Assembly: GCF_000214355.1 (NCBI RefSeq) | Contig: NC_015577.1 | Location: 2,188,453-2,252,452 of the forward strand | Reading direction: 5' to 3' | Length of the DNA stretch: 64,000 nt | DNA from: Leadbettera azotonutricia ZAS-9 | GTDB lineage: Bacteria > Spirochaetota > Spirochaetia > Treponematales > Breznakiellaceae | Part shown: piece by piece, positions 1-64,000 of the stretch | Numbering within the stretch: position 1 is the stretch's first letter | Layout of the letters: each line of letters starts with the position of its first letter | Notes under the pieces: model-generated | Told to the model about the DNA's origin: nothing | Databases searched by the model: none | The model's input: only the letters and a program-made list of their open reading frames with translations | Translations under genes and position numbers: made by a program

Positions 1-861
1 CCCTGTGGAAAGGGCAAAAATCATGTCCCCTCCCCACCATGCGCCCCCGAATACAAAGGCGCCGGCAAGGCGCACCAAAAAGGCAAAAACCCCGAGCCAA
101 ACCGCAGGTATCCAGGCGCGGTTAACCTGGGTCGCGGTGATGATAATGGTCCCGGCCAAGAGGGCAAGGACACCCCTGTCCGCGATTATCCCCGGCGCCC
201 CTGCCGCAAAGAGATCCAGATAGCCTCCGGGGAGTTCAGCCCCGGTAAGGGAAAAAACCGTGTCATTGAAAAAAGACCGGATAACCGTGTCCAGATTGCT
301 GGCCTGGGCAAAAACACCCCCGGAATCTATTTTCAGTATGCCTAAAGGAGAACCCTGGGGATTGGCAAAACCCCGGGAAAGGCTCTCCGCCAAAAGCGAA
401 AGGGGCGAGCCTTCCAGGGCTTTGCCAAAAGCCCCGGGCGAGGCAAGGCGTATGAAAAGCCAGCCGCCGGCCGCGGGGTTAAGCCAATTGGCCCCCAGGC
501 CCCCGAAGCTGTGCTTTACCACTGCAATTGCAAAGACAGCCCCCAATATTGCGTAAATCGGGGAAATAGTATTTGGCAAAAGCAACGCAAGGATCAGGGC
601 AGTGGCCACGGCGCTTCCGTTCTTTAGCTGCGAAGCCCTCCCGCTTTGGTAGAGTATGAGGAATTCGGCAAGCAGCGCGGCAGCCACAGCAGAAAAGGCA
701 ATCAGCAATGAAAAAAACCCATCCGAAAGGCTGGACTGTATCACAGCCATAAAAGCGCAGAGGCTTACCAGCCACATGCGCCCCACAGTGGGGCGGGCAA
801 GGTTTACCTGGGGCTTTTGGGATTGCAGTTTTTCGTATAAGGCGCTGGTGCTTTCTGCCAT
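1..861 (-). CDS. rnfD: Rnf complex subunit D (RnfD), partial at left edge
   Basis: Membrane subunit of the Rnf ferredoxin:NAD+ oxidoreductase, which couples electron transfer to ion pumping. The ATG at 861 overlaps the rnfC stop (TGATG), so the two are translationally coupled. The visible 287 residues begin MAESTSALYEKL, contain several hydrophobic helices and the DLF..GAPGII segment typical of RnfD/NqrB, and run off the window without a stop. Oddity: where RnfD/NqrB proteins usually carry an SGAT/TGAT motif for covalent FMN, this protein reads SLTGAELPGG, with Glu in place of the flavinylated Thr. That alignment is by eye. Confidence 0.85.
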   Translation of the reverse strand, partial: MAESTSALYEKLQSQKPQVNLARPTVGRMWLVSLCAFMAVIQSSLSDGFFSLLIAFSAVAAALLAEFLILYQSGRASQLKNGSAVATALILALLLPNTISPIYAILGAVFAIAVVKHSFGGLGANWLNPAAGGWLFIRLASPGAFGKALEGSPLSLLAESLSRGFANPQGSPLGILKIDSGGVFAQASNLDTVIRSFFNDTVFSLTGAELPGGYLDLFAAGAPGIIADRGVLALLAGTIIITATQVNRAWIPAVWLGVFAFLVRLAGAFVFGGAWWGGDMIFALSTG

Positions 862-2186
862 CAATTCCCCCTGAGGGCTGAAGAAGTAATAGCCGAGCTC
901 AAGGGCAGCCGCGAAGGGCATACCACTTCGCAGCAGCCGCAGCCGTGGCACTCTGCCGCCCGGGAAGAGAGCACATCCTGGCTGGGGTTTTCCTTAAGCC
1001 CGGAGCTTGACCTTGTGCGCTTGTACAACTCCTCCGGATCGAGCCCCACAGGACAGACATTGCGGCATTCACCGCAGGAAATACAGCACCCCGAAGGACT
1101 GGGGGCCTTTTGGGCTTCGAGGATGGCAAAAATAGCATAGCTTGTCTTTACCACAGGCTCGTCGAGATCCGCAACGGCCTTGCCAATCAGGGGGCTGCCC
1201 GAGGCTATGCGCATGGGCTTGTCCACGAAGCCCCCGCACTGCGAAAACACCTCCCCGATGCGCGAGCCAATGCGCACCTTCATCACCTGGGGTTTTTTGA
1301 CCGCCGAGCCCCCCACAGCCACATACCTGTCCAGTATGGGTTTCTTTAATTTGATCGCGTCATGGACAGCCGCGAGCGTTGCGGGCCCAAGTATAAAAAG
1401 CGAGCCAAGCTCCAGCCCTTCCTGCTTGCCATAGCTGCGAAGGACCAGCTCAAGCTCGCGCCTGTTCCGCTGGGGATAACGATCCCCTACCAGGGCCAAA
1501 AACGAAGGAGGATCCCAATTCCCTGCTTCTGCAAGGAAACGCTCCCCCAATTCTTTTTCGCGGTGGGAAACCGCATAGATAATGCGGCTGGCCCTGACTG
1601 TTCTGGCTATGATGCGGCTCCCCTCAACAACCGCCTTTAAGCGTTCGTTGCAGAGAACATAATCGGCCGCGAGCCAGGGATCGTCAAAGACACAGCGGAC
1701 CACCAGGGTGATGGACTCGCTCTCGTTCCTGAGGGATGCAATGATATCCGAAACCGGGCGGCCCAGGCCCTCCATTTCCACCACCCCGAATTCTGCAATG
1801 ATGCGCTGGAGGTCGTAAGGGAGCATCCCTTGCCAGGGGTAGACATCTTCTTTCTTGCCGAGTTTTTCGAAGCTCCCTTCCATGCGTATCACCAGGGCGT
1901 CGTTGGTTTTGCCATCAGCCATTTTCCATGAGACCATTTTGATAACCCTGCCGGGCACTGTGGCATGTATGTTGGCGGATCCCATGCCCTGGCCCCTGCC
2001 GACAAGCATGCCCTCTTTCACATTCTCCCCAATGGAGACAATGGGATAAGCCCTGCCCCCTGCATGCTGCACCAGGGGTATGACCGAAAGGCCCGGAAGG
2101 AAGGCGGTGACAGAAGAATTCCGGGAGGGCACTGTGGGATCATCAAAGGAGATGCCCCCCCTGGGGAATGAATATACCTTGCTCAT
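861..2186 (-). CDS. rnfC: Rnf electron transport complex subunit C
   Basis: Peripheral Fe-S subunit of the Rnf complex, expected to bind NADH/flavin and pass electrons to the membrane subunits. The 441-residue protein has the RnfC N-terminal barrel-sandwich region (FPRGGISFDD, then SANIHATVPGRV), a central 51-kDa-like domain, and two C-terminal 4Fe-4S motifs: CISCGECRNVCP at about residues 367-378 and CHGCGCCEVVCP at about 412-423. It precedes rnfD in the same minus-strand operon and follows an unknown membrane protein by about 10 nt. Length is typical of shorter RnfC proteins. The remaining rnf genes (G, E, A, B) should lie beyond the left edge. Confidence 0.92.
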   Translation of the reverse strand: MSKVYSFPRGGISFDDPTVPSRNSSVTAFLPGLSVIPLVQHAGGRAYPIVSIGENVKEGMLVGRGQGMGSANIHATVPGRVIKMVSWKMADGKTNDALVIRMEGSFEKLGKKEDVYPWQGMLPYDLQRIIAEFGVVEMEGLGRPVSDIIASLRNESESITLVVRCVFDDPWLAADYVLCNERLKAVVEGSRIIARTVRASRIIYAVSHREKELGERFLAEAGNWDPPSFLALVGDRYPQRNRRELELVLRSYGKQEGLELGSLFILGPATLAAVHDAIKLKKPILDRYVAVGGSAVKKPQVMKVRIGSRIGEVFSQCGGFVDKPMRIASGSPLIGKAVADLDEPVVKTSYAIFAILEAQKAPSPSGCCISCGECRNVCPVGLDPEELYKRTRSSSGLKENPSQDVLSSRAAECHGCGCCEVVCPSRLPLSSAITSSALRGN

Positions 2187-2196
2187 GCCAAAATCC

Positions 2197-3597
2197 TCAT
2201 GCAGCGATCCGCCTGTCCCGCAGGAAGCTGGGTTTTTTCTTCTTGCCTTCCAGGCTTTCCTTCGGGAACCTGATGGGGAAACTGGCTATCATTATCAAAA
2301 ACACTGAAACCCAATCCTTTAGCTGCGCTCCCGGTGTTGGCACTGCTTTGCCTTCAAAGTGTATCAGAAAATCCGCAAGCTTTTCCAGCGGATAGGCGGG
2401 GAGCGCCTCCCCTTGCATCTCCGGCATATTCATAGGCAAAGCAGCCTCCGCAGTGGCGATAAGCCCATCGTCCCCCAGCTTATAGCGGAAATATTCCCCC
2501 GATCCGCCCCGATCCAGAGGAAGGAGGGAAAAGGCAGCCTCGAAATCCATATGACGGGCATACTCTTCCGGCAAAACAAGGCTGGAAAGCTCCGTCTGGC
2601 TTTCGCCCTTTGCCGAAAGACCGGTAAAAAAAACAGGGTATACCAAGGCAAAAATAGCCGCTGCCGCAAAAACCATCACAGAAGGCTGAAAAACCGGAGG
2701 TTTTGCGAATTTCAGGATGATAGGGATTGGCGCAAACCTGATATGGGCGGCGCTTCGGCTCCTGCGCCTCTGATCCGCCAGCGCGAAAAGGCCCAACCCA
2801 AAAAGAGAGGCAGGGCCTGCCAGGGCGGGTGCCAGGGGCAGGGCGTTTATTTTTATGATGATTCCATAAAGGACAAGGAAAAAAAGGCTTATGATGAAAT
2901 TGATTTTATAGGGTTTTAGCCTGTCCCCTAAAGCCCCGTAGCTCCTGAGGGAGAAAAACTCGCCCAGAGCTTCCCTAAGAAGCCCCCTGAGTCCTACCAG
3001 AACCCCGGCCAGGACAAAACCGGGAACCCCAGCCCAGGAAAATGCCAGGAGAACGGGTATTTCAAGGGCCATGAGCCATTTTCCCCTGGAAAGAATCAAA
3101 GCAGCGCCGCAAGCGGCCGCCATTATAGCGAAGTAATTTAAAATCGGCCTGGAACTTCCCAGAATTTCAAGGGAGAAAGGGATATCTCCCATTGCCAAAC
3201 GGAATCCCTTTTCTACGCTGCGCTGGTTCCCGGTATCTTCAAGGGGCACAAAGAAGCGTCGTTTCCCCTCGAAAACGAAAAAGCTTTTCAATTTTTCCCC
3301 ATAGCCGTCATCACGGGGATCGAAGCTTTCAAGCCCTTCCCTGTACGTATCCAGGGGCAGCCATTTCAGGCCGCTGAAATCATTGATATAGAAGCCTTCT
3401 GTGGATTCAGACTGATAGTCCATTCCTGCTTTGGAGAGCAGATCCCCTATTTTGCGGTCGTCCTGGGCAGCGTCCACCGACAGGATGGCATACCCTTTTC
3501 CTGACTCAAGGGGCACGGCATGCATAAAAAGACGCAAAACCAGAAACCCCAAAATCATCGCCAGGGCAAAAACGGAAAAACTGGGGCGGGATCTCAC
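2197..3597 (-). CDS. Hypothetical polytopic membrane protein upstream of rnfC
   Basis: Family not recognised. The protein has an N-terminal hydrophobic anchor (FALAMILGFLVLRLF), a soluble segment of roughly 120 residues, then several hydrophobic stretches (GAALILSRGKWLMALEIPVL, FIISLFFLVLYGIIIK, FAAAAIFALVYPVFF) and a final helix near the C-terminus. It lies 10 nt upstream of rnfC and just downstream of the DUF212 gene, so it is probably cotranscribed. The frame is also open from a TTG at 3618, but that start overlaps the upstream stop codon; the GTG at 3597, with AGG about 6 nt before it, avoids the overlap and is preferred. A link to Rnf rests on position only. Confidence 0.7.
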   Translation of the reverse strand: MRSRPSFSVFALAMILGFLVLRLFMHAVPLESGKGYAILSVDAAQDDRKIGDLLSKAGMDYQSESTEGFYINDFSGLKWLPLDTYREGLESFDPRDDGYGEKLKSFFVFEGKRRFFVPLEDTGNQRSVEKGFRLAMGDIPFSLEILGSSRPILNYFAIMAAACGAALILSRGKWLMALEIPVLLAFSWAGVPGFVLAGVLVGLRGLLREALGEFFSLRSYGALGDRLKPYKINFIISLFFLVLYGIIIKINALPLAPALAGPASLFGLGLFALADQRRRSRSAAHIRFAPIPIILKFAKPPVFQPSVMVFAAAAIFALVYPVFFTGLSAKGESQTELSSLVLPEEYARHMDFEAAFSLLPLDRGGSGEYFRYKLGDDGLIATAEAALPMNMPEMQGEALPAYPLEKLADFLIHFEGKAVPTPGAQLKDWVSVFLIMIASFPIRFPKESLEGKKKKPSFLRDRRIAA

Positions 3598-3604
3598 AGG
3601 GAAC

Positions 3605-4093
3605 CTATAACCAGGCAAAGGCTGCGGCTATAAAAATACCCAGCAGGGCGCCGATTACGACTTCCAGGGGCGAATGGCCCTGAATTTCCTTGACAGGGTC
3701 GTATTCAAAGCCAAGGCGATCGGACGTAAGCCTGCCCAGAAGGTTGAGGGCGCGGGCCTGCAGCCCGGATGAACGCCGCACCCCCATGGCGTCCCTCATG
3801 GCCACCATGGCAAAGAAAAAACACACTGCAAAAAGGTTCGAACCGATTCCATCGTATACACCTACAGCGGTCGCCATGGAGCAAACCACCGCCGCATGGC
3901 TCGAAGGCATGCCTCCGGTGCGCCAGATGATGGTTTCAACAAGCTCACGGGGCGATTTTTTCCGGCTGCCCAAAAGCACTACCAGGGCCTTGACGATCTG
4001 GGCCATCACCCAGCTGGTAAGGGAGGATAAAACAATTGGATTTTCAATAAAAGCCTTTAAGGACATGGCTTTCAAGGACATAAGGAAAGACAT
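3605..4093 (-). CDS. Divergent PAP2 family (DUF212) membrane protein
   Basis: Small integral membrane protein of the DUF212/divergent PAP2 family, distantly related to phosphatidic acid phosphatases; its physiological reaction is unknown. With the start at 4093 it is 162 residues. It shows the family pattern of an N-terminal helix (SSLTSWVMAQIVKAL), the TGGMPSSHAA motif, DAMGVRRSSGLQA, and EIQGHSPLEVVIGALLG. Longer in-frame starts upstream would run into the divergent gene at 4154 and add a non-family N-terminus, so they were discarded. It is the likely first gene of the minus-strand unit continuing into the unknown membrane protein and rnfC. Confidence 0.85.
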   Translation of the reverse strand: MSFLMSLKAMSLKAFIENPIVLSSLTSWVMAQIVKALVVLLGSRKKSPRELVETIIWRTGGMPSSHAAVVCSMATAVGVYDGIGSNLFAVCFFFAMVAMRDAMGVRRSSGLQARALNLLGRLTSDRLGFEYDPVKEIQGHSPLEVVIGALLGIFIAAAFAWL

Positions 4094-4142
4094 TATATAA
4101 GGTTTTACCAGGATAGGGCTATTTGTCAAGCCTCCAGCCCGG

Positions 4143-4148
4143 TAGAAT
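4143..4148 (+). promoter_or_regulatory. -10-like hexamer immediately before the rluA-like gene
   Basis: TAGAAT lies 5 nt before the ATG at 4154 and no Shine-Dalgarno sequence is present. If used as a -10 box, transcription would start at or next to the start codon, giving a leaderless mRNA. The -35 match is poor (TTGTCA with a 14-nt spacer), so this is tentative. Confidence 0.35.
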
Positions 4149-4153
4149 AGGAT

Positions 4154-5134
4154 ATGGCCCTTAGCCTTATTGCCGCCGACGACGACGACGGCCGCCGCCT
4201 TGACCGCATACTCCGCAAAGCCCTGCCCAATCTGCCCCTTTCTGCCCTGCACAAGCTATTGCGCAAAGGCAAGGTGCAGGTAAATGGAAAGAAGGCCCGC
4301 CCCGAAACCCGTGTGAACTCCGGCGAAACTATCAGCATACAGGGCCTCGATAATGGTGATGATGCCAAGGGGGCAAATCGGGAAAAACCCCGTGCAGCAA
4401 TGCACTCTTCTGAATCTGCCCTTGATATACTCTACGAACATGACGGCCTCCTCATACTCAACAAGCCTGCGGGCCTTGCCGCCCATGGGGAAGACAGCCT
4501 TGAAGAACAAGTGCTTTCCTACCTCATGCCCAAGCTCCCCCCTTCCCTCTCCTTTAAGCCCGGCCCCCTCCACCGCCTTGACAAGCCTTCGAGCGGGGTT
4601 ATCGCTTTTTCCACGAACCTCGAAGGGGCCCGGAATTTCAGCGCCCTTGTGAGGGACAGAAAAATCAGAAAGCTTTACCTCGCCATAGTGGACGGCCTTT
4701 TTGAAAATATTGACGCCCCCATAATTTGGGAAGACAATTTAACAAGGGACAAAGATGAAAAGAAAACTTTTGTCCGGGACGAAAGCACGGAAAAATCCCA
4801 AAAAGCCCTCACCGCGATTACCCCCGTCGCCGCTTCCCAAAGCCATACCCTTGTCCTTGCGGAAATTGAAACCGGCCGCACCCACCAGATACGCGCCCAG
4901 GCTGCAGCACATGGACACCCCCTTTCGGGGGACAAAAAATACGGCGCCAAACCCCTCCCGGATTGCCGGGGCTTCTTCCTCCATGCCTGGGTCCTGGAAT
5001 TCAATCTGCAGCGCATCCGGGCGCCCCTGCCGGAAAACTTTCGCCGTGAAATCAGCGGGCTCTTTGGGAAAGAGGTATTGCAAAACCTGGAAAAAAGCTA
5101 TACTGAATTGACTTGGTTCAAAACTATAAATTAA
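4154..5134 (+). CDS. RluA-family 23S rRNA pseudouridine synthase
   Basis: Isomerises specific uridines of structured RNA, most likely 23S rRNA, to pseudouridine. The 326-residue protein has an N-terminal S4 RNA-binding domain (DDGRRLDRILRKALPNLPLS..LHKLLRKGKV) followed by the RluA catalytic domain with HRLDKPSSGVIAF, where the Asp near residue 143 is the catalytic residue, and GRTHQIRAQAAAHGHPLSGD near the C-terminus. This order fits RluC/RluD-type enzymes, but the exact uridine target cannot be read from sequence. It is divergent from the DUF212 gene and 13 nt upstream of the DsbA-like gene. Confidence 0.9.
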   Translation: MALSLIAADDDDGRRLDRILRKALPNLPLSALHKLLRKGKVQVNGKKARPETRVNSGETISIQGLDNGDDAKGANREKPRAAMHSSESALDILYEHDGLLILNKPAGLAAHGEDSLEEQVLSYLMPKLPPSLSFKPGPLHRLDKPSSGVIAFSTNLEGARNFSALVRDRKIRKLYLAIVDGLFENIDAPIIWEDNLTRDKDEKKTFVRDESTEKSQKALTAITPVAASQSHTLVLAEIETGRTHQIRAQAAAHGHPLSGDKKYGAKPLPDCRGFFLHAWVLEFNLQRIRAPLPENFRREISGLFGKEVLQNLEKSYTELTWFKTIN

Positions 5135-5147
5135 GGGGAATCTTTAG

Positions 5148-5675
5148 ATGTCCAAATTCCAAATCTTTTACGATTATGAATGTCCCTTCTGCAAGAGGGG
5201 CTACGAAACCCTTACGGAACTCCTGCCCAATTACAAGGGCATAGAAATTGAATGGCGGCCTGTGGAATCCCACCCCAGGCCCGAGGATCATCCCCCCCAC
5301 ACGGATCTCTGCGTCCAGAGCTATTACGTAGCCCAGGAACTTGGCGCCGATATGAAGGCATTTTTCGCAGCCATGTTCCAGGCAGTCGCCGCGGAACGGC
5401 AGGATGTCGAAAAGCCCGAAGTGCTGGCAGCCATCCTCAAGAATGTTCTGGACAGCCCGAAATTTCTGGCTATCCTCAAATCAGGCAAATACGCCCCAAA
5501 GGTCGAAGAAAACAACGACCTGGCCTACGAGAAAAAAGGCGTCTGGTATGTGCCCGCCTTCAGGGCCCTTGAAACAGCATCCGGCGGAACCCTCCCCGTC
5601 CTGGACGCCAAAGGCGGCGTAGGCGTAAACCGCGAAGAAGTCAGGGAATTTCTGGACAAGCTTACGGGCAAGTGA
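5148..5675 (+). CDS. DsbA-like thiol-disulfide oxidoreductase, cytoplasmic
   Basis: Thioredoxin-fold protein of the DsbA/FrnE/2-hydroxychromene-2-carboxylate isomerase superfamily, 175 residues. The redox motif C12-P-F-C15 follows an initial beta strand (FQIFYDYE), a helical insertion covers about residues 50-130, and VWYVPAF contains the expected cis-proline loop. No signal peptide or membrane segment is present, so it is probably cytoplasmic. AAGGGGA precedes the ATG. It likely shares a transcript with the pseudouridine synthase. Substrate is unknown. Confidence 0.8.
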   Translation: MSKFQIFYDYECPFCKRGYETLTELLPNYKGIEIEWRPVESHPRPEDHPPHTDLCVQSYYVAQELGADMKAFFAAMFQAVAAERQDVEKPEVLAAILKNVLDSPKFLAILKSGKYAPKVEENNDLAYEKKGVWYVPAFRALETASGGTLPVLDAKGGVGVNREEVREFLDKLTGK

Positions 5676-5698
5676 GTAGATCACTGGCAAATTAAAAA

Positions 5699-6577
5699 TT
5701 AATCCGTATCCCTCTCAGTGTAGAACTCCGCCCAGATGGGGTAATGATCGCTTACATCCAGGGGTTTTATGCTGTAGAGGGAAAAGTCGAATTCCTCGTC
5801 GAAACGCAGCACTCCCCGATTGCCGGTAAAATCTTCCCTTGCGCTGTCGGTGATGATGAAGCGGTCGTAGGTATTGTCGCTTGCGGCAACGGTGGTGTCA
5901 AAATCGTTGGTAATGACGATTTCGTATGCTTCGACCGGGAATACCGCTTCCAGGGCCGATTCATTGTAGTAAGAGCCGTCGGCATTGAAATCGCCCATCA
6001 CGAGTACATCTTCTTCGCCCCAGTAATCCCTGAAGTAAGAAACAATTGCAGGCAGGGCTTCGATTTCTTTTTTTGCCCCTCCCGGCTGCAAATGGTTATC
6101 GATAAGGATAAAATCAAAGCCCTTTGGGCTTTGAAGGTACACGCCCAGGGGATTGCGCTCGAAGACATCGTCATGATCAGGGTACTGGGCTGCCCCAAGG
6201 AGGGTGAATTTTTCGGCATCGTATATTACCCAGTATTGCTCCTTGGAACCGGAGCGCCCTTCCCTGGGCCCAAGGACATAGGAGTACCGTTCAGGCAAGA
6301 GGGCCATGAATTGTTCCACTGGCTCTATGGAAACCGAACGCACTTCCTGCACTGCGACAATATCCATGCCTGAAACAATTTGGGCGAGCATTCCCGCGAC
6401 TTCACTCTTTGCCATTTTTGAAACGCCGAATATCTGTATATTGAAGGAGCAGATTTTTACGGTATCCCATATACGCTCCTCTTCCCGTGTGTTTTGCGTA
6501 TTTTTGGCGCTGTTGCATGAAAGGGGGAAAATGCCTAAAAAGCCCAAAAACAGCACAGCCAAATGAGGCAATTTCAT
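5699..6577 (-). CDS. Endonuclease/exonuclease/phosphatase family lipoprotein
   Basis: Predicted exported lipoprotein with a DNase I-like (EEP) fold; such proteins cleave phosphodiester bonds in nucleic acids or phospho-head groups. The 292-residue protein starts with a signal peptide ending in a lipobox (FPLSCNS). The EEP motifs follow in order: FNIQIFG, the metal-binding VQEVRS, IDNHLQPGG, GDFNADG, and SDHYPIWAEF at the end. It lies 8 nt downstream of an AT-rich unknown gene on the same strand. A nutritional or envelope nuclease role is inference. Confidence 0.85.
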   Translation of the reverse strand: MKLPHLAVLFLGFLGIFPLSCNSAKNTQNTREEERIWDTVKICSFNIQIFGVSKMAKSEVAGMLAQIVSGMDIVAVQEVRSVSIEPVEQFMALLPERYSYVLGPREGRSGSKEQYWVIYDAEKFTLLGAAQYPDHDDVFERNPLGVYLQSPKGFDFILIDNHLQPGGAKKEIEALPAIVSYFRDYWGEEDVLVMGDFNADGSYYNESALEAVFPVEAYEIVITNDFDTTVAASDNTYDRFIITDSAREDFTGNRGVLRFDEEFDFSLYSIKPLDVSDHYPIWAEFYTERDTD

Positions 6578-6585
6578 TGGGTTTC

Positions 6586-7320
6586 CTATAAATCGTTGGC
6601 TTCTATAAATTTATATATTGGCCTTTCCATATAATCTATAAAGCTGTCATAATATTCATTTTCAAAATAAGGATCGAACATTTTGAATATTTCAGTGAAT
6701 TTTGAATCAGGGTTAAAGCCCCTGGATTTTATAACATCGAAGAACAACAGCAGCTGCTCAGGGGAGCGGTATTGATTCTCCATATCCTCAATGAAGGAAC
6801 TGTCGGATCTGAAATTTATGGTATTGTAGACCTGGTTTTGCTTGTTCAGCAATATGGTAAATTCCGGGTAAAACCCCAACAGTTTTTTATCCTTGATGAT
6901 ATTGCTAAAAACATTGTTTTTGCAAAATATTTCGTTCATTATTTGGCCGTGGTTTATTTTGGTGGTAAAGACATCGGAAATTGCCCTTTTCACGTAATTC
7001 ACATACAGGGGATCAACCAGCTCTGAATTTTCGATTATGGAAAACACTATCTCGGGAAATTCAAACCACTCCCGGATATTCTCAACATCATTGTAAAAGT
7101 TAAAATCCAGCGATTCGGACGATATTACCACTTTGGCCAGATTCCCGTAAGTCCGTAATGAATATTTTTCAATTTTATTTTCCTGATAGATTGAAAAGTC
7201 GTTCAGGTAAGGGATGTACTTTGAAATATTCCTTAAAATATCGATGGCCTTGTTTTTCTCTATTTCGACCTTGTTGTCTTTTAATTCTATGGTCCAGTAA
7301 TTGAATTTTCTGAAATTCAT
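6586..7320 (-). CDS. Hypothetical AT-rich protein
   Basis: A 244-residue soluble protein of no recognised family, rich in Asn, Ile, Phe, Glu and Lys. It has no signal peptide, membrane helix or catalytic motif that I can identify. Its base composition is clearly more AT-rich than zwf or the EEP gene on either side, which suggests recent acquisition. It lies between zwf (73 nt upstream) and the EEP lipoprotein (8 nt downstream), all on the minus strand. The ORF is clean, so it is likely real. Confidence 0.6.
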   Translation of the reverse strand: MNFRKFNYWTIELKDNKVEIEKNKAIDILRNISKYIPYLNDFSIYQENKIEKYSLRTYGNLAKVVISSESLDFNFYNDVENIREWFEFPEIVFSIIENSELVDPLYVNYVKRAISDVFTTKINHGQIMNEIFCKNNVFSNIIKDKKLLGFYPEFTILLNKQNQVYNTINFRSDSSFIEDMENQYRSPEQLLLFFDVIKSRGFNPDSKFTEIFKMFDPYFENEYYDSFIDYMERPIYKFIEANDL

Positions 7321-7393
7321 TTTGCCCCCAAATCGTTTTTATTCTATGATAATATTGGCTTTTGTCAATATGCAGCATGACATGACGGCATTG

Positions 7394-8854
7394 CTAAACA
7401 ATGGGGCAGAGATCGAACCACTTCTGCCCAAAGGATTCTATCCAACGATCTGCCTGGACCGGGCCGGTCGATCCGGTTTCATAAAATTCAGGGTCCTGCA
7501 TAATGCCGCTGTCCCAGGCTTTCTGGATCGGATCGATTATGCGCCATGCCGCTTCGACTTCGTCGCTCCGGGCAAAAAGGGACGCATCGCCGTGGAGGGC
7601 GTCCAGAAGCAGCCGCTCATAGGAATCGGGCATGACCCCGGAAAAACTGTTCTTGAAATTGAAGTTAAGCTCCGACATGCGGATTTTCATGTCTGTATCG
7701 GGGATTTTCGTCATAAAGTGAATTTGGATTCCTTCTGCCGGCTGAAGCTGCAAGAGCAGGCGATTCCCTTCAGGAACGGAGTTTGAAAATTCCTTAAACA
7801 TGCTGTGGGGGGGCTGCCTGAAATTAATGACCACCTGGGTGGACATGCAGGACATGCCCTTGCCGCTGCGGAGGAAAATCGGGACATCCTTCCAGCGCCA
7901 GTTATCGATGAACAGCCGGACCGCTCCGTAGGTGGCTGTCTGGCTTCCTTTGGCCACCCCCTCTTCGTCACGGTAGCTCCGGTATTGGCCCCGTATGGAA
8001 TTAAGGGGGGCCTCCTTCTCCGCCATTGCCCGAATGGATTGCAGCACCTTCACCTTTTCGTCCCGGATCGCCTTTGCGTCAAACCGGGCCGGGGGTTCCA
8101 TGGCTGTAAAGGTCAGGATCTGCAGCAGGTGATTTTGAAACATATCCCGCAATATCCCCGCCTTTTCGTAATACAAGGAGCGCCGACCTATCAGTATATC
8201 TTCGTTGGCTGTAATCTGAATATCGCTGATATAATTGCGGTTCCAGATTGGTTCAAAAATCGCATTGGCAAAACGCAGCACCAGCATATTGTTCACTGTT
8301 TCTTTGCCAAGGTAATGGTCGATCCGGTAAATTTGGGATTCGTCGAAATTACGGTGGATGACCTCATTCAAATGCCGGGCAGAAACCAGATCCGTGCCAA
8401 AGGGCTTCTCAATTACCACCCGCCGCGATTTCCCCGGCGACTCTGCAGCAAGCCCGGCGGCGCCTAGCTGCTCCGCTGCAGCTTCGTAAAACTGGGGCGC
8501 TGTGGCAAGATAATAAAGCCGGTTCGATTCATCCGCTTCTCCAGCTGCCTGTTCCAGTACGCCAAGATATGAATCCAGGGATGCAAAGGATTCGCTTTTT
8601 GCTATATCCCCTGCATGGTAATGGATCAGAAGGGCAAAGGCATTCCAGGATTCTTCGGAAAAAACATCCGCAGCAAAGCGCCGGGTGGTCTCGGCTAATT
8701 TACCCCGCCATGCGTTGTCGTCCATGGAGGTCCGGGAAAACCCGACAATATTGATGGACGGCAGCCGCTTCTTGAGAAAGAGCTTATATAATGCGGGAAT
8801 CAGCTTGCGGCTGGTTAAATCGCCGGAAGCTCCAAAAATGATCAGGGAATGCAT
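7394..8854 (-). CDS. zwf: Glucose-6-phosphate 1-dehydrogenase
   Basis: Oxidises glucose-6-phosphate to 6-phosphogluconolactone with NADP+, the entry step of the oxidative pentose phosphate pathway. The 486-residue protein has the N-terminal dinucleotide motif GASGDLTSRKLIPAL (residues 8-22), the substrate motif RIDHYLGKETVNN with the catalytic His, and the conserved RNYISDIQITANE. AGGAGAG precedes the ATG. It is divergent from the P-loop/Asp23 gene with a 59-nt shared intergenic region. No gnd or pgl gene is adjacent. Confidence 0.97.
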   Translation of the reverse strand: MHSLIIFGASGDLTSRKLIPALYKLFLKKRLPSINIVGFSRTSMDDNAWRGKLAETTRRFAADVFSEESWNAFALLIHYHAGDIAKSESFASLDSYLGVLEQAAGEADESNRLYYLATAPQFYEAAAEQLGAAGLAAESPGKSRRVVIEKPFGTDLVSARHLNEVIHRNFDESQIYRIDHYLGKETVNNMLVLRFANAIFEPIWNRNYISDIQITANEDILIGRRSLYYEKAGILRDMFQNHLLQILTFTAMEPPARFDAKAIRDEKVKVLQSIRAMAEKEAPLNSIRGQYRSYRDEEGVAKGSQTATYGAVRLFIDNWRWKDVPIFLRSGKGMSCMSTQVVINFRQPPHSMFKEFSNSVPEGNRLLLQLQPAEGIQIHFMTKIPDTDMKIRMSELNFNFKNSFSGVMPDSYERLLLDALHGDASLFARSDEVEAAWRIIDPIQKAWDSGIMQDPEFYETGSTGPVQADRWIESFGQKWFDLCPIV

Positions 8855-8900
8855 GAAGACTCTCCTCTATAAGATACTATTATATTAACCTATTCCTCTT

Positions 8901-8906
8901 TATAAT
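8901..8906 (+). promoter_or_regulatory. -10 hexamer 7 nt before the ATG of the P-loop/Asp23 gene
   Basis: A perfect TATAAT is followed by only seven nucleotides before the ATG at 8914, with no Shine-Dalgarno sequence. The predicted start of transcription is at the start codon, so the mRNA would be leaderless. Confidence 0.5.
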
Positions 8907-8913
8907 ATATAGC

Positions 8914-9777
8914 ATGTTCTTCGATTTCCTCTCTGCCCTGAGAAGGATTAAAGTATATGCCCTCACCGGAGAAAGCGGAACTGGCAAGAGCTTCCGGGCA
9001 ATACTCGTAGCCCAAAAGTACGGGATAGATTTAATCATAGATGACGGCCTCCTTATCAAGGACAACCGCATTCTGGCAGGGCACTCCGCAAAGAAGGAAA
9101 AAACCTTCATGGCTGCCGTAAAAGTGGCCCTTTTTGACGAAAAACACCATAGGGACGAAGTGGCAAAAAAGCTGCAGGGGGAAAAAACCAAAAAAATCCT
9201 CATCCTTGGAACCTCGGAAAAAATGGTGAACAAGATTGCCGCCCGCCTCCAGCTGCCCCCGCCTTCCAAGATCATCAAAATAGAGGACATTGCGACCCAG
9301 GATGAGATTGAAAAGGCCATACGCACCAGGCGCATCGAAGGCAAGCATGTGATCCCCGTTCCCTCCATCGAAATAAAGCGGAGCTACCCCCAAATTTTCT
9401 ACGATGCCATCAAGATCTTCAAGCGCCGCCCCAATCCCAGGGGGCCGGGCATCGGCCCCATTCCCAAAGTGCACGAAAAATCCGTAGTGCGCCCGGAATA
9501 CTCAAAGCGGGGAAAAGTGATCATCTCCGAGGCTGCCTTAAGCCAGATGGTTATCCACTGTGTAGCCGAAAACAACCCCGATATCAGAATCAAAAAAATG
9601 CTTGTCCGCGATGACGACCGGGGCTACAGGCTTGTGATAACCATTGATGTGCCTTACGGCACCCAGCTGGGCGGAAACATTCACGAGCTGCAGCAGTACA
9701 TCATCGACAACATCGAACGCTACACAGGCATCTTGATCGAAGAAGTGAATATTATTATTGATAAGATCATCCAGTAA
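8914..9777 (+). CDS. P-loop NTPase fused to a C-terminal Asp23-like domain
   Basis: A 287-residue protein that joins two modules. Near the N-terminus is a Walker A motif, GESGTGKS (residues 19-26), followed by a Walker-B-like DLIIDDGLL, consistent with a nucleotide-binding domain of about 180 residues. From about residue 190, KGKVIISEAALSQMV.. and the final IVEEVNI-like strand (GILIEEVNIIIDKII) resemble the Asp23/alkaline-shock (DUF322) fold. Linker segment RRPNPRGPGIGPIP is proline/glycine rich. The function is unknown. It is followed 11 nt later by a secreted TPR protein. The Asp23 assignment is by motif impression. Confidence 0.75.
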   Translation: MFFDFLSALRRIKVYALTGESGTGKSFRAILVAQKYGIDLIIDDGLLIKDNRILAGHSAKKEKTFMAAVKVALFDEKHHRDEVAKKLQGEKTKKILILGTSEKMVNKIAARLQLPPPSKIIKIEDIATQDEIEKAIRTRRIEGKHVIPVPSIEIKRSYPQIFYDAIKIFKRRPNPRGPGIGPIPKVHEKSVVRPEYSKRGKVIISEAALSQMVIHCVAENNPDIRIKKMLVRDDDRGYRLVITIDVPYGTQLGGNIHELQQYIIDNIERYTGILIEEVNIIIDKIIQ

Positions 9778-9788
9778 CAGGAGTAGAT

Positions 9789-10955
9789 ATGAAAAAATGC
9801 GTCAGCCTTTCGGCATTTTTATTGGTCTTAATTGCCTCGGCCTTTTCCCAATCCGCAGATAGTTCAAGCCCTTTGCGTACATCCCATTACGAGATCAGCA
9901 TCGAAGAAGGTGCCGAAAGCGCAGCCCAATCCCTCTCTACAGAACTGGAACTGCGATTCGATGTGTATAACAGGCTTTTCCGTTTTAGCCCTGCTGCCCT
10001 GGCCGTCCCCCTCAAGGTGCGGGTTTTTGTGGACAAGAATGCATACGACTCCTATGTGACAGCCCGGGTGGGCCAGAGCCGCCCCGGAGCCGTGTACCTC
10101 CACTACAACCAGAGCGAGAGGCGCGAGCTCCTGGTATGCAAGGGTGCGAGCGAAGAAGCCTCCATGCTGGGGCATCAGGCTTTCACCCAGTTTTTGCGGG
10201 GCTTTATTGCCAACCCGCCGGCCTGGATACGGGAAGGCTTTGCCATTTATTTTTCGGGCCTCAAATTCGATCCCGCAGCCTCGGCCCTGACTTATGAAGA
10301 AAACCTTGCCTATTTGGAGCCTGTAAAGAACCTGGGCAAAAATGCCCCCGGCCTTCAGGCGCTCATGCAGGCGGACAGCGGAAATGTGCCGCCCAATTTT
10401 CAAATATGCTCCTGGGCCCTGGTGTCTTTTTTCCTCAATAATGGCAAAGAAGACTATTTCCGCACCTTGGTAGAAAGCTTTCTGCTCCTTTCACCAACTG
10501 CGACAGCCTCCGACAACAGCCAAATCGTAATAAACCGCGTAGGCCTCTGGATTGCCCCGGATGCAATGGCAGGCGATTACCAGTCCTACCTCAATGGGCG
10601 CCGTACCTTCGCGGAGCTCATGGAAGACGGCCGCAAAGCCTACACCGCCCACGACTCCATGACCGCCGAACTCTGTTTCCTCAGCGCCCTCGATCAGCGG
10701 TCCACCCACTATGCCCCCTATTACTACCTGGGCCTCATCTACTACGAAGAAAAAAACTACGACATGGCCGACGAATTCTACCAGTCCAGCCTTAAATACG
10801 GCGCCGACGAAGCCCTGGTCTCCTACGCCCTGGGCGTCAACGCCGTCTCCGCAGGCCGCAACGCCGACGCCATAGCATGGCTCCAGCGCGCCGCGTCAGT
10901 TGATCCCAACAGGTACAAAGCCAGGGCAGAGGAATTGATAAACAGGCTTAAATAA
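9789..10955 (+). CDS. Secreted peptidase-MA-like protein with C-terminal TPR repeats
   Basis: Exported 388-residue protein with a cleavable-type signal peptide (LSAFLLVLIASAFSQ). Residues about 30-260 resemble the peptidase MA-like (DUF1570-type) domain seen with gluzincin folds. In the helix where an HExxH zinc motif is expected the sequence reads GHQAFTQFL (about 128-136), so the catalytic Glu and second His are absent and peptidase activity is doubtful. The downstream PPAWIREGFAIYFSG segment, with its conserved Glu, is family-like. Residues about 285-385 form TPR-type repeats (APYYYLGLIYYEEKNYDMAD). It is probably cotranscribed with the P-loop/Asp23 gene. Confidence 0.75.
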   Translation: MKKCVSLSAFLLVLIASAFSQSADSSSPLRTSHYEISIEEGAESAAQSLSTELELRFDVYNRLFRFSPAALAVPLKVRVFVDKNAYDSYVTARVGQSRPGAVYLHYNQSERRELLVCKGASEEASMLGHQAFTQFLRGFIANPPAWIREGFAIYFSGLKFDPAASALTYEENLAYLEPVKNLGKNAPGLQALMQADSGNVPPNFQICSWALVSFFLNNGKEDYFRTLVESFLLLSPTATASDNSQIVINRVGLWIAPDAMAGDYQSYLNGRRTFAELMEDGRKAYTAHDSMTAELCFLSALDQRSTHYAPYYYLGLIYYEEKNYDMADEFYQSSLKYGADEALVSYALGVNAVSAGRNADAIAWLQRAASVDPNRYKARAEELINRLK

Positions 10956-11053
10956 AATTGACCGCGCGGATGAGTGACAGATTATTGTATTGCAAAGCGC
11001 TTATATCCAGGGTTCGACTGCTTCTTGCCCCAATACGCCGATAGATGCCGCGC

Positions 11054-11779
11054 CTAGAGTTTTTCGACGACTTCGAGGGAGAGGCCTAGGGCCTTAACGA
11101 TCTTGTCAACAGGAACGTCCATGGCTTTTAAGCTTCGGGCCGAGTCGAGCTTGTTCTGCCATTCCCGCTCTGCAATTTTCTCTTCCAGCTCTTCGGCGTA
11201 AGTCTTGATTTCTGTCACCAGCATAGTGTCCACTCCTTCCATTTCAGTATAGCCTGCATAGAGTTCCCTGACCAGTCTTTCCATAAGGGATTGTATCGCA
11301 TTGATGTCCTTGTTTTCGAGGATTCCGGCATGGTCGTGGATCTTGAATGTGCCTACCTTGTACTCGTGAATGCTGTCGTCAGGGAATTTTAGTTCCAGCG
11401 TTACCGTATCGGGGATTTTTCCCCTTGCGTCTAGATAGATGATTTTAGGCATGGGGAAGGCCAGGCGGATTTTTTCTTTTGTCAAAATCTGGTTATCCCT
11501 TGCCTGCATAAAGCCGTATTCAAAAACCCGGACGACCATTTCCCTGCCTTTTTTAGTCTGGGCCTCAAGGTTATAGGTATGGGAATTGTTGATTTTGATC
11601 ATGGTATCTGAGCGGCGGAGACCGAGATCTTCGCCAATGTGCTCGGTGCTGAGATATTCCACGGGGCTGTCGAGGGGGAAAGTGGTATTGAAGAGGGCAT
11701 TGATAAGATAGATCACGCCCCTGGGAGAAGAGGTAATGAGTTTTTTGAATACAAGGTCGAAAAGATGTGCTGTCTCCAT
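11054..11779 (-). CDS. Rpn-family PD-(D/E)XK nuclease / transposase-like protein
   Basis: A 241-residue member of the Rpn (recombination-promoting nuclease) / PDDEXK_2 family, often annotated as putative transposase. It opens with the characteristic DLVFKKLITSS segment, followed by RRSDTMIKIN and YNLEAQTKK, which supply the D...ExQ-type nuclease core. The C-terminus is charged and helical (EELEEKIAEREWQNKL). AGGAGG lies shortly before the ATG. It stands alone between unrelated genes, as these often do. Related proteins act as DNA endonucleases promoting RecA-independent recombination or in phage defence; which applies here is unknown. Confidence 0.8.
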   Translation of the reverse strand: METAHLFDLVFKKLITSSPRGVIYLINALFNTTFPLDSPVEYLSTEHIGEDLGLRRSDTMIKINNSHTYNLEAQTKKGREMVVRVFEYGFMQARDNQILTKEKIRLAFPMPKIIYLDARGKIPDTVTLELKFPDDSIHEYKVGTFKIHDHAGILENKDINAIQSLMERLVRELYAGYTEMEGVDTMLVTEIKTYAEELEEKIAEREWQNKLDSARSLKAMDVPVDKIVKALGLSLEVVEKL

Positions 11780-11960
11780 GGCGCCTCCTGTGGATGTATG
11801 TTTCTATACTGTATATGGCATCAGGATGCGTGGCACTTCGTTTTTTGCTGCGTTTTTTTGTGAATTTGGAAAAAATCGTAATTTTACTAGATCAACAACC
11901 CGAGACATGCCGCCTTCTACATGGCATTCGGTAAACGCTGTATAGGCTTCAAACAAGGCC

Positions 11961-13184
11961 TCATTCCTGGCTCTCGGGTGTCTCTTTTCGCGGTTTATGC
12001 CTTCGTCTCCGCTTTCGCTTCGGGGCTTGGTCGTCCGTTGAGGGCGGAGCATCTCCTTCCGCCTCTGTTGACTCCGGCGCGGGACTCTCCGGGCCGCGCC
12101 TTCCGCCTCTCTCGGTGAAGCGGGATTTTTTGATGGTTACCCCGTGCTCGGCAAAGAGGAGGCGCACGCCGTGATCAAGCTCCATGCGGGGCGGGTTCAT
12201 GGGGAGGACGAATTGGCGGGCAAGGGCAAAAGCTTCCTTGTAACGCTCCGAAGGGGGATTTACGGTCTGGCCGCCTTCCTCTCCGTCCCAGTCGGCGTTT
12301 TCCTCGAGGTAGTCTCGCACAAGGCTTGCCAGGGCCTCGCCGGGGAGGTTCCTGAAATCCCTCTGGTTCAGGGTGCTCATGGTTTTGAGGTACTGCTCCC
12401 GGAAACCGGCCTTGGCTTTGAAAAGCTCGGCTGCCCTGGGCTGGAGATACTGGTAGAGGCCCATGGAGTCGAGGCTTGCAACTATGGCAGCAGCCTGGGA
12501 GGAATGGAGTATCTTGAAAATTTCTTCCGTGAGCCTTGAGGCGGAAATGGCTTCCAGCAGGGATGACTGTTTCCGTATCTTCCATTTAAGGGAAAGGGGA
12601 AGCTTGAAGCCTGTGGAAGCGCCGTATTTTACCGCCCGGATCATGCGCACAGGGTCGTCAGTGAAAATATGGGTTAAGGGGATAATGGGCTTTATTTTTT
12701 TTGCCTTTATATCCTTCATGCCCCCTACATAATCCACCACTATTTGCTTTAAGGGATCGTAAAAGAGGGCGTTCAGGGTGAAGTCCCGGCGCTGCACATC
12801 TTCTTCGATAGTGCCAAAGGTGTTGCTTGTGGGACCGTCCTTGAGGGAGCGGAAGGTGGAAACCTCGAAAATTTTAGGGCCGAAATAGACATGCACCAGC
12901 CGGAAACGGTGGCCGATGATGCGGGCATTCCTGAAAATCCTTTTTATCTTTGCAGGGCTTGCGGAGCTGACTATGTCAAAATCCTTGGGTTTTTTCCCCA
13001 GGATCAAGTCACGGACGGCGCCGCCCACAATATAGGTCTCAAAGCCATTGGCCCTGAGCCTTTCGATGACATATACCGCCTCGCTGTCCACGTCCGAAAA
13101 ATTGATGCCGTGCTCGTTCTGGGTATATACTTCGGCAATTTTTACAGGCTTGCCGTTTTCTTCTGCGGAATATCTGAATCGCAA
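11961..13184 (-). CDS. pcnB: Poly(A) polymerase / CCA-adding family nucleotidyltransferase
   Basis: Class II nucleotidyltransferase that adds A residues to RNA 3' ends (PcnB) or completes tRNA CCA ends. In the 407-residue protein, GGAVRD lies at residues 54-59 and the metal-binding DFD at 68-70, followed by RRDFTLNALFYDP and DDPVRMIRAVKYGAS. The C-terminal tail is basic (PKRKRRRRHKPRK), as in PcnB-type enzymes. Start choice: the frame is open to an ATG at 13232, but that overlaps the hydrolase gene by 34 nt; a TTG at 13184 has a perfect GGAGG five nucleotides upstream and is preferred. It follows the hydrolase on the same strand. Confidence 0.88.
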   Translation of the reverse strand: MRFRYSAEENGKPVKIAEVYTQNEHGINFSDVDSEAVYVIERLRANGFETYIVGGAVRDLILGKKPKDFDIVSSASPAKIKRIFRNARIIGHRFRLVHVYFGPKIFEVSTFRSLKDGPTSNTFGTIEEDVQRRDFTLNALFYDPLKQIVVDYVGGMKDIKAKKIKPIIPLTHIFTDDPVRMIRAVKYGASTGFKLPLSLKWKIRKQSSLLEAISASRLTEEIFKILHSSQAAAIVASLDSMGLYQYLQPRAAELFKAKAGFREQYLKTMSTLNQRDFRNLPGEALASLVRDYLEENADWDGEEGGQTVNPPSERYKEAFALARQFVLPMNPPRMELDHGVRLLFAEHGVTIKKSRFTERGGRRGPESPAPESTEAEGDAPPSTDDQAPKRKRRRRHKPRKETPESQE

Positions 13185-13189
13185 AGATG

Positions 13190-13194
13190 CCTCC
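13190..13194 (-). promoter_or_regulatory. Shine-Dalgarno site that sets the pcnB start
   Basis: GGAGG on the minus strand, 5 nt before a TTG codon at 13184, argues for a non-ATG start of pcnB within the intergenic space rather than the overlapping ATG at 13232. Confidence 0.7.
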
Positions 13195-13198
13195 ACAT

Positions 13199-14173
13199 TT
13201 AATTCGAATTTCCACAATGGCGCAGAAGCCACGAAAGAAGGCTCTCGGTGACTTCTTCCCTGTTGGTCTCATTCAAAGTCTCGTGCCTGGCATCGGGATA
13301 GAGGACGAATTCCAGATCCTTGATACCCAATGCCCTGTAGAGATTCACCAAAACCGTAGGGCTTTTGCCCATCTCCCCCACCGGATCGGAGCTGCCCGAA
13401 AAAACATACACTGGCAAATCCTGCCTGATGCCCTGGAGGGCTTCGGGACGGTGTATGCGTTTAAGGAGCCGCATAAGATCCCGGTAAAAGCCTGTGGAGC
13501 AGAGGTTCCCGCAGAGGGGATCATCGACATAGGCGTCCACTTCTTTTTCGTCCCGGGAAAGCCAGTCAAAATTTGTGCGGTTGGGCCTGAAGGGCTTATT
13601 GTAGGAGCCGTCCGCCAGAGTCCTTGCCAGTTTGGATCCGTTGCGGCTTCCTTTGAGAATAGCGAGCAAGGACATGAAGGGCAGCCCAAAGACCAAAACA
13701 GCCCCTGCGGGCCCACGGGTTCCTGAAAGCATGCAGCCCGAGAGGCGCACAGCGTCAGCAACGCCGGGGTACTTTCCGCCCAGGGTTTCAATGTAATTCT
13801 GGGAAATGAAGGAGCCCCAGGAATGGCCCATGAGGAAAAGGGGAACTCCCGGCCTTTCCTTTAAGATTGCCCTGTTGATGATGTCAACATCCTGAGTGAC
13901 CCGGTTAAAGCTGTCCTTGTCGGCGCAATGGCCCTGGAGGCCGCCCTTTCCGGGATCATTGCTTTTATTGGCAGCGGTCCCGCCGTAGCCCCGCATGTCC
14001 GCTGCCCACACCTCTATCCCTTCGGCTGCAAGCCTCTTGGCAAGCCTTTCGTAACGGAGGGAATGTTCCGACATGCCGTGGACTATGTGAAGCACAGCTT
14101 TGGGGCCATTGGCTGCTGTTTCCCAGCGCCGCGTAAAGAGACGGACCCCGTCATCCATAGTTAACCATTCCAT
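13199..14173 (-). CDS. Alpha/beta hydrolase (monoacylglycerol lipase / lysophospholipase type)
   Basis: Cytoplasmic serine hydrolase of 324 residues, resembling monoacylglycerol lipase / PldB-type lysophospholipases. The oxyanion strand HIVHGMSEHSLRY is followed by WAADMRGYGGTA, the nucleophile elbow GHSWGS, an acid segment FSGSSDPVGE and a C-terminal histidine in YPDARHETLNE, giving a complete Ser-Asp-His triad. No signal peptide is present. It lies upstream of pcnB and divergent from the RNA methyltransferase. The acyl substrate is unknown. Confidence 0.85.
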   Translation of the reverse strand: MEWLTMDDGVRLFTRRWETAANGPKAVLHIVHGMSEHSLRYERLAKRLAAEGIEVWAADMRGYGGTAANKSNDPGKGGLQGHCADKDSFNRVTQDVDIINRAILKERPGVPLFLMGHSWGSFISQNYIETLGGKYPGVADAVRLSGCMLSGTRGPAGAVLVFGLPFMSLLAILKGSRNGSKLARTLADGSYNKPFRPNRTNFDWLSRDEKEVDAYVDDPLCGNLCSTGFYRDLMRLLKRIHRPEALQGIRQDLPVYVFSGSSDPVGEMGKSPTVLVNLYRALGIKDLEFVLYPDARHETLNETNREEVTESLLSWLLRHCGNSN

Positions 14174-14213
14174 GGCTTATTCTACTCCCTGTTATTTTTT
14201 CTTGCAATAATGG

Positions 14214-14219
14214 TATAGT
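14214..14219 (+). promoter_or_regulatory. -10-like hexamer before the RNA methyltransferase
   Basis: TATAGT ends 10 nt before the ATG at 14230. An upstream in-frame GTG at 14218 lies inside this hexamer, which argues that ATG 14230 is the real start. No Shine-Dalgarno is seen, so the transcript would have almost no leader. Confidence 0.4.
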
Positions 14220-14229
14220 GAAGATACAT

Positions 14230-15393
14230 ATGGCACGGGGTGAAGCAATAACAGCCAGGGTTGAAGCCATAGCTGCAGGGGGCGCAGGCTTTGCCCGCCA
14301 TGAGGGGCGTAGTGTTTTTGCGGAACTGACAGCTCCGGGCGACTTGGCCCGGCTGCGGATCAGCGAGGAAAAGCGGGGCTGGATAAAGGCGGAGCTTGAG
14401 GAGATAATCGAGCCTTCGCCCCTGCGGGTCAATGCCCCCTGCCCTCTCTATGCCCGCTGCGGAGGCTGTTCCCTTCAGCACCTTGCGTACGATGCCCAGA
14501 TCAAAGCCAAGGAAACCATATTGAAGGATAGCCTTGCCAGAATCGGGGGGATTGAGGCGCCAAAAATCCGCGTCGAGCCTTCGGCGCCTTTTGGCTACCG
14601 GAACCGGGTGCAGTTCCACTGCTTTCCCGAAGACAGGCGCAAGCTGGGCTTTATGCAAAGGAAGGGCATTGAGATACTTCCTTTAAAGGAATGTCCCGTG
14701 GCCGACATGGGCATTAACAACGCTCTGAAGGAAGGCCGCATTGTGCCGCCCCCGCAGAAGGATCGCTTTACGGTATACAGCCGGGGCGGAACTTTCCTTT
14801 CCGAAGGCGGCCAAAGCCGGGGCAAAGTGAGCCTTTTGGGAAAGGAGATCCTCATGGATGCGCAGGTCTTTTTCCAGAGCAATGCGGCAATGCTGGAAAC
14901 CCTGCTTGAGGATTTACAGGCGATTGCGGAAAAGGCTGATCATGAACTCCCCATGGGGGATATGTATTGCGGGGTGGGGACTTTCGCAAATTTTTTGGGC
15001 GGGCCCTTCCCTTCCCTGGACCTGCTTGAAGAGAACAAGGCTGCCCTTGCATTGGCAAGGGAGAACGCAAGAGGACAGGAGTGCAGGTTCTACGCCATCT
15101 CCGATGACGCATGGGTCAAGTCCCGGCTTCATAAGGAGAATTGGGGCTTCATGGTGATAGACCCGCCAAGGCAGGGGCTTTCGGCCTTGATGCGCAGCTA
15201 CCTTGCGGAAAAAGGGCCGCCCCTTTTGGCCTATGTGTCCTGCGATCCGGCCACCCTGGCCAGGGATTCAAAGGAGCTGGCCCGTGGGGGCTATGCACTA
15301 AAGGAGCTTTCATTGTACGACTTCTATCCCCAGACCGCCCACATCGAAAGCCTCTCGGTTTTCAGCCGCAACGGGGGAAGCGATGAGGGGTAA
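14230..15393 (+). CDS. 23S rRNA/tRNA m5U methyltransferase (TrmA/RlmD family)
   Basis: SAM-dependent methyltransferase that makes 5-methyluridine in RNA. The 387-residue protein begins with a TRAM-like beta barrel (about 1-60), then Fe-S-ligand cysteines in APCPLYARCGGC with a fourth in ECPV, as in RumA/RlmD enzymes. The Rossmann motif is DMYCGVGTFANF, DPPRQGL follows, and YVSCDPATLARD holds the catalytic cysteine. The Fe-S cysteines point to the RlmCD/RumA side rather than TrmA, but the target uridine is not certain. The gene overlaps the next one by 11 nt. An in-frame GTG at 14218 is the alternative start. Confidence 0.9.
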   Translation: MARGEAITARVEAIAAGGAGFARHEGRSVFAELTAPGDLARLRISEEKRGWIKAELEEIIEPSPLRVNAPCPLYARCGGCSLQHLAYDAQIKAKETILKDSLARIGGIEAPKIRVEPSAPFGYRNRVQFHCFPEDRRKLGFMQRKGIEILPLKECPVADMGINNALKEGRIVPPPQKDRFTVYSRGGTFLSEGGQSRGKVSLLGKEILMDAQVFFQSNAAMLETLLEDLQAIAEKADHELPMGDMYCGVGTFANFLGGPFPSLDLLEENKAALALARENARGQECRFYAISDDAWVKSRLHKENWGFMVIDPPRQGLSALMRSYLAEKGPPLLAYVSCDPATLARDSKELARGGYALKELSLYDFYPQTAHIESLSVFSRNGGSDEG

Positions 15394-17113
15394 AAAGTCC
15401 CGCAGTTTTGCTGCTGCCCTGTTGGCGCTCATACTGCTAAGCAAAATCAGCGCCCAAAGCCTCCCGCCCGACCCGCCGCCCTTTGACGCTCCGCCCTGGT
15501 GGAGGCAAGCCCTGGGCGGCTCCGTGACAGGCCAGCCCGCTGCCCAGGCTGAATCGGTGATCATGACCCTGGACGGCGGCAACGTCAAAGCCTATAGCTA
15601 CCAGGGACGCCCCCTTTGGAATTATTTTGCCCGGGGCAGGCTCATCCCCTATGTAACCCGTTCCCGGGAGGGCACGAGCTATATCTGCAGAACCAACGGA
15701 ATTCTCATAGCCCTTAACCGCGCGGGCAGGGAGCTTTGGCAGATCAACCTGGGTGAAACCCTGGCAGCCCCGGTACTGGTCGGCTGGGATGGCAGGCTCT
15801 TTGTGTTCACCTCAAAACGCATAACCTGCTACACCGCTTCAGGATACACCCTCTGGAGCAGGAACCTTGAAAAACCCATAGCCCTTAGGCCCGTCAAAGA
15901 TGAAACAGGCGGCTTTTTCCTCGTTCTCGACGGCGGCGAACTCCTCCGCCTGGACGCCTTTGGCAACACTGTTTCCGACAAGCTTGAGTCCGCGCCTGTC
16001 GGGGCTGTTACGCTCAAACTGAATAAAAGCAATGATGTTTCAATATTGTTCTTTTATGCTCAAGGCAATATGGAACTCCTCAACACCAATACCGGCGAGA
16101 GGGAAGCCCTCAAGGGCATACCCTACCCCTTCGCCCCGCTGGCTTCCGCAAGCCTGGGGGCGAACGCGGCCCTCCTCCTCAACGATGGCAAGCTGGCATT
16201 CCTCTCCATGGATCAGCGCAAGATACTCTGGACCAAGGATACCCACATAACGCCGGAGGAGCTTGCAAGCTCCCGCATCGAAGCGAATATCAGCATGGAT
16301 GAAAGGGGAATTTATCTCCTCACCAAAACCGGGGCTGTGGGCTTTACCGACGACGGCCGCCGGCTCTGGCTCATACGCATAAAGGGATCCGCGGCCCTCC
16401 CCAGCTTTGGCGACGAAGGGGTGCTTTATTCCGGAGGAAGCGATTGGATACTCTACGCCTACAGGCTTGAAGAAAGAGTGAAGGCCCAGAAGCGGGTGCT
16501 TTACGGCCCTGCCCCCGAAGGCGATTACGGCGTTGGCAAGCCCCTGGCCCTCTTTATGGCGGACGATTATTTCCGCTACAGCGAAGAGGACATGGAGCCC
16601 AGGCTCCGCGAAATAAGCCAGGCCATACGGAATGGCCGGATTGGGGAACACGAAAGGGAATACGCCTCCTATCTGATGGACATAGCAGGCAGCGCCATCG
16701 GTACCCCACGCACAGGCGCGCGGCCTCCTGTGTTCGTCCGCCACAGGTCCGAGGCAGTGAGGCTATTGGCGTATTTCGGCTCCCGTGAAACCGTCCCCTT
16801 TTTAGCGGATCTCTTTACCCGGGAAAACGATCCCCTTGTCAAAGCCGCCGCGGCCGAAGCTCTTGGCAGGATCGGTGTCGATCCCGAGGGACTTGCCCTC
16901 CAGGCCTTTTCCAACGCAGTCTTTCCCCCGGCCCCGCTGAGGGATGAACATGCCCTGGCCGCCATTGCCGATGCCACAGGCGCCATTTGCCGCTTCTCGG
17001 GCCCGCCCCTGAGCGACGCAGGGGTCCGGGTGCTCACATCCCTGGCAAGCGTCGACAGGCCCTCCTCTGTACGCAGCCAGGCGGAAAGAGAGCTTAAAAC
17101 CTTGCGGCGTTAG
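15383..17113 (+). CDS. Exported PQQ-like beta-propeller protein with HEAT repeats
   Basis: A 576-residue exported protein with an N-terminal signal peptide (FAAALLALILLSKISAQ). Residues about 60-370 contain repeated W/F-rich strands (GRPLWNYF, GRELWQINLG, GYTLWSRNL, GRRLWLIRIKG) typical of a PQQ-like/BamB-type propeller. The region after about residue 455 has HEAT-like helices (TREN DPLVKAAAAEALGRIG). It is not BamB itself by length and domain make-up. A scaffold or sensing role in the periplasm is inference. It overlaps the methyltransferase by 11 nt and precedes the P83/100 gene by 67 nt. Confidence 0.75.
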   Translation: MRGKKSRSFAAALLALILLSKISAQSLPPDPPPFDAPPWWRQALGGSVTGQPAAQAESVIMTLDGGNVKAYSYQGRPLWNYFARGRLIPYVTRSREGTSYICRTNGILIALNRAGRELWQINLGETLAAPVLVGWDGRLFVFTSKRITCYTASGYTLWSRNLEKPIALRPVKDETGGFFLVLDGGELLRLDAFGNTVSDKLESAPVGAVTLKLNKSNDVSILFFYAQGNMELLNTNTGEREALKGIPYPFAPLASASLGANAALLLNDGKLAFLSMDQRKILWTKDTHITPEELASSRIEANISMDERGIYLLTKTGAVGFTDDGRRLWLIRIKGSAALPSFGDEGVLYSGGSDWILYAYRLEERVKAQKRVLYGPAPEGDYGVGKPLALFMADDYFRYSEEDMEPRLREISQAIRNGRIGEHEREYASYLMDIAGSAIGTPRTGARPPVFVRHRSEAVRLLAYFGSRETVPFLADLFTRENDPLVKAAAAEALGRIGVDPEGLALQAFSNAVFPPAPLRDEHALAAIADATGAICRFSGPPLSDAGVRVLTSLASVDRPSSVRSQAERELKTLRR

Positions 17114-17180
17114 CCAAAAATAGATATACTTAAAAAAGATTAAAGGCAATCGATCGACAAAAGTTCAAGGAGCGAAAAGA

Positions 17181-18800
17181 ATGAAAAAGTCCCTGCGTCC
17201 CATTTCTTCTTTATATATTCTCATTTTATTGGGGGTACTGGCAGCGCCCCTGGCGTTTGGCCAGGTAAACCGCGACGAATTGAGCGATCTTGGGCCAGTT
17301 GAATTCATCAACTATGAAGGCCCCTATTCCCGTATAGAGACCAGGGCCCAGATCAAGGCCATTGGCTATTCCCTGGGGGTCATGATACGCACAGGCCAGA
17401 CAAGGGCAGGCGGCACAGGCCGCTACTTTGTGATCCATTCGGTCTCCCCTGCGGATGGCTTTAAGCTTGACGCCGATGTTTTCGGCCTCGGCGTGGATAT
17501 CGGCGTTGACCATGTGCGTAACCTCCGCCTCATCATTCAGGGCTACCTAGAGGCTGCCTATAGCTACACAGAAAAAGATGCCGCCCTTCTGGCTGAATAC
17601 ATCACTATCTACAACGCCGTTTACCGGGGAGACCTGAAATATTTCAGTTCCCGCTATAAGGCTCCGGTAATGGACAACGTTACCCAGGATAAAGCCGGCC
17701 TTTCCATACGTTACGATGAATGGCCCGGCCGTACCCTCATGCTCATCCCGTTGGGCATGGGAAGCGCAGGCCCCTTAAGCAACATCGACACGACCCCCCT
17801 CACGGATTCCAAAGTCACCGAACAGCTCAGGCAGGAACCCGACAAGAGCCTGGATACCCGGAAGGATATGGTGGACCTCAAGGAACGCCAGTCCGATCAG
17901 GCGAGCCAGCAGGCTGCCATCCAGAAAGATGCCATTAAAGAGGAAGAGCAGAAGCAGGCCCAGCAGCAGCAAGAAGCCCGGCAGCAGCAGCAAGAAGCCC
18001 AGCAGAAGCAGCAGCAAGCCGCACAGGAAAAAGAGCAGGTAGCCCAGGAAAGGCAGAACCCCAATGCCGATCAGAAGGCCCTGGATCAGAAACAGCAGGA
18101 AGCTGAACAGAAAGAACAGGAAGCCCGGAGGCAGCAGCAGGAAGCTGAGCAGAAAGAGCAGGAAGCCCGGCAAAAGCAGCAGGAGCTGGAAAAGCAGAAA
18201 CAGGAAGCTGACCAAACCCAGCAATACGCCGATCAAAAGGCCGACGAGGCCCAGCAGGACAGGCAGGGCATTGCACAGGATCAGCAGTCCCTTATCAACC
18301 AGCAGCCCGTCCCGCCCCCGGCAGAAGGAGTCCTGGGAGTCACCATCCTTACCCCCAATGCCTCCCTTGGCCGGATAGTAAAACTCAACCCCGACAACGG
18401 CCAGGAAGTACTCCGCTCGGGCCTCAACACTGCGAACGCCCGGAGCGTCACCCTTGCTGACGGCAAGATAATCGCCATAGCCGGCGAGAACCGGGGCAAC
18501 GGCGCGATACGCCTCATCCAGATCAACGCGGACACCCTGGAAATGATCAAACAGGGCGACGACGACATCAGCCCCAACAGCTTGATATGGGCAAACGGCG
18601 CAGACCTCTACGCCATAACATCATCGGGCGGCAACCTCTACCTGGCCCGCTTCAATTCCGATTTGGCAAGGCAGGCCCGTTCCTCGGTAACCATTCACCC
18701 CTTTGCCTCAGTTATCATAAGCGGCTCAAGCCTCATCACCCAAAGGGCGGACGGCACAGCGCTGCTGCTGAACCCGAAGGATCTGTCGGAGAAGAGGTAA
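17181..18800 (+). CDS. P83/100-family exported protein with Gln-rich coiled coil
   Basis: Spirochaete-specific family first known as the Borrelia burgdorferi P83/100 antigen. The 539-residue protein has a signal peptide (ILILLGVLAAPLAFGQ), a conserved N-terminal domain (FINYEGPYSRIETRAQIKAIG, then FGLGVDIGVDHVRNL), a long Gln/Glu/Lys/Ala coiled coil at about residues 232-375 made of short QQQEA/KEQEA-type repeats, and a C-terminal domain with beta-propeller-like strands. AAGGAGCG precedes the ATG. The internal repeats are encoded by near-repetitive CAG/GAA-rich DNA at about 17940-18250, which may vary between strains. Function is unknown; a periplasmic structural role is inference. Confidence 0.85.
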   Translation: MKKSLRPISSLYILILLGVLAAPLAFGQVNRDELSDLGPVEFINYEGPYSRIETRAQIKAIGYSLGVMIRTGQTRAGGTGRYFVIHSVSPADGFKLDADVFGLGVDIGVDHVRNLRLIIQGYLEAAYSYTEKDAALLAEYITIYNAVYRGDLKYFSSRYKAPVMDNVTQDKAGLSIRYDEWPGRTLMLIPLGMGSAGPLSNIDTTPLTDSKVTEQLRQEPDKSLDTRKDMVDLKERQSDQASQQAAIQKDAIKEEEQKQAQQQQEARQQQQEAQQKQQQAAQEKEQVAQERQNPNADQKALDQKQQEAEQKEQEARRQQQEAEQKEQEARQKQQELEKQKQEADQTQQYADQKADEAQQDRQGIAQDQQSLINQQPVPPPAEGVLGVTILTPNASLGRIVKLNPDNGQEVLRSGLNTANARSVTLADGKIIAIAGENRGNGAIRLIQINADTLEMIKQGDDDISPNSLIWANGADLYAITSSGGNLYLARFNSDLARQARSSVTIHPFASVIISGSSLITQRADGTALLLNPKDLSEKR

Positions 18801-18843
18801 AGATTTAGAAGCAAGCGCATCGAAGCGCGGTTTCGCGGATCAT

Positions 18844-18905
18844 AAAAAGGCACAGAGCGCAAAGAGAGAATTTTGATTCTTTCGATGCATTCTGTGCCTT
18901 TTTTT
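18844..18905. terminator. Bidirectional hairpin terminator between convergent genes
   Basis: AAAAAGGCACAGA at 18844-18856 pairs with TCTGTGCCTTTTT at 18891-18903. The loop holds a second small inverted repeat (AGAATTTTGATTCT). A T-run follows on the plus strand and the complementary A-run serves the minus strand, fitting termination of both the P83/100 and EamA genes. Confidence 0.65.
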
Positions 18906-19317
18906 AAAATATCAAAATAAAAGTTCCAAGAGTAATAAATATTCCGCCTAGTATTGTTTTTAACGAAACGCTTTCCTTTAATATGATAAATGCCAGCGCC
19001 ATTCCGATAACGAGGCTGAATTTATCAACAGGCATTACTTTTGACGCATCTCCTATCTGCAATGCCTTGTAATAACACAACCATGATAATCCGGTGGCGA
19101 TTCCCGAAAGAATTAAAAACAACAAATTCCTATGCCCGATGTTTGCAATATCGTTCTGTTTTCCGGTTATAAACACAATACTCCACGAAAGAATCAAAAC
19201 AACAATGGTTCTAATAGCGGTCGCCAAATTTGAATTGACATTTGCGATGCCAATTTTTGCAAAAATTGAAGTCAAAGCCGCAAAAAAAGCCGACAACAGG
19301 GCATATAATATCCACAT
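18904..19317 (-). CDS. Half-size EamA-type drug/metabolite transporter
   Basis: A 137-residue membrane protein with four to five hydrophobic helices (WILYALLSAFFAALTSIFAK, AIRTIVVLILSWSIVFI, LLFLILSGIATGLSWLCYY, FSLVIGMALAFIILKE, LGGIFITLGTFILIF). This matches one EamA half-domain, as in small transporters that dimerise. Substrate is unknown. Its AT-rich composition marks the left edge of the accessory island. It converges with P83/100 at a shared terminator. Confidence 0.75.
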   Translation of the reverse strand: MWILYALLSAFFAALTSIFAKIGIANVNSNLATAIRTIVVLILSWSIVFITGKQNDIANIGHRNLLFLILSGIATGLSWLCYYKALQIGDASKVMPVDKFSLVIGMALAFIILKESVSLKTILGGIFITLGTFILIF

Positions 19318-19472
19318 ATTATTTTATCTTACCACTATTTAATAAAATGTCCAGACCAGGCAGCGAGAAGAATTTAACCGCCAAGGACACGAAGGAAGAG
19401 GAAAAGATCAGGGGGCTATATCAAATAAGAAGTCATCTTCCGCACATCTTACAATTTAAAAATATATATTAA

Positions 19473-19756
19473 CAAAAAGGCTCATTTTATAAATCCTTTA
19501 CCGGCCTACCCAAAAGAATTGTAATACATAAAAGAACTCCATTTAGACATGATGAAATATCAGGTCTTGTTAAGAGTTTATCGGCATCAGGAATAACATA
19601 GACCTGCTCGAAATAAATTATGAAGAAGATTTAAAATGCTTTGAATATTCCCGAAATAATATTTCTATTGATAGATTCCCTGTAAAAAGAGGTTTATGCT
19701 TCCCGGTTAATAAAAAGACTATATATTTATATACACATGGTATCGCACCTTCTATT
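19473..19756 (+). pseudogene. Decayed C-terminal fragment of a Piwi-domain (prokaryotic Argonaute) gene
   Basis: Two overlapping frames together encode what looks like the second half of a Piwi domain. Frame one reads YKSFTGLPKRIVIHKRTPFR and ends at a stop near 19600; after a one-base loss the next frame continues IDLLEINYEEDLKCFEYSRN, IDRFPVKRGLCFPVNKKT and IYLYTHGIAPSI. This parallels the region of long Argonautes around the third catalytic Asp through the strands that follow, but that Asp is not present here (HKRTPF). There is no start codon. The frame is cut at 19757 by an IS66-type end. Assignment is from pattern similarity only. Confidence 0.55.
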
Positions 19757-20004
19757 GTAACCGTCAAAATAACCGCTTCTGGACAAGAAGACAGGAACTG
19801 ATAAACTTCCGCTAACAAGACAAACCGGAGGTCAAGATGAAGCGATACAGCGAAGACGAAAGGGCGATGTGGGTAGAGGATTGGAAAGAGAGCGGGATGA
19901 GCCCTGCAGCATATGCCAAGGCAAATGAGCTAAACTCCCAGTCATTGAGGAATTGGGCAAACGGGGAAACCGGAGGGCGGAGATTTAAAGTCAGCTCATA
20001 TTGA
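19757..20004 (+). mobile_element. Left end remnant of an IS66-family element
   Basis: The segment begins GTAACCG, fitting the GTAA.. termini of IS66-family elements, and abuts the Piwi remnant. It then carries a small TnpA-like ORF at 19837-20004. No tnpB, tnpC or right terminal repeat is present nearby, so only the left end survives. Confidence 0.5.
19837..20004 (+). pseudogene. Truncated IS66 TnpA (orfA) protein
   Basis: A 55-residue ORF with CCGGAGGTCAAG directly before the ATG. It begins MKRYSEDERAMWVEDWKESG and continues through AAYAKANELNSQSLRNW, the helix-turn-helix pattern of the small IS66 accessory protein TnpA. The C-terminal half of a normal TnpA is missing. It probably has no function alone. 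Confidence 0.5.
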
Positions 20005-20022
20005 TACCGTTCCCCGGGGTGA

Positions 20023-20166
20023 TCACCTTATCGGAGCCATAAACCGACCGATCCGTCGGTAAAGTTCTTGGGCTATGGTTGTGGTCCATTCTTTGCCTTC
20101 ACTGTCCTTGATGGTGATTTGAAGGAATCTTGGAGCTTTGGGGTCTCTTTTGGCTGGTTCCGGCAT
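20023..20166 (-). CDS. Small hypothetical ORF in accessory island
   Basis: A 47-residue ORF starting MPEPAKRDPKAPRFLQITIK and ending RRIGRFMAPIR. AAGGAA lies about 7 nt before the ATG. The composition resembles coding sequence, but there is no recognisable family and no second copy in the window. It may be a remnant of an inserted element. Confidence 0.3.
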   Translation of the reverse strand: MPEPAKRDPKAPRFLQITIKDSEGKEWTTTIAQELYRRIGRFMAPIR

Positions 20167-20235
20167 GGGTGGCTTCCTTTTTGGTTGACCATCCCCTAAA
20201 ATATTGATATAAGGTAGATTTTTTTCAATATGTAA

Positions 20236-20264
20236 TTGACAAAAACATTTGATTTTGGTAGGAT
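20236..20264 (+). promoter_or_regulatory. Sigma-70-type promoter upstream of the HNH gene
   Basis: TTGACA at 20236-20241 and TAGGAT at 20259-20264 are separated by 17 nt. About 140 nt of leader would follow before the TTG start at 20408. The leader contains an inverted repeat, GGCCATA at 20351-20357 and TATGGCC at 20371-20377, that could fold. Confidence 0.45.
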
Positions 20265-20407
20265 TCTCTTTGTATCTGCGGAAAGGCTAAGGATCCGGTT
20301 AAGGTTGCATCTGCTGGGAAGAAGCCTGTAGGGAAGAAATAGAGATGGGTGGCCATAGGTCTTCATTTTATATGGCCTCTTCTTAAACTTTATAAAGGGG
20401 TATTGTT

Positions 20408-21283
20408 TTGGGTAAAAGGACAAATCCTTCTGATGTTGCAAATGCCTTTATTCGTTGCTTATTAAGTGATATAAGCGAAATTTATGGCGGCTTTTCGGAT
20501 GAAGATGAAGAAAAAACAAGAGAAAAGTTTACAAGAAAAAAAATTTTAAGATGCATTTATTCGGGAAAAGAGTTAAAAAATGGTAACTATTCTTGGGATC
20601 ATTTAATACCGATTAATCAAACTAAATGCGGGCTTAATCTCTTTGGTAATGTTGTTCCAGTATTAGAAGAATATAATTCGGAAAAGGGGGGGACAACCTA
20701 TATTGAATTTATTAAGAATCACGATATTTTTGACAATTTGAAACCTAAAGAGAAAGAAAAATTAATTAAGAAAATTGAAAAATTTCAAACTAAAAGCAAT
20801 TATTCTGCTAAGGTTAAAGCTATTGGTGACCTGCAAGAAATTTGTGAAGAAGAATATGATAAAATTACAAACTTGTGTAAAAAAAATGCAATAAAATACA
20901 GTAAAATAATTTTAAAAAATAATAAAGGGTTATTAAGTGCATGCTCTACCAAAAAGCCAAAAGGAAATTATACGAAAGACGAATTGAAGATTATTAAAAC
21001 TAAAATAAACAAATGGAGCAAAAAGCCTGATTATAATCATCATAAAATAATTGCATTATTTATTAAAAAGACTAAGGTTGATCCAAAGAATGGTTTTGAT
21101 TTGAATAAATTTATTGATGCAATCGGAAAGTGTAACTATTCTCAAAATCCTCTAGCTGCTATCAGAAGTTTGATGACAAGTAAGGGGCATGCTTATGGTA
21201 AAATATTTATGGAAGAAAAGGGAAAAATTAAATTTGTTTCAGAAATAGATGAGCAAATAAGGAAATTACCTTGGAAATTGTAA
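20408..21283 (+). CDS. HNH endonuclease-like protein, AT-rich
   Basis: A 291-residue lysine-rich protein. Residues about 49-90 give an HNH-type core: CIYSGKELKNGNYSWDHLIP with DH as the catalytic pair, then NLFGNVVPVLEEYNSEKGG supplying the Asn and C-terminal helix. The rest is helical and unassigned. The start is TTG, with AAGGGG seven nucleotides upstream. It is far more AT-rich than the core genome. It could be a restriction or defence nuclease, but no methyltransferase of the restriction type is adjacent. Confidence 0.6.
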   Translation: MGKRTNPSDVANAFIRCLLSDISEIYGGFSDEDEEKTREKFTRKKILRCIYSGKELKNGNYSWDHLIPINQTKCGLNLFGNVVPVLEEYNSEKGGTTYIEFIKNHDIFDNLKPKEKEKLIKKIEKFQTKSNYSAKVKAIGDLQEICEEEYDKITNLCKKNAIKYSKIILKNNKGLLSACSTKKPKGNYTKDELKIIKTKINKWSKKPDYNHHKIIALFIKKTKVDPKNGFDLNKFIDAIGKCNYSQNPLAAIRSLMTSKGHAYGKIFMEEKGKIKFVSEIDEQIRKLPWKL

Positions 21284-21319
21284 ATTATCTTTCTTTTATT
21301 CATCTAGCATCATAATATT

Positions 21320-22183
21320 ATGAACCTTTCCAAATCCCGTTATTGCAGCGGCTTACAGTGTCCCAAAATTCTCTGGATGCAGAAGAATATACCCGATGAA
21401 TATGATGATGGAGTGATGAACCAGGGGATACTTAATACGGGTAATGAGATTGGTGATTTAGCCATGGGTTATTTCTGTACATTTTCCGAAGTTCCCTATA
21501 ATGCTGACAAATCTCTTATGATTGATGATACTAAAAAATTACTTGAACAAAAGACAAAAGTAATCACAGAAGCTTCCTTTTCCCATGATGGTAACTTCTG
21601 TAGCGTGGATATTCTCCGTTTAGTTGATGACTCATTCGAAATAATTGAGGTTAAAAGTTCCACAGGAATAAATCCCATTTATTATGACGATATGGCCTTT
21701 CAATACTATGTGCTTACCGGCTGTGGTCTCAAGGTCAAAAAAATATCCCTCATGCATATCAACAACCAATATATCAGGCAAGGCAACCTTGACCTAAATA
21801 AATTATTTACCGTTGAAGATTGCACCAATGAAGTTTTAGCAAAACAAAATGATATAGGAAATCAGATAACCTCTATCAAAAAAATCGCCGAACAAAAAGA
21901 AGAACCAGGTATAGATATAGGCCCTCATTGTAGTGACCCCTATGAGTGTGGTTTTAGTGGCTACTGTTGGAAACATATTCCTGAACAGAGTATATTTTCT
22001 ATTGCACGTTTGGCCGGGAGAACTAAATTTAATTATTATCGTCAAGGAATAATCAGTTTTGATGATGTGCTAAATAATCAGATTTCTCTCTCGGATAAGC
22101 AGCAAAATCAAGTTGAATCAGAAGTCAAGGGCCTGCCTCCAACTGTCAATAAAAAAGAAGGGCCTGTCCTGAAGTTTGTGTAA
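21320..22183 (+). pseudogene. DUF2779 nuclease gene, N-terminal fragment (broken by IS256-family insertion)
   Basis: First 280 codons of a protein whose full length was 491 residues; the last residues before the stop at 22183 are encoded inside the IS. The fragment opens SKSRYCSGLQCPKILWM, then has a Cas4/RecB-like PD-(D/E)XK core (CSVDILRLVDD.. IIEVKSS.. DDMAFQYYVL) and a cysteine cluster HCSDPYECGFSGYC that may bind an Fe-S cluster with the N-terminal Cys. Removing 22160-23508 and 24856-24859 plus the IS5 element restores one continuous frame 21320-22159, 23509-23609, 24860-25394. Confidence 0.8.
22152..22159. repeat. 8-bp target-site duplication, left copy
   Basis: AAAAAGAA directly precedes the IS256-family element and is repeated at 23501-23508 directly after it. 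Eight base pairs is the usual duplication length for this family. Confidence 0.85.
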
Positions 22184-23500
22184 ATGGCCAAAATATGGTA
22201 GAAATACCAAGGAGACAAAATGGCCAGTACACGAAAACTGAAAGAGAAGGATCTGATCGACCAAATACTCGATCAGATAGACCTTAAAGGAATGACCCAG
22301 GAAGAAATCCTTGGACAGGAAGGATTATTAAAGCATCTGACAGGGAAGCTGCTAAGCCGTGTCATGAATGCTGAAATGGACGAGCATTTGGGGTATGAAA
22401 AGAATTCCAACGCCGGGGACAATTCGGGGGACAGCCGAAACGGGTACAGTGAAAAGACAGTCCTGACAGAGAATCAGAGTGCAGTGATACAGGTACCACG
22501 GGACCGCAATGGAACGTTCGAACCCAAGATACTGGCGAAACACCAAAGACGGCTCCCTATATTTAACGACCAGGTTATTTCGATGTATTCCTTTGGGATG
22601 ACCGACCGGGATATTAAATCACACCTGGAAAAAATATATAACGTGGAAGTCTCCCCTGAATTGATAAGCCGTGTCACTGCAGCGGTGATGGAAGAAGTGA
22701 AGGAGTGGCAGAATCGGCAGCTGGAAAAATCTTATGCCATCGTGTATTTGGACGCCCTGAGGGTCAAGACCAAACAGGACGGGAAAAGCTGTACCAAGAG
22801 CGTCTATGTGGCTCTGGGAGTGAATTTCGAGGGTCAGAAGGAGGTATTGGGCCTTTGGATAGCGGAGAACGAAGGGGCTAAGTTCTGGATGGGCGTCCTG
22901 AACGAAATAAAGAACCGGGGAGTGGAAGACATACTCATCGCTTGCATGGACGGCCTTACCGGTTTCCCCGAAGCGGTTCGGGCAGTATTTCCCAAGACCC
23001 GTATCCAATTGTGCATTGTCCACATGGTGCGTAATTCCACCAAGTTTGTTTCCTGGAAAGACCTGAAAAAAATCTGTGCCGATCTTAAGGCCATATATTC
23101 GGCAGCCACCGAGGAAGCCGGCCGTGACGCACTGGAAGAATTCGGCAAGATATGGGATGCCAAGTACCCGATGATATACCAGTCCTGGGATACCCACTGG
23201 GATGACTTAAGCGAGTTCTTTAAATACCCGCCTGAAATCCGCAAGGCAATTTACACGACAAATGCAATTGAGTCATTAAATTACCAGCTGCGAAAAGTCA
23301 CAAAAAACCGCTCGACATTTCCGAACGATGATGCTATATTTAAGATATTGTATTTGGCAATTAGGAATGCGTCAGAGAAATGGACAATGCCGGTACGGGA
23401 TTGGGGGATGGCGCTCAACCAATTCGCTATTATTTTTGGCAATGAACGGGTTCCGTTCTAAATAATTCATTGCCATTTACACAAAAATTCGGACACGTCC
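22160..23500 (+). mobile_element. Complete IS256-family insertion sequence, 1341 bp
   Basis: Imperfect 29-bp terminal inverted repeats match at 23 of 29 positions; the inner part TTTGTGTAAATGGC is identical at both ends (left start GGGCCTGTCC, right start read inward GGACGTGTCC). It is flanked by the 8-bp duplication AAAAAGAA and carries one intact transposase gene. It interrupts the DUF2779 gene after codon 280. The perfect duplication and intact ORF indicate a fairly recent insertion. Confidence 0.92.
22220..23461 (+). CDS. IS256-family (mutator-type) transposase
   Basis: 413-residue DDE transposase. It has the family N-terminus (GLLKHLTGKLLSRVMNAEM), then the catalytic acids in IVYLDALRVK, ACMDGLTGFPEA and TTNAIESLNYQLRK. 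It is full length and uninterrupted, so potentially active. The ATG follows an AAGGAGAC Shine-Dalgarno sequence. Confidence 0.95.
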   Translation: MASTRKLKEKDLIDQILDQIDLKGMTQEEILGQEGLLKHLTGKLLSRVMNAEMDEHLGYEKNSNAGDNSGDSRNGYSEKTVLTENQSAVIQVPRDRNGTFEPKILAKHQRRLPIFNDQVISMYSFGMTDRDIKSHLEKIYNVEVSPELISRVTAAVMEEVKEWQNRQLEKSYAIVYLDALRVKTKQDGKSCTKSVYVALGVNFEGQKEVLGLWIAENEGAKFWMGVLNEIKNRGVEDILIACMDGLTGFPEAVRAVFPKTRIQLCIVHMVRNSTKFVSWKDLKKICADLKAIYSAATEEAGRDALEEFGKIWDAKYPMIYQSWDTHWDDLSEFFKYPPEIRKAIYTTNAIESLNYQLRKVTKNRSTFPNDDAIFKILYLAIRNASEKWTMPVRDWGMALNQFAIIFGNERVPF

Positions 23501-23508
23501 AAAAAGAA
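23501..23508. repeat. 8-bp target-site duplication, right copy
   Basis: AAAAAGAA, identical to 22152-22159. The DUF2779 frame resumes at the next base (23509). Confidence 0.85.
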
Positions 23509-23609
23509 ATAAGATCATTTTTAAAAACCTTAACATTCCCCTTATACTTCCTGGACTTTGAAACTTTCATGCCGGCCATCCCTCCATTTGACGGTTGTTG
23601 GCCTTATAT
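23509..23609 (+). pseudogene. DUF2779 gene, middle fragment between two insertion sequences
   Basis: This 101-bp stretch continues the frame of the N-terminal fragment and encodes IRSFLKTLTFPLYFLDFETF followed by MPAIPPFDG. YFLDFETF is the first motif of a DEDD-type 3'-5' exonuclease (RNase H-like) domain. The IS5-family element begins immediately after it. Confidence 0.85.
23606..23609. repeat. 4-bp target-site duplication, left copy
   Basis: ATAT precedes the IS5-family element and is repeated at 24856-24859. Merging the two copies restores the codons TAT ATG CAA of the DUF2779 gene. Confidence 0.75.
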
Positions 23610-24855
23610 GGGAACCTCTAAAAACCACTTATTAAATATCCTGACATAGCTTATTAAATAATTTTTTTTGGAATTGATAAGAAAAAAACGAAAAATTGAT
23701 ATAATTGGGCTTATTTATTGCCTCATTCATTCGCTCTTGCCCACAATCGTGTGTCGTGGACAGACTCCCCTTATGCATATGCCCGCTTTCCCCTCATAAG
23801 AAATATATACCGCCAGAAATTATAGGTCAAATTCATAAGCGCTATGTTAGCGTGTGCCCGTGCCATCCCTATACTCCGGACCACTATCCCTCTCATCGTA
23901 TTCGTCATCGTGGCAAATACATGCTCAACCCGCGCCCGTATTTTCGATTTCCGCGTGTTGTTCGCTTTTTGTGTCTTTGTTAACGGCCGGTTCCGGTATC
24001 CTTTCTCATGTATCCGATTTTTTGCCTTCCTGGGTATGCATTTCTGTATCTCTCCCCCAACATAGGCACTATCCGCATACAAAATGTTATCTTTCTCATC
24101 CACCAATTTTGATAATTCCTGACTGTCATGTACTGCTGCACTGGTCGTACTGAACTTCGTTATCAGTTTGCTTTCCGCGTCTATTTTTATATGGTCTTTA
24201 TATCCGTAATGCCGTTCCTTGTTTTTGGTCGCCCACCGGGCATCAATGTCCTTTTGTGACTTTTTATGCTTTTTCTTTTTTCCTTCCCATTCTTCAGGCA
24301 CCTTGCCTTCCTTTATCTTCTGGTTTTCCGCCTTGCTGTTCCGCTGCCGCGGCGCATCCACAAAGGTCGCGTCCACTATGCTTCCGCTGTAGCTTATTAT
24401 TTCCTGCTCCTCAAGCTGCCTGACAAATCGGTAAAATATCGTATCCAATATGTTTGCCTTTACCAGTTCTTCCCGAAAATGCCATATCGTTTTCGCGTCG
24501 GGAACGGTATCGCACAGAGCCAATCCCAGAAACCGTTGAAAACTCAACCTGTCTTTTATTTGGTATTCGGCCTGATCGTCACTTACATTGTACAGTTTTT
24601 GCAATATCAGTATTTTAAACATCATTACGTAATCAAAGGGCGGTCTGCCTCCCGGCCCCTGCGCCTCTTTTTTCAACGTTTTATTTAATATCCCCCGAAA
24701 ATTATCCCATTTAATGTATTTGTTTAATTTTTCCAGGGGATCGCCGAGCGCGCTTAATTCTTTAAGCCTATCATTTTCATCAAAAAATCCATGCTGTTTC
24801 ATGAATTTATTTTATCACAGTTCAGCTTGTTTTTAAAGAGTTTTTAGAGATGCCC
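23610..24855 (-). mobile_element. Complete IS5-family insertion sequence, 1246 bp
   Basis: Terminal inverted repeats of 16 bp, GGGAACCTCTAAAAAC on the left and GGGCATCTCTAAAAAC read inward on the right (14/16 match), are flanked by an ATAT duplication. The element carries one intact transposase gene on the minus strand. It sits 110 bp beyond the IS256-family element in the same target gene and in the opposite orientation. Confidence 0.9.
23771..24802 (-). CDS. IS5-family transposase
   Basis: 343-residue DDE transposase. The N-terminal helical domain (GRPPFDYVMMFKILILQKLY, LSFQRFLGLAL) is typical of IS5, and the catalytic acids are in GSIVDATFVDAP, LYADSAYVGGE and RARVEHVFATM. The region PEEWEGKKKKHKKSQKDIDA is the usual lysine-rich insert. 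The gene is full length and appears intact. Confidence 0.94.
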   Translation of the reverse strand: MKQHGFFDENDRLKELSALGDPLEKLNKYIKWDNFRGILNKTLKKEAQGPGGRPPFDYVMMFKILILQKLYNVSDDQAEYQIKDRLSFQRFLGLALCDTVPDAKTIWHFREELVKANILDTIFYRFVRQLEEQEIISYSGSIVDATFVDAPRQRNSKAENQKIKEGKVPEEWEGKKKKHKKSQKDIDARWATKNKERHYGYKDHIKIDAESKLITKFSTTSAAVHDSQELSKLVDEKDNILYADSAYVGGEIQKCIPRKAKNRIHEKGYRNRPLTKTQKANNTRKSKIRARVEHVFATMTNTMRGIVVRSIGMARAHANIALMNLTYNFWRYIFLMRGKRAYA

Positions 24856-24859
24856 ATAT
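24856..24859. repeat. 4-bp target-site duplication, right copy
   Basis: ATAT, matching 23606-23609. The last two bases also form the start of the ATG at 24858 that opens the C-terminal fragment. Confidence 0.75.
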
Positions 24860-25394
24860 GCAAATCCCTTTTCAATATTCTCTGCATATACTCAAGAGTC
24901 CGGATACAGAGGCAGAACATCATGAATTTCTAGCCAAAGAGGGAACAGATCCACGCCGTCCCCTGGCAGAGGCCCTTTGTAAAGATATACCCCTAAAGGT
25001 CTGCACCCTGGCTTATAATAGCGGATTTGAGAAAAGGGTAATAAAAGACCTTGCTGATTTATTCCCTGATTTATCTAATCATCTCCTTGATATACAGAGC
25101 CATATTAAAGACCTTATGACCCCTTTCCAGTCTCATGCCTATTATCGACGGGAGTTTCAAGGATCCTATTCAATTAAAACAGTTTTACCAGGACTGTTCC
25201 CTGATGATCCTGAACTCGACTATCATAACCTTGAACTAATTCAAAATGGCAGTGAAGCCATGACTGCTTTTCCCGGGTTAGAAAAGAAACGTCCGGAAGA
25301 AATCACCGCAATCCGGCAATCCCTGCTTGCTTATTGCCGGCTTGATACTCTGGCAATGGTAAAGATATGGGGATATTTGAAAGAGTTAGTATAA
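24858..25394 (+). pseudogene. DUF2779 nuclease gene, C-terminal fragment
   Basis: 178-residue open frame that is the C-terminal part of the broken DUF2779 gene. It contains further motifs of a DEDD-type exonuclease: LAYNSGFEKRVIKDLADLFP, LLDIQSHIKDLM, and CRLDTLAMVKIW, with the final Asp. GSYSIKTVLPGLFPDDPELD is the family signature. Its ATG derives from the target duplication and there is no Shine-Dalgarno upstream, so translation is doubtful. It converges with the TPR gene, whose stop is two bases away. Confidence 0.8.
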
Positions 25395-25395
25395 G

Positions 25396-26136
25396 TTATT
25401 TTACTCCATCATTGTGTTTAAGCATATATGCTTTTGTATAATCAAGTATGGCTCTGTCCAGTTCTTCCTTCAATACAAAAGCATCTCCACGATTATTATA
25501 AACACCATCATTACAAGGATCAAAATCGATCATCCTGGTATAATCGGCTATAGCTTTATCATATTCTCCTATACTGAAATATACATGCCCCCGTTTTAGA
25601 TAAGCTCTTACCAGATCGGGATCAAGATTGATTGCCTGGGTATAATCGTTTATTGCTTTTTCAAATACTCCGCATTGATAATACGAATCACCTCGACTGA
25701 GATACTTCATGCCATCCTTTGGATGAAGATTTATAGCCTGGGTACCTTCTGATATGGCTTGTGAAAATACTTCTTTAATAAACTCATCAATACCCCGATT
25801 ATTATATATGTAATTTAAATTGATAGCCTGAATAAAATCTGATTTGGCAGAAGCATGATCTCCTTTTTTGTAATATGCCATTCCACGTTCTCTATATGCC
25901 CATAATCCGGTAGGATTATTTTTTATTGAAATGGTAAAGTCAGCAATGGCGGCATCATAATCTCCCTTCATATTGTATATCCGGGCTCGATTAAAATAAC
26001 CCAGAATATCATTTGAATCAAGTTCGATCATTTTGGTAAAGTCTGCTATAGACTTTTCGTAATCAGCTATTGTCCTGTATGTAGGGCCACTTTCAAAAGA
26101 GGTTTCATCTATATCCGGAAAGTCGCAGTTGTCCAT
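25396..26136 (-). CDS. TPR-repeat protein
   Basis: 246-residue cytoplasmic protein made almost entirely of tetratricopeptide repeats, about six 34-residue units such as YEKSIADFTKMIELDSND, YDAAIADFTISIKNNPTG, FEKAINDYTQAINLDPDL and YDKAIADYTRMIDFDPCN. No signal peptide is present. TPR arrays mediate protein-protein contacts; the partner is unknown. It belongs to the AT-rich island and is convergent with the broken DUF2779 gene. Confidence 0.8.
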   Translation of the reverse strand: MDNCDFPDIDETSFESGPTYRTIADYEKSIADFTKMIELDSNDILGYFNRARIYNMKGDYDAAIADFTISIKNNPTGLWAYRERGMAYYKKGDHASAKSDFIQAINLNYIYNNRGIDEFIKEVFSQAISEGTQAINLHPKDGMKYLSRGDSYYQCGVFEKAINDYTQAINLDPDLVRAYLKRGHVYFSIGEYDKAIADYTRMIDFDPCNDGVYNNRGDAFVLKEELDRAILDYTKAYMLKHNDGVK

Positions 26137-26223
26137 TTTATGTTCCTTATTAATAAGGAATCCTAAATAATATAATGAAAAATAAATATACTATTTTTAC
26201 TAAAATTAAACCAAATCAATTCT

Positions 26224-27369
26224 TCATCCCGGTAATGGAGGTGATAATAGTATTTCAGAACGGACAAATAAATCTATATCCCATTTTTCATATGCCTTCC
26301 ATGACAGATAAATAGGATTTTGTATTTTGTTTAGTTCATAAAAAACCCATAATAAATTACCTGGATATTTTATAAACTTATATGTTAAATATTGGGCATA
26401 CCTTTCATGATAGAGACAATCATCATATTGTTTATTGTTTTTCCTATCACTAATAAATTCAAAGAAACTGGTATCAATTGGAAATATTCCCATTATCACA
26501 GCGAAATGCATTAATTCATGAATATAAACTACCTCCATTAATTCATGGGGATTAACAGAGATTTCTTTTGCAGTATCATAAATATTTTTCATAAATAGTG
26601 TTATTCTTGAAAATGGTTTAGTAATTGATGGCGAATAATTAAATCTTCCCAATGGTTCAGAAATTGTTATTTCATCTCCTATATTATGGATTGGGTCTTC
26701 TTTATGGTCAGTATAATCAAGTATTATATCAAAGTAACCAGACATGAATATCTTCTGCCGATTCATTGAAAATTTTAACATTTCAAGAATTCGAACAAAA
26801 ATACTATCAAAATTAATATCTTTTATATCAGAATATTTCAATTGTAATCCTAGCTCAAAAAAACTAAAAAGAACATCCTTATCAAAATAATCTTGTTTCT
26901 TATCAATGTAATGTGGATGCCTGATAATTGATGTGACATATTTTTCATCCCATGTAAGATATTTAAAAAGAGTAGTAGTTTGTCGATCCCAATATTGTTT
27001 ATATGTAAATATTTTTAATTTGAGAGAAATAAATGGTGTATAAATAGACAGAATATTAGGTATAGATTTTATTTTCTTACTTTTAACATTTTTCTCATAA
27101 AGGGGTATTCCTCCGGAAGCAGATTTAATAAGATCAAGAAAATCAGGATAAAATTTATAATCGTGTTCAAGATAATCAACTATTAATCTACCAATAAAAT
27201 CTTCAAATTCTGACATGAGGTGATTTTTGCTAATATTATCAATAATTTGTTGAGCTGATACATTTGTCTCTGCAAGAACACTAAAGAATTGCGGATCATT
27301 TTTTATTGACTTTAACACTTCAAAATATTTTAATTCATCTTCTATAGTTTCGTTATTTTCCGTAGCCAT
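26224..27369 (-). CDS. Hypothetical protein with HELMH (zinc peptidase-like) motif
   Basis: 381-residue soluble, AT-rich protein of no family I can name. At about residues 288-300 it reads YIHELMHFAVIMG, an HExxH motif in a hydrophobic helix, followed about 40 residues later by CLYHERYAQYL, which may supply a further ligand. This suggests a zinc-dependent peptidase, but the rest gives no support. The N-terminus is acidic and helical. It is on the same strand as the small gene and the HEPN gene upstream and could share their transcript. Confidence 0.55.
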   Translation of the reverse strand: MATENNETIEDELKYFEVLKSIKNDPQFFSVLAETNVSAQQIIDNISKNHLMSEFEDFIGRLIVDYLEHDYKFYPDFLDLIKSASGGIPLYEKNVKSKKIKSIPNILSIYTPFISLKLKIFTYKQYWDRQTTTLFKYLTWDEKYVTSIIRHPHYIDKKQDYFDKDVLFSFFELGLQLKYSDIKDINFDSIFVRILEMLKFSMNRQKIFMSGYFDIILDYTDHKEDPIHNIGDEITISEPLGRFNYSPSITKPFSRITLFMKNIYDTAKEISVNPHELMEVVYIHELMHFAVIMGIFPIDTSFFEFISDRKNNKQYDDCLYHERYAQYLTYKFIKYPGNLLWVFYELNKIQNPIYLSWKAYEKWDIDLFVRSEILLSPPLPG

Positions 27370-27417
27370 TTCCTATCCCCTTTAAAGTATTTTTTTTTCT
27401 ACCGTTAGCCAATCGGC

Positions 27418-27645
27418 TTAATCCAGCCTCATCAAAACCCCTGTCTGAAAGCCGGTCACCGAACCCCACCCATAAAACCCTGGCTTGTCATCCTTCTTCT
27501 TTTTCATCATCTGCTGTCTCTTCAGCCCGTCCCTTTTGGCTTTGGATTCTTCCAAAAAACCGGAATCAGCAGATTGGTCTTCAACATTTAATGCCTCTAA
27601 ATTCTGGTCAATTTTAAAGGGTAACCTTTTGTTTTTATCAGCCAT
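27418..27645 (-). CDS. Small hypothetical protein
   Basis: 75-residue charged protein, starting MADKNKRLPFKIDQNLEALN and ending GSVTGFQTGVLMRLD, with a lysine-rich centre (RQQMMKKKKDD). No family recognised. An in-frame TTG six bases upstream is possible, but ATG 27645 is preferred. It lies between the HELMH gene and the HEPN gene on the same strand. Confidence 0.45.
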   Translation of the reverse strand: MADKNKRLPFKIDQNLEALNVEDQSADSGFLEESKAKRDGLKRQQMMKKKKDDKPGFYGWGSVTGFQTGVLMRLD

Positions 27646-27763
27646 ATACAAACTTTATCACGATATGTGCATCTCTCAAACCCAAAATGACCTTTTTTGA
27701 ACGAATTTTTAAGAAAAATGATAAAAACTATACCTGTGTATAGTTAAATATCTCCAGATTCAT

Positions 27764-28528
27764 TTACTTGGGTGAATATTTCCTGGTAATTTCTTCAGCT
27801 ATATCCTCAAAGGATTTAAGACCGTGAGAATGTAATTCATCCCGAACCCTCTGGCCTCTGGCCGATTTTAAGGCTCCATTGAAAAAACTAAGTATTTCAT
27901 CGGTGGTTTTCATATTCTTAATCCGTATTATGGTTCGAATGAGGCTTTCTTTTATACTAGGGTCAAGGACTTCTCCTTGTTCTATAGCCTTGGATAGCAC
28001 CTTTTTTTCAATAAAATTAATCAATTCCTCCCTGTTTACATTCGATTCTGTATCAAAAACGGTAAAGGTATAATCCTGATTAGTTTTTTGAACCTCTTTT
28101 TCTAAAGCGGAGATTATTTTTTCACCTGCATTTATAAATTCTGCAAAATCCAGGATGGTGGTCAAATGCTTGGTATACTTATATGGAGACATATTTGTTT
28201 CTCGTGTGTGGGAAACAAAATTACGGATGTAATGCATATCGGTTATCACATAAACATATCTATCACAGCCGGGTATTGAATAGTTCTTTTTTATAAATCC
28301 CTTTATTGGCTGCCAGTTGTGGGAGAGGACATTTATCAAATCAAGGAAATCAAGATGTTTGTAATCCTTGTTGTACTTTTCTTCTATATAAGGAACGATG
28401 TATTTCTCCCACCATAAATCCGGAGAAAGGTGTTGAAGTATCTGACTTATGAATACATACAATGGGTCTTTGAGCATGAGAAGATACTGGTACAATTTCG
28501 TATACATAACAATTTCAGACTTTTTCAA
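27764..28528 (-). CDS. Swt1-type HEPN domain protein (probable RNase)
   Basis: 254-residue protein whose first half resembles the Swt1-like HEPN domain: LSPDLWWEKYIVPYI, FLDLINVLSHNW and, at about residues 104-109, RNFVSH, a match to the RxxxxH catalytic motif of HEPN ribonucleases. The second half is helical and ends with a segment (SARGQRVRDELHSHGLKSFE) of unknown role. HEPN proteins with this motif commonly act in toxin-antitoxin or anti-phage systems. No nucleotidyltransferase antitoxin is adjacent. AT-rich. Activity is inference from the motif. Confidence 0.6.
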   Translation of the reverse strand: MKKSEIVMYTKLYQYLLMLKDPLYVFISQILQHLSPDLWWEKYIVPYIEEKYNKDYKHLDFLDLINVLSHNWQPIKGFIKKNYSIPGCDRYVYVITDMHYIRNFVSHTRETNMSPYKYTKHLTTILDFAEFINAGEKIISALEKEVQKTNQDYTFTVFDTESNVNREELINFIEKKVLSKAIEQGEVLDPSIKESLIRTIIRIKNMKTTDEILSFFNGALKSARGQRVRDELHSHGLKSFEDIAEEITRKYSPK

Positions 28529-28569
28529 TAAACACCTTCACCTCAAGACCCAAATTGAAATGCCCCTTA

Positions 28570-28727
28570 CTACTTTGCTTTCGGCTTCTGGCCCTTCTTC
28601 TTGAGAGCATCCTTGGAAGTGGTGATTTTCTTCGATGCGGCCTTAGCCTTGGGGACAGGCTTCTTGGCCGATTCAACCTTCACTGTTTCATCAATGACCC
28701 TAGATACACTGTGAATTTGGCTGCCAT
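28570..28727 (-). pseudogene. Frameshifted lysine-rich mini-gene
   Basis: A strong AAGGAG Shine-Dalgarno stands 8 nt before the ATG at 28727. The frame begins MAAKFTV and then hits a stop, but one frame over the sequence continues SRVIDETVKVESAKKPVPKA and on to KKKGQKPKAK. A one-base loss (or two-base gain) near 28708 explains the break. The intact product would be about 52 residues with a basic, histone-tail-like C-terminus. No other complete copy is present. Confidence 0.4.
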
Positions 28728-28922
28728 AATAATGACTCCTTAATAGAAAGACAATGGATAATTATAATGAGGATAAGAAGGCTATTCAAGGTCTTTTAAG
28801 ACATTATAGTAAATTTTACACTGCTGTCCGATTTAAGTAACTAAAAAGCTTGTATTTTTCTCCTTATAATGATATATCGATATAACGATATAACGATTTT
28901 ACCACAAATCCATATATTATAA
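28728..28922. other. AT-rich intergenic stretch with short direct repeats
   Basis: No gene is seen between the lysine-rich mini-gene and the IS4 remnant. Around 28872-28900 the short unit CGATATAA is repeated (GATATATCGATATAACGATA type), which may be slippage-derived. Confidence 0.4.
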
Positions 28923-29219
28923 GGAAATACACGCTATGATGAAGTATACACAGTACTGGCCAATTTGTTAAGATCCCTGAGCGGATTTGATTTTGAAAGT
29001 ACTGTTTCAGGCTACAACGCTGACAGAGGGATATGCCTTAAGACCTACGATTTTTTCAAAGGCATGGCCTATGGCCAGCTCTCAGGATGTTTGAGCGTAC
29101 GTGAAATAGAGAACTCAATGAAAGCCATTGGTAAAAGGCTCTATCATGCCGAATTACAGCAAATGAAGAGGTCAACTTTTTTGAGGCCAGTGAAATGCTG
29201 TATTGGGGCATGGCCTTGA
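28923..29219 (+). pseudogene. IS4-family transposase remnant (N-terminal part)
   Basis: An open frame without a convincing start encodes YDEVYTVLANLLRSLSGFDF and later TYDFFKGMAYGQLSGCLSVR followed by EIENSMKAIGKRLYHAEL. This matches the DUF4372/N-terminal domain of IS4-type transposases. The frame then breaks down and runs into the methyltransferase stop. No catalytic domain or terminal repeats are seen. It is a dead fragment. Confidence 0.55.
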
Positions 29220-30005
29220 TTATTTTGTACATACGAATATCCCATCGTTTTTTGTTACCATCATTTCTTTATCGATTTCTTTTTTTAAATACTCTTTAAA
29301 TTCATCAATATATTCTTCCGGCAATATTTTTGTATTGTTTTGAATTTCGTTAAATGACAGATAATAATTTATTATTGGCTCTATTTCATTTATTTTCAAT
29401 GCGTTCTCGTGATTTATTAAAACCGCATTATTAAAAACTTTTTTTAACTGTTCCAATCCGTTATTCAAGGAAAATTTCAATTCGCTAAATTTAAAAAGAT
29501 TCCCTTTTGTTTCAAGAAATTTATATAACAATTCATGCATTTCTTTTAGATCGTCAATTCCCATTATGGACGCTATGAATATGCCATTGGGTTTTAAAAT
29601 GTCATATATATCGGAAATTGCTTTTTGTCTGTTTTCGATATGATACAGCATATTATTTGCCAATATGGCATCAAAACTGTTTTTAGTGTATTTTATATTT
29701 TCCGCATTGACAACATCATAATTGAAATTGCACTGTATCCGGGAAAGCGTCTTTTTTGTTGTTTCCAGCATTCCCCGGGAATAATCCGTAAGAGTTATTT
29801 CCCATGTCTTTGGTATACTGTTTCTATTGGTAAGCCAAAACAATCCTGTCCCGCAGCCTAATTCCAGAACCTTTAAATTTTCCCCTTTGGGAAAATGCTC
29901 AAATATCCATGCATTCTTTGGCTGTTTGTTCATTGAAAACGTTTTATGAAGATATATTCTTGCCTCATATTTTGAAGAAGATGAATATTGATTATCATTC
30001 AACAT
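29220..30005 (-). CDS. Class I SAM-dependent methyltransferase
   Basis: 261-residue cytosolic methyltransferase. Motif I is VLELGCGTGLFWL, followed by acidic TLTDYSRGMLE, then VNAENIKY and LANNMLYHI, giving a complete SAM-binding fold of the methyltransf_11/25 type. The C-terminal 100 residues are helical. Start: ATG 30005 has AAGAAGG five nucleotides upstream; an in-frame codon at 30032 would include that site in the coding region and is rejected. Substrate is unknown. It is AT-rich and marks the right end of the island, next to the Fe-S genes. Confidence 0.78.
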   Translation of the reverse strand: MLNDNQYSSSSKYEARIYLHKTFSMNKQPKNAWIFEHFPKGENLKVLELGCGTGLFWLTNRNSIPKTWEITLTDYSRGMLETTKKTLSRIQCNFNYDVVNAENIKYTKNSFDAILANNMLYHIENRQKAISDIYDILKPNGIFIASIMGIDDLKEMHELLYKFLETKGNLFKFSELKFSLNNGLEQLKKVFNNAVLINHENALKINEIEPIINYYLSFNEIQNNTKILPEEYIDEFKEYLKKEIDKEMMVTKNDGIFVCTK

Positions 30006-30091
30006 ATTTGCCTTCTTCGAGCGGAACCGCAAAAGAAGTCGAAAAAGTAAAAATTCAATAACTATTCCTTATTCAAATACCGGGGTTCTCC

Positions 30092-30685
30092 CTACATCCC
30101 GTAAATATGCGCGAACTCGTGCATAAGTTCCATGGCTTTCTTTTCGCACTTGCCGCAGACAGTGCCGATCTTGGTGGCTTGCTGGAGCTGCTCCCAGGTG
30201 CGGGCGCCGTTGTGGAACGCGTTCTCGATGTCTTTGTCGGTGATGCTTAGGCACGTGCAGATGACGGTGGCAGCTTCCTTGAGCATGCCGGCGCGGCCTG
30301 TTTTGGCAAGGTAATCGTCGATGGCGGTGCGCAGGGCTTTATCGCCCAGGACTGAACAATGGATTTTGAATTCCGGGAGGCCCCCGAGGGCTTTTACGAG
30401 GTCCTCGGGCTTGATGTTGTAGGCGTCCTTTATGTCCATGCCCTTGATGGTTTCGCTCAGCATGGAGGTTGAAGCTATGGCGCTGGCGCAGCCGTAGGTC
30501 TTCCAGCGCACATCGACGATGATGTCATCTTTTATTTTGAGGAGCATCAGCATTTGATCTCCGCACTTGATGTTTCCGGTTTGGCCCCTGGCGTCGGCGG
30601 GGAATTCTTTTTCATCCACCATCAGAACATTGCGGGGGTTCATGAAGTGGTCTTTCACTGTATCTGAATAAAGCCAGTCTGACAT
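30092..30685 (-). CDS. nifU: NifU-like Fe-S cluster assembly scaffold
   Basis: Scaffold on which [2Fe-2S]/[4Fe-4S] clusters are built before transfer to target proteins. The 197-residue protein has an IscU-like N-terminal domain with the three scaffold cysteines (IKCGDQM, YGCASA, IHCSVLG), followed by a BFD-like [2Fe-2S] region with VICTCLS and VCGKC. It lacks the C-terminal Nfu domain of full NifU, a form common in anaerobes and spirochaetes. It lies 14 nt downstream of the cysteine desulfurase in the same operon. Confidence 0.9.
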   Translation of the reverse strand: MSDWLYSDTVKDHFMNPRNVLMVDEKEFPADARGQTGNIKCGDQMLMLLKIKDDIIVDVRWKTYGCASAIASTSMLSETIKGMDIKDAYNIKPEDLVKALGGLPEFKIHCSVLGDKALRTAIDDYLAKTGRAGMLKEAATVICTCLSITDKDIENAFHNGARTWEQLQQATKIGTVCGKCEKKAMELMHEFAHIYGM

Positions 30686-30699
30686 TTTAAGCTCCTTAT

Positions 30700-31866
30700 T
30701 TAGGTCAAGGTTGACATGGCGCGAAGCCGCGCTATGATTGGGGGGACTTCCTCAATGATGTAATCTATGTCTTCGTCGCTGGTTCCCCAGCCAAGGCTGA
30801 AACGTATGGAGCCGTGGGCAAGCTCGGCGTCCACGCCCAATGCCATAAGCACATGGGAAGGCTCAAGGCTCCCTGAGGCGCAGGCTGATCCTGTAGAGGC
30901 TTCTATCCCCTTGATGTCCATGGAAAGAAGTATAGCCTCCCCCTCGGCTCTGGGGAACGAAACGTTGAGGGTATTGGGAAGCACATCCTCGGGGTGGCCG
31001 TTGATTTTTATATTGGGCACCCTGGCCAAGAGGCCGTCCCGAAGCTTGTTGCGGAGGGCCCGGGTTTGCCTGGCGTACTTGTCCAGGTCGCGCCTGGCCA
31101 AGACAGCTGCTATGCCGAAGCCCAGGATGCCTATGTTATTGTAGGTCCCTGCCCTGAAGCCGTCTTCCTGGTGCCCTCCATGGATGAGGGGGAAGAGGGG
31201 CGCGCCTTTTTTCACATAGAGGGCGCCTATGCCCTTTGGGCCGTAGATCTTGTGGCAGGAAACGGTAAGGTAGTCCACGCCAAGATCCACGGCGTTTACC
31301 GGGATCTTGCCCACTGCCTGAACCACGTCGCTGTGCACCCAGGCGCCTTTTTCTTTTGCCAGGCGGCTTATCTCTTTTATATCCTGAATGGTGCCTATCT
31401 CGTTGTTTGCCATCATCACCGAGACGAGGAGGGTTTTATCGGACAGGGCAGCCTTGTAGGCGTCCATTTTGATTTTGCCGTAATCGTCCACAGGGAGAAA
31501 AGTCACCTTGAAGCCCAGCTTCTTAAGATAGGACGCCGAATTGAGCACGCAGGGGTGCTCGATGGCAGTGGTGATGAATTCGTTGCGGCCGCTGTCCCCG
31601 GCAATGGAACGCATGGTCTGGAACACGGTATTGTTGGATTCCGAACCGCCGGACGTAAAGATGATGCCTGCCGCAGGGGCTCCCAAAAGGGCGCCCACAG
31701 CTTGCCGGGCTTCTTCCACTCTGGCATGGGCAAGGCGGCCTGAGGCATGCATGCTCGACGCATTGCCGTAGATACCCAGATCCTCTATTATTGCGGCTTT
31801 CACCTCTTCCCTGAGAGGGGTGGTCGCATTATAATCAATATAAATCTTCCTTTCAGTCATACTCAC
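30700..31866 (-). CDS. nifS: Cysteine desulfurase (NifS/IscS type)
   Basis: PLP enzyme that removes sulfur from cysteine and delivers it as persulfide to the adjacent scaffold. The 388-residue protein has YIDYNATTPL, FTSGGSESNN, the PLP lysine in SCHKIYGPKG (about residue 206), and the mobile active-site cysteine in SGSACASGSLEPSHVL. AGAGGTGAG precedes the ATG. It is the first gene of the nifS-nifU operon. No IscR-like regulator is adjacent. Confidence 0.95.
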   Translation of the reverse strand: MSMTERKIYIDYNATTPLREEVKAAIIEDLGIYGNASSMHASGRLAHARVEEARQAVGALLGAPAAGIIFTSGGSESNNTVFQTMRSIAGDSGRNEFITTAIEHPCVLNSASYLKKLGFKVTFLPVDDYGKIKMDAYKAALSDKTLLVSVMMANNEIGTIQDIKEISRLAKEKGAWVHSDVVQAVGKIPVNAVDLGVDYLTVSCHKIYGPKGIGALYVKKGAPLFPLIHGGHQEDGFRAGTYNNIGILGFGIAAVLARRDLDKYARQTRALRNKLRDGLLARVPNIKINGHPEDVLPNTLNVSFPRAEGEAILLSMDIKGIEASTGSACASGSLEPSHVLMALGVDAELAHGSIRFSLGWGTSDEDIDYIIEEVPPIIARLRAMSTLT

Positions 31867-31923
31867 CTCTTGAGCTATTATTTACTAATATACTAAGAAT
31901 TGTAGGTTTTGGGAATAGCTTTA

Positions 31924-31953
31924 TTGATTAAAAATAAAAAATCCGGCTATACT
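31924..31953 (+). promoter_or_regulatory. Promoter of the phosphohexomutase, likely leaderless
   Basis: TTGATT at 31924-31929 and TATACT at 31948-31953 are separated by 18 nt. Only 8 nt separate the -10 box from the ATG at 31962 and no Shine-Dalgarno is present, so the mRNA should start at or next to the start codon. Confidence 0.6.
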
Positions 31954-31961
31954 ATGCGCCC

Positions 31962-33773
31962 ATGGATATATCACATATGATCCTCTCCGCCTCGGGCTGG
32001 CGGGGCATTTTTTCCGAAACCCTGGACGAAGAAAGCCCTTCCGGGGCGATTTCCCCTTCCCACCGCGTCATTGCGGCGGGGGCGGCCAAGGTCTTTGCGG
32101 ACTATATCGGGGATCTGGGCAGGAACGGGGATATTATCCTGGGGCGCGACACCAGACCCACAGGAGAAGCCCTGGCCCAGGCCCTGCTTCAGGCTTTGCT
32201 TGGGCTAGGCAAAACAGTGCGCTATTTGGGGGTTTCTGCAGCCCCCGAGATCATGGCCTATGCCAGGTCCCTTGGGGATGCGGCTTCAGGCTTCGTCTAT
32301 ATTTCCGCAAGCCACAACCCCATAGGCCACAACGGCTTCAAATTCGGCCTCGCCGATGGCGGGGTGCTTCCGGGATCCGAAGCTGCCGTACTGATAAAAA
32401 ATTTCAGGGAACTCATGGCCTCTCCCGATTGCGCACGCCAAATGGAGGGCCTTCTCAATAACGCGGATCAGCAAAAGCTCGCGGCGGTTCCGGCGCTCCG
32501 GAATCAATACAAGGAAGAAGCCAAAAAAGCCTACCTCGATTTTACCGCTGAAGTGGTTTCAGGCTTTTCCGACAAGGCAAAGTCGGGCGAAGCCCTGGAG
32601 GCTATTGCCGCATGCTTGAAAGAGAGGCCCCTGGGTATTGCGGCGGACTTTAACGGATCGGCCCGCACAGTCTCTATAGACAGGGAATTTCTCCAGAGCA
32701 TCGGCGTCCGTTTCGAGGCTATTAACGATAAACCCGGAGAAATAAGGCACCGCATAGTTCCTGAAGGCGAATCCCTTGAACCCTGCCGCAGCTTTCTTGA
32801 TGAACTTCATGAAAAAGATCCTTCCTATACCATAGGCTATGTGCCCGATTGCGATGGCGACCGGGGGAATCTGGTCGTTTGGGACGAGGGCGAAAAAAAG
32901 GCCCGGGCCCTGGAAGCCCAGGAAGTGTTCGCCCTCGCCTGCATGGCCGAGCTTGCCTACCTGGCCTGGACAGGAGAACTCAAATACGACAACAAGGGCA
33001 ATGCCATGACCAGGGCTGCCCTTGCGGTGAACGACCCTACTTCGCTGCGGGTGGATCGCATTGCCCTGGCCTTCGATATTCCCGTGTTCCGCGCCGAGGT
33101 CGGCGAGGCCAACGTGGTCGGCCTGGCACGGAAGCTCAGGGAGCAAGGTTACCTGGTGCGCATTTTGGGCGAAGGCTCCGCAGGGGGCAACATCACCCAC
33201 CCCTCGGCTGTCCGGGACCCCATCGATACGGTTGCGGCGCTGCTCAAACTTTTGACCATACGGAGCATTGCGGACCGCAAGGGCCTCTACGAGCTTTGGT
33301 GCGATCTTTCGGATCAGGCCGAAACCTACCGCGAGGATTTTACCCTGGCGGATGTCATCGCCTCCCTCCCCGCCTTCCAGACCACAGGGGCATATTCAGA
33401 GGAAGCTGTGTTAAAAGTAAAGACTGCGGATCACGGCCTCCTTAAAGACCGCTACCAGGGCATATTCCTCAAAGAATGGGAAGAACACAAAGAACAGCTT
33501 AAAGCCCGTTACGGCATTGTAGATTGGGACGCTACCGCATACAATGGAACGGAAGAGCGGCGCGGCATAGCCCGTTTTGGCGAGGCCGGCAAGGGCGGAC
33601 TCAAGGTAGCGTTCATCAATAAAGAAGGCCGCAAAACCGCCTGCATCTGGATGAGGGGTTCCGGCACAGAACCTGTTTTCCGGGTCATGGCGGACGCAGA
33701 AGGTTCGGACAAACGCCTGGAACGCTCCCTCATTGAATGGCAGCGCCGCATGGTGGAAGAAGCAGACAGATAA
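31962..33773 (+). CDS. Phosphohexomutase (phosphoglucomutase/phosphomannomutase family)
   Basis: Interconverts hexose-1- and hexose-6-phosphates through a phosphoserine intermediate. The 603-residue protein has the active site YISASHNPIGHNG (Ser117), the metal-binding DCDGDRGN, the sugar-binding FRAEVGEANV loop region, and the phosphate-binding MRGSGTEPVFRV near the C-terminus, so all four domains are present. It is longer than typical bacterial enzymes, with an extended region before domain 4. Glucose versus mannose preference cannot be decided. It is followed by the BpuR-like gene 23 nt downstream. Confidence 0.92.
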   Translation: MDISHMILSASGWRGIFSETLDEESPSGAISPSHRVIAAGAAKVFADYIGDLGRNGDIILGRDTRPTGEALAQALLQALLGLGKTVRYLGVSAAPEIMAYARSLGDAASGFVYISASHNPIGHNGFKFGLADGGVLPGSEAAVLIKNFRELMASPDCARQMEGLLNNADQQKLAAVPALRNQYKEEAKKAYLDFTAEVVSGFSDKAKSGEALEAIAACLKERPLGIAADFNGSARTVSIDREFLQSIGVRFEAINDKPGEIRHRIVPEGESLEPCRSFLDELHEKDPSYTIGYVPDCDGDRGNLVVWDEGEKKARALEAQEVFALACMAELAYLAWTGELKYDNKGNAMTRAALAVNDPTSLRVDRIALAFDIPVFRAEVGEANVVGLARKLREQGYLVRILGEGSAGGNITHPSAVRDPIDTVAALLKLLTIRSIADRKGLYELWCDLSDQAETYREDFTLADVIASLPAFQTTGAYSEEAVLKVKTADHGLLKDRYQGIFLKEWEEHKEQLKARYGIVDWDATAYNGTEERRGIARFGEAGKGGLKVAFINKEGRKTACIWMRGSGTEPVFRVMADAEGSDKRLERSLIEWQRRMVEEADR

Positions 33774-33796
33774 GCGCAGCTTAAAAGGGGCATAAC

Positions 33797-34198
33797 ATGG
33801 GCATACGGGGCGAAATTTTTTCTTCAACAGTATCATTGCCGAACAGGACGTATTTTTTCAATGTAAAAGAAAACCGCATGGGCGATCTTTACCTCAACAT
33901 CGTGGAAAGCAAGAACAAGGACACAGGCGGCTTTGAACGCCAGTCAGTGATACTCTTCGCCGACGACCTCCAGGAATTCCTCACAGGCTTCGACGAATCC
34001 CTTAAGGTTCTGGAAAAAGCTGTCCGTGAACGGAAGAAAACCGCCCGCGCCGACGCCCGCCCGGAACGAGGAAAACAGAAAGACGAGAGGGAGCCTTCGG
34101 CAAAAGGCCGCTCAAAATCGCAGAACCCTGACGCCCGCAGTGAAAAACGGCCCCGGCGGGTGGTAGTCAAAAAAAACGACGGCGAGAAAAAACATTAA
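33797..34198 (+). CDS. PUR-domain nucleic-acid-binding protein (BpuR-like)
   Basis: 133-residue protein with an N-terminal PUR domain (DUF3276): EIFSSTVSLPNRTYFFNVKE, then GDLYLNIVESKN and SVILFADDLQEFL. The C-terminal 55 residues are a basic, disordered tail rich in Arg, Lys and Ser. The Borrelia homologue BpuR binds DNA and RNA and regulates gene expression; here a similar role is inference. AAAGGGGC precedes the ATG. It is probably cotranscribed with the phosphohexomutase. Confidence 0.82.
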   Translation: MGIRGEIFSSTVSLPNRTYFFNVKENRMGDLYLNIVESKNKDTGGFERQSVILFADDLQEFLTGFDESLKVLEKAVRERKKTARADARPERGKQKDEREPSAKGRSKSQNPDARSEKRPRRVVVKKNDGEKKH

Positions 34199-34746
34199 AA
34201 CTTAAAGGTCAGCCCCGCATCAATCAAACTGAGGGAGTATCCTATTTCAGCCCAAATCCCGAAAACCGAACTAAAGAAATAACGGGCGCCGATATTCACT
34301 CCAATGAGGGGCCATCCGTATTTTCGGTTTTGCGCTATTCCGCTGCCTGCATAAATTATCCAGCCGGCGGTGGCTGCCGCATAGGTATCAAGGTTCCTTA
34401 TGCCCCAGTTGAAATGATAACCGAAACGTCCGCCTAAATAGATTTTGCTATAGAACCATTCATCTTCATATCCATAACCGGAATAGCCTCCTGTGCCGCC
34501 AACAAAAAAGGGCATTCTTTTGTCCCCCAGGGCAAGGTTGTAATCAAGGCTTGCATGAATTGGCGGAATGTACAGATAACCCGGACCGGAATGTTCGGGA
34601 ACATCCAAACCAGCGCCGAAATTCAGCATGAAATTCCCGGCTTCCATACCCTCAGGATAGTCCATCAGATCCGATGGTTCCCAGGAAAACACGCAGACCG
34701 CCGAAAGACAGGCGAGCATAATGAGACTTAAAAAATACCGCTTCAT
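34195..34746 (-). CDS. Predicted outer-membrane beta-barrel protein
   Basis: 183-residue exported protein with signal peptide (LSLIMLACLSAVCVFS), then alternating Gly/aromatic strands (PFFVGGTGGYSGYGYEDEWF, KIYLGGRFGYHFNWG, GVNIGARYFFSS) ending in phenylalanine (LTFKF), typical of a small outer-membrane barrel. The start is ATG 34746 (or 34752), with GGAG 3-9 nt before it; a longer frame overlapping the upstream lipoprotein gene is a less likely start. Function unknown. It forms a two-gene unit with the lipoprotein upstream. Confidence 0.65.
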   Translation of the reverse strand: MKRYFLSLIMLACLSAVCVFSWEPSDLMDYPEGMEAGNFMLNFGAGLDVPEHSGPGYLYIPPIHASLDYNLALGDKRMPFFVGGTGGYSGYGYEDEWFYSKIYLGGRFGYHFNWGIRNLDTYAAATAGWIIYAGSGIAQNRKYGWPLIGVNIGARYFFSSVFGIWAEIGYSLSLIDAGLTFKF

Positions 34747-34765
34747 ATACATCTGCTCCTGCTTT

Positions 34766-35125
34766 TTAGTTTGAACCGCCGCTGTTCTTTGCCAGGACAA
34801 CAGCGCCGTTGGCAGTAAATTCATTACCATGCTCCACATTAATGCCCACATGGGCTATGGTTATATTCCGTATATCAAAATTCCCCTCATACATTTTATT
34901 GGCCTCCTTCATAAGTTCAATGTAGGCCTGCTGTTTATTGGCCCTTGAGATCCGCCCTGCCCCGAGATAGGTCATTGAATAAAAATTGCATTGCACCGAG
35001 CCGAGTATTGTCATGCTTTCTGCTTCCGCCTGGCTTACAGGTTTATACAAGGCTGTGGAAACGCAGGAAGAAAGCAAAACCGCCGTTATCAGTAACGCTA
35101 TTAACCCAATCCGTGTTTTGGTCAT
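34766..35125 (-). CDS. Hypothetical small lipoprotein
   Basis: 119-residue lipoprotein with a lipobox (LLSSCVS). The mature part includes SMTILGSVQCNFYSMTYLGA and IRNITIAHVGINVEHGNEF, with no family I can name. GGGAGG precedes the ATG by about 7 nt. Two palindromic operator-like sites lie 34-78 nt upstream, so its expression with the downstream barrel protein is probably regulated. Confidence 0.65.
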   Translation of the reverse strand: MTKTRIGLIALLITAVLLSSCVSTALYKPVSQAEAESMTILGSVQCNFYSMTYLGAGRISRANKQQAYIELMKEANKMYEGNFDIRNITIAHVGINVEHGNEFTANGAVVLAKNSGGSN

Positions 35126-35158
35126 TATAGGCCTCCCTTCATAACCATGTCAATATAT

Positions 35159-35203
35159 GAACAACGTTCTATTATGAGCTATATTCATATTTGAACAATG
35201 TTC
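35159..35203 (-). promoter_or_regulatory. Tandem palindromic operator-like sites before the lipoprotein gene
   Basis: GAACAACGTTC at 35159-35169 and GAACAATGTTC at 35193-35203 are two copies of one odd-length palindrome, 34 bp centre to centre; the second extends to the perfect 13-mer TGAACAATGTTCA. The 34-bp spacing is about three helical turns, so dimers would bind one face. No regulator gene is adjacent. TetR-type repressors favour sites of this kind, but the binder is unknown. Confidence 0.55.
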
Positions 35204-35299
35204 ATTTTAATAATAAAGCAGACATTGCCTTATGTCAAGCGGTTTTTCCGATTTCTTGCCGATTTTATGCAGTCAAATAGTTCAAACAGCAAGGGGGAT

Positions 35300-35875
35300 T
35301 CAGGGCTTTACCTTGAACGTCAGCCTCTGTATCGGAGAGGGTCCGTATGTAAGCACTGCCTCTCTATGGGACTTTGTGGGATATCCCTTGTGCTTTTCAT
35401 ATCCGTACTCGGGGTAAAATAAAGCATAATACCCCATCAGCCTGTCCCGGGCGGTTTTGGCAAGTATGGATGCTGCCATTACTTCGGGTATTTGGGCATC
35501 GGCTTTGACCATGGGAGTGCAGGGAATCGGGATATCAGGGGCATAGAGGCCGTCTATGATCGACGTGAGGGATTCGATCGCGGAACCATTCCCCTGTTTT
35601 AGCGCCTCTGCCATCTCTTCGTATGCCCGCTTCATAGCCAGGAGGCTTGCTTTAAGTATATTGATTTTGTCAATTTCGAAAAATGAAGCCCACCCTATAC
35701 CCCAGGCAAAGGCTTTTTCTATTATAAGGCTGCGGGCCGCTTCCCGCTGCTTTTCTTTTAGTTTCTTTGAATCATTAAGGATCTCAAAAGGAAAATCTTT
35801 TGGCAGTATTACTGCTGCCGCACAGACCGGGCCTGCAAGAGGGCCTCTGCCGGCCTCGTCGATGCCGCAGATCAT
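35300..35875 (-). CDS. rnhB: Ribonuclease HII
   Basis: Endoribonuclease that cleaves RNA in RNA-DNA hybrids and single ribonucleotides in DNA. The 191-residue protein begins CGIDEAGRGPLAGPV with the first two catalytic acids, has NDSKKLKEKQR, and ASILAKTARDRLM with the later Asp. Its ATG overlaps the stop of the 985-residue gene by 4 nt, showing translational coupling. It is the last gene of the run that starts at xth. Confidence 0.95.
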   Translation of the reverse strand: MICGIDEAGRGPLAGPVCAAAVILPKDFPFEILNDSKKLKEKQREAARSLIIEKAFAWGIGWASFFEIDKINILKASLLAMKRAYEEMAEALKQGNGSAIESLTSIIDGLYAPDIPIPCTPMVKADAQIPEVMAASILAKTARDRLMGYYALFYPEYGYEKHKGYPTKSHREAVLTYGPSPIQRLTFKVKP

Positions 35876-38829
35876 TCTGGGGACGGGGACAGGACCGTAT
35901 TCTGCCTGCCTGCCGGGGCAAAGGCATGGTTAAAACCCTGGAGCCTGGAGACTGGCCAGGCATTTCCGAAAATGTTGGAAAAATGAGTAAAACTATTGCC
36001 CCCGATGGTTTCAGCTTCAGGGGCTTCGGCATCCGGGCCCGCAAAAACCTCCGCACGGCGGGTACTGCCTTCATACCTGAAGGCACAATCTGCCACCTTG
36101 GGAAAGGCGCCGCGTATTTCCATTGCCCTGGACAGGAATGACGATTTAACAGTAAATGCGGCATTTAGAAACATCGCGTTGGATCTATCAAGCAGTATTG
36201 CTGTGCAGTCCCTGGCAGAGACCTCTATGCTTCCCGAATTTAAAAGTATCCCTGAATTATGAACTTCCAATGCGGATGCATAGTCATTGGCACGGGCCGA
36301 GATGGCATTATTGGATAAACTGCAAACCATATCAACAAGGCTGAATACAGAAGCGGTGCTTTCCGCAGACACAAGGAATTCGCTTTCTTCTGCTTTAATG
36401 TTCCCGCCATGAGCATCAAAAAGGAGGCTGTTGAGGCCATTCATATCAAAAGAGCTGTTGGATATTGAAATATCCGCGCTTTTTGAAACAATTCCCGAAT
36501 TGCGCTGACTATCCCCCGGAAGGAGGGAAATCCTGCTTCCGGAAACGCGTGCAATTCCACCTTCGTCAATGGCAAGCAATAAACCAGCCTGGGTAATTTC
36601 AGCATTGGCAATTTCCACCAGCGCGTTTTTTCCTGCTTTGATAAGGGGAAGAAGCCAATTCCGCTTTTCGATTTTGAGGGAGCTTAAGCTTAATTCCCCA
36701 TTGCCTTCCACTGAAAAGACAGCTTTTTCACCCAGAACAAGGGTAGAAGGATCTTTATCCCATAAGCCATTCAGCCTTATTTGTTTTGAAACGACCACAG
36801 GATTTTCGAGCTTAAGGGTTCCGCCTATGCATATTGTGGCAAGGCCGTTGGTCTTTGCATACGCAAGGGCATCTTCCAGGCTTTGGAAAGGATTATCCCT
36901 GTCGCCTTTTTGCCCTGCACCGCCGGAAGCAAATTCAGGGGCCGCCGCATAAATGGTTTTAGGATCAAGTGTAAAACGCCGCATCACAGAGCTGCTGTGA
37001 TTGCCTGCCGCATCTTCGACATAGGCAATTATAGTCACCGATGCCAATTCGTCTGAAGGCGAATTGATATCAAGCTTATTATTTCCCTTAAGAGCCGCTT
37101 CCCTTCCCGAAGCATAACGCAATGAAACGCTGATTACCGGCATGACATTGTCTTCATACCCCTCAAGCCTTGCTGTCACAGGACCGCGTATCCAGGAATT
37201 TTCAATAGGGGCAACAAGCACGGGAGGCAGGGGGGCAAGCCTGTCACTGCGTTTTTTATCAAGGATTTGCCCGTCAGAGGCCAAAAAAGCCCATTCAAGA
37301 TCTTCGCCATCGCAAGCCCCGAAGATTCTATTCCGTAAAGCCTGAGGGGAATAGATCAAATTATCGGAAGCAATGTGCCACGAAGAATCATCCGCAGGGC
37401 TAAGCCTTCTAAACCCGACGAAGCCGGTAAGGGCTGGGCTTTCAGGATTAGGCAGCGGCGGCACTGTAAGCCTGAAAGGCTCCTGGCTCTGGGCTCCTAC
37501 ATACCAATAGAGAAGGCCGCCGGATTCAGGAACACAGATTACGCCTTTGCCCTCTTGCCATGGCCTGTCCCCGTCCCATCTGTAACGCACTGAATCTTCC
37601 GGTGAGACAAGAACCCTGCTCCGCCCTGAATAAACCATCTTAAGGGGCGGGGAATTATCGTCATTGGCCTGCTCTGAAAGCATGAATTCGCCTTTTTCCG
37701 AAGCATTCCATGATCTTCCGCCGGGAGCACCTATACCATCAAGAAGATAGGCGAAACGGTAAATCCCGCTTTCAGCTTTTCCGGATTCAATATCATTTGT
37801 GCCGGCAGCAAGATGGATAGCAGCAATCCTGCGTATGCCGGGCTCAAGCTGCATGGCTACCTTTCCCCCGCCGGCATGATCAGGCTTTCCTCCCATGGCC
37901 CAAAGGCTCGATTCCGGTATAGGTATATCCCTGGACGCAGAAATACCCTCATCTTCCAGATCGTGGAAATCATCAAAAAGATTCGATTTGCCCGGTATAT
38001 ACCCATCACCGGTAACAGTAAAAGCAACAGTGTCTTCCTGGGGGCTTCCTTCCGAATCAAGCCAGCCCACCCTGAGCTGAATACGGCCTACCCTGTTAAT
38101 GCGCACAGGGCCGCTATAAACAGCGGCGCTGTTGGCGGCATTGGGATCGCTCCCGTCTATGGTCCACTTTGTCTCGTGCTCCCCGGTTCCTGAAAGTATA
38201 AGCATTTGGGGATTGGTCCAGCTGCCCGGAACAGGGTTTTCTATGCGCACCCCGGGGAATTCATAATACTCACCCCTGGGTTCGGAATAATTCCCTGCCG
38301 AGTCCACTGCCCAAACCACCGCCGGGAATGATGACGCGGGGACAGCCCCGCCGATTTCCAAATCCGGGACATATACCAATTCGCTTCCCGTATCAATATA
38401 GCCCTGGGCTATGCTGTTTCCCCTGGTTTGGCTGAGGGAAAAACCATTGGCATCGCTTTTAAAGCCCAGCCTGGGATGAGGGGGGGCCTTTTTATCGATG
38501 AAAACCTGCCATGACCGGGACTCAAGGAGGGTATTATCCGGAGGCAGGCTGAAAAGTTCGGCGCTGAGGGTATAGCTCCGCTCCTCACCCGGAAGCGCGG
38601 TAAGCTCACCCGAAACAGGCTCAGTGCCTGAGTATACCTCTTCCCCATTAAGAAGAAGCCTCAAGCGTCCGGGGACAGCAAGGGAAAACCAAAGCTGCTG
38701 ATCAATGGCAAAGATGCCCCCGGAAGCATTGGTCAAAATACCGCCGTCTAAAACCTGCCCCTGCGCAAAAGCGGGAAAACTCACAATCAACAGTAAAAGC
38801 ACTAGCGCAAAGGAAACCCGCTTATTCAT
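35872..38829 (-). CDS. Large secreted beta-helix protein
   Basis: 985-residue exported protein with a cleavable-type signal peptide (LVLLLLIVSFPAFAQ). The first half has Ig-like/adhesin strands (WFSLAVPGRLRLLLNGEEV, VWAVDSAGNYSEPRG) and a chitobiase C-terminal-like segment (TKWTIDGSDPNAANSAAVYS). Residues about 625-960 have short Asn/Ser/Gly-rich coils (SISNSSFDMNGLN, VSARDCTAILLDRSN) typical of a right-handed parallel beta-helix (DUF1565-like). No lipobox. Function unknown; a surface or periplasmic binding role is inference. It overlaps rnhB by 4 nt and follows the phosphoribosyltransferase by 8 nt. Confidence 0.72.
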   Translation of the reverse strand: MNKRVSFALVLLLLIVSFPAFAQGQVLDGGILTNASGGIFAIDQQLWFSLAVPGRLRLLLNGEEVYSGTEPVSGELTALPGEERSYTLSAELFSLPPDNTLLESRSWQVFIDKKAPPHPRLGFKSDANGFSLSQTRGNSIAQGYIDTGSELVYVPDLEIGGAVPASSFPAVVWAVDSAGNYSEPRGEYYEFPGVRIENPVPGSWTNPQMLILSGTGEHETKWTIDGSDPNAANSAAVYSGPVRINRVGRIQLRVGWLDSEGSPQEDTVAFTVTGDGYIPGKSNLFDDFHDLEDEGISASRDIPIPESSLWAMGGKPDHAGGGKVAMQLEPGIRRIAAIHLAAGTNDIESGKAESGIYRFAYLLDGIGAPGGRSWNASEKGEFMLSEQANDDNSPPLKMVYSGRSRVLVSPEDSVRYRWDGDRPWQEGKGVICVPESGGLLYWYVGAQSQEPFRLTVPPLPNPESPALTGFVGFRRLSPADDSSWHIASDNLIYSPQALRNRIFGACDGEDLEWAFLASDGQILDKKRSDRLAPLPPVLVAPIENSWIRGPVTARLEGYEDNVMPVISVSLRYASGREAALKGNNKLDINSPSDELASVTIIAYVEDAAGNHSSSVMRRFTLDPKTIYAAAPEFASGGAGQKGDRDNPFQSLEDALAYAKTNGLATICIGGTLKLENPVVVSKQIRLNGLWDKDPSTLVLGEKAVFSVEGNGELSLSSLKIEKRNWLLPLIKAGKNALVEIANAEITQAGLLLAIDEGGIARVSGSRISLLPGDSQRNSGIVSKSADISISNSSFDMNGLNSLLFDAHGGNIKAEESEFLVSAESTASVFSLVDMVCSLSNNAISARANDYASALEVHNSGILLNSGSIEVSARDCTAILLDRSNAMFLNAAFTVKSSFLSRAMEIRGAFPKVADCAFRYEGSTRRAEVFAGPDAEAPEAETIGGNSFTHFSNIFGNAWPVSRLQGFNHAFAPAGRQNTVLSPSPE

Positions 38830-38837
38830 GCCTCCGC

Positions 38838-39467
38838 CTATTCTTTCTGTATATCTTTGGCATCTTTAGCAATAACCTGAAGGACTTCACGCAATTCAGG
38901 ATCCTGGGAGTAGTAATGCGCTTCAAGCTCTTCACTGGTAAGCCCCACAAGCTCATGGCTCATATAGTGAATCCAGACATCTTCGTCCTTTACGGAAAGC
39001 TCATGCTTGCGGCAAAAGTAATCAGGCTGTATGGGAAGCTGTTCAGCTTTGTTGTAAAAATATTTATAATCGTGGACCGCCACTTTCAGATCTTTGCGGG
39101 GTATGCCCTTCTCCAGAATCATCCTCGCAAGATGGTTAATGGTCTTGCCGGAATCAAAAATATCATCTACCAGCAACACCCTGTCCCCGACACGGAGCGC
39201 ATCGGGCGAATAAGTCCAGCCTTCAACCTTGACCTCGTCGGACTCCCTGATACCCGTATAGGACCGGGCCACCATGGCTGCGTAATACACCGGCCTTGCG
39301 CGCCTGTGGACTATCTTGAAATACTCGCTAATCACATTGCCAAGATAGGCCCCGCCCCTCAAAGACACATAGATCACATCGGGAATAAAACCTTCCTGGT
39401 ATATCCTATGGGCCATTTTGAGTGCGTTATTGCGCACCGTATCGTATTTTAGAAATTCCTTTTTCAT
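38838..39467 (-). CDS. Phosphoribosyltransferase
   Basis: 209-residue type I phosphoribosyltransferase, probably acting on hypoxanthine, guanine or xanthine. The PRPP motif is VLLVDDIFDSGKT, and DVIYVSLRGGAYLG forms the first strand and PPi loop. The C-terminal hood holds PDYFCRKHEL and DEDVWIHY, placing it in the xanthine/hypoxanthine PRTase group. Base specificity is not certain. It lies between the rhomboid gene and the beta-helix gene on one strand. Confidence 0.85.
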   Translation of the reverse strand: MKKEFLKYDTVRNNALKMAHRIYQEGFIPDVIYVSLRGGAYLGNVISEYFKIVHRRARPVYYAAMVARSYTGIRESDEVKVEGWTYSPDALRVGDRVLLVDDIFDSGKTINHLARMILEKGIPRKDLKVAVHDYKYFYNKAEQLPIQPDYFCRKHELSVKDEDVWIHYMSHELVGLTSEELEAHYYSQDPELREVLQVIAKDAKDIQKE

Positions 39468-39498
39468 ATACCTATCCTACTAAAAAATTTAGAATGTT

Positions 39499-40059
39499 TC
39501 ATCTCCTCGGCGGCCTGAAGAAACCGAAGAGGCTTCCGCAGAAGCCCCCCACAATGTGGGCGAATTCAGAGACATTGTTGTTCGCAAAAGAATTGATAAG
39601 CTCCCGCCCCAGGTAAAGCACCAGTATCAATATGAAGGTAAGGGGGATTTCGCCTTTGTTGAAGTTGGTGAAGGAAGCCAGAAGTATCATCATAAAGACC
39701 ACCCCGCTGGCGCCCAGGAGGTTCGACTTGAAAAGCAGGATATTGAGCAGCCCTGTTATCAGGGCGGTAACGGCCATCATCAGGAAGATGGAAAACGAAC
39801 CGTAGAATTCCTCGAGTATTGGGCCAATGAGAAGTATATACCCAAAGTTAGAGATGAAGTGGTTCCAGTTGGCGTGGCCCAGCACATGGGTAAAAAGAGT
39901 TACCCAGTTGCTGACCCGGCGGGGCGAAAAATGGCCCCTTCCGGGAACCACAAACCATGTTTCGGTCAGGGAAGGCAGAATAGTCAAAGAGAGAATAAGC
40001 ACACCCGCGCTGACAAAGGTGAAGGTAAGGACTGTGGGGGCGTTGTACTTTATCCTCAT
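39499..40059 (-). CDS. Rhomboid-family intramembrane serine protease
   Basis: 186-residue membrane protein with about six helices. It has the rhomboid fingerprint HVLGHANWNHFISN in helix 2, the catalytic serine in LLGASGVVFMM, and the catalytic histidine in EFAHIVGGFCGSLFG. Both dyad residues are present, so it is probably active and cleaves substrates in the membrane. The substrate is unknown. Its ATG overlaps the xth stop by 4 nt. Confidence 0.87.
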   Translation of the reverse strand: MRIKYNAPTVLTFTFVSAGVLILSLTILPSLTETWFVVPGRGHFSPRRVSNWVTLFTHVLGHANWNHFISNFGYILLIGPILEEFYGSFSIFLMMAVTALITGLLNILLFKSNLLGASGVVFMMILLASFTNFNKGEIPLTFILILVLYLGRELINSFANNNVSEFAHIVGGFCGSLFGFFRPPRR

Positions 40060-40835
40060 AGGTCAAGCTCCAGTTCAATGGGACAATGATCCGAACCTTG
40101 CACCTCAGGCCGTATTATGGAAGCTTTTACCTGGGGCAGGAACGCGGGGTCAACACAGTGGTAGTCGATTCTCCACCCTACATTCCGTTCCCGGGCGTTC
40201 ATGCGGTAAGACCACCAGGTATATTGATCTTTTTTGCCGGGGTAGAAATGGCGAAAGGTGTCCACAAAGCCCGCCTTGGTATAGGCATCCATCCAGGCCC
40301 TTTCTTCGGGGAGATAGCCCGCATTTTCCTCGTTTGCCTTTGGATGGGCAAGATCTATAGGGGTATGGGCTATATTATAGTCCCCGCAGAGCACAAAATG
40401 CCTGCCCTGGGTAACGAATTTTTTGCAAAGCTTCATAATGGCGTCGCAGAACCTCAATTTATAGTCCAGCCGCTTGCCTCTGTCCTGGGAATTGGGAAAA
40501 TAGGCCGAAATGAGGGTAAAATCTTTGAATTCAGCCTGCAAGACCCGGCCTTCGTCGTCAAATTCCGCTTTTTTGAGGAAATTCACCGACAGAGGCTCGG
40601 TTTTTGCATAAATAGCCACCCCTGAATAGCCCGCTTTTGCGGCGCTTGCCCAGTAGGCAAAATAAGGCTTCCCCTCTTTATCCTTTATTCCCCGAAGTTC
40701 AGGGGAAAGCTGCTCCGGCCTGGCCTTGGTTTCCTGGAGGCAAACCATATCAGCGGATTCGTTTTCCATCCATTGAACAAAGCCTTTCTTCTCCACAGCC
40801 CTGATACCGTTTACATTGAAGGATATAATTTTCAT
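40056..40835 (-). CDS. xth: Exodeoxyribonuclease III / AP endonuclease
   Basis: Base-excision repair nuclease that cuts at abasic sites and trims 3' ends. The 259-residue protein starts KIISFNVNGIRAV, with the metal-binding Glu in VCLQETKA, then CGDYNIAHTPIDL and the C-terminal GSDHCPIELEL with the catalytic Asp-His. Its length is standard. It is the first gene of the operon with rhomboid, phosphoribosyltransferase, beta-helix protein and rnhB. TATAGG lies 4 nt before the ATG and there is no Shine-Dalgarno, so it may also have a very short leader. Confidence 0.93.
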   Translation of the reverse strand: MKIISFNVNGIRAVEKKGFVQWMENESADMVCLQETKARPEQLSPELRGIKDKEGKPYFAYWASAAKAGYSGVAIYAKTEPLSVNFLKKAEFDDEGRVLQAEFKDFTLISAYFPNSQDRGKRLDYKLRFCDAIMKLCKKFVTQGRHFVLCGDYNIAHTPIDLAHPKANEENAGYLPEERAWMDAYTKAGFVDTFRHFYPGKKDQYTWWSYRMNARERNVGWRIDYHCVDPAFLPQVKASIIRPEVQGSDHCPIELELDL

Positions 40836-40949
40836 TTACCCTATATTAGCTGAAATTAGACAACAATGGGAAGGGAGAGGAAATTTCAGGTTTCTGGCTT
40901 GATTATGACATAATTATCAAATTTGTCACATTAAAATTTTTTCAAAATA

Positions 40950-40968
40950 GTTAACTAAAATAGTTTAC
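40950..40968. promoter_or_regulatory. Imperfect palindrome over a -35 region
   Basis: GTTAACTA at 40950-40957 and TAGTTTAC at 40961-40968 form a 19-bp dyad (7 of 8 pairs). The DNA is also read as a direct repeat of AAAATAGTTWACT. It overlaps the -35 box at 40964, as expected for a repressor site. Confidence 0.45.
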
Positions 40969-40992
40969 TTTTCTTCTGTAATTTAGTATATT
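40964..40992 (+). promoter_or_regulatory. Promoter for the small leader ORF
   Basis: TTTACT at 40964-40969 and TATATT at 40987-40992 are spaced 17 nt apart. The 19-aa ORF starts 21 nt downstream, with AAGGGGG between. It overlaps the palindrome at 40950-40968. Confidence 0.45.
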
Positions 40993-41012
40993 TAAACCAT
41001 AAGGGGGCATCT

Positions 41013-41072
41013 ATGCTGCACAACAGCAATTTGCCCCTCCATGAACCCATAACCGGCAACATCATCTCCTGA
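41013..41072 (+). CDS. 19-residue leader ORF upstream of the giant lipoprotein gene
   Basis: ATG with a strong AAGGGGG Shine-Dalgarno six nucleotides upstream. It reads MLHNSNLPLHEPITGNIIS and ends in TGA five bases before a perfect palindrome. Well-placed promoter and ribosome-binding signals argue for translation. It is too short to assign; it could be a leader peptide or a small secreted or regulatory peptide. Confidence 0.35.
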   Translation: MLHNSNLPLHEPITGNIIS

Positions 41073-41077
41073 TACAT

Positions 41078-41100
41078 TTTTAAGTGTAATACACTTAAAA
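41078..41100. repeat. Perfect 23-bp palindrome
   Basis: Arms TTTTAAGTGTA (41078-41088) and TACACTTAAAA (41090-41100) flank a single central A. As RNA it would form a weak AT-rich hairpin with almost no loop, so a protein-binding operator fits better than a terminator. It lies between the leader ORF and the lipoprotein gene promoter. Confidence 0.6.
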
Positions 41101-41230
41101 CTACCAAGATTAACACTTTTACGTTTAAATAGCCTTAATCAGCAGCCCCGCGCTGCGAAAAAAATAGAAAAAAAATTAAAATTTTTGCACTTTTCATTTG
41201 GATTTTATTTTATTTTTTGGTATTTTATTG

Positions 41231-41259
41231 TTGAAAGAATTAATAAGCGCTTTTAATTC
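41231..41259 (+). promoter_or_regulatory. Promoter of the giant lipoprotein gene
   Basis: TTGAAA at 41231-41236 and TAATTC at 41254-41259 are separated by 17 nt, in very AT-rich DNA. GAGG lies 8 nt before the ATG at 41291. Confidence 0.4.
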
Positions 41260-41290
41260 CTTTTAATTTAATTCGAACGAGGTAGTAATT

Positions 41291-44200
41291 ATGTTTCTTA
41301 GGGTTTTTATGAAGAAAGCTGTTTTATGCGTTATCCTGGCAGGCCTTATGCTGTCTTGTGAACAGATAGTCGGGCTTGGTTCAAAAGCCGATCTGGCTCC
41401 ACCGATCCTTGGCACAGGCGAAAATGGCATAAAACCCGCATCAGGCGCGTATATATCCGCCCGGACTGTTTTAACCGGGCATGCCAAAGATGACATTGGT
41501 GTTTCAAAAGTTGAAGTGAGCATCATCGGTTATAAAAGAGGCGCAGGCGAACTCTCAACAGATACCTATGTGGCAAATTATAATCAGGCCACCGGTAATT
41601 TTTCCTACGATTTTGCGTCACAGGATTACGACGACGGCGAGATCAAGGTGATATACACGATATTCGACAAACAGGGGAAAACCACAGAGGCGCCGGAGAT
41701 TCCTTATATCGTAAAGAATCTGCCCCCCCAGATCAGAATGACTGTCCCTGCCATACAGGATGCGGAATTTGATGATGCAAATTTAAACATCGCTCTTGCG
41801 GACGAGGCAAACTGGATTCCCTACATAAACGATCTTATGGGTATGGCGACCGATGCCTATGGCATCGCGCGGGGATACCCCCAGATCATGCTCTGGCCCA
41901 AAGATAATACTCCCGTGGAGAATGACGGTAAATTCGGCGAGTGGCGGAAAATGAAAATGCCCAAGGATGCCGATGGTCTTCTTGCTACCCAGTTTACCTG
42001 GCCTTTAAAAAAATTAGTGCAGTCAAACGGGGCATGGGTACCTTCCCCCGGCAGCAACGATTCCGATTATCTTGAGCCCGGGGAATACCGGTTTAAAATC
42101 AGAACCATGGATAAGAACGGGGTGGTAAACACCTATCCGAATCGCCTTGACAATAAAGCCGGCCCGAATGGATCTGCCCTTGACCCTTCAGATCCATCTC
42201 TTAATCAATATATGCAGATACGAATAATCGCAATCACCAATCCGAGAATTACCATACTCAATACTCCGGAGAAACCTTTCCCTGCATACTACAAAGGGAC
42301 TGAAGATTTTGTTGCCCATATAACAGTTACTGCTGCTAACCCCATTGTTTCTGTGCGAGGCAAACTTGGCAATAGCGATTTTTCTTCAACCAGCGCCGGC
42401 AATATCTATTCAGCCATAAGCCAGGGCGGGAATGAATATACACTTGTTATTCCCCGTACTGATAACGGCCTTGATTTTGCGGATTTAAGCCAGGAATTAT
42501 TTTTGGAAGCCCAGGACAATGCTGGAAAAACAGCTGCTGCCGGCAAAGCATTTCAGATTGACAAGAATGCACCCAAAGTTGAAATAAATGAACCTGCCGC
42601 CTATGATGCACGGGTAACCAGTACCACCAGTTTACGTGGTTCTGCGGAAGATGCGGAAACCCAGGTAATGGCGCTCTACTACGCGCTGGGCTGGAAGGAA
42701 TCGGGCATTGTTGACCCGAATTCCCCCTCAGTAGCCCCTGATGAAACAGGTTGGCACGACACAGGCCTTGCAAAGGGCAAAATCCCTGCGTCAGGCAATA
42801 TCCCCATTAACAATGCCTGGAAAGGGACCATTTCCAACTGGACCTGGACTTTTGACAATATTGGCGATATTACCCGCAAGGTAAAACCTGTCGCGCCGCC
42901 TTCAATCGGCGATGCTGTAGGCGACTATGTAAAAGTATTTGATGCCTATGGGGACGATCCTTCCAAACCGTCCTATCTTTATGAACTACCCATTAAATTC
43001 AAAGCCGTAGATACTGCGGGAAATATAGGGATAAAAGAATTCAGGGTAATAGTCGATCCTGATGCGGATGCTCCCTTTGTGGAAATAACTAGCCACCACA
43101 CCAATGATATCGTCGGCGGCGAAGTCCGGCTCAGCGGCACTGCCAACGACAACGACTGGATATACGGGGTTGAAATCAGGATACGAAAAATGCCGGATGC
43201 CAAAACCCAAACCAGTTTTGACAACGTTGATACGAACAGTATTTCCCGCTCCGGCTGGCTGTGGGCCACCGGGACTGGCACAGCTACCGGCAATGGCGAA
43301 CAGAACTGGATTCCCGTAACCACAGGGACAAAGAGTTCCGTGGTAAGCTGGTTCCATTCCATCAATAAAGCCGCTCCCGGCGAGGCCGATTACCTGACTC
43401 CCCCGGAGGGAAAACAGCGCCTGGTGGATATTGAAGTACGTGCCAGGGATGCAACCCTTAACAATCAGAACCTTCCCAAGTCTACAGGCCCCATTACCCG
43501 CATCACCCTTAAATTCGACGGGACTGTACCCACCATTAAGGATATCAAGATACTGCGGGCAAACATGCCTGACCTGGACTACGACATGGGGGTAAAAGTT
43601 TCGGGGGCCTTTAAAATCCAAGCGAAGATCCGCGACGAAAGCGGCATAAGCAGCATAAAGATAAAGGGCGATGAAACTAATACCTATGATGAAGTGATAA
43701 ACAATTCTACCTATATATCGGGCCCGGAAAAGGATGCCAATGGAATGGTAGTGTATACCCTGACTGTTCCAATCAATTCCAATTCCGCTTGGTTCAACGG
43801 TATTTTCGAAAATAAATCAGGCTCCTATAACCTGGGCGTCCAGATTCAGGACACCAACAGCCCTATGCCTAATCTGACCCAGGCCACTATTACCCTTCAG
43901 ATAGACAATTACTATCCTCTTGGATCTTATACAGGCAAAACAGATGCAGCCGGAACGTACTCCATCTCCGGGAAAGCCCGGGATACAGGGACCGGAATTT
44001 CCGTCCAGGGAGTGGACCGGGTGGTGGTTTATTTCTCCAGGGACGGGAACCCCATATCTCTTTGGCAGGATCACCCTGAATCCGCATTGCACCCTGCCCA
44101 ATGGATATACAACCAAAAGGCAAAGCCCGGCAGATCCGCAGAATCAGAAACCCCGGGCAGTGAAATAACCCTGTCCTTCTTCCCAAAGAATTCCGCTATT

Positions 44201-47200
44201 TCCAATAACGCAGGAATTGTAATAAATGACAACGGGGATATTCCGGGAGTCGGCGGGAACAATTACAACCAGTCCTTTACCGGGAACCCCGATAAAGAAT
44301 GGTCGGCAAAATTCGATACCGGCGCCAGGTTTAAAGACGGCCCCGTAACACTCCACTATGTGATTTTTGATACCGCAGGGAATGCCAGCTATTTTGAAAA
44401 AAAGCTGGTTATCAAAAACAATATCCCCAGCATTGCAAGCATCACTTTGGGAACGGATCTGATCGGCCATCCCTATAACAATGAAGTCTTTGACGGAAAT
44501 AAAAAAATCAGCGCAAACTATGAAAACACCGGCTTTACCAGCCGGAACAATGCCCTGCGTTTCAGGATTGAATCAAGCGGCGGCAATGGCGCCATCCATT
44601 ACAAGGTGAGCTCTATTTTGGGCGAATCCGCACCCAAGGCAGTACAGGATTTGGAAAAGGGCAAAGCCTATAAAATCGAAACAGCGGGCGCCGGCACGAT
44701 CTGGAAAGATCTGGGGCTCAGCGACTCTGCCGACGGGAAGGCCGGGGATATCTTTATTGCTTCTGTAAACGGGAGCGCCGCCGCCGGTTCCGGTACGGTG
44801 AGGGAAATCCGCCTCTCTGAAGCTGCCCAGCAGTTTAAATCCGGCGCTGTACCTGCCGGGACAAACACTATAGACCTTGTCTTTAGGGGCAACGCCGCAG
44901 GCCAGAACTTTGCAGCATCCGGGGGCATCCCCGATGCCAACGGGATCAGGTTCTTTGTAAAAGCCTACGACACCATGATTCCTGGCGGAGATGAAAAAGA
45001 CCAGCTTTCCGACTGCAAGATAATCAGCCTTAACATCAACAATATTGATGAGACCCTGCCAAAAGCCAGGCTCTATGACCTTAACCCGAATGCCGAAGCA
45101 TCCATCAAAGGCGCCGGCGGCACAGTGAATGACTGGAGCCCGGTGGAGCCGACTAATTCCTCCATCAAACGATTGGGAGAGAACGAGTCCCGGGGCAGCA
45201 TATACCGGGAAGGGACCACAGCCAGCCCCCTGATTCAGGGGCACATAGAACCCCGGGGCGTCAATCCAAATCAGAGCATCTGGGTAACAAATGGTGTCCC
45301 GTCACAATTCCCCAGGGACCAGGTGAGCGGCAAGGTGATCCTCCGGGGTTATACCGAAGATAATCAGCGCATAACGGGGATAAAGCTCCAGTTCGGAAAT
45401 GACGAAAATACCGCTTTTGATATCCTTAAAGCCGATTCCACCACAGGGCGCCTTGTTCCTGTAACCGGGGCTGGTTCCGCGAATATTAAAGACGGTGATG
45501 TGAAGGTTTACGATGAATTGGACCTTGACGGCCACCGTGTGGAATGGGCCTTTATCTGGGACTCTACCCAACGTCCGGCCGGGGTTATCGTGGGCGAACA
45601 AATTGCTGTAAAGGCGATAGTGCTCGATGCCAATAGCAATAAAAGCGCCGAGGCAAAACAGGAAATTGGCAATGCTGATTATAACTCCATCAAGGTGGAT
45701 CTGGTTCCCTACATTGCCGAGGTCGAAACTGCCCTGTCCCCCTTCTATAAGCGGGCGCCATCGGTGTTTAACCGCACTGCCCAGGGGCACTACCCGGTGG
45801 CAGAGAAAGACATCATCAAGGTCCATGTTTTTAATGCATTCGACACTGCAAAAAATGACATTACCCTGGATGGCAAAATTCTGGACATTACAGGAAATAC
45901 CTCTGATACAGGCAGGCCAAGCCGGACATTGTCAGCCAACATTAAGACCGGTTCAACCGGCGGCCTGGTAGTGACTGCGAATTCCATAAAATCGAAGAAC
46001 AACACCAACAATAACGAAGCTGTTTATAATCAGCAGCCCAACGGGATTAACAACGACACCCTCACCGATGATGCTGTTATCGATGTTTGGCAATTTACGG
46101 AAGTATTCAAATCACGCAGTGAATCCCGTTATCCGACCATGAAGGTGGGGCCCCAGGGGCAGATAGGATTCTCCTTTGCCAATGACTACCAGTGGTTCAA
46201 TATGCCCGGGTATTTGTATAAAGCCGACAGTTCGGCAGCTACCAATGCAGGAAACAATAACGGCTTTTGGAGCCAGACACCCTATCAGCGGGCATGGGGA
46301 GGGTTTACCTATAACACCTTTGCCTTTGATCCCAAGGGTTTTACCTACGGGGCTGCGATAAATATTGACGAAGCAGGCGAAAAGCAGGGGGCGAATTTCT
46401 CCTTTATGAACCGCAGGCCGAATGCATTGCCCGGCGATATGGGGGATCATGATAATTATGAAGGCGCCCTGATAAATGCAATGCGACTGGAAAACACCGC
46501 ATTGCCATCAAGCCCTGCCAAAACATCCTGGATTGTCGATGTTAACCGGATTCAGTCCCCGGCAATTGTAACTTCCATGCGTGACCCCAAGAGCGCTATT
46601 AATGACACCGATAACCGGGTGAATGTATATATGGCATACTATGACCGGACTACCAAACAGGTCCGTTTCCGCTCCGGAAGCGTCGGGAAAAATAGATCCG
46701 ATACTATGGGAAGCGATATTTTAGCCACAGTAAGCAGCAATAATCTATTTACCACTAATGAACCGCATAATCTTGCAGCCGGCACAGAGGTTTATATACA
46801 CAAACGTCATGACGGAAATCCTGACAAAACAATCCCCTACTATGTTCTTAGCAATGGTGCGAATTCCTTCAGTTTGAGCTCTACATCGGGCGGCAGTATT
46901 GCAACTGTTCCCAGCGGGGACTATGGCGTCTCGGTGAGCTCCGGCGGACTGGTCGATTTGAGCGGCAACAGCGCCAGCGGCTATGCACGGATTGACTATG
47001 CCGATGCAAAGCCGTCCAGTTACCAAACCGTTGCGGCCAGCGGCCAATACAACCCCGGCAAGTCGATTACCTATAACAATATTTCCGGCGCTACCGGCTG
47101 GACCACTGACTATCCCCAGGCCACCGAATATGGTCCCGGAAAGCATGTAGCCATTGAGGTTGTAAAAAACGGAAATGCCGATGTGGCGCTTCTTGCCTGG

Positions 47201-47881
47201 TTTGACGAGCAGCATGACCAATTGGTGTATTCCTATAATATAAATCCATCAGGGAATTCAGCGGCCCAGTGGCAGAGCAATGCAAAGACAATCGAAGACA
47301 ATGCCGGCGAAGGGGTAAGCATGGCAGTGGACAGTAATGGAGGAGTGCATTTGGCGTACTACAGTTCCAACGGGGCTGATCTAAAATACGCGTATGCCCC
47401 CTCTTACCATAGTGATTTTTCCATTGTAACAGTTGATTCGTACCTCTCAGTGGGAACCCTCTCCACTATCACTGTTGGCATGGATGCCTCCGGCAGGCAG
47501 GTACCGTACATCTCTTATTATGCAACCGGCGCTGCCGCCCTTCGGGCAAAAGTGGCCTACCGGGATTATGCAACTGTACCCAATGGCGGTACTGCTGTGG
47601 CAGGATCTGACTCAACTGACAGGGTCACCGGGGCATGGGAGATCAGCGTAGTGCCTACCAAGAATACCCCCTCGGAATACAAGGTGAGCGTTGGTGTTTA
47701 CACCGTTAATGGCTACCTTGTCGAAATACCTTCCAATACAGGCGGAACCCTTCTTACAGGTTCTGGCTATGCCGGCACTATTCCCGTTGACGCCCCAACC
47801 AGGGTGTATGGGAATGGTACCCTCAACCCGGTGGTGGGGTACGGGACTGCCTCAAACCTGGAAATGGCACAGAAGAAGTAA
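41291..47881 (+). CDS. Giant multi-domain surface lipoprotein
   Basis: 2196-residue predicted lipoprotein with lipobox LAGLMLSCEQ. The first roughly 1500 residues contain repeated Ig-like/cadherin-like beta domains with recurring themes such as VRLSGTANDNDWIYGVEIRI, DKNAPKVEINEP, FKAVDTAGNIGIKEFRVIVD and GKARDTGTGISVQGVDRV. The last 600 include strands reminiscent of sialidase/BNR propellers (VNVYMAYYDRTTKQVRFRSG, GVSMAVDSNGGVHLAYYSSN). No catalytic signature is evident. Such proteins are common in environmental treponemes and may bind host or plant polymers; that is inference. A second start at 41309 (MKKAV) is possible. Confidence 0.8.
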   Translation: MFLRVFMKKAVLCVILAGLMLSCEQIVGLGSKADLAPPILGTGENGIKPASGAYISARTVLTGHAKDDIGVSKVEVSIIGYKRGAGELSTDTYVANYNQATGNFSYDFASQDYDDGEIKVIYTIFDKQGKTTEAPEIPYIVKNLPPQIRMTVPAIQDAEFDDANLNIALADEANWIPYINDLMGMATDAYGIARGYPQIMLWPKDNTPVENDGKFGEWRKMKMPKDADGLLATQFTWPLKKLVQSNGAWVPSPGSNDSDYLEPGEYRFKIRTMDKNGVVNTYPNRLDNKAGPNGSALDPSDPSLNQYMQIRIIAITNPRITILNTPEKPFPAYYKGTEDFVAHITVTAANPIVSVRGKLGNSDFSSTSAGNIYSAISQGGNEYTLVIPRTDNGLDFADLSQELFLEAQDNAGKTAAAGKAFQIDKNAPKVEINEPAAYDARVTSTTSLRGSAEDAETQVMALYYALGWKESGIVDPNSPSVAPDETGWHDTGLAKGKIPASGNIPINNAWKGTISNWTWTFDNIGDITRKVKPVAPPSIGDAVGDYVKVFDAYGDDPSKPSYLYELPIKFKAVDTAGNIGIKEFRVIVDPDADAPFVEITSHHTNDIVGGEVRLSGTANDNDWIYGVEIRIRKMPDAKTQTSFDNVDTNSISRSGWLWATGTGTATGNGEQNWIPVTTGTKSSVVSWFHSINKAAPGEADYLTPPEGKQRLVDIEVRARDATLNNQNLPKSTGPITRITLKFDGTVPTIKDIKILRANMPDLDYDMGVKVSGAFKIQAKIRDESGISSIKIKGDETNTYDEVINNSTYISGPEKDANGMVVYTLTVPINSNSAWFNGIFENKSGSYNLGVQIQDTNSPMPNLTQATITLQIDNYYPLGSYTGKTDAAGTYSISGKARDTGTGISVQGVDRVVVYFSRDGNPISLWQDHPESALHPAQWIYNQKAKPGRSAESETPGSEITLSFFPKNSAISNNAGIVINDNGDIPGVGGNNYNQSFTGNPDKEWSAKFDTGARFKDGPVTLHYVIFDTAGNASYFEKKLVIKNNIPSIASITLGTDLIGHPYNNEVFDGNKKISANYENTGFTSRNNALRFRIESSGGNGAIHYKVSSILGESAPKAVQDLEKGKAYKIETAGAGTIWKDLGLSDSADGKAGDIFIASVNGSAAAGSGTVREIRLSEAAQQFKSGAVPAGTNTIDLVFRGNAAGQNFAASGGIPDANGIRFFVKAYDTMIPGGDEKDQLSDCKIISLNINNIDETLPKARLYDLNPNAEASIKGAGGTVNDWSPVEPTNSSIKRLGENESRGSIYREGTTASPLIQGHIEPRGVNPNQSIWVTNGVPSQFPRDQVSGKVILRGYTEDNQRITGIKLQFGNDENTAFDILKADSTTGRLVPVTGAGSANIKDGDVKVYDELDLDGHRVEWAFIWDSTQRPAGVIVGEQIAVKAIVLDANSNKSAEAKQEIGNADYNSIKVDLVPYIAEVETALSPFYKRAPSVFNRTAQGHYPVAEKDIIKVHVFNAFDTAKNDITLDGKILDITGNTSDTGRPSRTLSANIKTGSTGGLVVTANSIKSKNNTNNNEAVYNQQPNGINNDTLTDDAVIDVWQFTEVFKSRSESRYPTMKVGPQGQIGFSFANDYQWFNMPGYLYKADSSAATNAGNNNGFWSQTPYQRAWGGFTYNTFAFDPKGFTYGAAINIDEAGEKQGANFSFMNRRPNALPGDMGDHDNYEGALINAMRLENTALPSSPAKTSWIVDVNRIQSPAIVTSMRDPKSAINDTDNRVNVYMAYYDRTTKQVRFRSGSVGKNRSDTMGSDILATVSSNNLFTTNEPHNLAAGTEVYIHKRHDGNPDKTIPYYVLSNGANSFSLSSTSGGSIATVPSGDYGVSVSSGGLVDLSGNSASGYARIDYADAKPSSYQTVAASGQYNPGKSITYNNISGATGWTTDYPQATEYGPGKHVAIEVVKNGNADVALLAWFDEQHDQLVYSYNINPSGNSAAQWQSNAKTIEDNAGEGVSMAVDSNGGVHLAYYSSNGADLKYAYAPSYHSDFSIVTVDSYLSVGTLSTITVGMDASGRQVPYISYYATGAAALRAKVAYRDYATVPNGGTAVAGSDSTDRVTGAWEISVVPTKNTPSEYKVSVGVYTVNGYLVEIPSNTGGTLLTGSGYAGTIPVDAPTRVYGNGTLNPVVGYGTASNLEMAQKK

Positions 47882-47927
47882 GCAGCCTTTGCAGTACACT
47901 TGAAATTTTGAGCTGAAGTTCCTTAAT

Positions 47928-47963
47928 AAAAAACAAGCCGGGATTTTACCCGGCTTGTTTTTT
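47928..47963 (+). terminator. Rho-independent terminator of the giant lipoprotein gene
   Basis: A 15-bp stem, AAAAAACAAGCCGGG paired with CCCGGCTTGTTTTTT, has a 6-nt loop and ends in a T-run. It is 46 nt after the stop codon. The leading A-run means it could also act on the minus strand. Confidence 0.85.
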
Positions 47964-48213
47964 AATGTCCCTATAGTATCCCCAGCAGGGGTTCCCGTTG
48001 ACAGAATTAGAGAATTCTCCTATATTTTTATCAGAATCGGTAATTGAATTGAGCTCCCCGGGTGTTTTCCCGGAAGGCAGTTGGTTTGATTCCGGTTCTT
48101 TTTCGCCCAGGATTTCTATGCTGCTAATTTGCGCCTAATGATGGTATGCTTCAACATTGGCATAGCGTGTAGAAAAACTGGACAAGTTGGGAATTCCCTG
48201 GTAAAATAAGAGT
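47964..48213. other. Intergenic stretch before vapBC with a possible ORF remnant
   Basis: On the minus strand, about 60 codons are open without a start (about 48138 down to 47950), reading SIEILGEKEPESNQLPSGKT and later FSNSVNGNPCWGYYRD. It ends at the terminator hairpin. The composition looks coding, but no family or start is apparent. No tRNA or other RNA is seen. Confidence 0.3.
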
Positions 48214-48429
48214 ATGTTACATGAATTAACCATTACTGTTGATGATGCCCTCTACGAGACTTTGCGGCCTATGGTTGAACAGCAGACAATCGGAGAATTT
48301 CTGCATGAGGTCCTGCAAGTCCGGTCTCAAGGCACTGGGCGGCCTGTACCGTCTATAGCGATATTCAAGGGGACATTGCACAATGTTGATACTCAGGACA
48401 TTCGGGAAGAAATTGATCGACCGCTATGA
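48214..48429 (+). CDS. vapB: VapB-type antitoxin
   Basis: 71-residue protein expected to bind and neutralise the PIN-domain toxin encoded next. The N-terminus LHELTITVDDALYETLRPMV is ribbon-helix-helix-like and a flexible acidic tail (TQDIREEIDRPL) would contact the toxin. Its stop overlaps the toxin ATG by 4 nt, the usual arrangement. No strong operator palindrome was noticed upstream. Assignment rests on pairing more than on motif. Confidence 0.75.
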   Translation: MLHELTITVDDALYETLRPMVEQQTIGEFLHEVLQVRSQGTGRPVPSIAIFKGTLHNVDTQDIREEIDRPL

Positions 48430-48803
48430 ATATTATTGATACTTCCTGTTGGATTGAGTACCTCATGAATTCTGATATAGGAGCACAAGTTGCACCGTTT
48501 GCCGAAAACCCCGGTGAACTCGTTGTTCCAACAATAACCATCTATGAAGTCTACAAAAAATTATTGGCGGAAAAAGATGAAGAATATGCCCTGGATGTAG
48601 TCTCATATATGCAAACTGGCACCGTTATTGACCTTAATACCACTTTATGCCTTTCCGCCGCCCAAATAGGCCGAATACATAAACTGCCTATGGCGGACAG
48701 TATTATTTATGCAACCTCACTGCACTATTCAGCGATCCTTTGGACGTGTGACAGGCATTTTAAAGATATTCCCCTTATAAAGTATTTTCCAAAAAGCCAG
48801 TAA
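48426..48803 (+). CDS. vapC: VapC-type PIN-domain toxin ribonuclease
   Basis: 125-residue PIN-domain nuclease. The four acidic residues that bind metal are in place: D5 (MNIIDTSCW), E41 (TIYEVYKK), D91 (LPMADSIIYAT) and D109 (WTCDRHFKDI). VapC toxins cleave tRNA or rRNA; the target here is unknown. It is translationally coupled to vapB. A hairpin at 48791-48812 overlaps its stop. Confidence 0.87.
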   Translation: MNIIDTSCWIEYLMNSDIGAQVAPFAENPGELVVPTITIYEVYKKLLAEKDEEYALDVVSYMQTGTVIDLNTTLCLSAAQIGRIHKLPMADSIIYATSLHYSAILWTCDRHFKDIPLIKYFPKSQ

Positions 48804-48813
48804 AGGCTTTTTC
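48791..48813 (+). terminator. Short terminator-like hairpin at the end of vapC
   Basis: AAAAAGCC and GGCTTTTT pair across a 6-nt loop, followed by TCTTCC. The stem is short and overlaps the stop codon, so it is a modest candidate. Confidence 0.45.
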
Positions 48814-48911
48814 TTCCTTATGGCAAGCGTACCCCGCTGCCACCCCTTTTTTTATATTGTATCTTTCCACAATATTGGCTATCTTACTATATAAAGGGAG
48901 TGGAATAGAAC

Positions 48912-49226
48912 GTGATGCCCGAAGCGGTCTTTGGCGGCAGTGAGGTACTGCCCGAAAGGAAAGAGGAGCTCAAAGCGCCAGAGGATTACACTGTGGTGCT
49001 TCTCAACGATAACTATACTACCAGGGAATTTGTGGTGGAGGTGCTGAGGCTCGTCTTCCATAAAAACCAGGCGGATGCTACAAAAATTATGCTGAAGGTT
49101 CACCACCAGGGACGGGGGGTGGTGGGCGTTTATACCTGGGATATAGCCCAGACCAAGGCGAATCAGGTGCATGCCTTGGCCAGAGAATATGGATTTCCCC
49201 TCCGCTGTATTGTCGAAGAAGCATAA
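48912..49226 (+). CDS. clpS: ATP-dependent Clp protease adaptor ClpS
   Basis: N-recognin that delivers N-degron substrates to the adjacent ClpA. The 104-residue protein has YTVVLLNDNYTTREFVVEVL with the Asn-Asp pair of the N-degron pocket, MLKVHHQGRGVVGVYTWDIA and the C-terminal PLRCIVEEA. The start is GTG, with GGGAG upstream; an ATG follows directly as the second codon. It is the first gene of clpS-clpA-aat. Confidence 0.93.
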   Translation: MMPEAVFGGSEVLPERKEELKAPEDYTVVLLNDNYTTREFVVEVLRLVFHKNQADATKIMLKVHHQGRGVVGVYTWDIAQTKANQVHALAREYGFPLRCIVEEA

Positions 49227-49241
49227 AAAAGGAGCAGTAAG

Positions 49242-51632
49242 ATGAAAATTTCGGATCATGTGCAGGCCATTATCAATGCGGCCTATAACGAAGCCAAGGC
49301 GAGGAACCACGAGTACCTTACCCCGGAGCATATACTTTACGCGGCCCTGAATTTCGACGAAGTCCAGGGCATATTGACTGCCTGCGGCGCAGACTTGATG
49401 ATGCTCCGAAACGGCATGGAGAGCTTTTTTGAACAGAAAATTCCTGTTGTGGGAGGCGGAGACCCCATCCAGACCGCCAATTTTCAGAGTGTCATCGAGA
49501 GGGCGGTACTTTCCTATCAATCTGCCCAAAAGGATATGCTTGAGGTATCCGACATACTCGTATCCCTCTACGACGAGGACAGAAACTATTGCGCCTATTA
49601 TCTCCGCCAGGCGGGGGTGGATCGTTTCGACCTGCTTAACATCCTCTCCCATGGCTTCGAATCCGGGGAGCGGGGGCCGGGACTTCGGGGCTTTACCAAG
49701 TCCGGGGCTTCTCCCAGGAACGAGGAAGATCCCAACAGGGACAACCTCCTGGACGACGAAATACCGGAAGCGGGCCCCAAATCCAAGGCTGCCAAGAAAA
49801 GCGCCCTTGAGAGATTCGCCACAGAGCTTACTGCCCTGGCCAGGGAAAACCGGCTTGAACCGGTCATTGGCAGGGAATTGGAACTGGACCGCACGGTGCA
49901 GGTGCTTTGCAGGCGGCTCAAGAACAATCCTGTCCATGTAGGCGATTCGGGTGTGGGCAAAACCGCCATCACCGAGGGGCTGGCCCAGCGCATAGTGGCG
50001 GGCAAAGTCCCCCCTACCCTGAAGGATTTTACCATCTATTCCCTGGACATGGGCGCACTTGTGGCAGGCACTAAGTACCGGGGCGACTTTGAAGAGCGGA
50101 TCAAGAGGGTTGTGGAAGAAATACTCAAAAAAGAAAAAGCCATACTTTTCATAGACGAGATCCATACCCTGGTGGGGGCGGGATCGGTTTCGGGCAGTGC
50201 GCTGGACGCTTCCAACCTGCTTAAGCCTGCCCTAAGCTCCGGGAAGATACGCTGCATAGGTTCCACCACTCACGAGGAATACAGCAAATTCTTCGACAAG
50301 GACAGGGCGCTTTCGCGGCGTTTCCAGAAAATCGACATCAATGAACCAAGCGAAGTTGACGCCATCAAGATCCTGCAGGGGCTTAAATCAAAATACGAGG
50401 ATTACCACAAGGTCCACTATACCGATGAAGCCGTGGAAGGGGCGGTGCGCCTCTCTGCCCAATACATCACCGAACGCCGCCTGCCGGACAAGGCTATAGA
50501 TGTCATCGACGAGGCCGGCGCCTTTGCCCGTATCGAGGCGTATAAAAAGGAATCCGCCGGCCAGAATGCCGAAGAGCCTGCGGTAACGGAACATTCCATT
50601 CAGGAAGCTTCCACATCAGTAGGCACTATAGACATAGGGCTCCCCCTTATCGAGACAGTGATTTCCAAAATCGCCCGCATCCCGGAACGCTCGGTTGGGG
50701 GCAGGGAGAAGGATAAACTCAGGGAGCTGGAAGAAAAGCTCCGCACCAGGATCTTTGGGCAGGACGAGGCTGTTACCGCGGTGGTCAAGGCTGTAAAGCG
50801 GTCGAGGGCCGGCTTTAGGGATGCCAATAAACCGGTGGCCAACTTCCTCTTTGTGGGGCCTACGGGGGTCGGCAAAACAGAGCTTGCCCGGAGCCTTGCG
50901 GATATCATGGGCGTATCCATGCATCGCTTCGATATGAGCGAGTACCAGGAGAAGCACACGGTTTCCCGCCTCATAGGATCGCCCCCCGGTTATGTGGGTT
51001 ATGAAGAAGGCGGCCTCCTTACCGATGCCATACGCAAGCAGCCCCACAGTGTGGTGCTCCTGGACGAGATTGAAAAAGCCCACCCGGATATTTACAACAT
51101 ACTCCTCCAGATCATGGATTATGCTACCCTCACGGACAACAACGGCAGGAAGGCCGACTTCCGCAATGTGGTGCTTATCATGACCAGCAATGCAGGCGCC
51201 AGGGACATCGGCAAAAACCTCATCGGCTTTGGCGAGCGCGTCATGGACGAGAGCGCCGTGGACGGAGCTGTGGAAAAAATATTCACCCCGGAATTCCGCA
51301 ACCGCCTTGACGCCGTGGTGCGCTTCGGGCATCTCTCAAAAGAAATCATGGCGTCCATTGTGACCAAGGAGCTTGAAAACTTTAAGGGACAGCTGGCCGA
51401 AAAGAAAGTGCATCTTCACGTGAGCGAAGCCTGCATTGCCCAGCTGGCTGAAGAAGGCTATTCCCGGGAATTCGGCGCCCGCAATGTGGGCAGGGTGGTG
51501 GAAGAAAAGATCAAAGCCTTTTTTGTGGACGAGGTCCTCTTTGGCCGCTTGAGCGAGGGCGGCGCAGCGCGAGCCGATTATGCCGACGGTGAATTCAAGA
51601 TCGAAATACTGGAAAACGAGCCAGTCGCCTAA
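49242..51632 (+). CDS. clpA: ATP-dependent Clp protease ATPase subunit ClpA
   Basis: AAA+ unfoldase that feeds substrates into ClpP. The 796-residue protein has the Clp N-domain ([20 protein letters not shown]), a first AAA+ module with Walker A GDSGVGKT (about 231-238) and [16 protein letters not shown], and a second with [16 protein letters not shown] (about 538) and [16 protein letters not shown]. Two modules and no long middle coiled coil make it ClpA, not ClpB/ClpC. AAGGAGCAG precedes the ATG, 15 nt after clpS. No clpP is in the window. Confidence 0.95.
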
Positions 51633-51641
51633 TAGACGCCC

Positions 51642-52436
51642 ATGAAGAGCGGACCTGATCCCAAGTTCCCCTACCTTGCCGCAGATGAACGTTTCGGTTT
51701 TCCTTTGCCCGACGAATGTCCCGACAGCATAATAGCCTGGGGCGGCAATCTATCCCCTGGCATGCTTTTATCCGCGTATGAGCAGGGCCTGTTCCCCTGG
51801 TACAACCCCAGCGATCCTGTGCTGTGGCAATCCCCTGATCCCCGTTTTGCGGTCTACCCTGAAAACCTCTGCATTTCCCAATCCATGAAAAAGGTGCTAA
51901 GGCGAGGGGATTTCGAAATTGCCTTTGACAGGGACTTTGCGGGGGTAATACAAAACTGTTCAGAAATTGAACGCCCAGGGCAGAACGGGACCTGGATCAC
52001 GGAGGAGATTATTTCGGGCTATACGGAACTGCACAAGCTGGGCTGGGCCCACTCGGCCGAGGCTTATTTTGAAGGGAAGCTCGCAGGAGGTTGCTATGGC
52101 GTGCGTCTCGGGAAGATCTTCTTCGGCGAATCCATGTTTTCCCGGGTTTCCAATTCCTCCAAAGCGGCCTTCCTCACTCTGGCGCAAAGCCTCTTTGCCG
52201 ACGGCGTAAGCATTATCGACAGCCAGGTCCACACCGATCACCTCGAAAGCCTGGGGGGCGTGGAAATCCCCCGCCGGGAATACCTGGACATTCTGCGAAA
52301 AATCATGGCTGAACGGGATGACCGCAATTCAGAAGAGGAACGGGACCTTTATGACAGAAGGGGAAAGTGGCAAATTGGCGGAGACGGCATAGCCGGAGGC
52401 TTTGGGAATTCCCTGTGCAAAAAAAAGCCTTCGTAA
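51642..52436 (+). CDS. aat: Leucyl/phenylalanyl-tRNA-protein transferase
   Basis: Transfers Leu or Phe from aminoacyl-tRNA to proteins with N-terminal Arg or Lys, creating N-degrons. The 264-residue protein has FPLPDECPDSIIAWGGNLSP, LLSAYEQGLFPWYNPSDPVLW, the family motif AEAYFEGKLAGGCYGV, and IIDSQVHTDHLESLGG. It lies 10 nt after clpA, so substrate marking, recognition and unfolding are encoded together. Confidence 0.95.
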   Translation: MKSGPDPKFPYLAADERFGFPLPDECPDSIIAWGGNLSPGMLLSAYEQGLFPWYNPSDPVLWQSPDPRFAVYPENLCISQSMKKVLRRGDFEIAFDRDFAGVIQNCSEIERPGQNGTWITEEIISGYTELHKLGWAHSAEAYFEGKLAGGCYGVRLGKIFFGESMFSRVSNSSKAAFLTLAQSLFADGVSIIDSQVHTDHLESLGGVEIPRREYLDILRKIMAERDDRNSEEERDLYDRRGKWQIGGDGIAGGFGNSLCKKKPS

Positions 52437-52440
52437 AAGC

Positions 52441-53865
52441 TTAATCCTTTAAAAAAGCAACATAACCCTTATAACAATAATAAAGATCCACTTTGCTGAT
52501 CACCTCGAAGGGCGAATGCATGGAAAGCACGGGAATGCCGCAGTCAAGGACTTCCATGCCCAGCTTTGCTGCATGGAGGGCTATGGTTCCGCCCCCGCCC
52601 TTATCCACTTTGCCAAGCTCGCCAAACTGCCAGGGGATTTTGTTTTTGTTCATCAGGGCCTGTACCTTGGAGCAGAATTCGGCATTGGCGTCGCTGGCGC
52701 CGTACTTGCCTCCCGAGCCTGTGTACTTGGAGAGTATGAGGCCCTTTCCCATAAAGGAAGAATTTTTCTTGTCAAAGACACCGGCATAGGCGGGATCATA
52801 GGCCGCATTCACATCCGCCGAAAGCATGGCCGAGTTGGCAAGGCAGGATCTGAGATCCCCCTCCCCTGAAAGGGCAGCGACGAAATTTTCAAAACCCCTG
52901 GATTGGGCGCCGGTGTTGCCCATGGAGCCTATCTCTTCTTTATCGGAAAGATAGCAAACCGCGGTTTTTTCCGGTGTCTCCGATGCAAAATCCATTAAAG
53001 CCCGCAAGGCAGGATATGCACAGCAGCGGTCATCATGGCCGTAAGCGCCGATCATGCTTCTGTCGAGGCCCAGATCCCTGGCTTTAAAAGCAGGGACAAG
53101 TTCTATTTCTGCCCCCGCAAAGCTCTGCTCGTCTATGCCGTATTGTTCATTGAGGATTGAAAGGATCGCAAGCTTCACCTTTTCCTTTACTTTTTCATCT
53201 TTAAAGGGTTTGGAGCCGACCAGTATGTCCAGATCTTCGCCCTCCACCGCTTCAGAAGCCTTCTTCTGCATCTGCTCCCTTGCAAGATGGGGCAAGAGAT
53301 CGGTGATGGTAAACACCGGATCATCCTCATCCTCGCCGAGGCGCACGTTGATTGTCTTCCCCTTGGAGTCGATAAATACGCCGTGCATCGCAAGGGGGAT
53401 GGCTGTCCATTGGTATTTTTTTATGCCCCCGTAATAGTGGGTATCGAGGAACGCGAAATCAGTGTCTTCGTACAGGGGACTGGGCTTAAGATCAATGCGG
53501 GGGGAATCCACATGTGCCCCAAGTATATTGAGCCCTTCCTTGAGGGGCCTTTTGCCCAGCACCGCTGCCACCAGAGCCTTGCCCTTTATGGAACGGTAGA
53601 CTTTTGCTCCTGGCGAAAATTTCTTTGCCGATGCCGAGTCAATGTCCATAAAGCCTTTTTTCTGGAGCAGATCTATGGCAGCAGAGGTGAATTCCCGTTC
53701 GGTCTTTCCCTTGTTGAGCATTTCCTTGTAGGAGCGGGCAAAGACTTCAATGGCTTTTTCAATTTTTTCATCCACCCCTTCCCAGCAGTTCTTGGGATTA
53801 AAGAAAAGCTTTTCGGCCAGCTTTTGGCCGGGGGTCTTTTTTTCATCAGCGCTTTTTGCGGGCAT
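52441..53865 (-). CDS. M18-family aminopeptidase
   Basis: Cytosolic zinc aminopeptidase of the aspartyl aminopeptidase/M18 family, 474 residues with the start at 53865. The metal ligands and catalytic residues lie in GAHVDSPRIDLKPSP, YGHDDRCCAYPAL, CYLSDKEEIGS, SADVNAAYDP and, at the end, VLSMHSPFEVISKVD. ATG 53865 has GAGG 5 nt upstream; an in-frame TTG at 53901 would encode the ribosome-binding site itself and is rejected. It is convergent with aat and divergent from gltX. Confidence 0.9.
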   Translation of the reverse strand: MPAKSADEKKTPGQKLAEKLFFNPKNCWEGVDEKIEKAIEVFARSYKEMLNKGKTEREFTSAAIDLLQKKGFMDIDSASAKKFSPGAKVYRSIKGKALVAAVLGKRPLKEGLNILGAHVDSPRIDLKPSPLYEDTDFAFLDTHYYGGIKKYQWTAIPLAMHGVFIDSKGKTINVRLGEDEDDPVFTITDLLPHLAREQMQKKASEAVEGEDLDILVGSKPFKDEKVKEKVKLAILSILNEQYGIDEQSFAGAEIELVPAFKARDLGLDRSMIGAYGHDDRCCAYPALRALMDFASETPEKTAVCYLSDKEEIGSMGNTGAQSRGFENFVAALSGEGDLRSCLANSAMLSADVNAAYDPAYAGVFDKKNSSFMGKGLILSKYTGSGGKYGASDANAEFCSKVQALMNKNKIPWQFGELGKVDKGGGGTIALHAAKLGMEVLDCGIPVLSMHSPFEVISKVDLYYCYKGYVAFLKD

Positions 53866-53918
53866 ATTTTCCTCGTTTTCCTCGTTTTCTGGATATTTCA
53901 ATTAAACCGACAATATTA

Positions 53919-53924
53919 TATACT
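53919..53924 (+). promoter_or_regulatory. -10 box 7 nt before the gltX ATG
   Basis: TATACT is followed by seven nucleotides and then ATG, without a Shine-Dalgarno. A TTTCAA at 53896 (17-nt spacer) is a weak -35. A leaderless gltX mRNA is predicted. Confidence 0.45.
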
Positions 53925-53931
53925 AAACTAC

Positions 53932-55428
53932 ATGATTGTTCGAGACCGCTATGCCCCCTCCCCTACCGGCTTGCAGCACATTGGGGGGGTCAGAACTGCC
54001 CTGTTTAACTATCTCTTTGCAAGATCCATGGGGGGGAAATTCCTCCTCCGCCTGGAAGACACCGACCGTACCCGCTTTGACCAATCTTTCGTGGAGAACC
54101 TCTACGATACCTTTAATTGGCTCGGTATGAAGTGGGACGAAGGCCCGGATATCGGCGGGCCTGCTGCCCCCTATATTCAATCGGAACGGACTGAAACATA
54201 CAAAAAATATGCCCTGGAACTTATAGAAAAAGACAAGGCTTACCTTTGTTTTTGCAGCGCCGAGCGTATCGACAAAATAAGGCAGGAGCGGGAAGCCGCC
54301 CATTCCAAGGGGCCCTCCGGGTCCCACGCGACAGGCTACGACCGTTTTTGCCGCAGTATTCCCCGGGAAGAAGCGGAGAAGCGTGCAGCAGCAGGGGAAG
54401 CCCATACCATCAGGCTCAAAATACCTCTGGGCGAAACGACCCGATTTACGGACCACCTTCTGGGGGATATCGAATGGAAAAACGATGATGTAAACCCAGA
54501 TCCGGTGCTGCTCAAATCTGACGGATTCCCCACCTACCACCTTGCGAATGTGGTGGATGATCATCTTATGGAAATAACCCATGTGCTGAGAGCCCAGGAG
54601 TGGCTTTCGTCCACCCCCTTGCATGTAATCATGTACCAGGCTTTCGGATGGGAGCATCCGGAATTTTGCCACCTTCCCATGGTCAACGGCCTGGACGGGA
54701 AAAAGCTTTCCAAACGCCACGGCGCAACCAGTATCGATGAATTCAGGCGCCAGGGTTATCTGCCCGAAGCCCTCATTAATTACGTTGCCCTTGTAGGGGC
54801 TTCCTACGAAGAGGGGAAGGACATCTACACCCTGGAAGAACTGGCGGAACGTTTCAGCCTGGACAAGCTCAGCAAGGCCTCCGGCATTTTCGACTATAAA
54901 AAGCTTGAATGGTACAATGGCCAATATATACGCATGAAAAGCGATGACGAGCTTGCCTTCCTCACGTTGCCCCTGGCTGTGGAAGCCGGCCTTTTCGGAA
55001 GCCGGGGATCCGAGCCAAATCCGGAACAAAAAAAGATTTATCTTTTAGCCATGCCCCTGGTCAAGGAACGGGCGGTATTCCTCAAAGAAATACCTGAAAA
55101 ACTCACGTTCCTTTTCAGGGAAATCGAACTTCCCCCTGTTGAGGAATTTTTCCCAAAGAAAATGAGCAGGGAAGAGACAGCAGGGCTGTTAATAAAAGGC
55201 AGGGATCTCATCGCGCCAATGGCATTGGCAGCATCCGACGCAGAAGCTGAGGATTGCATCAAAGCCTGGGCGGAAAAAGAAGGCGTCAAACTTGGCGATA
55301 TCATGATGCCCATAAGAGTGGCCATTACCGGGGCAAGGGTGAGCCCTCCCCTTTTCGGGAGCCTCCGCATACTTGGGGCGGAAAAAAGCCTTGCCCGGAC
55401 GGACAAGGCCATAGCGTTGCTGTCGTAA
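53932..55428 (+). CDS. gltX: Glutamate-tRNA ligase
   Basis: Charges tRNA(Glu), and in some bacteria tRNA(Gln), with glutamate. The 498-residue class I synthetase has the HIGH-type motif YAPSPTGLQHIGG with its Rossmann fold, RLEDTDRTR, and the KMSKS loop as DGKKLSKRHGATS. The frame is open far upstream, but that extension covers the divergent aminopeptidase gene and has no family similarity, so ATG 53932 is chosen. It is followed by a strong bidirectional hairpin. Confidence 0.95.
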   Translation: MIVRDRYAPSPTGLQHIGGVRTALFNYLFARSMGGKFLLRLEDTDRTRFDQSFVENLYDTFNWLGMKWDEGPDIGGPAAPYIQSERTETYKKYALELIEKDKAYLCFCSAERIDKIRQEREAAHSKGPSGSHATGYDRFCRSIPREEAEKRAAAGEAHTIRLKIPLGETTRFTDHLLGDIEWKNDDVNPDPVLLKSDGFPTYHLANVVDDHLMEITHVLRAQEWLSSTPLHVIMYQAFGWEHPEFCHLPMVNGLDGKKLSKRHGATSIDEFRRQGYLPEALINYVALVGASYEEGKDIYTLEELAERFSLDKLSKASGIFDYKKLEWYNGQYIRMKSDDELAFLTLPLAVEAGLFGSRGSEPNPEQKKIYLLAMPLVKERAVFLKEIPEKLTFLFREIELPPVEEFFPKKMSREETAGLLIKGRDLIAPMALAASDAEAEDCIKAWAEKEGVKLGDIMMPIRVAITGARVSPPLFGSLRILGAEKSLARTDKAIALLS

Positions 55429-55434
55429 TACATC

Positions 55435-55477
55435 AATTAAGCGCAATACTGCGACATTCGCAGTATTGCGCTTAATT
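55435..55477. terminator. Long perfect hairpin, bidirectional terminator
   Basis: A 19-bp perfect stem (55435-55453 with 55459-55477, core GCGCAATACTGCG) has a 5-nt loop ACATT. The arms end in AATTAA/TTAATT rather than a T-tract. It sits between convergent gltX and the outer-membrane-like gene and contains the stop region of the latter. Confidence 0.65.
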
Positions 55478-56267
55478 ATAAAATCGGGATTCCGAATACC
55501 AGCCCTACAGAGAAGGCCCTGTCTTCGTCAAAGGCATCGGCCAAAAATATATCCACGACAAATTTGAATTTGTTCAAGGCCGGTATTTCCGAAAGGTCAA
55601 TGCGGAAGCCCGTATTAAGGGTTCCCCTGTGCTGCGATCCAGCGCCAAAGGGATCGACACTGTAGGTAAAATTCGCAAAATCCGTAATCCAGTGTATATA
55701 GTTTTGGAAAACCTTGGGCAGCAGAATCAGATCGAAACCCATGCCGAAATCAATGTTGCTGTCCCGGGAACCTTCAATAAAAGTCTTTCCCACTACTACC
55801 GTGGTCTCGGCAGGCATGGTGAAGAATTGACCTGCATACGTGACCGCCACATAAATCTGGCCCGCAGAATACCTCTCCCAGGGATTGGGATTCCCGGTGT
55901 TAATGCCCTGAAAATTCCCGCCCAGGGCAATAGCCGTGCTGGTCAGGGGGAACTGGATCTTGACGCCCGCGATGAGGTCGTTCTGGTGATCCCCAGGCTG
56001 GACATCCACAGCCCCGGTCAATTCCACCCATTTAAAGAGGCTTAAACCGATTTTCGGAATATGGTTGGCGTTGTCCCGGATAATGGCATGATACCCCAGG
56101 TCCAGGCCGAGATCGCTGGATCTTTCCCAGCCTATGCGGCCTGTGGGTATGGAATAAAGGCCGGTCGCCCCATTAAGGCTCATGCCCTTAAGGGATGATT
56201 GAGCGCTCAGGCCCGATACGGCAACGAGCGCCAGCGCAATCAATAGCTGCATTCTAAAAATTTTCAT
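55476..56267 (-). CDS. Exported outer-membrane-like beta-barrel protein
   Basis: 263-residue exported protein with a signal peptide (LLIALALVAVSGLSAQ). The mature part is made of amphipathic beta strands with Gly and aromatic residues (LGLDLGYHAIIRDN, FKWVELTGAVDV, AGQIYVAVTYAGQFF), ending in FSVGLVFGIPIL, consistent with an outer-membrane barrel of a treponemal family. Function is unknown. Convergent with gltX, followed upstream by sir2 on the same strand after 37 nt. Confidence 0.65.
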   Translation of the reverse strand: MKIFRMQLLIALALVAVSGLSAQSSLKGMSLNGATGLYSIPTGRIGWERSSDLGLDLGYHAIIRDNANHIPKIGLSLFKWVELTGAVDVQPGDHQNDLIAGVKIQFPLTSTAIALGGNFQGINTGNPNPWERYSAGQIYVAVTYAGQFFTMPAETTVVVGKTFIEGSRDSNIDFGMGFDLILLPKVFQNYIHWITDFANFTYSVDPFGAGSQHRGTLNTGFRIDLSEIPALNKFKFVVDIFLADAFDEDRAFSVGLVFGIPIL

Positions 56268-56304
56268 AATGTCCCCCTAATGCATATAAAATAATCCCCA
56301 TAGT

Positions 56305-57060
56305 TTACGCTTTTTCCATAACCTGGCGGAGACCTTCGAAGACCTCCCCAAGATCCTCAAAATGAAGAATTGCCGCGTCGTCCATAGGGGTGGGCATGTT
56401 ATTCACGATGATAATATCCCCTCCGTTTCTCAGTGTATAGCCGGGAAGAGAGGCTGCGGGGTTCACCGTGAGGCTTGTGCCCAGAATCAGCATGAGATCC
56501 GCTTCCTGGGCCTCCTTCACTGCCTCGTTCAACGCATCAATGGGCAGGTTCTCGCCGAAAAAAGTGATGGCCGGTTTCAGTATCCTTCCGCATTTGGGGC
56601 AGATGGGAAATTTGCCTGCTTTTACCAATGCGGCAGCTTCATCAAAGGGCATGCGTATGCCGGAACAGTGCATGCAGTAATGAATCTTTGGCGAGCCGTG
56701 GATTTCTATGACTTTTTTGCTCCCCCCCTTGGTATGGAGGAGATCGATATTCTGGGTGATCAGGGCTTTAACAAACCCCAGGGCTTCCAAATCGCCAAGT
56801 ACAGTGTGGACAACAGAAGGCTCTTTTTCATCGATATTATAAATAAAGGAACCTGCCTTTTGGTAATAGAAAGCAGGATCTTTTTCAAAATAGCGTATGT
56901 CGAAAATCTTCTCCGCGTCCATTTCATTGTAAAGACCGTTCTTCCCTCGAAAATCCCGTATGCCCGAAAGGGTGCTGACGCCGGCCCCTGTGAGGCCGAC
57001 GCAGTGCCTGGCATGGCTGATTTTTTCATAGAGTCCGGTAATTTCATTGCCTGCATTCAT
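56305..57060 (-). CDS. Sir2-family NAD+-dependent protein deacylase
   Basis: 251-residue sirtuin. It has GLTGAGVSTLSGIRDFRG for NAD binding, ITQNIDLLHTKGG and EIHGSP with the catalytic His, and a four-cysteine zinc site (HYCMHCSG ... PICPKCG), then LGTSLTVNPAASLP. Start ATG 57060 with GAGG upstream, two bases after the ankyrin gene stop; an in-frame codon at 57144 would overlap that gene. It is probably the second gene of an ankyrin-sir2 unit. Housekeeping CobB-like deacylation is the default expectation. Confidence 0.9.
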   Translation of the reverse strand: MNAGNEITGLYEKISHARHCVGLTGAGVSTLSGIRDFRGKNGLYNEMDAEKIFDIRYFEKDPAFYYQKAGSFIYNIDEKEPSVVHTVLGDLEALGFVKALITQNIDLLHTKGGSKKVIEIHGSPKIHYCMHCSGIRMPFDEAAALVKAGKFPICPKCGRILKPAITFFGENLPIDALNEAVKEAQEADLMLILGTSLTVNPAASLPGYTLRNGGDIIIVNNMPTPMDDAAILHFEDLGEVFEGLRQVMEKA

Positions 57061-57061
57061 T

Positions 57062-58036
57062 TCAGCTTGCCTCGTAATTTGCGTTTTGGGGGGCATAGGC
57101 ATTAAAAAGAGCAACGATGGACTCCCTGTTGAAAAGGGTCGCATATTTCCTTGCGCTGGCCCCCAGGAGATCAGGATCGTCAGGGTCCGCCCCTGATTTT
57201 AGCAGTATTTCTACTGAATCCGCATCATTGAGACCTACGGCCAGGATCAGGGCTGACTGGCCGTCCTTGCTCTTGATATTGACATCGGCGCCGGCCTTGA
57301 GCAGATCTTCCATCATATCATGATGCTTCCCCATGGCGCTGTCCATAAGGGCTGAACTGCCCCGGTCATCTGAAGGTATATTCACTTTTGCCCCTGCCTT
57401 GAGGAGGACTTCCACGGCTTCCCTGTGGCCTCCCCTGGCTGCAATGTTAAGCAGGGGCACGCCCGCCTTGTCCTTGGTGTCCGGGTGGAAGCCGGAAGCC
57501 AAAAAAAGCGAAAGCTCCAAAGCCTTGCCTTCTTCAGTGCATTTGGCCAGGGATTCAAGGGTCACCGAAATGCCCATTTGGAGCAGGGTGTCCCTTGCCC
57601 GGGCAGCATCCCGGGCTGCTTCTTTTTTGATCCACGCTGCCTTTTCATCTTCAAAATAGCGTATCAGGGCGGTTTTGTTTTTTAATTTTTTTGAGGATTC
57701 TTTCAGCAAACTTGAAAATTCCGCCGGGGTCTTCTTGTCTTCCCCGGACAGGCCCTTGGCTGTGTCCCCATAAACCAGAAGGGGGATGCGGCAGCCGGTG
57801 GAAAAGCCTATGGCAAAAATGAGCCATGAAGGGTCAAGGCTGCCGAGCACCACAATATGGCTTGGAAAGAGGGCTGCGGTTTCCCCTCCGGGGCTAATGC
57901 CAAACACCTGGGAAATGTCCACGCCGGGGCCTGCCTCGAAGGCTTCTGCAGCAATGCTCAAATCCGTAAAAGTCTCAAGCAAGTCCTGGAAATTTCCCTT
58001 ACCGGAATTCTGGCTGTAGAGCAGGACAACATTCAT
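57062..58036 (-). CDS. Ankyrin-repeat protein with a Rossmann-like N-terminal domain
   Basis: 324-residue soluble protein. The C-terminal half has four ankyrin repeats (VPLLNIAARGGHREAVEVLL, SALMDSAMGKHHDMMEDLLK, SALILAVGLNDADSVEILLK). The N-terminal 100 residues form alternating strands and helices, with SHIVVLGSLDPSWLIFAIGF followed by STGCRIPLLVYGD, an arrangement reminiscent of TIR/nucleoside deoxyribosyltransferase-like folds. This is a weak resemblance. AGAGGTG lies before ATG 58036. It is translated just ahead of sir2. Confidence 0.72.
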   Translation of the reverse strand: MNVVLLYSQNSGKGNFQDLLETFTDLSIAAEAFEAGPGVDISQVFGISPGGETAALFPSHIVVLGSLDPSWLIFAIGFSTGCRIPLLVYGDTAKGLSGEDKKTPAEFSSLLKESSKKLKNKTALIRYFEDEKAAWIKKEAARDAARARDTLLQMGISVTLESLAKCTEEGKALELSLFLASGFHPDTKDKAGVPLLNIAARGGHREAVEVLLKAGAKVNIPSDDRGSSALMDSAMGKHHDMMEDLLKAGADVNIKSKDGQSALILAVGLNDADSVEILLKSGADPDDPDLLGASARKYATLFNRESIVALFNAYAPQNANYEAS

Positions 58037-58080
58037 TAAATACACCTCTTTTTGCAGATCTTATTTAATTTTCGGAATAT

Positions 58081-59058
58081 TTAGAGCTTTTTCATACAAT
58101 AATCATAATAGTAGTAGGTTGCCCCGTCATCGGGCAGTATCTCCTTCACCCTTTGGAATTCCTTTAGGGCAGCGAAATACTCCTTCTTGCTGAAGCTCAG
58201 CATGCCCTCTTCCCAGTAGCGGTTGGCTTTTTTCTTCCGTTCCAGAAGATCGGGGTTGATGCCATCAAAAATCTCAAAAACCGATACCGGCTCGGCTTTG
58301 CCCTTGACCCTGGCCTTGCCCAAAAAACGGTACATATAGGAGCCGGGGTTTTCCAGCTTTTTGAATATCTCCTCGCTTATGACAATGGATACATTGTAGG
58401 CCTTGCACATGCCTTCGAGCCTGGAAGCCTGGTTCACCGCGTCCGAAATGACCGTGTTCTGCATGCGGTCCTCCACTCCAACCACCCCCATCATGAGGGT
58501 ACCTGTATGTATGCCCACGCCGATAGACAGGGGCCTATAGTTGAAATTCGCCCTGTGCTGGTTGTATTCCACCAAGGTTTTCTGGATTTCGATGGCGGAT
58601 CGTACCGCCATATCGGCGCTGTTATGCTGAGGGTAGAGGGCCAGGATGGCATCCCCTATATACTTGTCCACAAAGCCGCCATTGGCGGTTATCACCGGCA
58701 CTATGCGGGCAAGATAGGAATTAATGAATTTGAAGCTTTCTTCGGGGGTTAAATTCTCCATAAGGCTCGTAAACTGGCGTATGTCGGAGAAAAAAATGGT
58801 CATTTCCTGCCTAACATGGTCGCCCAGGCGGAGCTGGTTGACAGAATCCTTTTTCAATATGTCCAAAAAAGCCTGGGGCACAAAGGGATTGATGTTTTGG
58901 GAATCCAGAGGGTCTAGCAAAATCGCATCTACTGCCGGCCCTGGGGCGGGTTTGCCCACCTTCCTGGCGGTTTTTACCCTCCTGATAGCAGTGAAAATGA
59001 TTACCAGTATCAAGCAGGCAACAAAACCTGCCGTGAAAAACACAATACTATATGTCAT
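58081..59058 (-). CDS. Membrane-anchored class III adenylate cyclase
   Basis: 325-residue protein with a single N-terminal helix (IVFFTAGFVACLILVIIFTAI) and a class III cyclase domain at about residues 80-260. Metal-binding aspartates are in TIFFSDIRQFTSLM and VDKYIGDAILALYP; the Lys before YIGD and the Asp in VISDAVNQASRLEG fit adenine rather than guanine specificity. SIGVGIHTGTLMMGVVG is typical. The last 50 residues are TPR-like. No sensor domain is visible. The product would be cAMP made at the inner membrane. Confidence 0.88.
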   Translation of the reverse strand: MTYSIVFFTAGFVACLILVIIFTAIRRVKTARKVGKPAPGPAVDAILLDPLDSQNINPFVPQAFLDILKKDSVNQLRLGDHVRQEMTIFFSDIRQFTSLMENLTPEESFKFINSYLARIVPVITANGGFVDKYIGDAILALYPQHNSADMAVRSAIEIQKTLVEYNQHRANFNYRPLSIGVGIHTGTLMMGVVGVEDRMQNTVISDAVNQASRLEGMCKAYNVSIVISEEIFKKLENPGSYMYRFLGKARVKGKAEPVSVFEIFDGINPDLLERKKKANRYWEEGMLSFSKKEYFAALKEFQRVKEILPDDGATYYYYDYCMKKL

Positions 59059-59103
59059 CTATATAAGTTGCGCATTTTTAAGGATAGAAGTCAATCGTTT
59101 CTT

Positions 59104-60003
59104 TCAAATTCCGGCTTTTTCTTTAATATAAGCCCTTGCTTTAATGGCATATTCCAGGGGATTCGCCCTGGCCGGGTCCTGCTCGGCTTCGACTACCCAC
59201 CAGCCTGCATATTTAGCTTTGGCCAGGGCCTTGAAAACAGGGGCAAAATCAATATCCCCATCCCCAGGAACAGTAAAAACCCCTTCTTTTACCGCCTTTA
59301 AAAACGGCCATTTGCCTTTGACAGCCTTTTTGTGGACAGCGCCGCGTATATCCTTCAGATGCACGTGCCGTATCCTCGGCATCCACTTGTCCAATACGGC
59401 AAGGTGATCCTCTCCGGAAAAAGCCAGATGCCCGGTGTCATAGAGGAGGCCCAGGAGGGCCGGATCGGTGTTTTCCATAAGCCTGTCAATCTCCGGGGCG
59501 GTCTGTACCCCTGTCCCCATATGGTGGTGGAATGTCAGGGCCATGCCTTTTTCAGAGGCCCTTTTGCCCAGCTTGTTGAGGCCATCGCAGAGCTTTTCCC
59601 ACTGGGCGCCGGTAAAAACGGGTTTTTCATCGAGGACGCTTTTATCCAGGCCCTGTATGGAATGTCCCTGCTCCGACGCGCCTATGACCCTTGCTCCTAC
59701 TGCATAGAGAAAATCGCGGTGCTTTATAAAGTCCGCCTCTACCTCTTTGTAGGGCTTGGTGGTCAAGAATGATGAAAACCATGCGTTGCAGATGGCAAGG
59801 CCCCGAAGGCCCAGGGCTTTGTTAAGAACCTTGGGATCCCTGGGGTATTTGTTCCCCACTTCGCTTCCCTGGAAGCCTGCCAGGGCCATTTCGCTGACAC
59901 ATTGCTCAAAGGGGATTTCGCCCCCCAATTCGGGAAGATCATCGTTTGTCCAGCCAATGGGAGCTATAGCCAATTTGATATTACTTTTGGTTTTGCCTGC
60001 CAT
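59104..60003 (-). CDS. iolE: Inosose dehydratase IolE
   Basis: Dehydrates 2-keto-myo-inositol, the second step of myo-inositol breakdown. The 299-residue TIM-barrel protein has the family N-terminus (IAPIGWTNDDLPELGG), GFQGSEVGNKYP, and metal-ligand segments LTFHHHMGTGVQT, LYDTGHLAFSG, IRHVHLKDI and WWVVEAEQDPA. It starts on the base next to the iolD stop, so the genes are coupled. It is last in the iolG-iolD-iolE run. Confidence 0.9.
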   Translation of the reverse strand: MAGKTKSNIKLAIAPIGWTNDDLPELGGEIPFEQCVSEMALAGFQGSEVGNKYPRDPKVLNKALGLRGLAICNAWFSSFLTTKPYKEVEADFIKHRDFLYAVGARVIGASEQGHSIQGLDKSVLDEKPVFTGAQWEKLCDGLNKLGKRASEKGMALTFHHHMGTGVQTAPEIDRLMENTDPALLGLLYDTGHLAFSGEDHLAVLDKWMPRIRHVHLKDIRGAVHKKAVKGKWPFLKAVKEGVFTVPGDGDIDFAPVFKALAKAKYAGWWVVEAEQDPARANPLEYAIKARAYIKEKAGI

Positions 60004-61884
60004 TTAGTACTTCCTTGCCCTGGAGACTTCTTCTGCCATGGCTTTCGCAGCCTTTACTACCGCAGGGTTTTCGGATACCTGGGCAGTCCCTACGCGCCAC
60101 CAGTTTTCGTAACCCCTGGTCATGGTCTTGGCGCCGACCTTCACATCGATAAGCACGGGGCCTTCCGATTTAAGGGCTTTCCTTACCGCCCTGGCCAGCT
60201 CTTCGGGGGTACGGGCACGGAGGCCCAAAGCGCCCCAGCTTTCCGCATTCCTGGCATAGTCCACTTTTACGGGGCTGCCTGAAAGACGGCCGGATTTGGC
60301 GTCCCTGGCATTCCATTCGTTGCCGAAGTGATCTATGCCCTGGCTGTTCTGGAGGTTGTCGATACAATGGAAGCCTGCGTTGTCCAGCACTATTAGGATT
60401 ATTTTTTTCCCTTCCTGAACCGCAGTGAGCAATTCCGTGTGAAGCATGGTATAGGCGCCGTCGCCGATTATGGCAACCACTGTTTTTTCCGGGAAGCCGA
60501 TTTTGATTCCCAAACTTGCCGCAACTTCGTAGCCCATGCAGGAGAAGCCGTATTCCATGTGGTAAGTTCCGGGCTTTCTGGCGCGCCACACTCTCTGCAT
60601 GTCCGAGGGGATGGAACCTGAACCTGAAACCACAATGGCGTCCTTTGGGAGGAGCCTGTCGTTGAGTTCCCCCAAAACCCGGGCCTGGGATAAAAGGGGA
60701 AGCCCGTCTTTTCCGTTGGGTACCGTTTCGGAGTAGAGCCTGTCAACTTCGGCGTTCCATTCTTTGCGTACCGCATCTATCTTGCTTCCCCATTTTGATT
60801 TATAGGAAGCCAAGCTCCGTGTCAAAGCCTTTAAGGTTAATTTAGCATCAGCGATGACGGGTTCCCCGTCCATCTTGTACGCGTCAAAGGGGGCTATGTT
60901 GATGCCCAGTATCTTTACCGCTGGGTTCTGGAAAAGCCATTTGGAACAGGTGGTAAAATCGCCGAGCCTTGTGCCCAGGGCGATAATGAGATCCGCTTCT
61001 TTGGCGAGCTTGTTGGCTGCAAGGCTTCCGGTATTCCCAATGCCCGAAAGGTTATAGGGGTTGTCCCAGGGAACAAGGCCCTTTCCTGCCTGGGTTTCGC
61101 CAAAGGGGATGTGAAGCGTTTTGCAGAATGCTTCAAGTTCCCTGCCCGCTTCGGAATAGGCAGCGCCGCCCCCGCAGATCACCAGAGGTTTCTTCGCAGC
61201 CTTGATCATGGCGGCAGCTCTTTCGATCTGGCCTTTTGAGGGGGGCCTTCTTTCGATATGATGGACACGTTTGGCTAAAAATTCTTCAGGGTAATCCCAG
61301 GCTTCTCCCTGCACATCCTGGGGAAGGGCAACAGTAACCGCCCCGGCTTCGGCAGGATCAGTCAAAACCCTGAAGGCGTTGATCATAGCCGACATGAGCT
61401 GGTCGGGGCGGCTTACCCTGTCCCAATATTTGCTTACCGATTTGAATGCGTCGTTGGCGGTAATGTTGAAATCCCAGGGGGTCTCAACCTGCTGAAGCAC
61501 CGGGTCGGGCTGGCGGCAGGCAAAGCTGTCGGAAGGCAGGAAAAGCACGGGGATGCGGTTCACCGTTGCAGTGCCGGCGGCAGTAACCATGTTAAGGGCG
61601 CCCGGGCCTATAGAAGAGCACACAGCCATGATCTTTTGGCGCTTGTTCTGCTTGGCAAAACCCATGGCGGCATGCCCTGCGCCCTGTTCATTCTTGGCCT
61701 GATAAAAGGGAAGCTTGTTCCCCTTGGCTGCCAGGGCTTCGCCCAGTCCGACTACCACGCCATGGCCAAAAATGCCAAAAACGCCATAGACAAATTTAAT
61801 CTCTTTGCCGTCGACTTCGATGTACTGGGCATCCAAGAAACGCAGCAATGCCTGAGCCATGGTCAGGCGTATGGTCTTTCCCAT
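60004..61884 (-). CDS. iolD: 3D-trihydroxycyclohexane-1,2-dione hydrolase IolD
   Basis: Thiamine-diphosphate enzyme that opens the inositol-derived ring to 5-deoxyglucuronate. The 626-residue protein has an N-terminal ThDP-enzyme domain (VYGVFGIFGHGVVVGLGEAL, AVCSSIGPGALN), a central domain (ALGTRLGDF) and the ThDP/Mg motif IGDGAYTMLHTELLTAVQEG followed by LDNAGFHCI. ATG 61884 has AAGGA 8 nt upstream; a TTG start at 61905 is less likely. Confidence 0.93.
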   Translation of the reverse strand: MGKTIRLTMAQALLRFLDAQYIEVDGKEIKFVYGVFGIFGHGVVVGLGEALAAKGNKLPFYQAKNEQGAGHAAMGFAKQNKRQKIMAVCSSIGPGALNMVTAAGTATVNRIPVLFLPSDSFACRQPDPVLQQVETPWDFNITANDAFKSVSKYWDRVSRPDQLMSAMINAFRVLTDPAEAGAVTVALPQDVQGEAWDYPEEFLAKRVHHIERRPPSKGQIERAAAMIKAAKKPLVICGGGAAYSEAGRELEAFCKTLHIPFGETQAGKGLVPWDNPYNLSGIGNTGSLAANKLAKEADLIIALGTRLGDFTTCSKWLFQNPAVKILGINIAPFDAYKMDGEPVIADAKLTLKALTRSLASYKSKWGSKIDAVRKEWNAEVDRLYSETVPNGKDGLPLLSQARVLGELNDRLLPKDAIVVSGSGSIPSDMQRVWRARKPGTYHMEYGFSCMGYEVAASLGIKIGFPEKTVVAIIGDGAYTMLHTELLTAVQEGKKIILIVLDNAGFHCIDNLQNSQGIDHFGNEWNARDAKSGRLSGSPVKVDYARNAESWGALGLRARTPEELARAVRKALKSEGPVLIDVKVGAKTMTRGYENWWRVGTAQVSENPAVVKAAKAMAEEVSRARKY

Positions 61885-61915
61885 TTTATATTCCTTGTTT
61901 ATCAATTAACACGTC

Positions 61916-62923
61916 TCAGCAGGAGTAGAAATCCGGGCATGGGCCTGTGGCTATGCTCTCAATCTTTCCCGAGCCTTGGGCCTTGACCAGGGCATCGGCC
62001 GTAACCGCCGCGAGGTACCCGTCCCAGGCGCTGGGGCCTTTTACAATCCCTTTGGAAGCATTGTTGATCCAGTCCTGTATCTCCACATCGTAGGAATCTA
62101 TGAAGCGGTACTTCCAGTCTGTTTCAAGGGCGGTGTAGTATTTTGCATCCTGCTTTACAGAAGGGAAAGAAGCCAGAGGCAGTTCCACGCTGGCCCTTTC
62201 GCACACCACTTCGCACTTGATATCATAGCCAAACTGGCAGTTCACAAAAACTTCTATTTCGATGAGTATGCCGCTTTCTGTGGTGAGGATCATAATCTGC
62301 GGATCACGGAGATCTTTATGGGTAAGGCTGGTCTGTTTCGGAAAGAGCACCTGGGCAGAAACATATTGATCCCCTACAAGCCAATGAAGCACATCAATCT
62401 CGTGAATGGCAGTGTCATTTACCGACATTGGGGTATTGTATTCAGTGCCTTTGGCAACATTACGATGGGCGCAGTGTATCATCAATGGCTTGCCGGTTTT
62501 GCCCGAAGAGAGGATCTCCTTCATCTGGAGATAGCCTTTGTCATAACGGCGCATAAAGCCCACCTGGGTAAACTTTTTGCCTTTGGCGATTTCCGCATCC
62601 ACGATTTTCTTTGCATCCGCGCCTGTGGTTGTCATGGGCTTTTCGCAAAAGACCATCTTGCCCGCCGCAATGCTGCCCAGGATTGATTTAGCATGGGCAG
62701 GACCCCAGTTTGTAACCATAACCGCATCCACATCGGAAGAAGCAATCACCCCAGTGCCGTCTTTTTCTATACGGGCGCCGCAAACCGCAGCGGCTTTTTC
62801 GGCCCTGGGTTTATCAACATCGGTTACTACAGTTACCTTGGCTCCGGACAGTTTGTTCGCTATCCTTTCAATGTGTTCAGTCCCGATGGCGCCAGTGCCA
62901 ATAACTCCTATCCTCAGTTCCAT
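61916..62923 (-). CDS. iolG: Inositol 2-dehydrogenase IolG
   Basis: Oxidises myo-inositol to 2-keto-myo-inositol with NAD+, the first step of the pathway. The 335-residue Gfo/Idh/MocA protein has GVIGTGAIGTEHIERIA, the conserved CEKPMTTT with its Lys, and the substrate region NDTAIHEIDVLHWLVGD. Start ATG 62923 has a perfect GGAGG 5 nt upstream; an in-frame GTG/ATG at 62935 would place that site within the coding region. It leads the iolG-iolD-iolE run. No transporter or regulator is in view. Confidence 0.92.
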   Translation of the reverse strand: MELRIGVIGTGAIGTEHIERIANKLSGAKVTVVTDVDKPRAEKAAAVCGARIEKDGTGVIASSDVDAVMVTNWGPAHAKSILGSIAAGKMVFCEKPMTTTGADAKKIVDAEIAKGKKFTQVGFMRRYDKGYLQMKEILSSGKTGKPLMIHCAHRNVAKGTEYNTPMSVNDTAIHEIDVLHWLVGDQYVSAQVLFPKQTSLTHKDLRDPQIMILTTESGILIEIEVFVNCQFGYDIKCEVVCERASVELPLASFPSVKQDAKYYTALETDWKYRFIDSYDVEIQDWINNASKGIVKGPSAWDGYLAAVTADALVKAQGSGKIESIATGPCPDFYSC

Positions 62924-62965
62924 AAAATCCTCCATAAGAAAACATCCAGCCGGTAAGGCGTGTCG

Positions 62966-63997
62966 TCAAAGGCTTCCCTTTTCCGCTTCACCAATATGCC
63001 CTTCAAAGCTTATATGATACATTTTGCCGCCGTTTCGCGGAACAGCACCGGTGTCATCCGAATAGAGGGCACTTACATATATGCCGGTTTTATCCCAGCC
63101 TGTAATGCGCAGGGCATAATATCTATCAGATACAAAATCAGAGGATACCGGCGTGCCCACATTTTCGAGTCCGTCATTGATTTTATAAAACCTGACTACG
63201 GCATTATAAGTTGTCGGAGTCGAGGCAGTTACAGGCGTCCTCCCGGCGACTGCCAAACAGACATCATTATTATTCGTAAAAAGCCGTATATCGTCAATTA
63301 TCATGCCGGGGACAGAAAAGGAATTTGGGCTTACCTGCCAAGTGCCATCGTTATTAATTGCATAAGAATTTATTGTGCTGGCATTGTCCACATTATCCGC
63401 AACATATAAATAACCCCCGCCCGCCGCCATTGCGGACAGAAATTCAAGACCTGATATTTCTACCGGAATTGGGGTAACAGAATCATCTTCTAGGGAAAAC
63501 AGCGAAATACTTCCAGCCTGATTTATGAATACCCGGTTATTAATTCTATCGTATGCGCCACCATAAATTAGATTGCCCGAAACAGGCTGCAAGGCAAAAA
63601 CAGCAGACGGAACAGGGTAAGAAAATTCCTCAAAGAAGAATGCCCCTTCCGTGATTAACGAAGAAGGATAAAAATCTTCAGATGCGTTTGTATTCCCAAA
63701 AACAATCATCCGCCCGTATTTGTCATAATCTATATAGGGAATTTCCCTGGGGCCTGTGGGATTTCTCCAGCCGGTTCCATCAACAGGGCCATATTGGGAA
63801 TGCGCCAAATGAATATTTTGACTGTCATAATAAAAGTCCAAGGCGCCAGGGGTATCCAAAATCATATTAACTGATTCATCTTTAGGACTTTCTTTGACAG
63901 GAGTAAGCACCAGGGGCACTGCGGATTTATAAATTCTTGGGTGTCCGTTTGCTAGGCCATCGGCGGCTACAGCCCGAACTTCGATGGAATAAGACAC
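62966..63997 (-). CDS. Large secreted-type beta-propeller-like protein, C-terminal part (right edge)
   Basis: Open frame running off the right edge, so at least 343 residues and probably much longer. It ends GGKMYHISFEGHIGEAEKGSL. The sequence has repeated beta strands with Gly/Asp/Asn turns (GNLIYGGAYDRINNRVFINQ, AMAAGGGYLYVADNVDNAS, VCLAVAGRTPV), suggesting a propeller-like region, and an upstream adhesin-like segment (YSIEVRAVAADGLANG). It resembles the large surface proteins elsewhere in the window. It converges with nothing; iolG follows 42 nt downstream on the same strand. Confidence 0.6.
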   Translation of the reverse strand: MSYSIEVRAVAADGLANGHPRIYKSAVPLVLTPVKESPKDESVNMILDTPGALDFYYDSQNIHLAHSQYGPVDGTGWRNPTGPREIPYIDYDKYGRMIVFGNTNASEDFYPSSLITEGAFFFEEFSYPVPSAVFALQPVSGNLIYGGAYDRINNRVFINQAGSISLFSLEDDSVTPIPVEISGLEFLSAMAAGGGYLYVADNVDNASTINSYAINNDGTWQVSPNSFSVPGMIIDDIRLFTNNNDVCLAVAGRTPVTASTPTTYNAVVRFYKINDGLENVGTPVSSDFVSDRYYALRITGWDKTGIYVSALYSDDTGAVPRNGGKMYHISFEGHIGEAEKGSL

Positions 63998-64000
63998 ACC

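Follow-up and report, generated by a model that had tools for sequence, protein, structure and literature searches.

Introduction

Proteins in which a SIR2 domain is fused to a PIWI domain were described by Makarova et al. 2009 (PMC2743648), and both this architecture and the loss of catalytic residues in short prokaryotic Argonautes (pAgos) are already published (PMC2743648, PMC6299218). A related system is SPARSA, in which a guide RNA directs the recognition of target DNA, whereupon SIR2 is set free to hydrolyse NAD+ (PMC10474274, PMC10781750). The SPARSA of Geobacter sulfurreducens is encoded by two genes, SIR2-APAZ and a short pAgo, and its PIWI domain is catalytically dead. Substituted catalytic residues are found in all short pAgos and in all long-B pAgos (PMC6299218); the latter carry in addition N and PAZ regions.

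The window analysed here comprises 64,000 nucleotides of the genome of the spirochaete Leadbettera azotonutricia ZAS-9. A preliminary description had proposed a long-B Argonaute relic, cut by an IS66-type end and located in an island with other nucleases. Our results show a short stretch which is a pseudogene fragment and very probably derives from a gene for a single-chain SIR2-APAZ-short Argonaute protein. The dead gene is real but ordinary; it belongs to a known type of defence protein, does not constitute a working system, and no function is expected of it.

The remnant and its reading frames

Reading of positions 19300-20010 in all frames reveals a 272-base remnant (19485-19756) composed of two frames with a single frameshift between them. 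The first piece (19485-19595, plus strand) belongs to the PIWI domain and corresponds to residues 867-903 of an intact protein of Butyricimonas (L036), with 59% identity by tblastn; its peptide contains LPKRIVIHKRTPFRHDEISGLVKSLSASGI, and the fuller reading of the same frame is FYKSFTGLPKRIVIHKRTPFRHDEISGLVKSLSASGIT. The second piece (19595-19756, plus strand), with the peptide DLLEINYEEDLKCFEYSRNNISIDRFPVKRGLCFPVNKKTIYLYTHGIAPSI, corresponds to residues 905-960 with 45% identity. In the tblastn comparison of L036 with the window both pieces are consecutive in the homologue, of which a single residue is absent at the frameshift. A frameshift-tolerant alignment of L036 to the DNA scored 233, compared to at most 53 in 15 shuffles, with 19756 as the last matched base. 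Thus the joining of two frames by a frameshift, as described before, is confirmed. The remnant is no intact open reading frame, being interrupted near 19595 and ending at an IS66 terminus. Its extent has to be corrected: the two frames and the IS66 boundary are present within the originally assigned 19473-20004, but the coding remnant covers just 19485-19756, whereas 19757 to about 19995 is a truncated IS66 piece.

To the left lies a short dispersed extragenic repeat (19343-19419), of which a DNA search of the own genome found up to nine more partial copies, the best with 90% identity over 52 bases. What survives of the gene begins on the left somewhere between this repeat and 19485. No piece of the gene beyond these two was detected by profile and DNA queries in the own genome (one contig of 3,855,671 bases), which means that about 91% of the protein is missing and about 9% remains.

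Argonaute identity and the catalytic position

The joined peptide matched PADLOC model PDLC02384 best (positions 856-947 of 1030, E 8.3e-31). The match is not a product of the join, because each half alone also matches this model (E 1.4e-11 and 7.3e-15). All strong PADLOC matches are short pAgo (class I) models or SIR2-pAgo fusions, among them the short pAgo models PDLC02436 (E 2.2e-19) and PDLC02377 (E 2.5e-16) of about 460 residues; none of the class II (long) pAgo models matched at E 10 or better. In a sequence search of the PDB short Argonautes were found, the best being 8in8_C, the 473-residue Piwi protein of the G. sulfurreducens SPARSA structures 8in8/8jkz (E 5e-5). The check that had been proposed, a profile search with PF02171 and pAgo collections, gave a divided answer: the pAgo-specific models match, but Pfam, PF02171 included, yielded no match in the own genome or for the peptides. 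This miss does not refute the Argonaute origin, since the specific models match and 21 homologous loci were found (see below), both of which bear out the Piwi assignment. It also means that counts of dead pAgos based on PF02171, which misses relics of such kind, would be too low.

Alignment with the Argonaute of Thermus thermophilus (TtAgo) by hhalign places VIHKRTPF of the remnant over LLLRDGRV, with H-K-R over L-R545-D546. The preliminary description was right that the segment surrounds the third catalytic Asp and that this residue is lost: in this profile alignment an Arg in the first piece stands opposite D546, as expected for a short pAgo. The other tetrad residues lie outside the fragment. 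The lost Asp does not single out long-B proteins, because short pAgos have substituted catalytic residues as well.

Intact relatives and the origin of the remnant

A single-peptide query found no relative in the genome contigs, whereas querying about 85,000 species genomes with an alignment revealed the 21 loci. The best relative is L036 with 49% identity over the segment length, an intact protein of 1043 residues, followed by L037 of a Lachnospiraceae bin with 42% identity (intact, 1047 residues). For both, PDLC02384 is the best model and is matched from end to end (1479 and 1439 bits), and their N-terminal halves match SIR2-type pAgo-associated models. By these profile matches each of them combines SIR2, APAZ and pAgo on a single chain. 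A tree built from 35 PIWI segments places the remnant in a clade with L036, L037 and L047 (support 96/83) and with L036 alone at 99/92; however, only about 93 residues were aligned and the branch of the remnant is long (2.34), so that the exact sister is uncertain.

The remnant thus shares with the fusions of the PDLC02384 type the PIWI sequence, the HKRTPF motif and the position in the tree. Unlike them it is frameshifted, closed by an IS66 end and devoid of SIR2, APAZ and MID regions. The stretch corresponds by homology to residues 867-960 in intact proteins which are about 1045 residues long and have SIR2, APAZ and MID-PIWI regions. No SIR2, APAZ or MID sequence of this gene is left in the genome, and for this reason the fusion is deduced from its closest relatives, in which SIR2 and APAZ are present on the same chain. 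What remains is the relic of a PDLC02384 family protein and not itself a working member.

An origin from a two-gene short pAgo (SPARSA, SPARTA or SPARDA type) that has lost its partner gene has to be considered, because the models of about 460 residues match the peptide and its motifs are common to two-gene short pAgos. The full-length fused model scores clearly higher, with 105 bits versus 68 and 58 bits, and the nearest relatives with an intact gene, L036, L037 and L047, to which the tree joins the remnant, are single chains of 1043-1047 residues, which makes this origin improbable. Descent from a long-B Argonaute, as assumed in the preliminary description, is still less probable. Such proteins likewise lack the DEDX catalytic tetrad (PMC6299218), and the local order of motifs is common to all pAgos including TtAgo; but class I models and models of SIR2 fusions match where no class II model does, and the eleven pAgo-like matches in the PDB, with 429-541 residues per chain, do not reach the length of a long pAgo. 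The long-B subtype was consequently rejected on the missing class II match and the placement in the tree with the fused proteins. The region that would have encoded a PAZ or PAZ* domain is absent from the remnant.

The third possibility, that the fragment is still in use via frameshifting or as a small peptide, is hardly credible. Nothing direct speaks for it; conserved residues are kept in both frames, and this suggests a break of no great age. On the other hand, an IS end replaces the C-terminus, nearly all of the protein is gone, and no relative of it as a stand-alone gene was found. The fragment itself is most likely inactive.

For the intact single-chain form the domain content points to an action like that of SPARSA. 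Most likely the guide RNA held by the Argonaute would recognise invading DNA, and the SIR2 part would then destroy NAD+ and halt the growth of the invaded cell. In the history that we propose the gene would have been acquired with a horizontally transferred island and later broken by an IS66 insertion, deletions and the frameshift, in whichever order; a working protein would no longer be made.

The IS66 end and the island

The GTAACCG end starts at 19757, one base past the last homologous base of the Argonaute gene. The same left boundary, GTAACCGTCAA, is present in seven loci of related genomes with unrelated DNA before it, five of them strong matches. A TnpA-like frame begins at 19838 on the plus strand, and its truncated peptide matches the IS66 TnpA model NF047593 with E 5.8e-6 (26.7 bits, cut-off 28). 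This conserved left terminus adjoining TnpA assigns the piece (19757-19995) to the IS66 family, in agreement with the truncation described earlier. The element breaks off by about 19995. A second CTTCTATT within one mismatch, sought as an 8-base target duplication, was not found at 19990-20450, nor a good inverted right end up to 31000, and therefore an insertion into the pAgo gene, as opposed to a later rearrangement joining both, is not proven. The own genome contains no further convincing copy of the IS66 piece. The neighbouring piece 20071-20166 has a relative with 72% identity elsewhere in the genome, and its minus-strand peptide has no match in Pfam.

The remnant indeed lies in an island, which spans 11.3 kb (18801-30091) between a gene at 17181-18800 and nifU (30092-30685) and is ridden with transposons. 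It is absent in the relative G566, where the homologue of the former gene ends at 2324 and nifU at 2174 of locus L074, with about 150 bases between them. Either an insertion here or a loss in G566 would account for the difference from this one relative.

The view that the island still holds other nucleases is correct only in part. A 291-residue protein (20408-21283) has an HNH-like motif, but its match to PF13395 (E 0.016) is below the Pfam cut-off, and it matched no PADLOC or NCBIfam model. A further candidate, with a Cas4-like N-terminus and DUF2779, is found in two pieces (21320-22183 and 24858-25394), apparently a single gene interrupted by an IS256 element (22220-23461) and by an IS5-family element (23771-24802). 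A HEPN_Swt1-like protein (27764-28528; PF18731, E 4e-15) is a possible defence or toxin-antitoxin-type gene. Further genes encode an EamA-type transporter, a TPR protein and a methyltransferase.

Occurrence in related genomes and mobile DNA

Among 200 genomes of the family a full-type homologue was found in just one other genome. It is conceivable, although doubtful, that the spirochaete lineage once had a SIR2-APAZ-pAgo fusion, of a subgroup that today occurs in Bacteroidota and Bacillota of the gut, and that it acquired this gene via a mobile island and lost it to a transposon. In this case the agent of loss would be one kind of the mobile DNA which such systems are thought to target. The remnant records turnover of Argonaute defence genes in a family of spirochaetes that has few intact copies.

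No phage record contained the peptide, and a query with the full fused protein gave partial N-terminal matches on the SIR2 side only. A scan of IMG/VR with the alignment added two more distant pAgo loci. Matches on plasmids are short pAgos with 27-33% identity, several of them adjoining SMEK or DUF4365 genes. The intact gene of Butyricimonas (L036, 3382-6513) may be prophage-borne, because its neighbours resemble by eye genes for a phage tail or baseplate. Another fused SIR2-APAZ-pAgo, of a different subgroup and cut at the contig end, is present in a Treponema bin (L022, 11361-14177) from the family to which L. azotonutricia belongs. A fused-type pAgo of 1101 residues is encoded in a Bacteroidales bin (L050, 139-3444), and its partner in the tree is a Treponema protein (L040), a grouping which suggests exchange between phyla.
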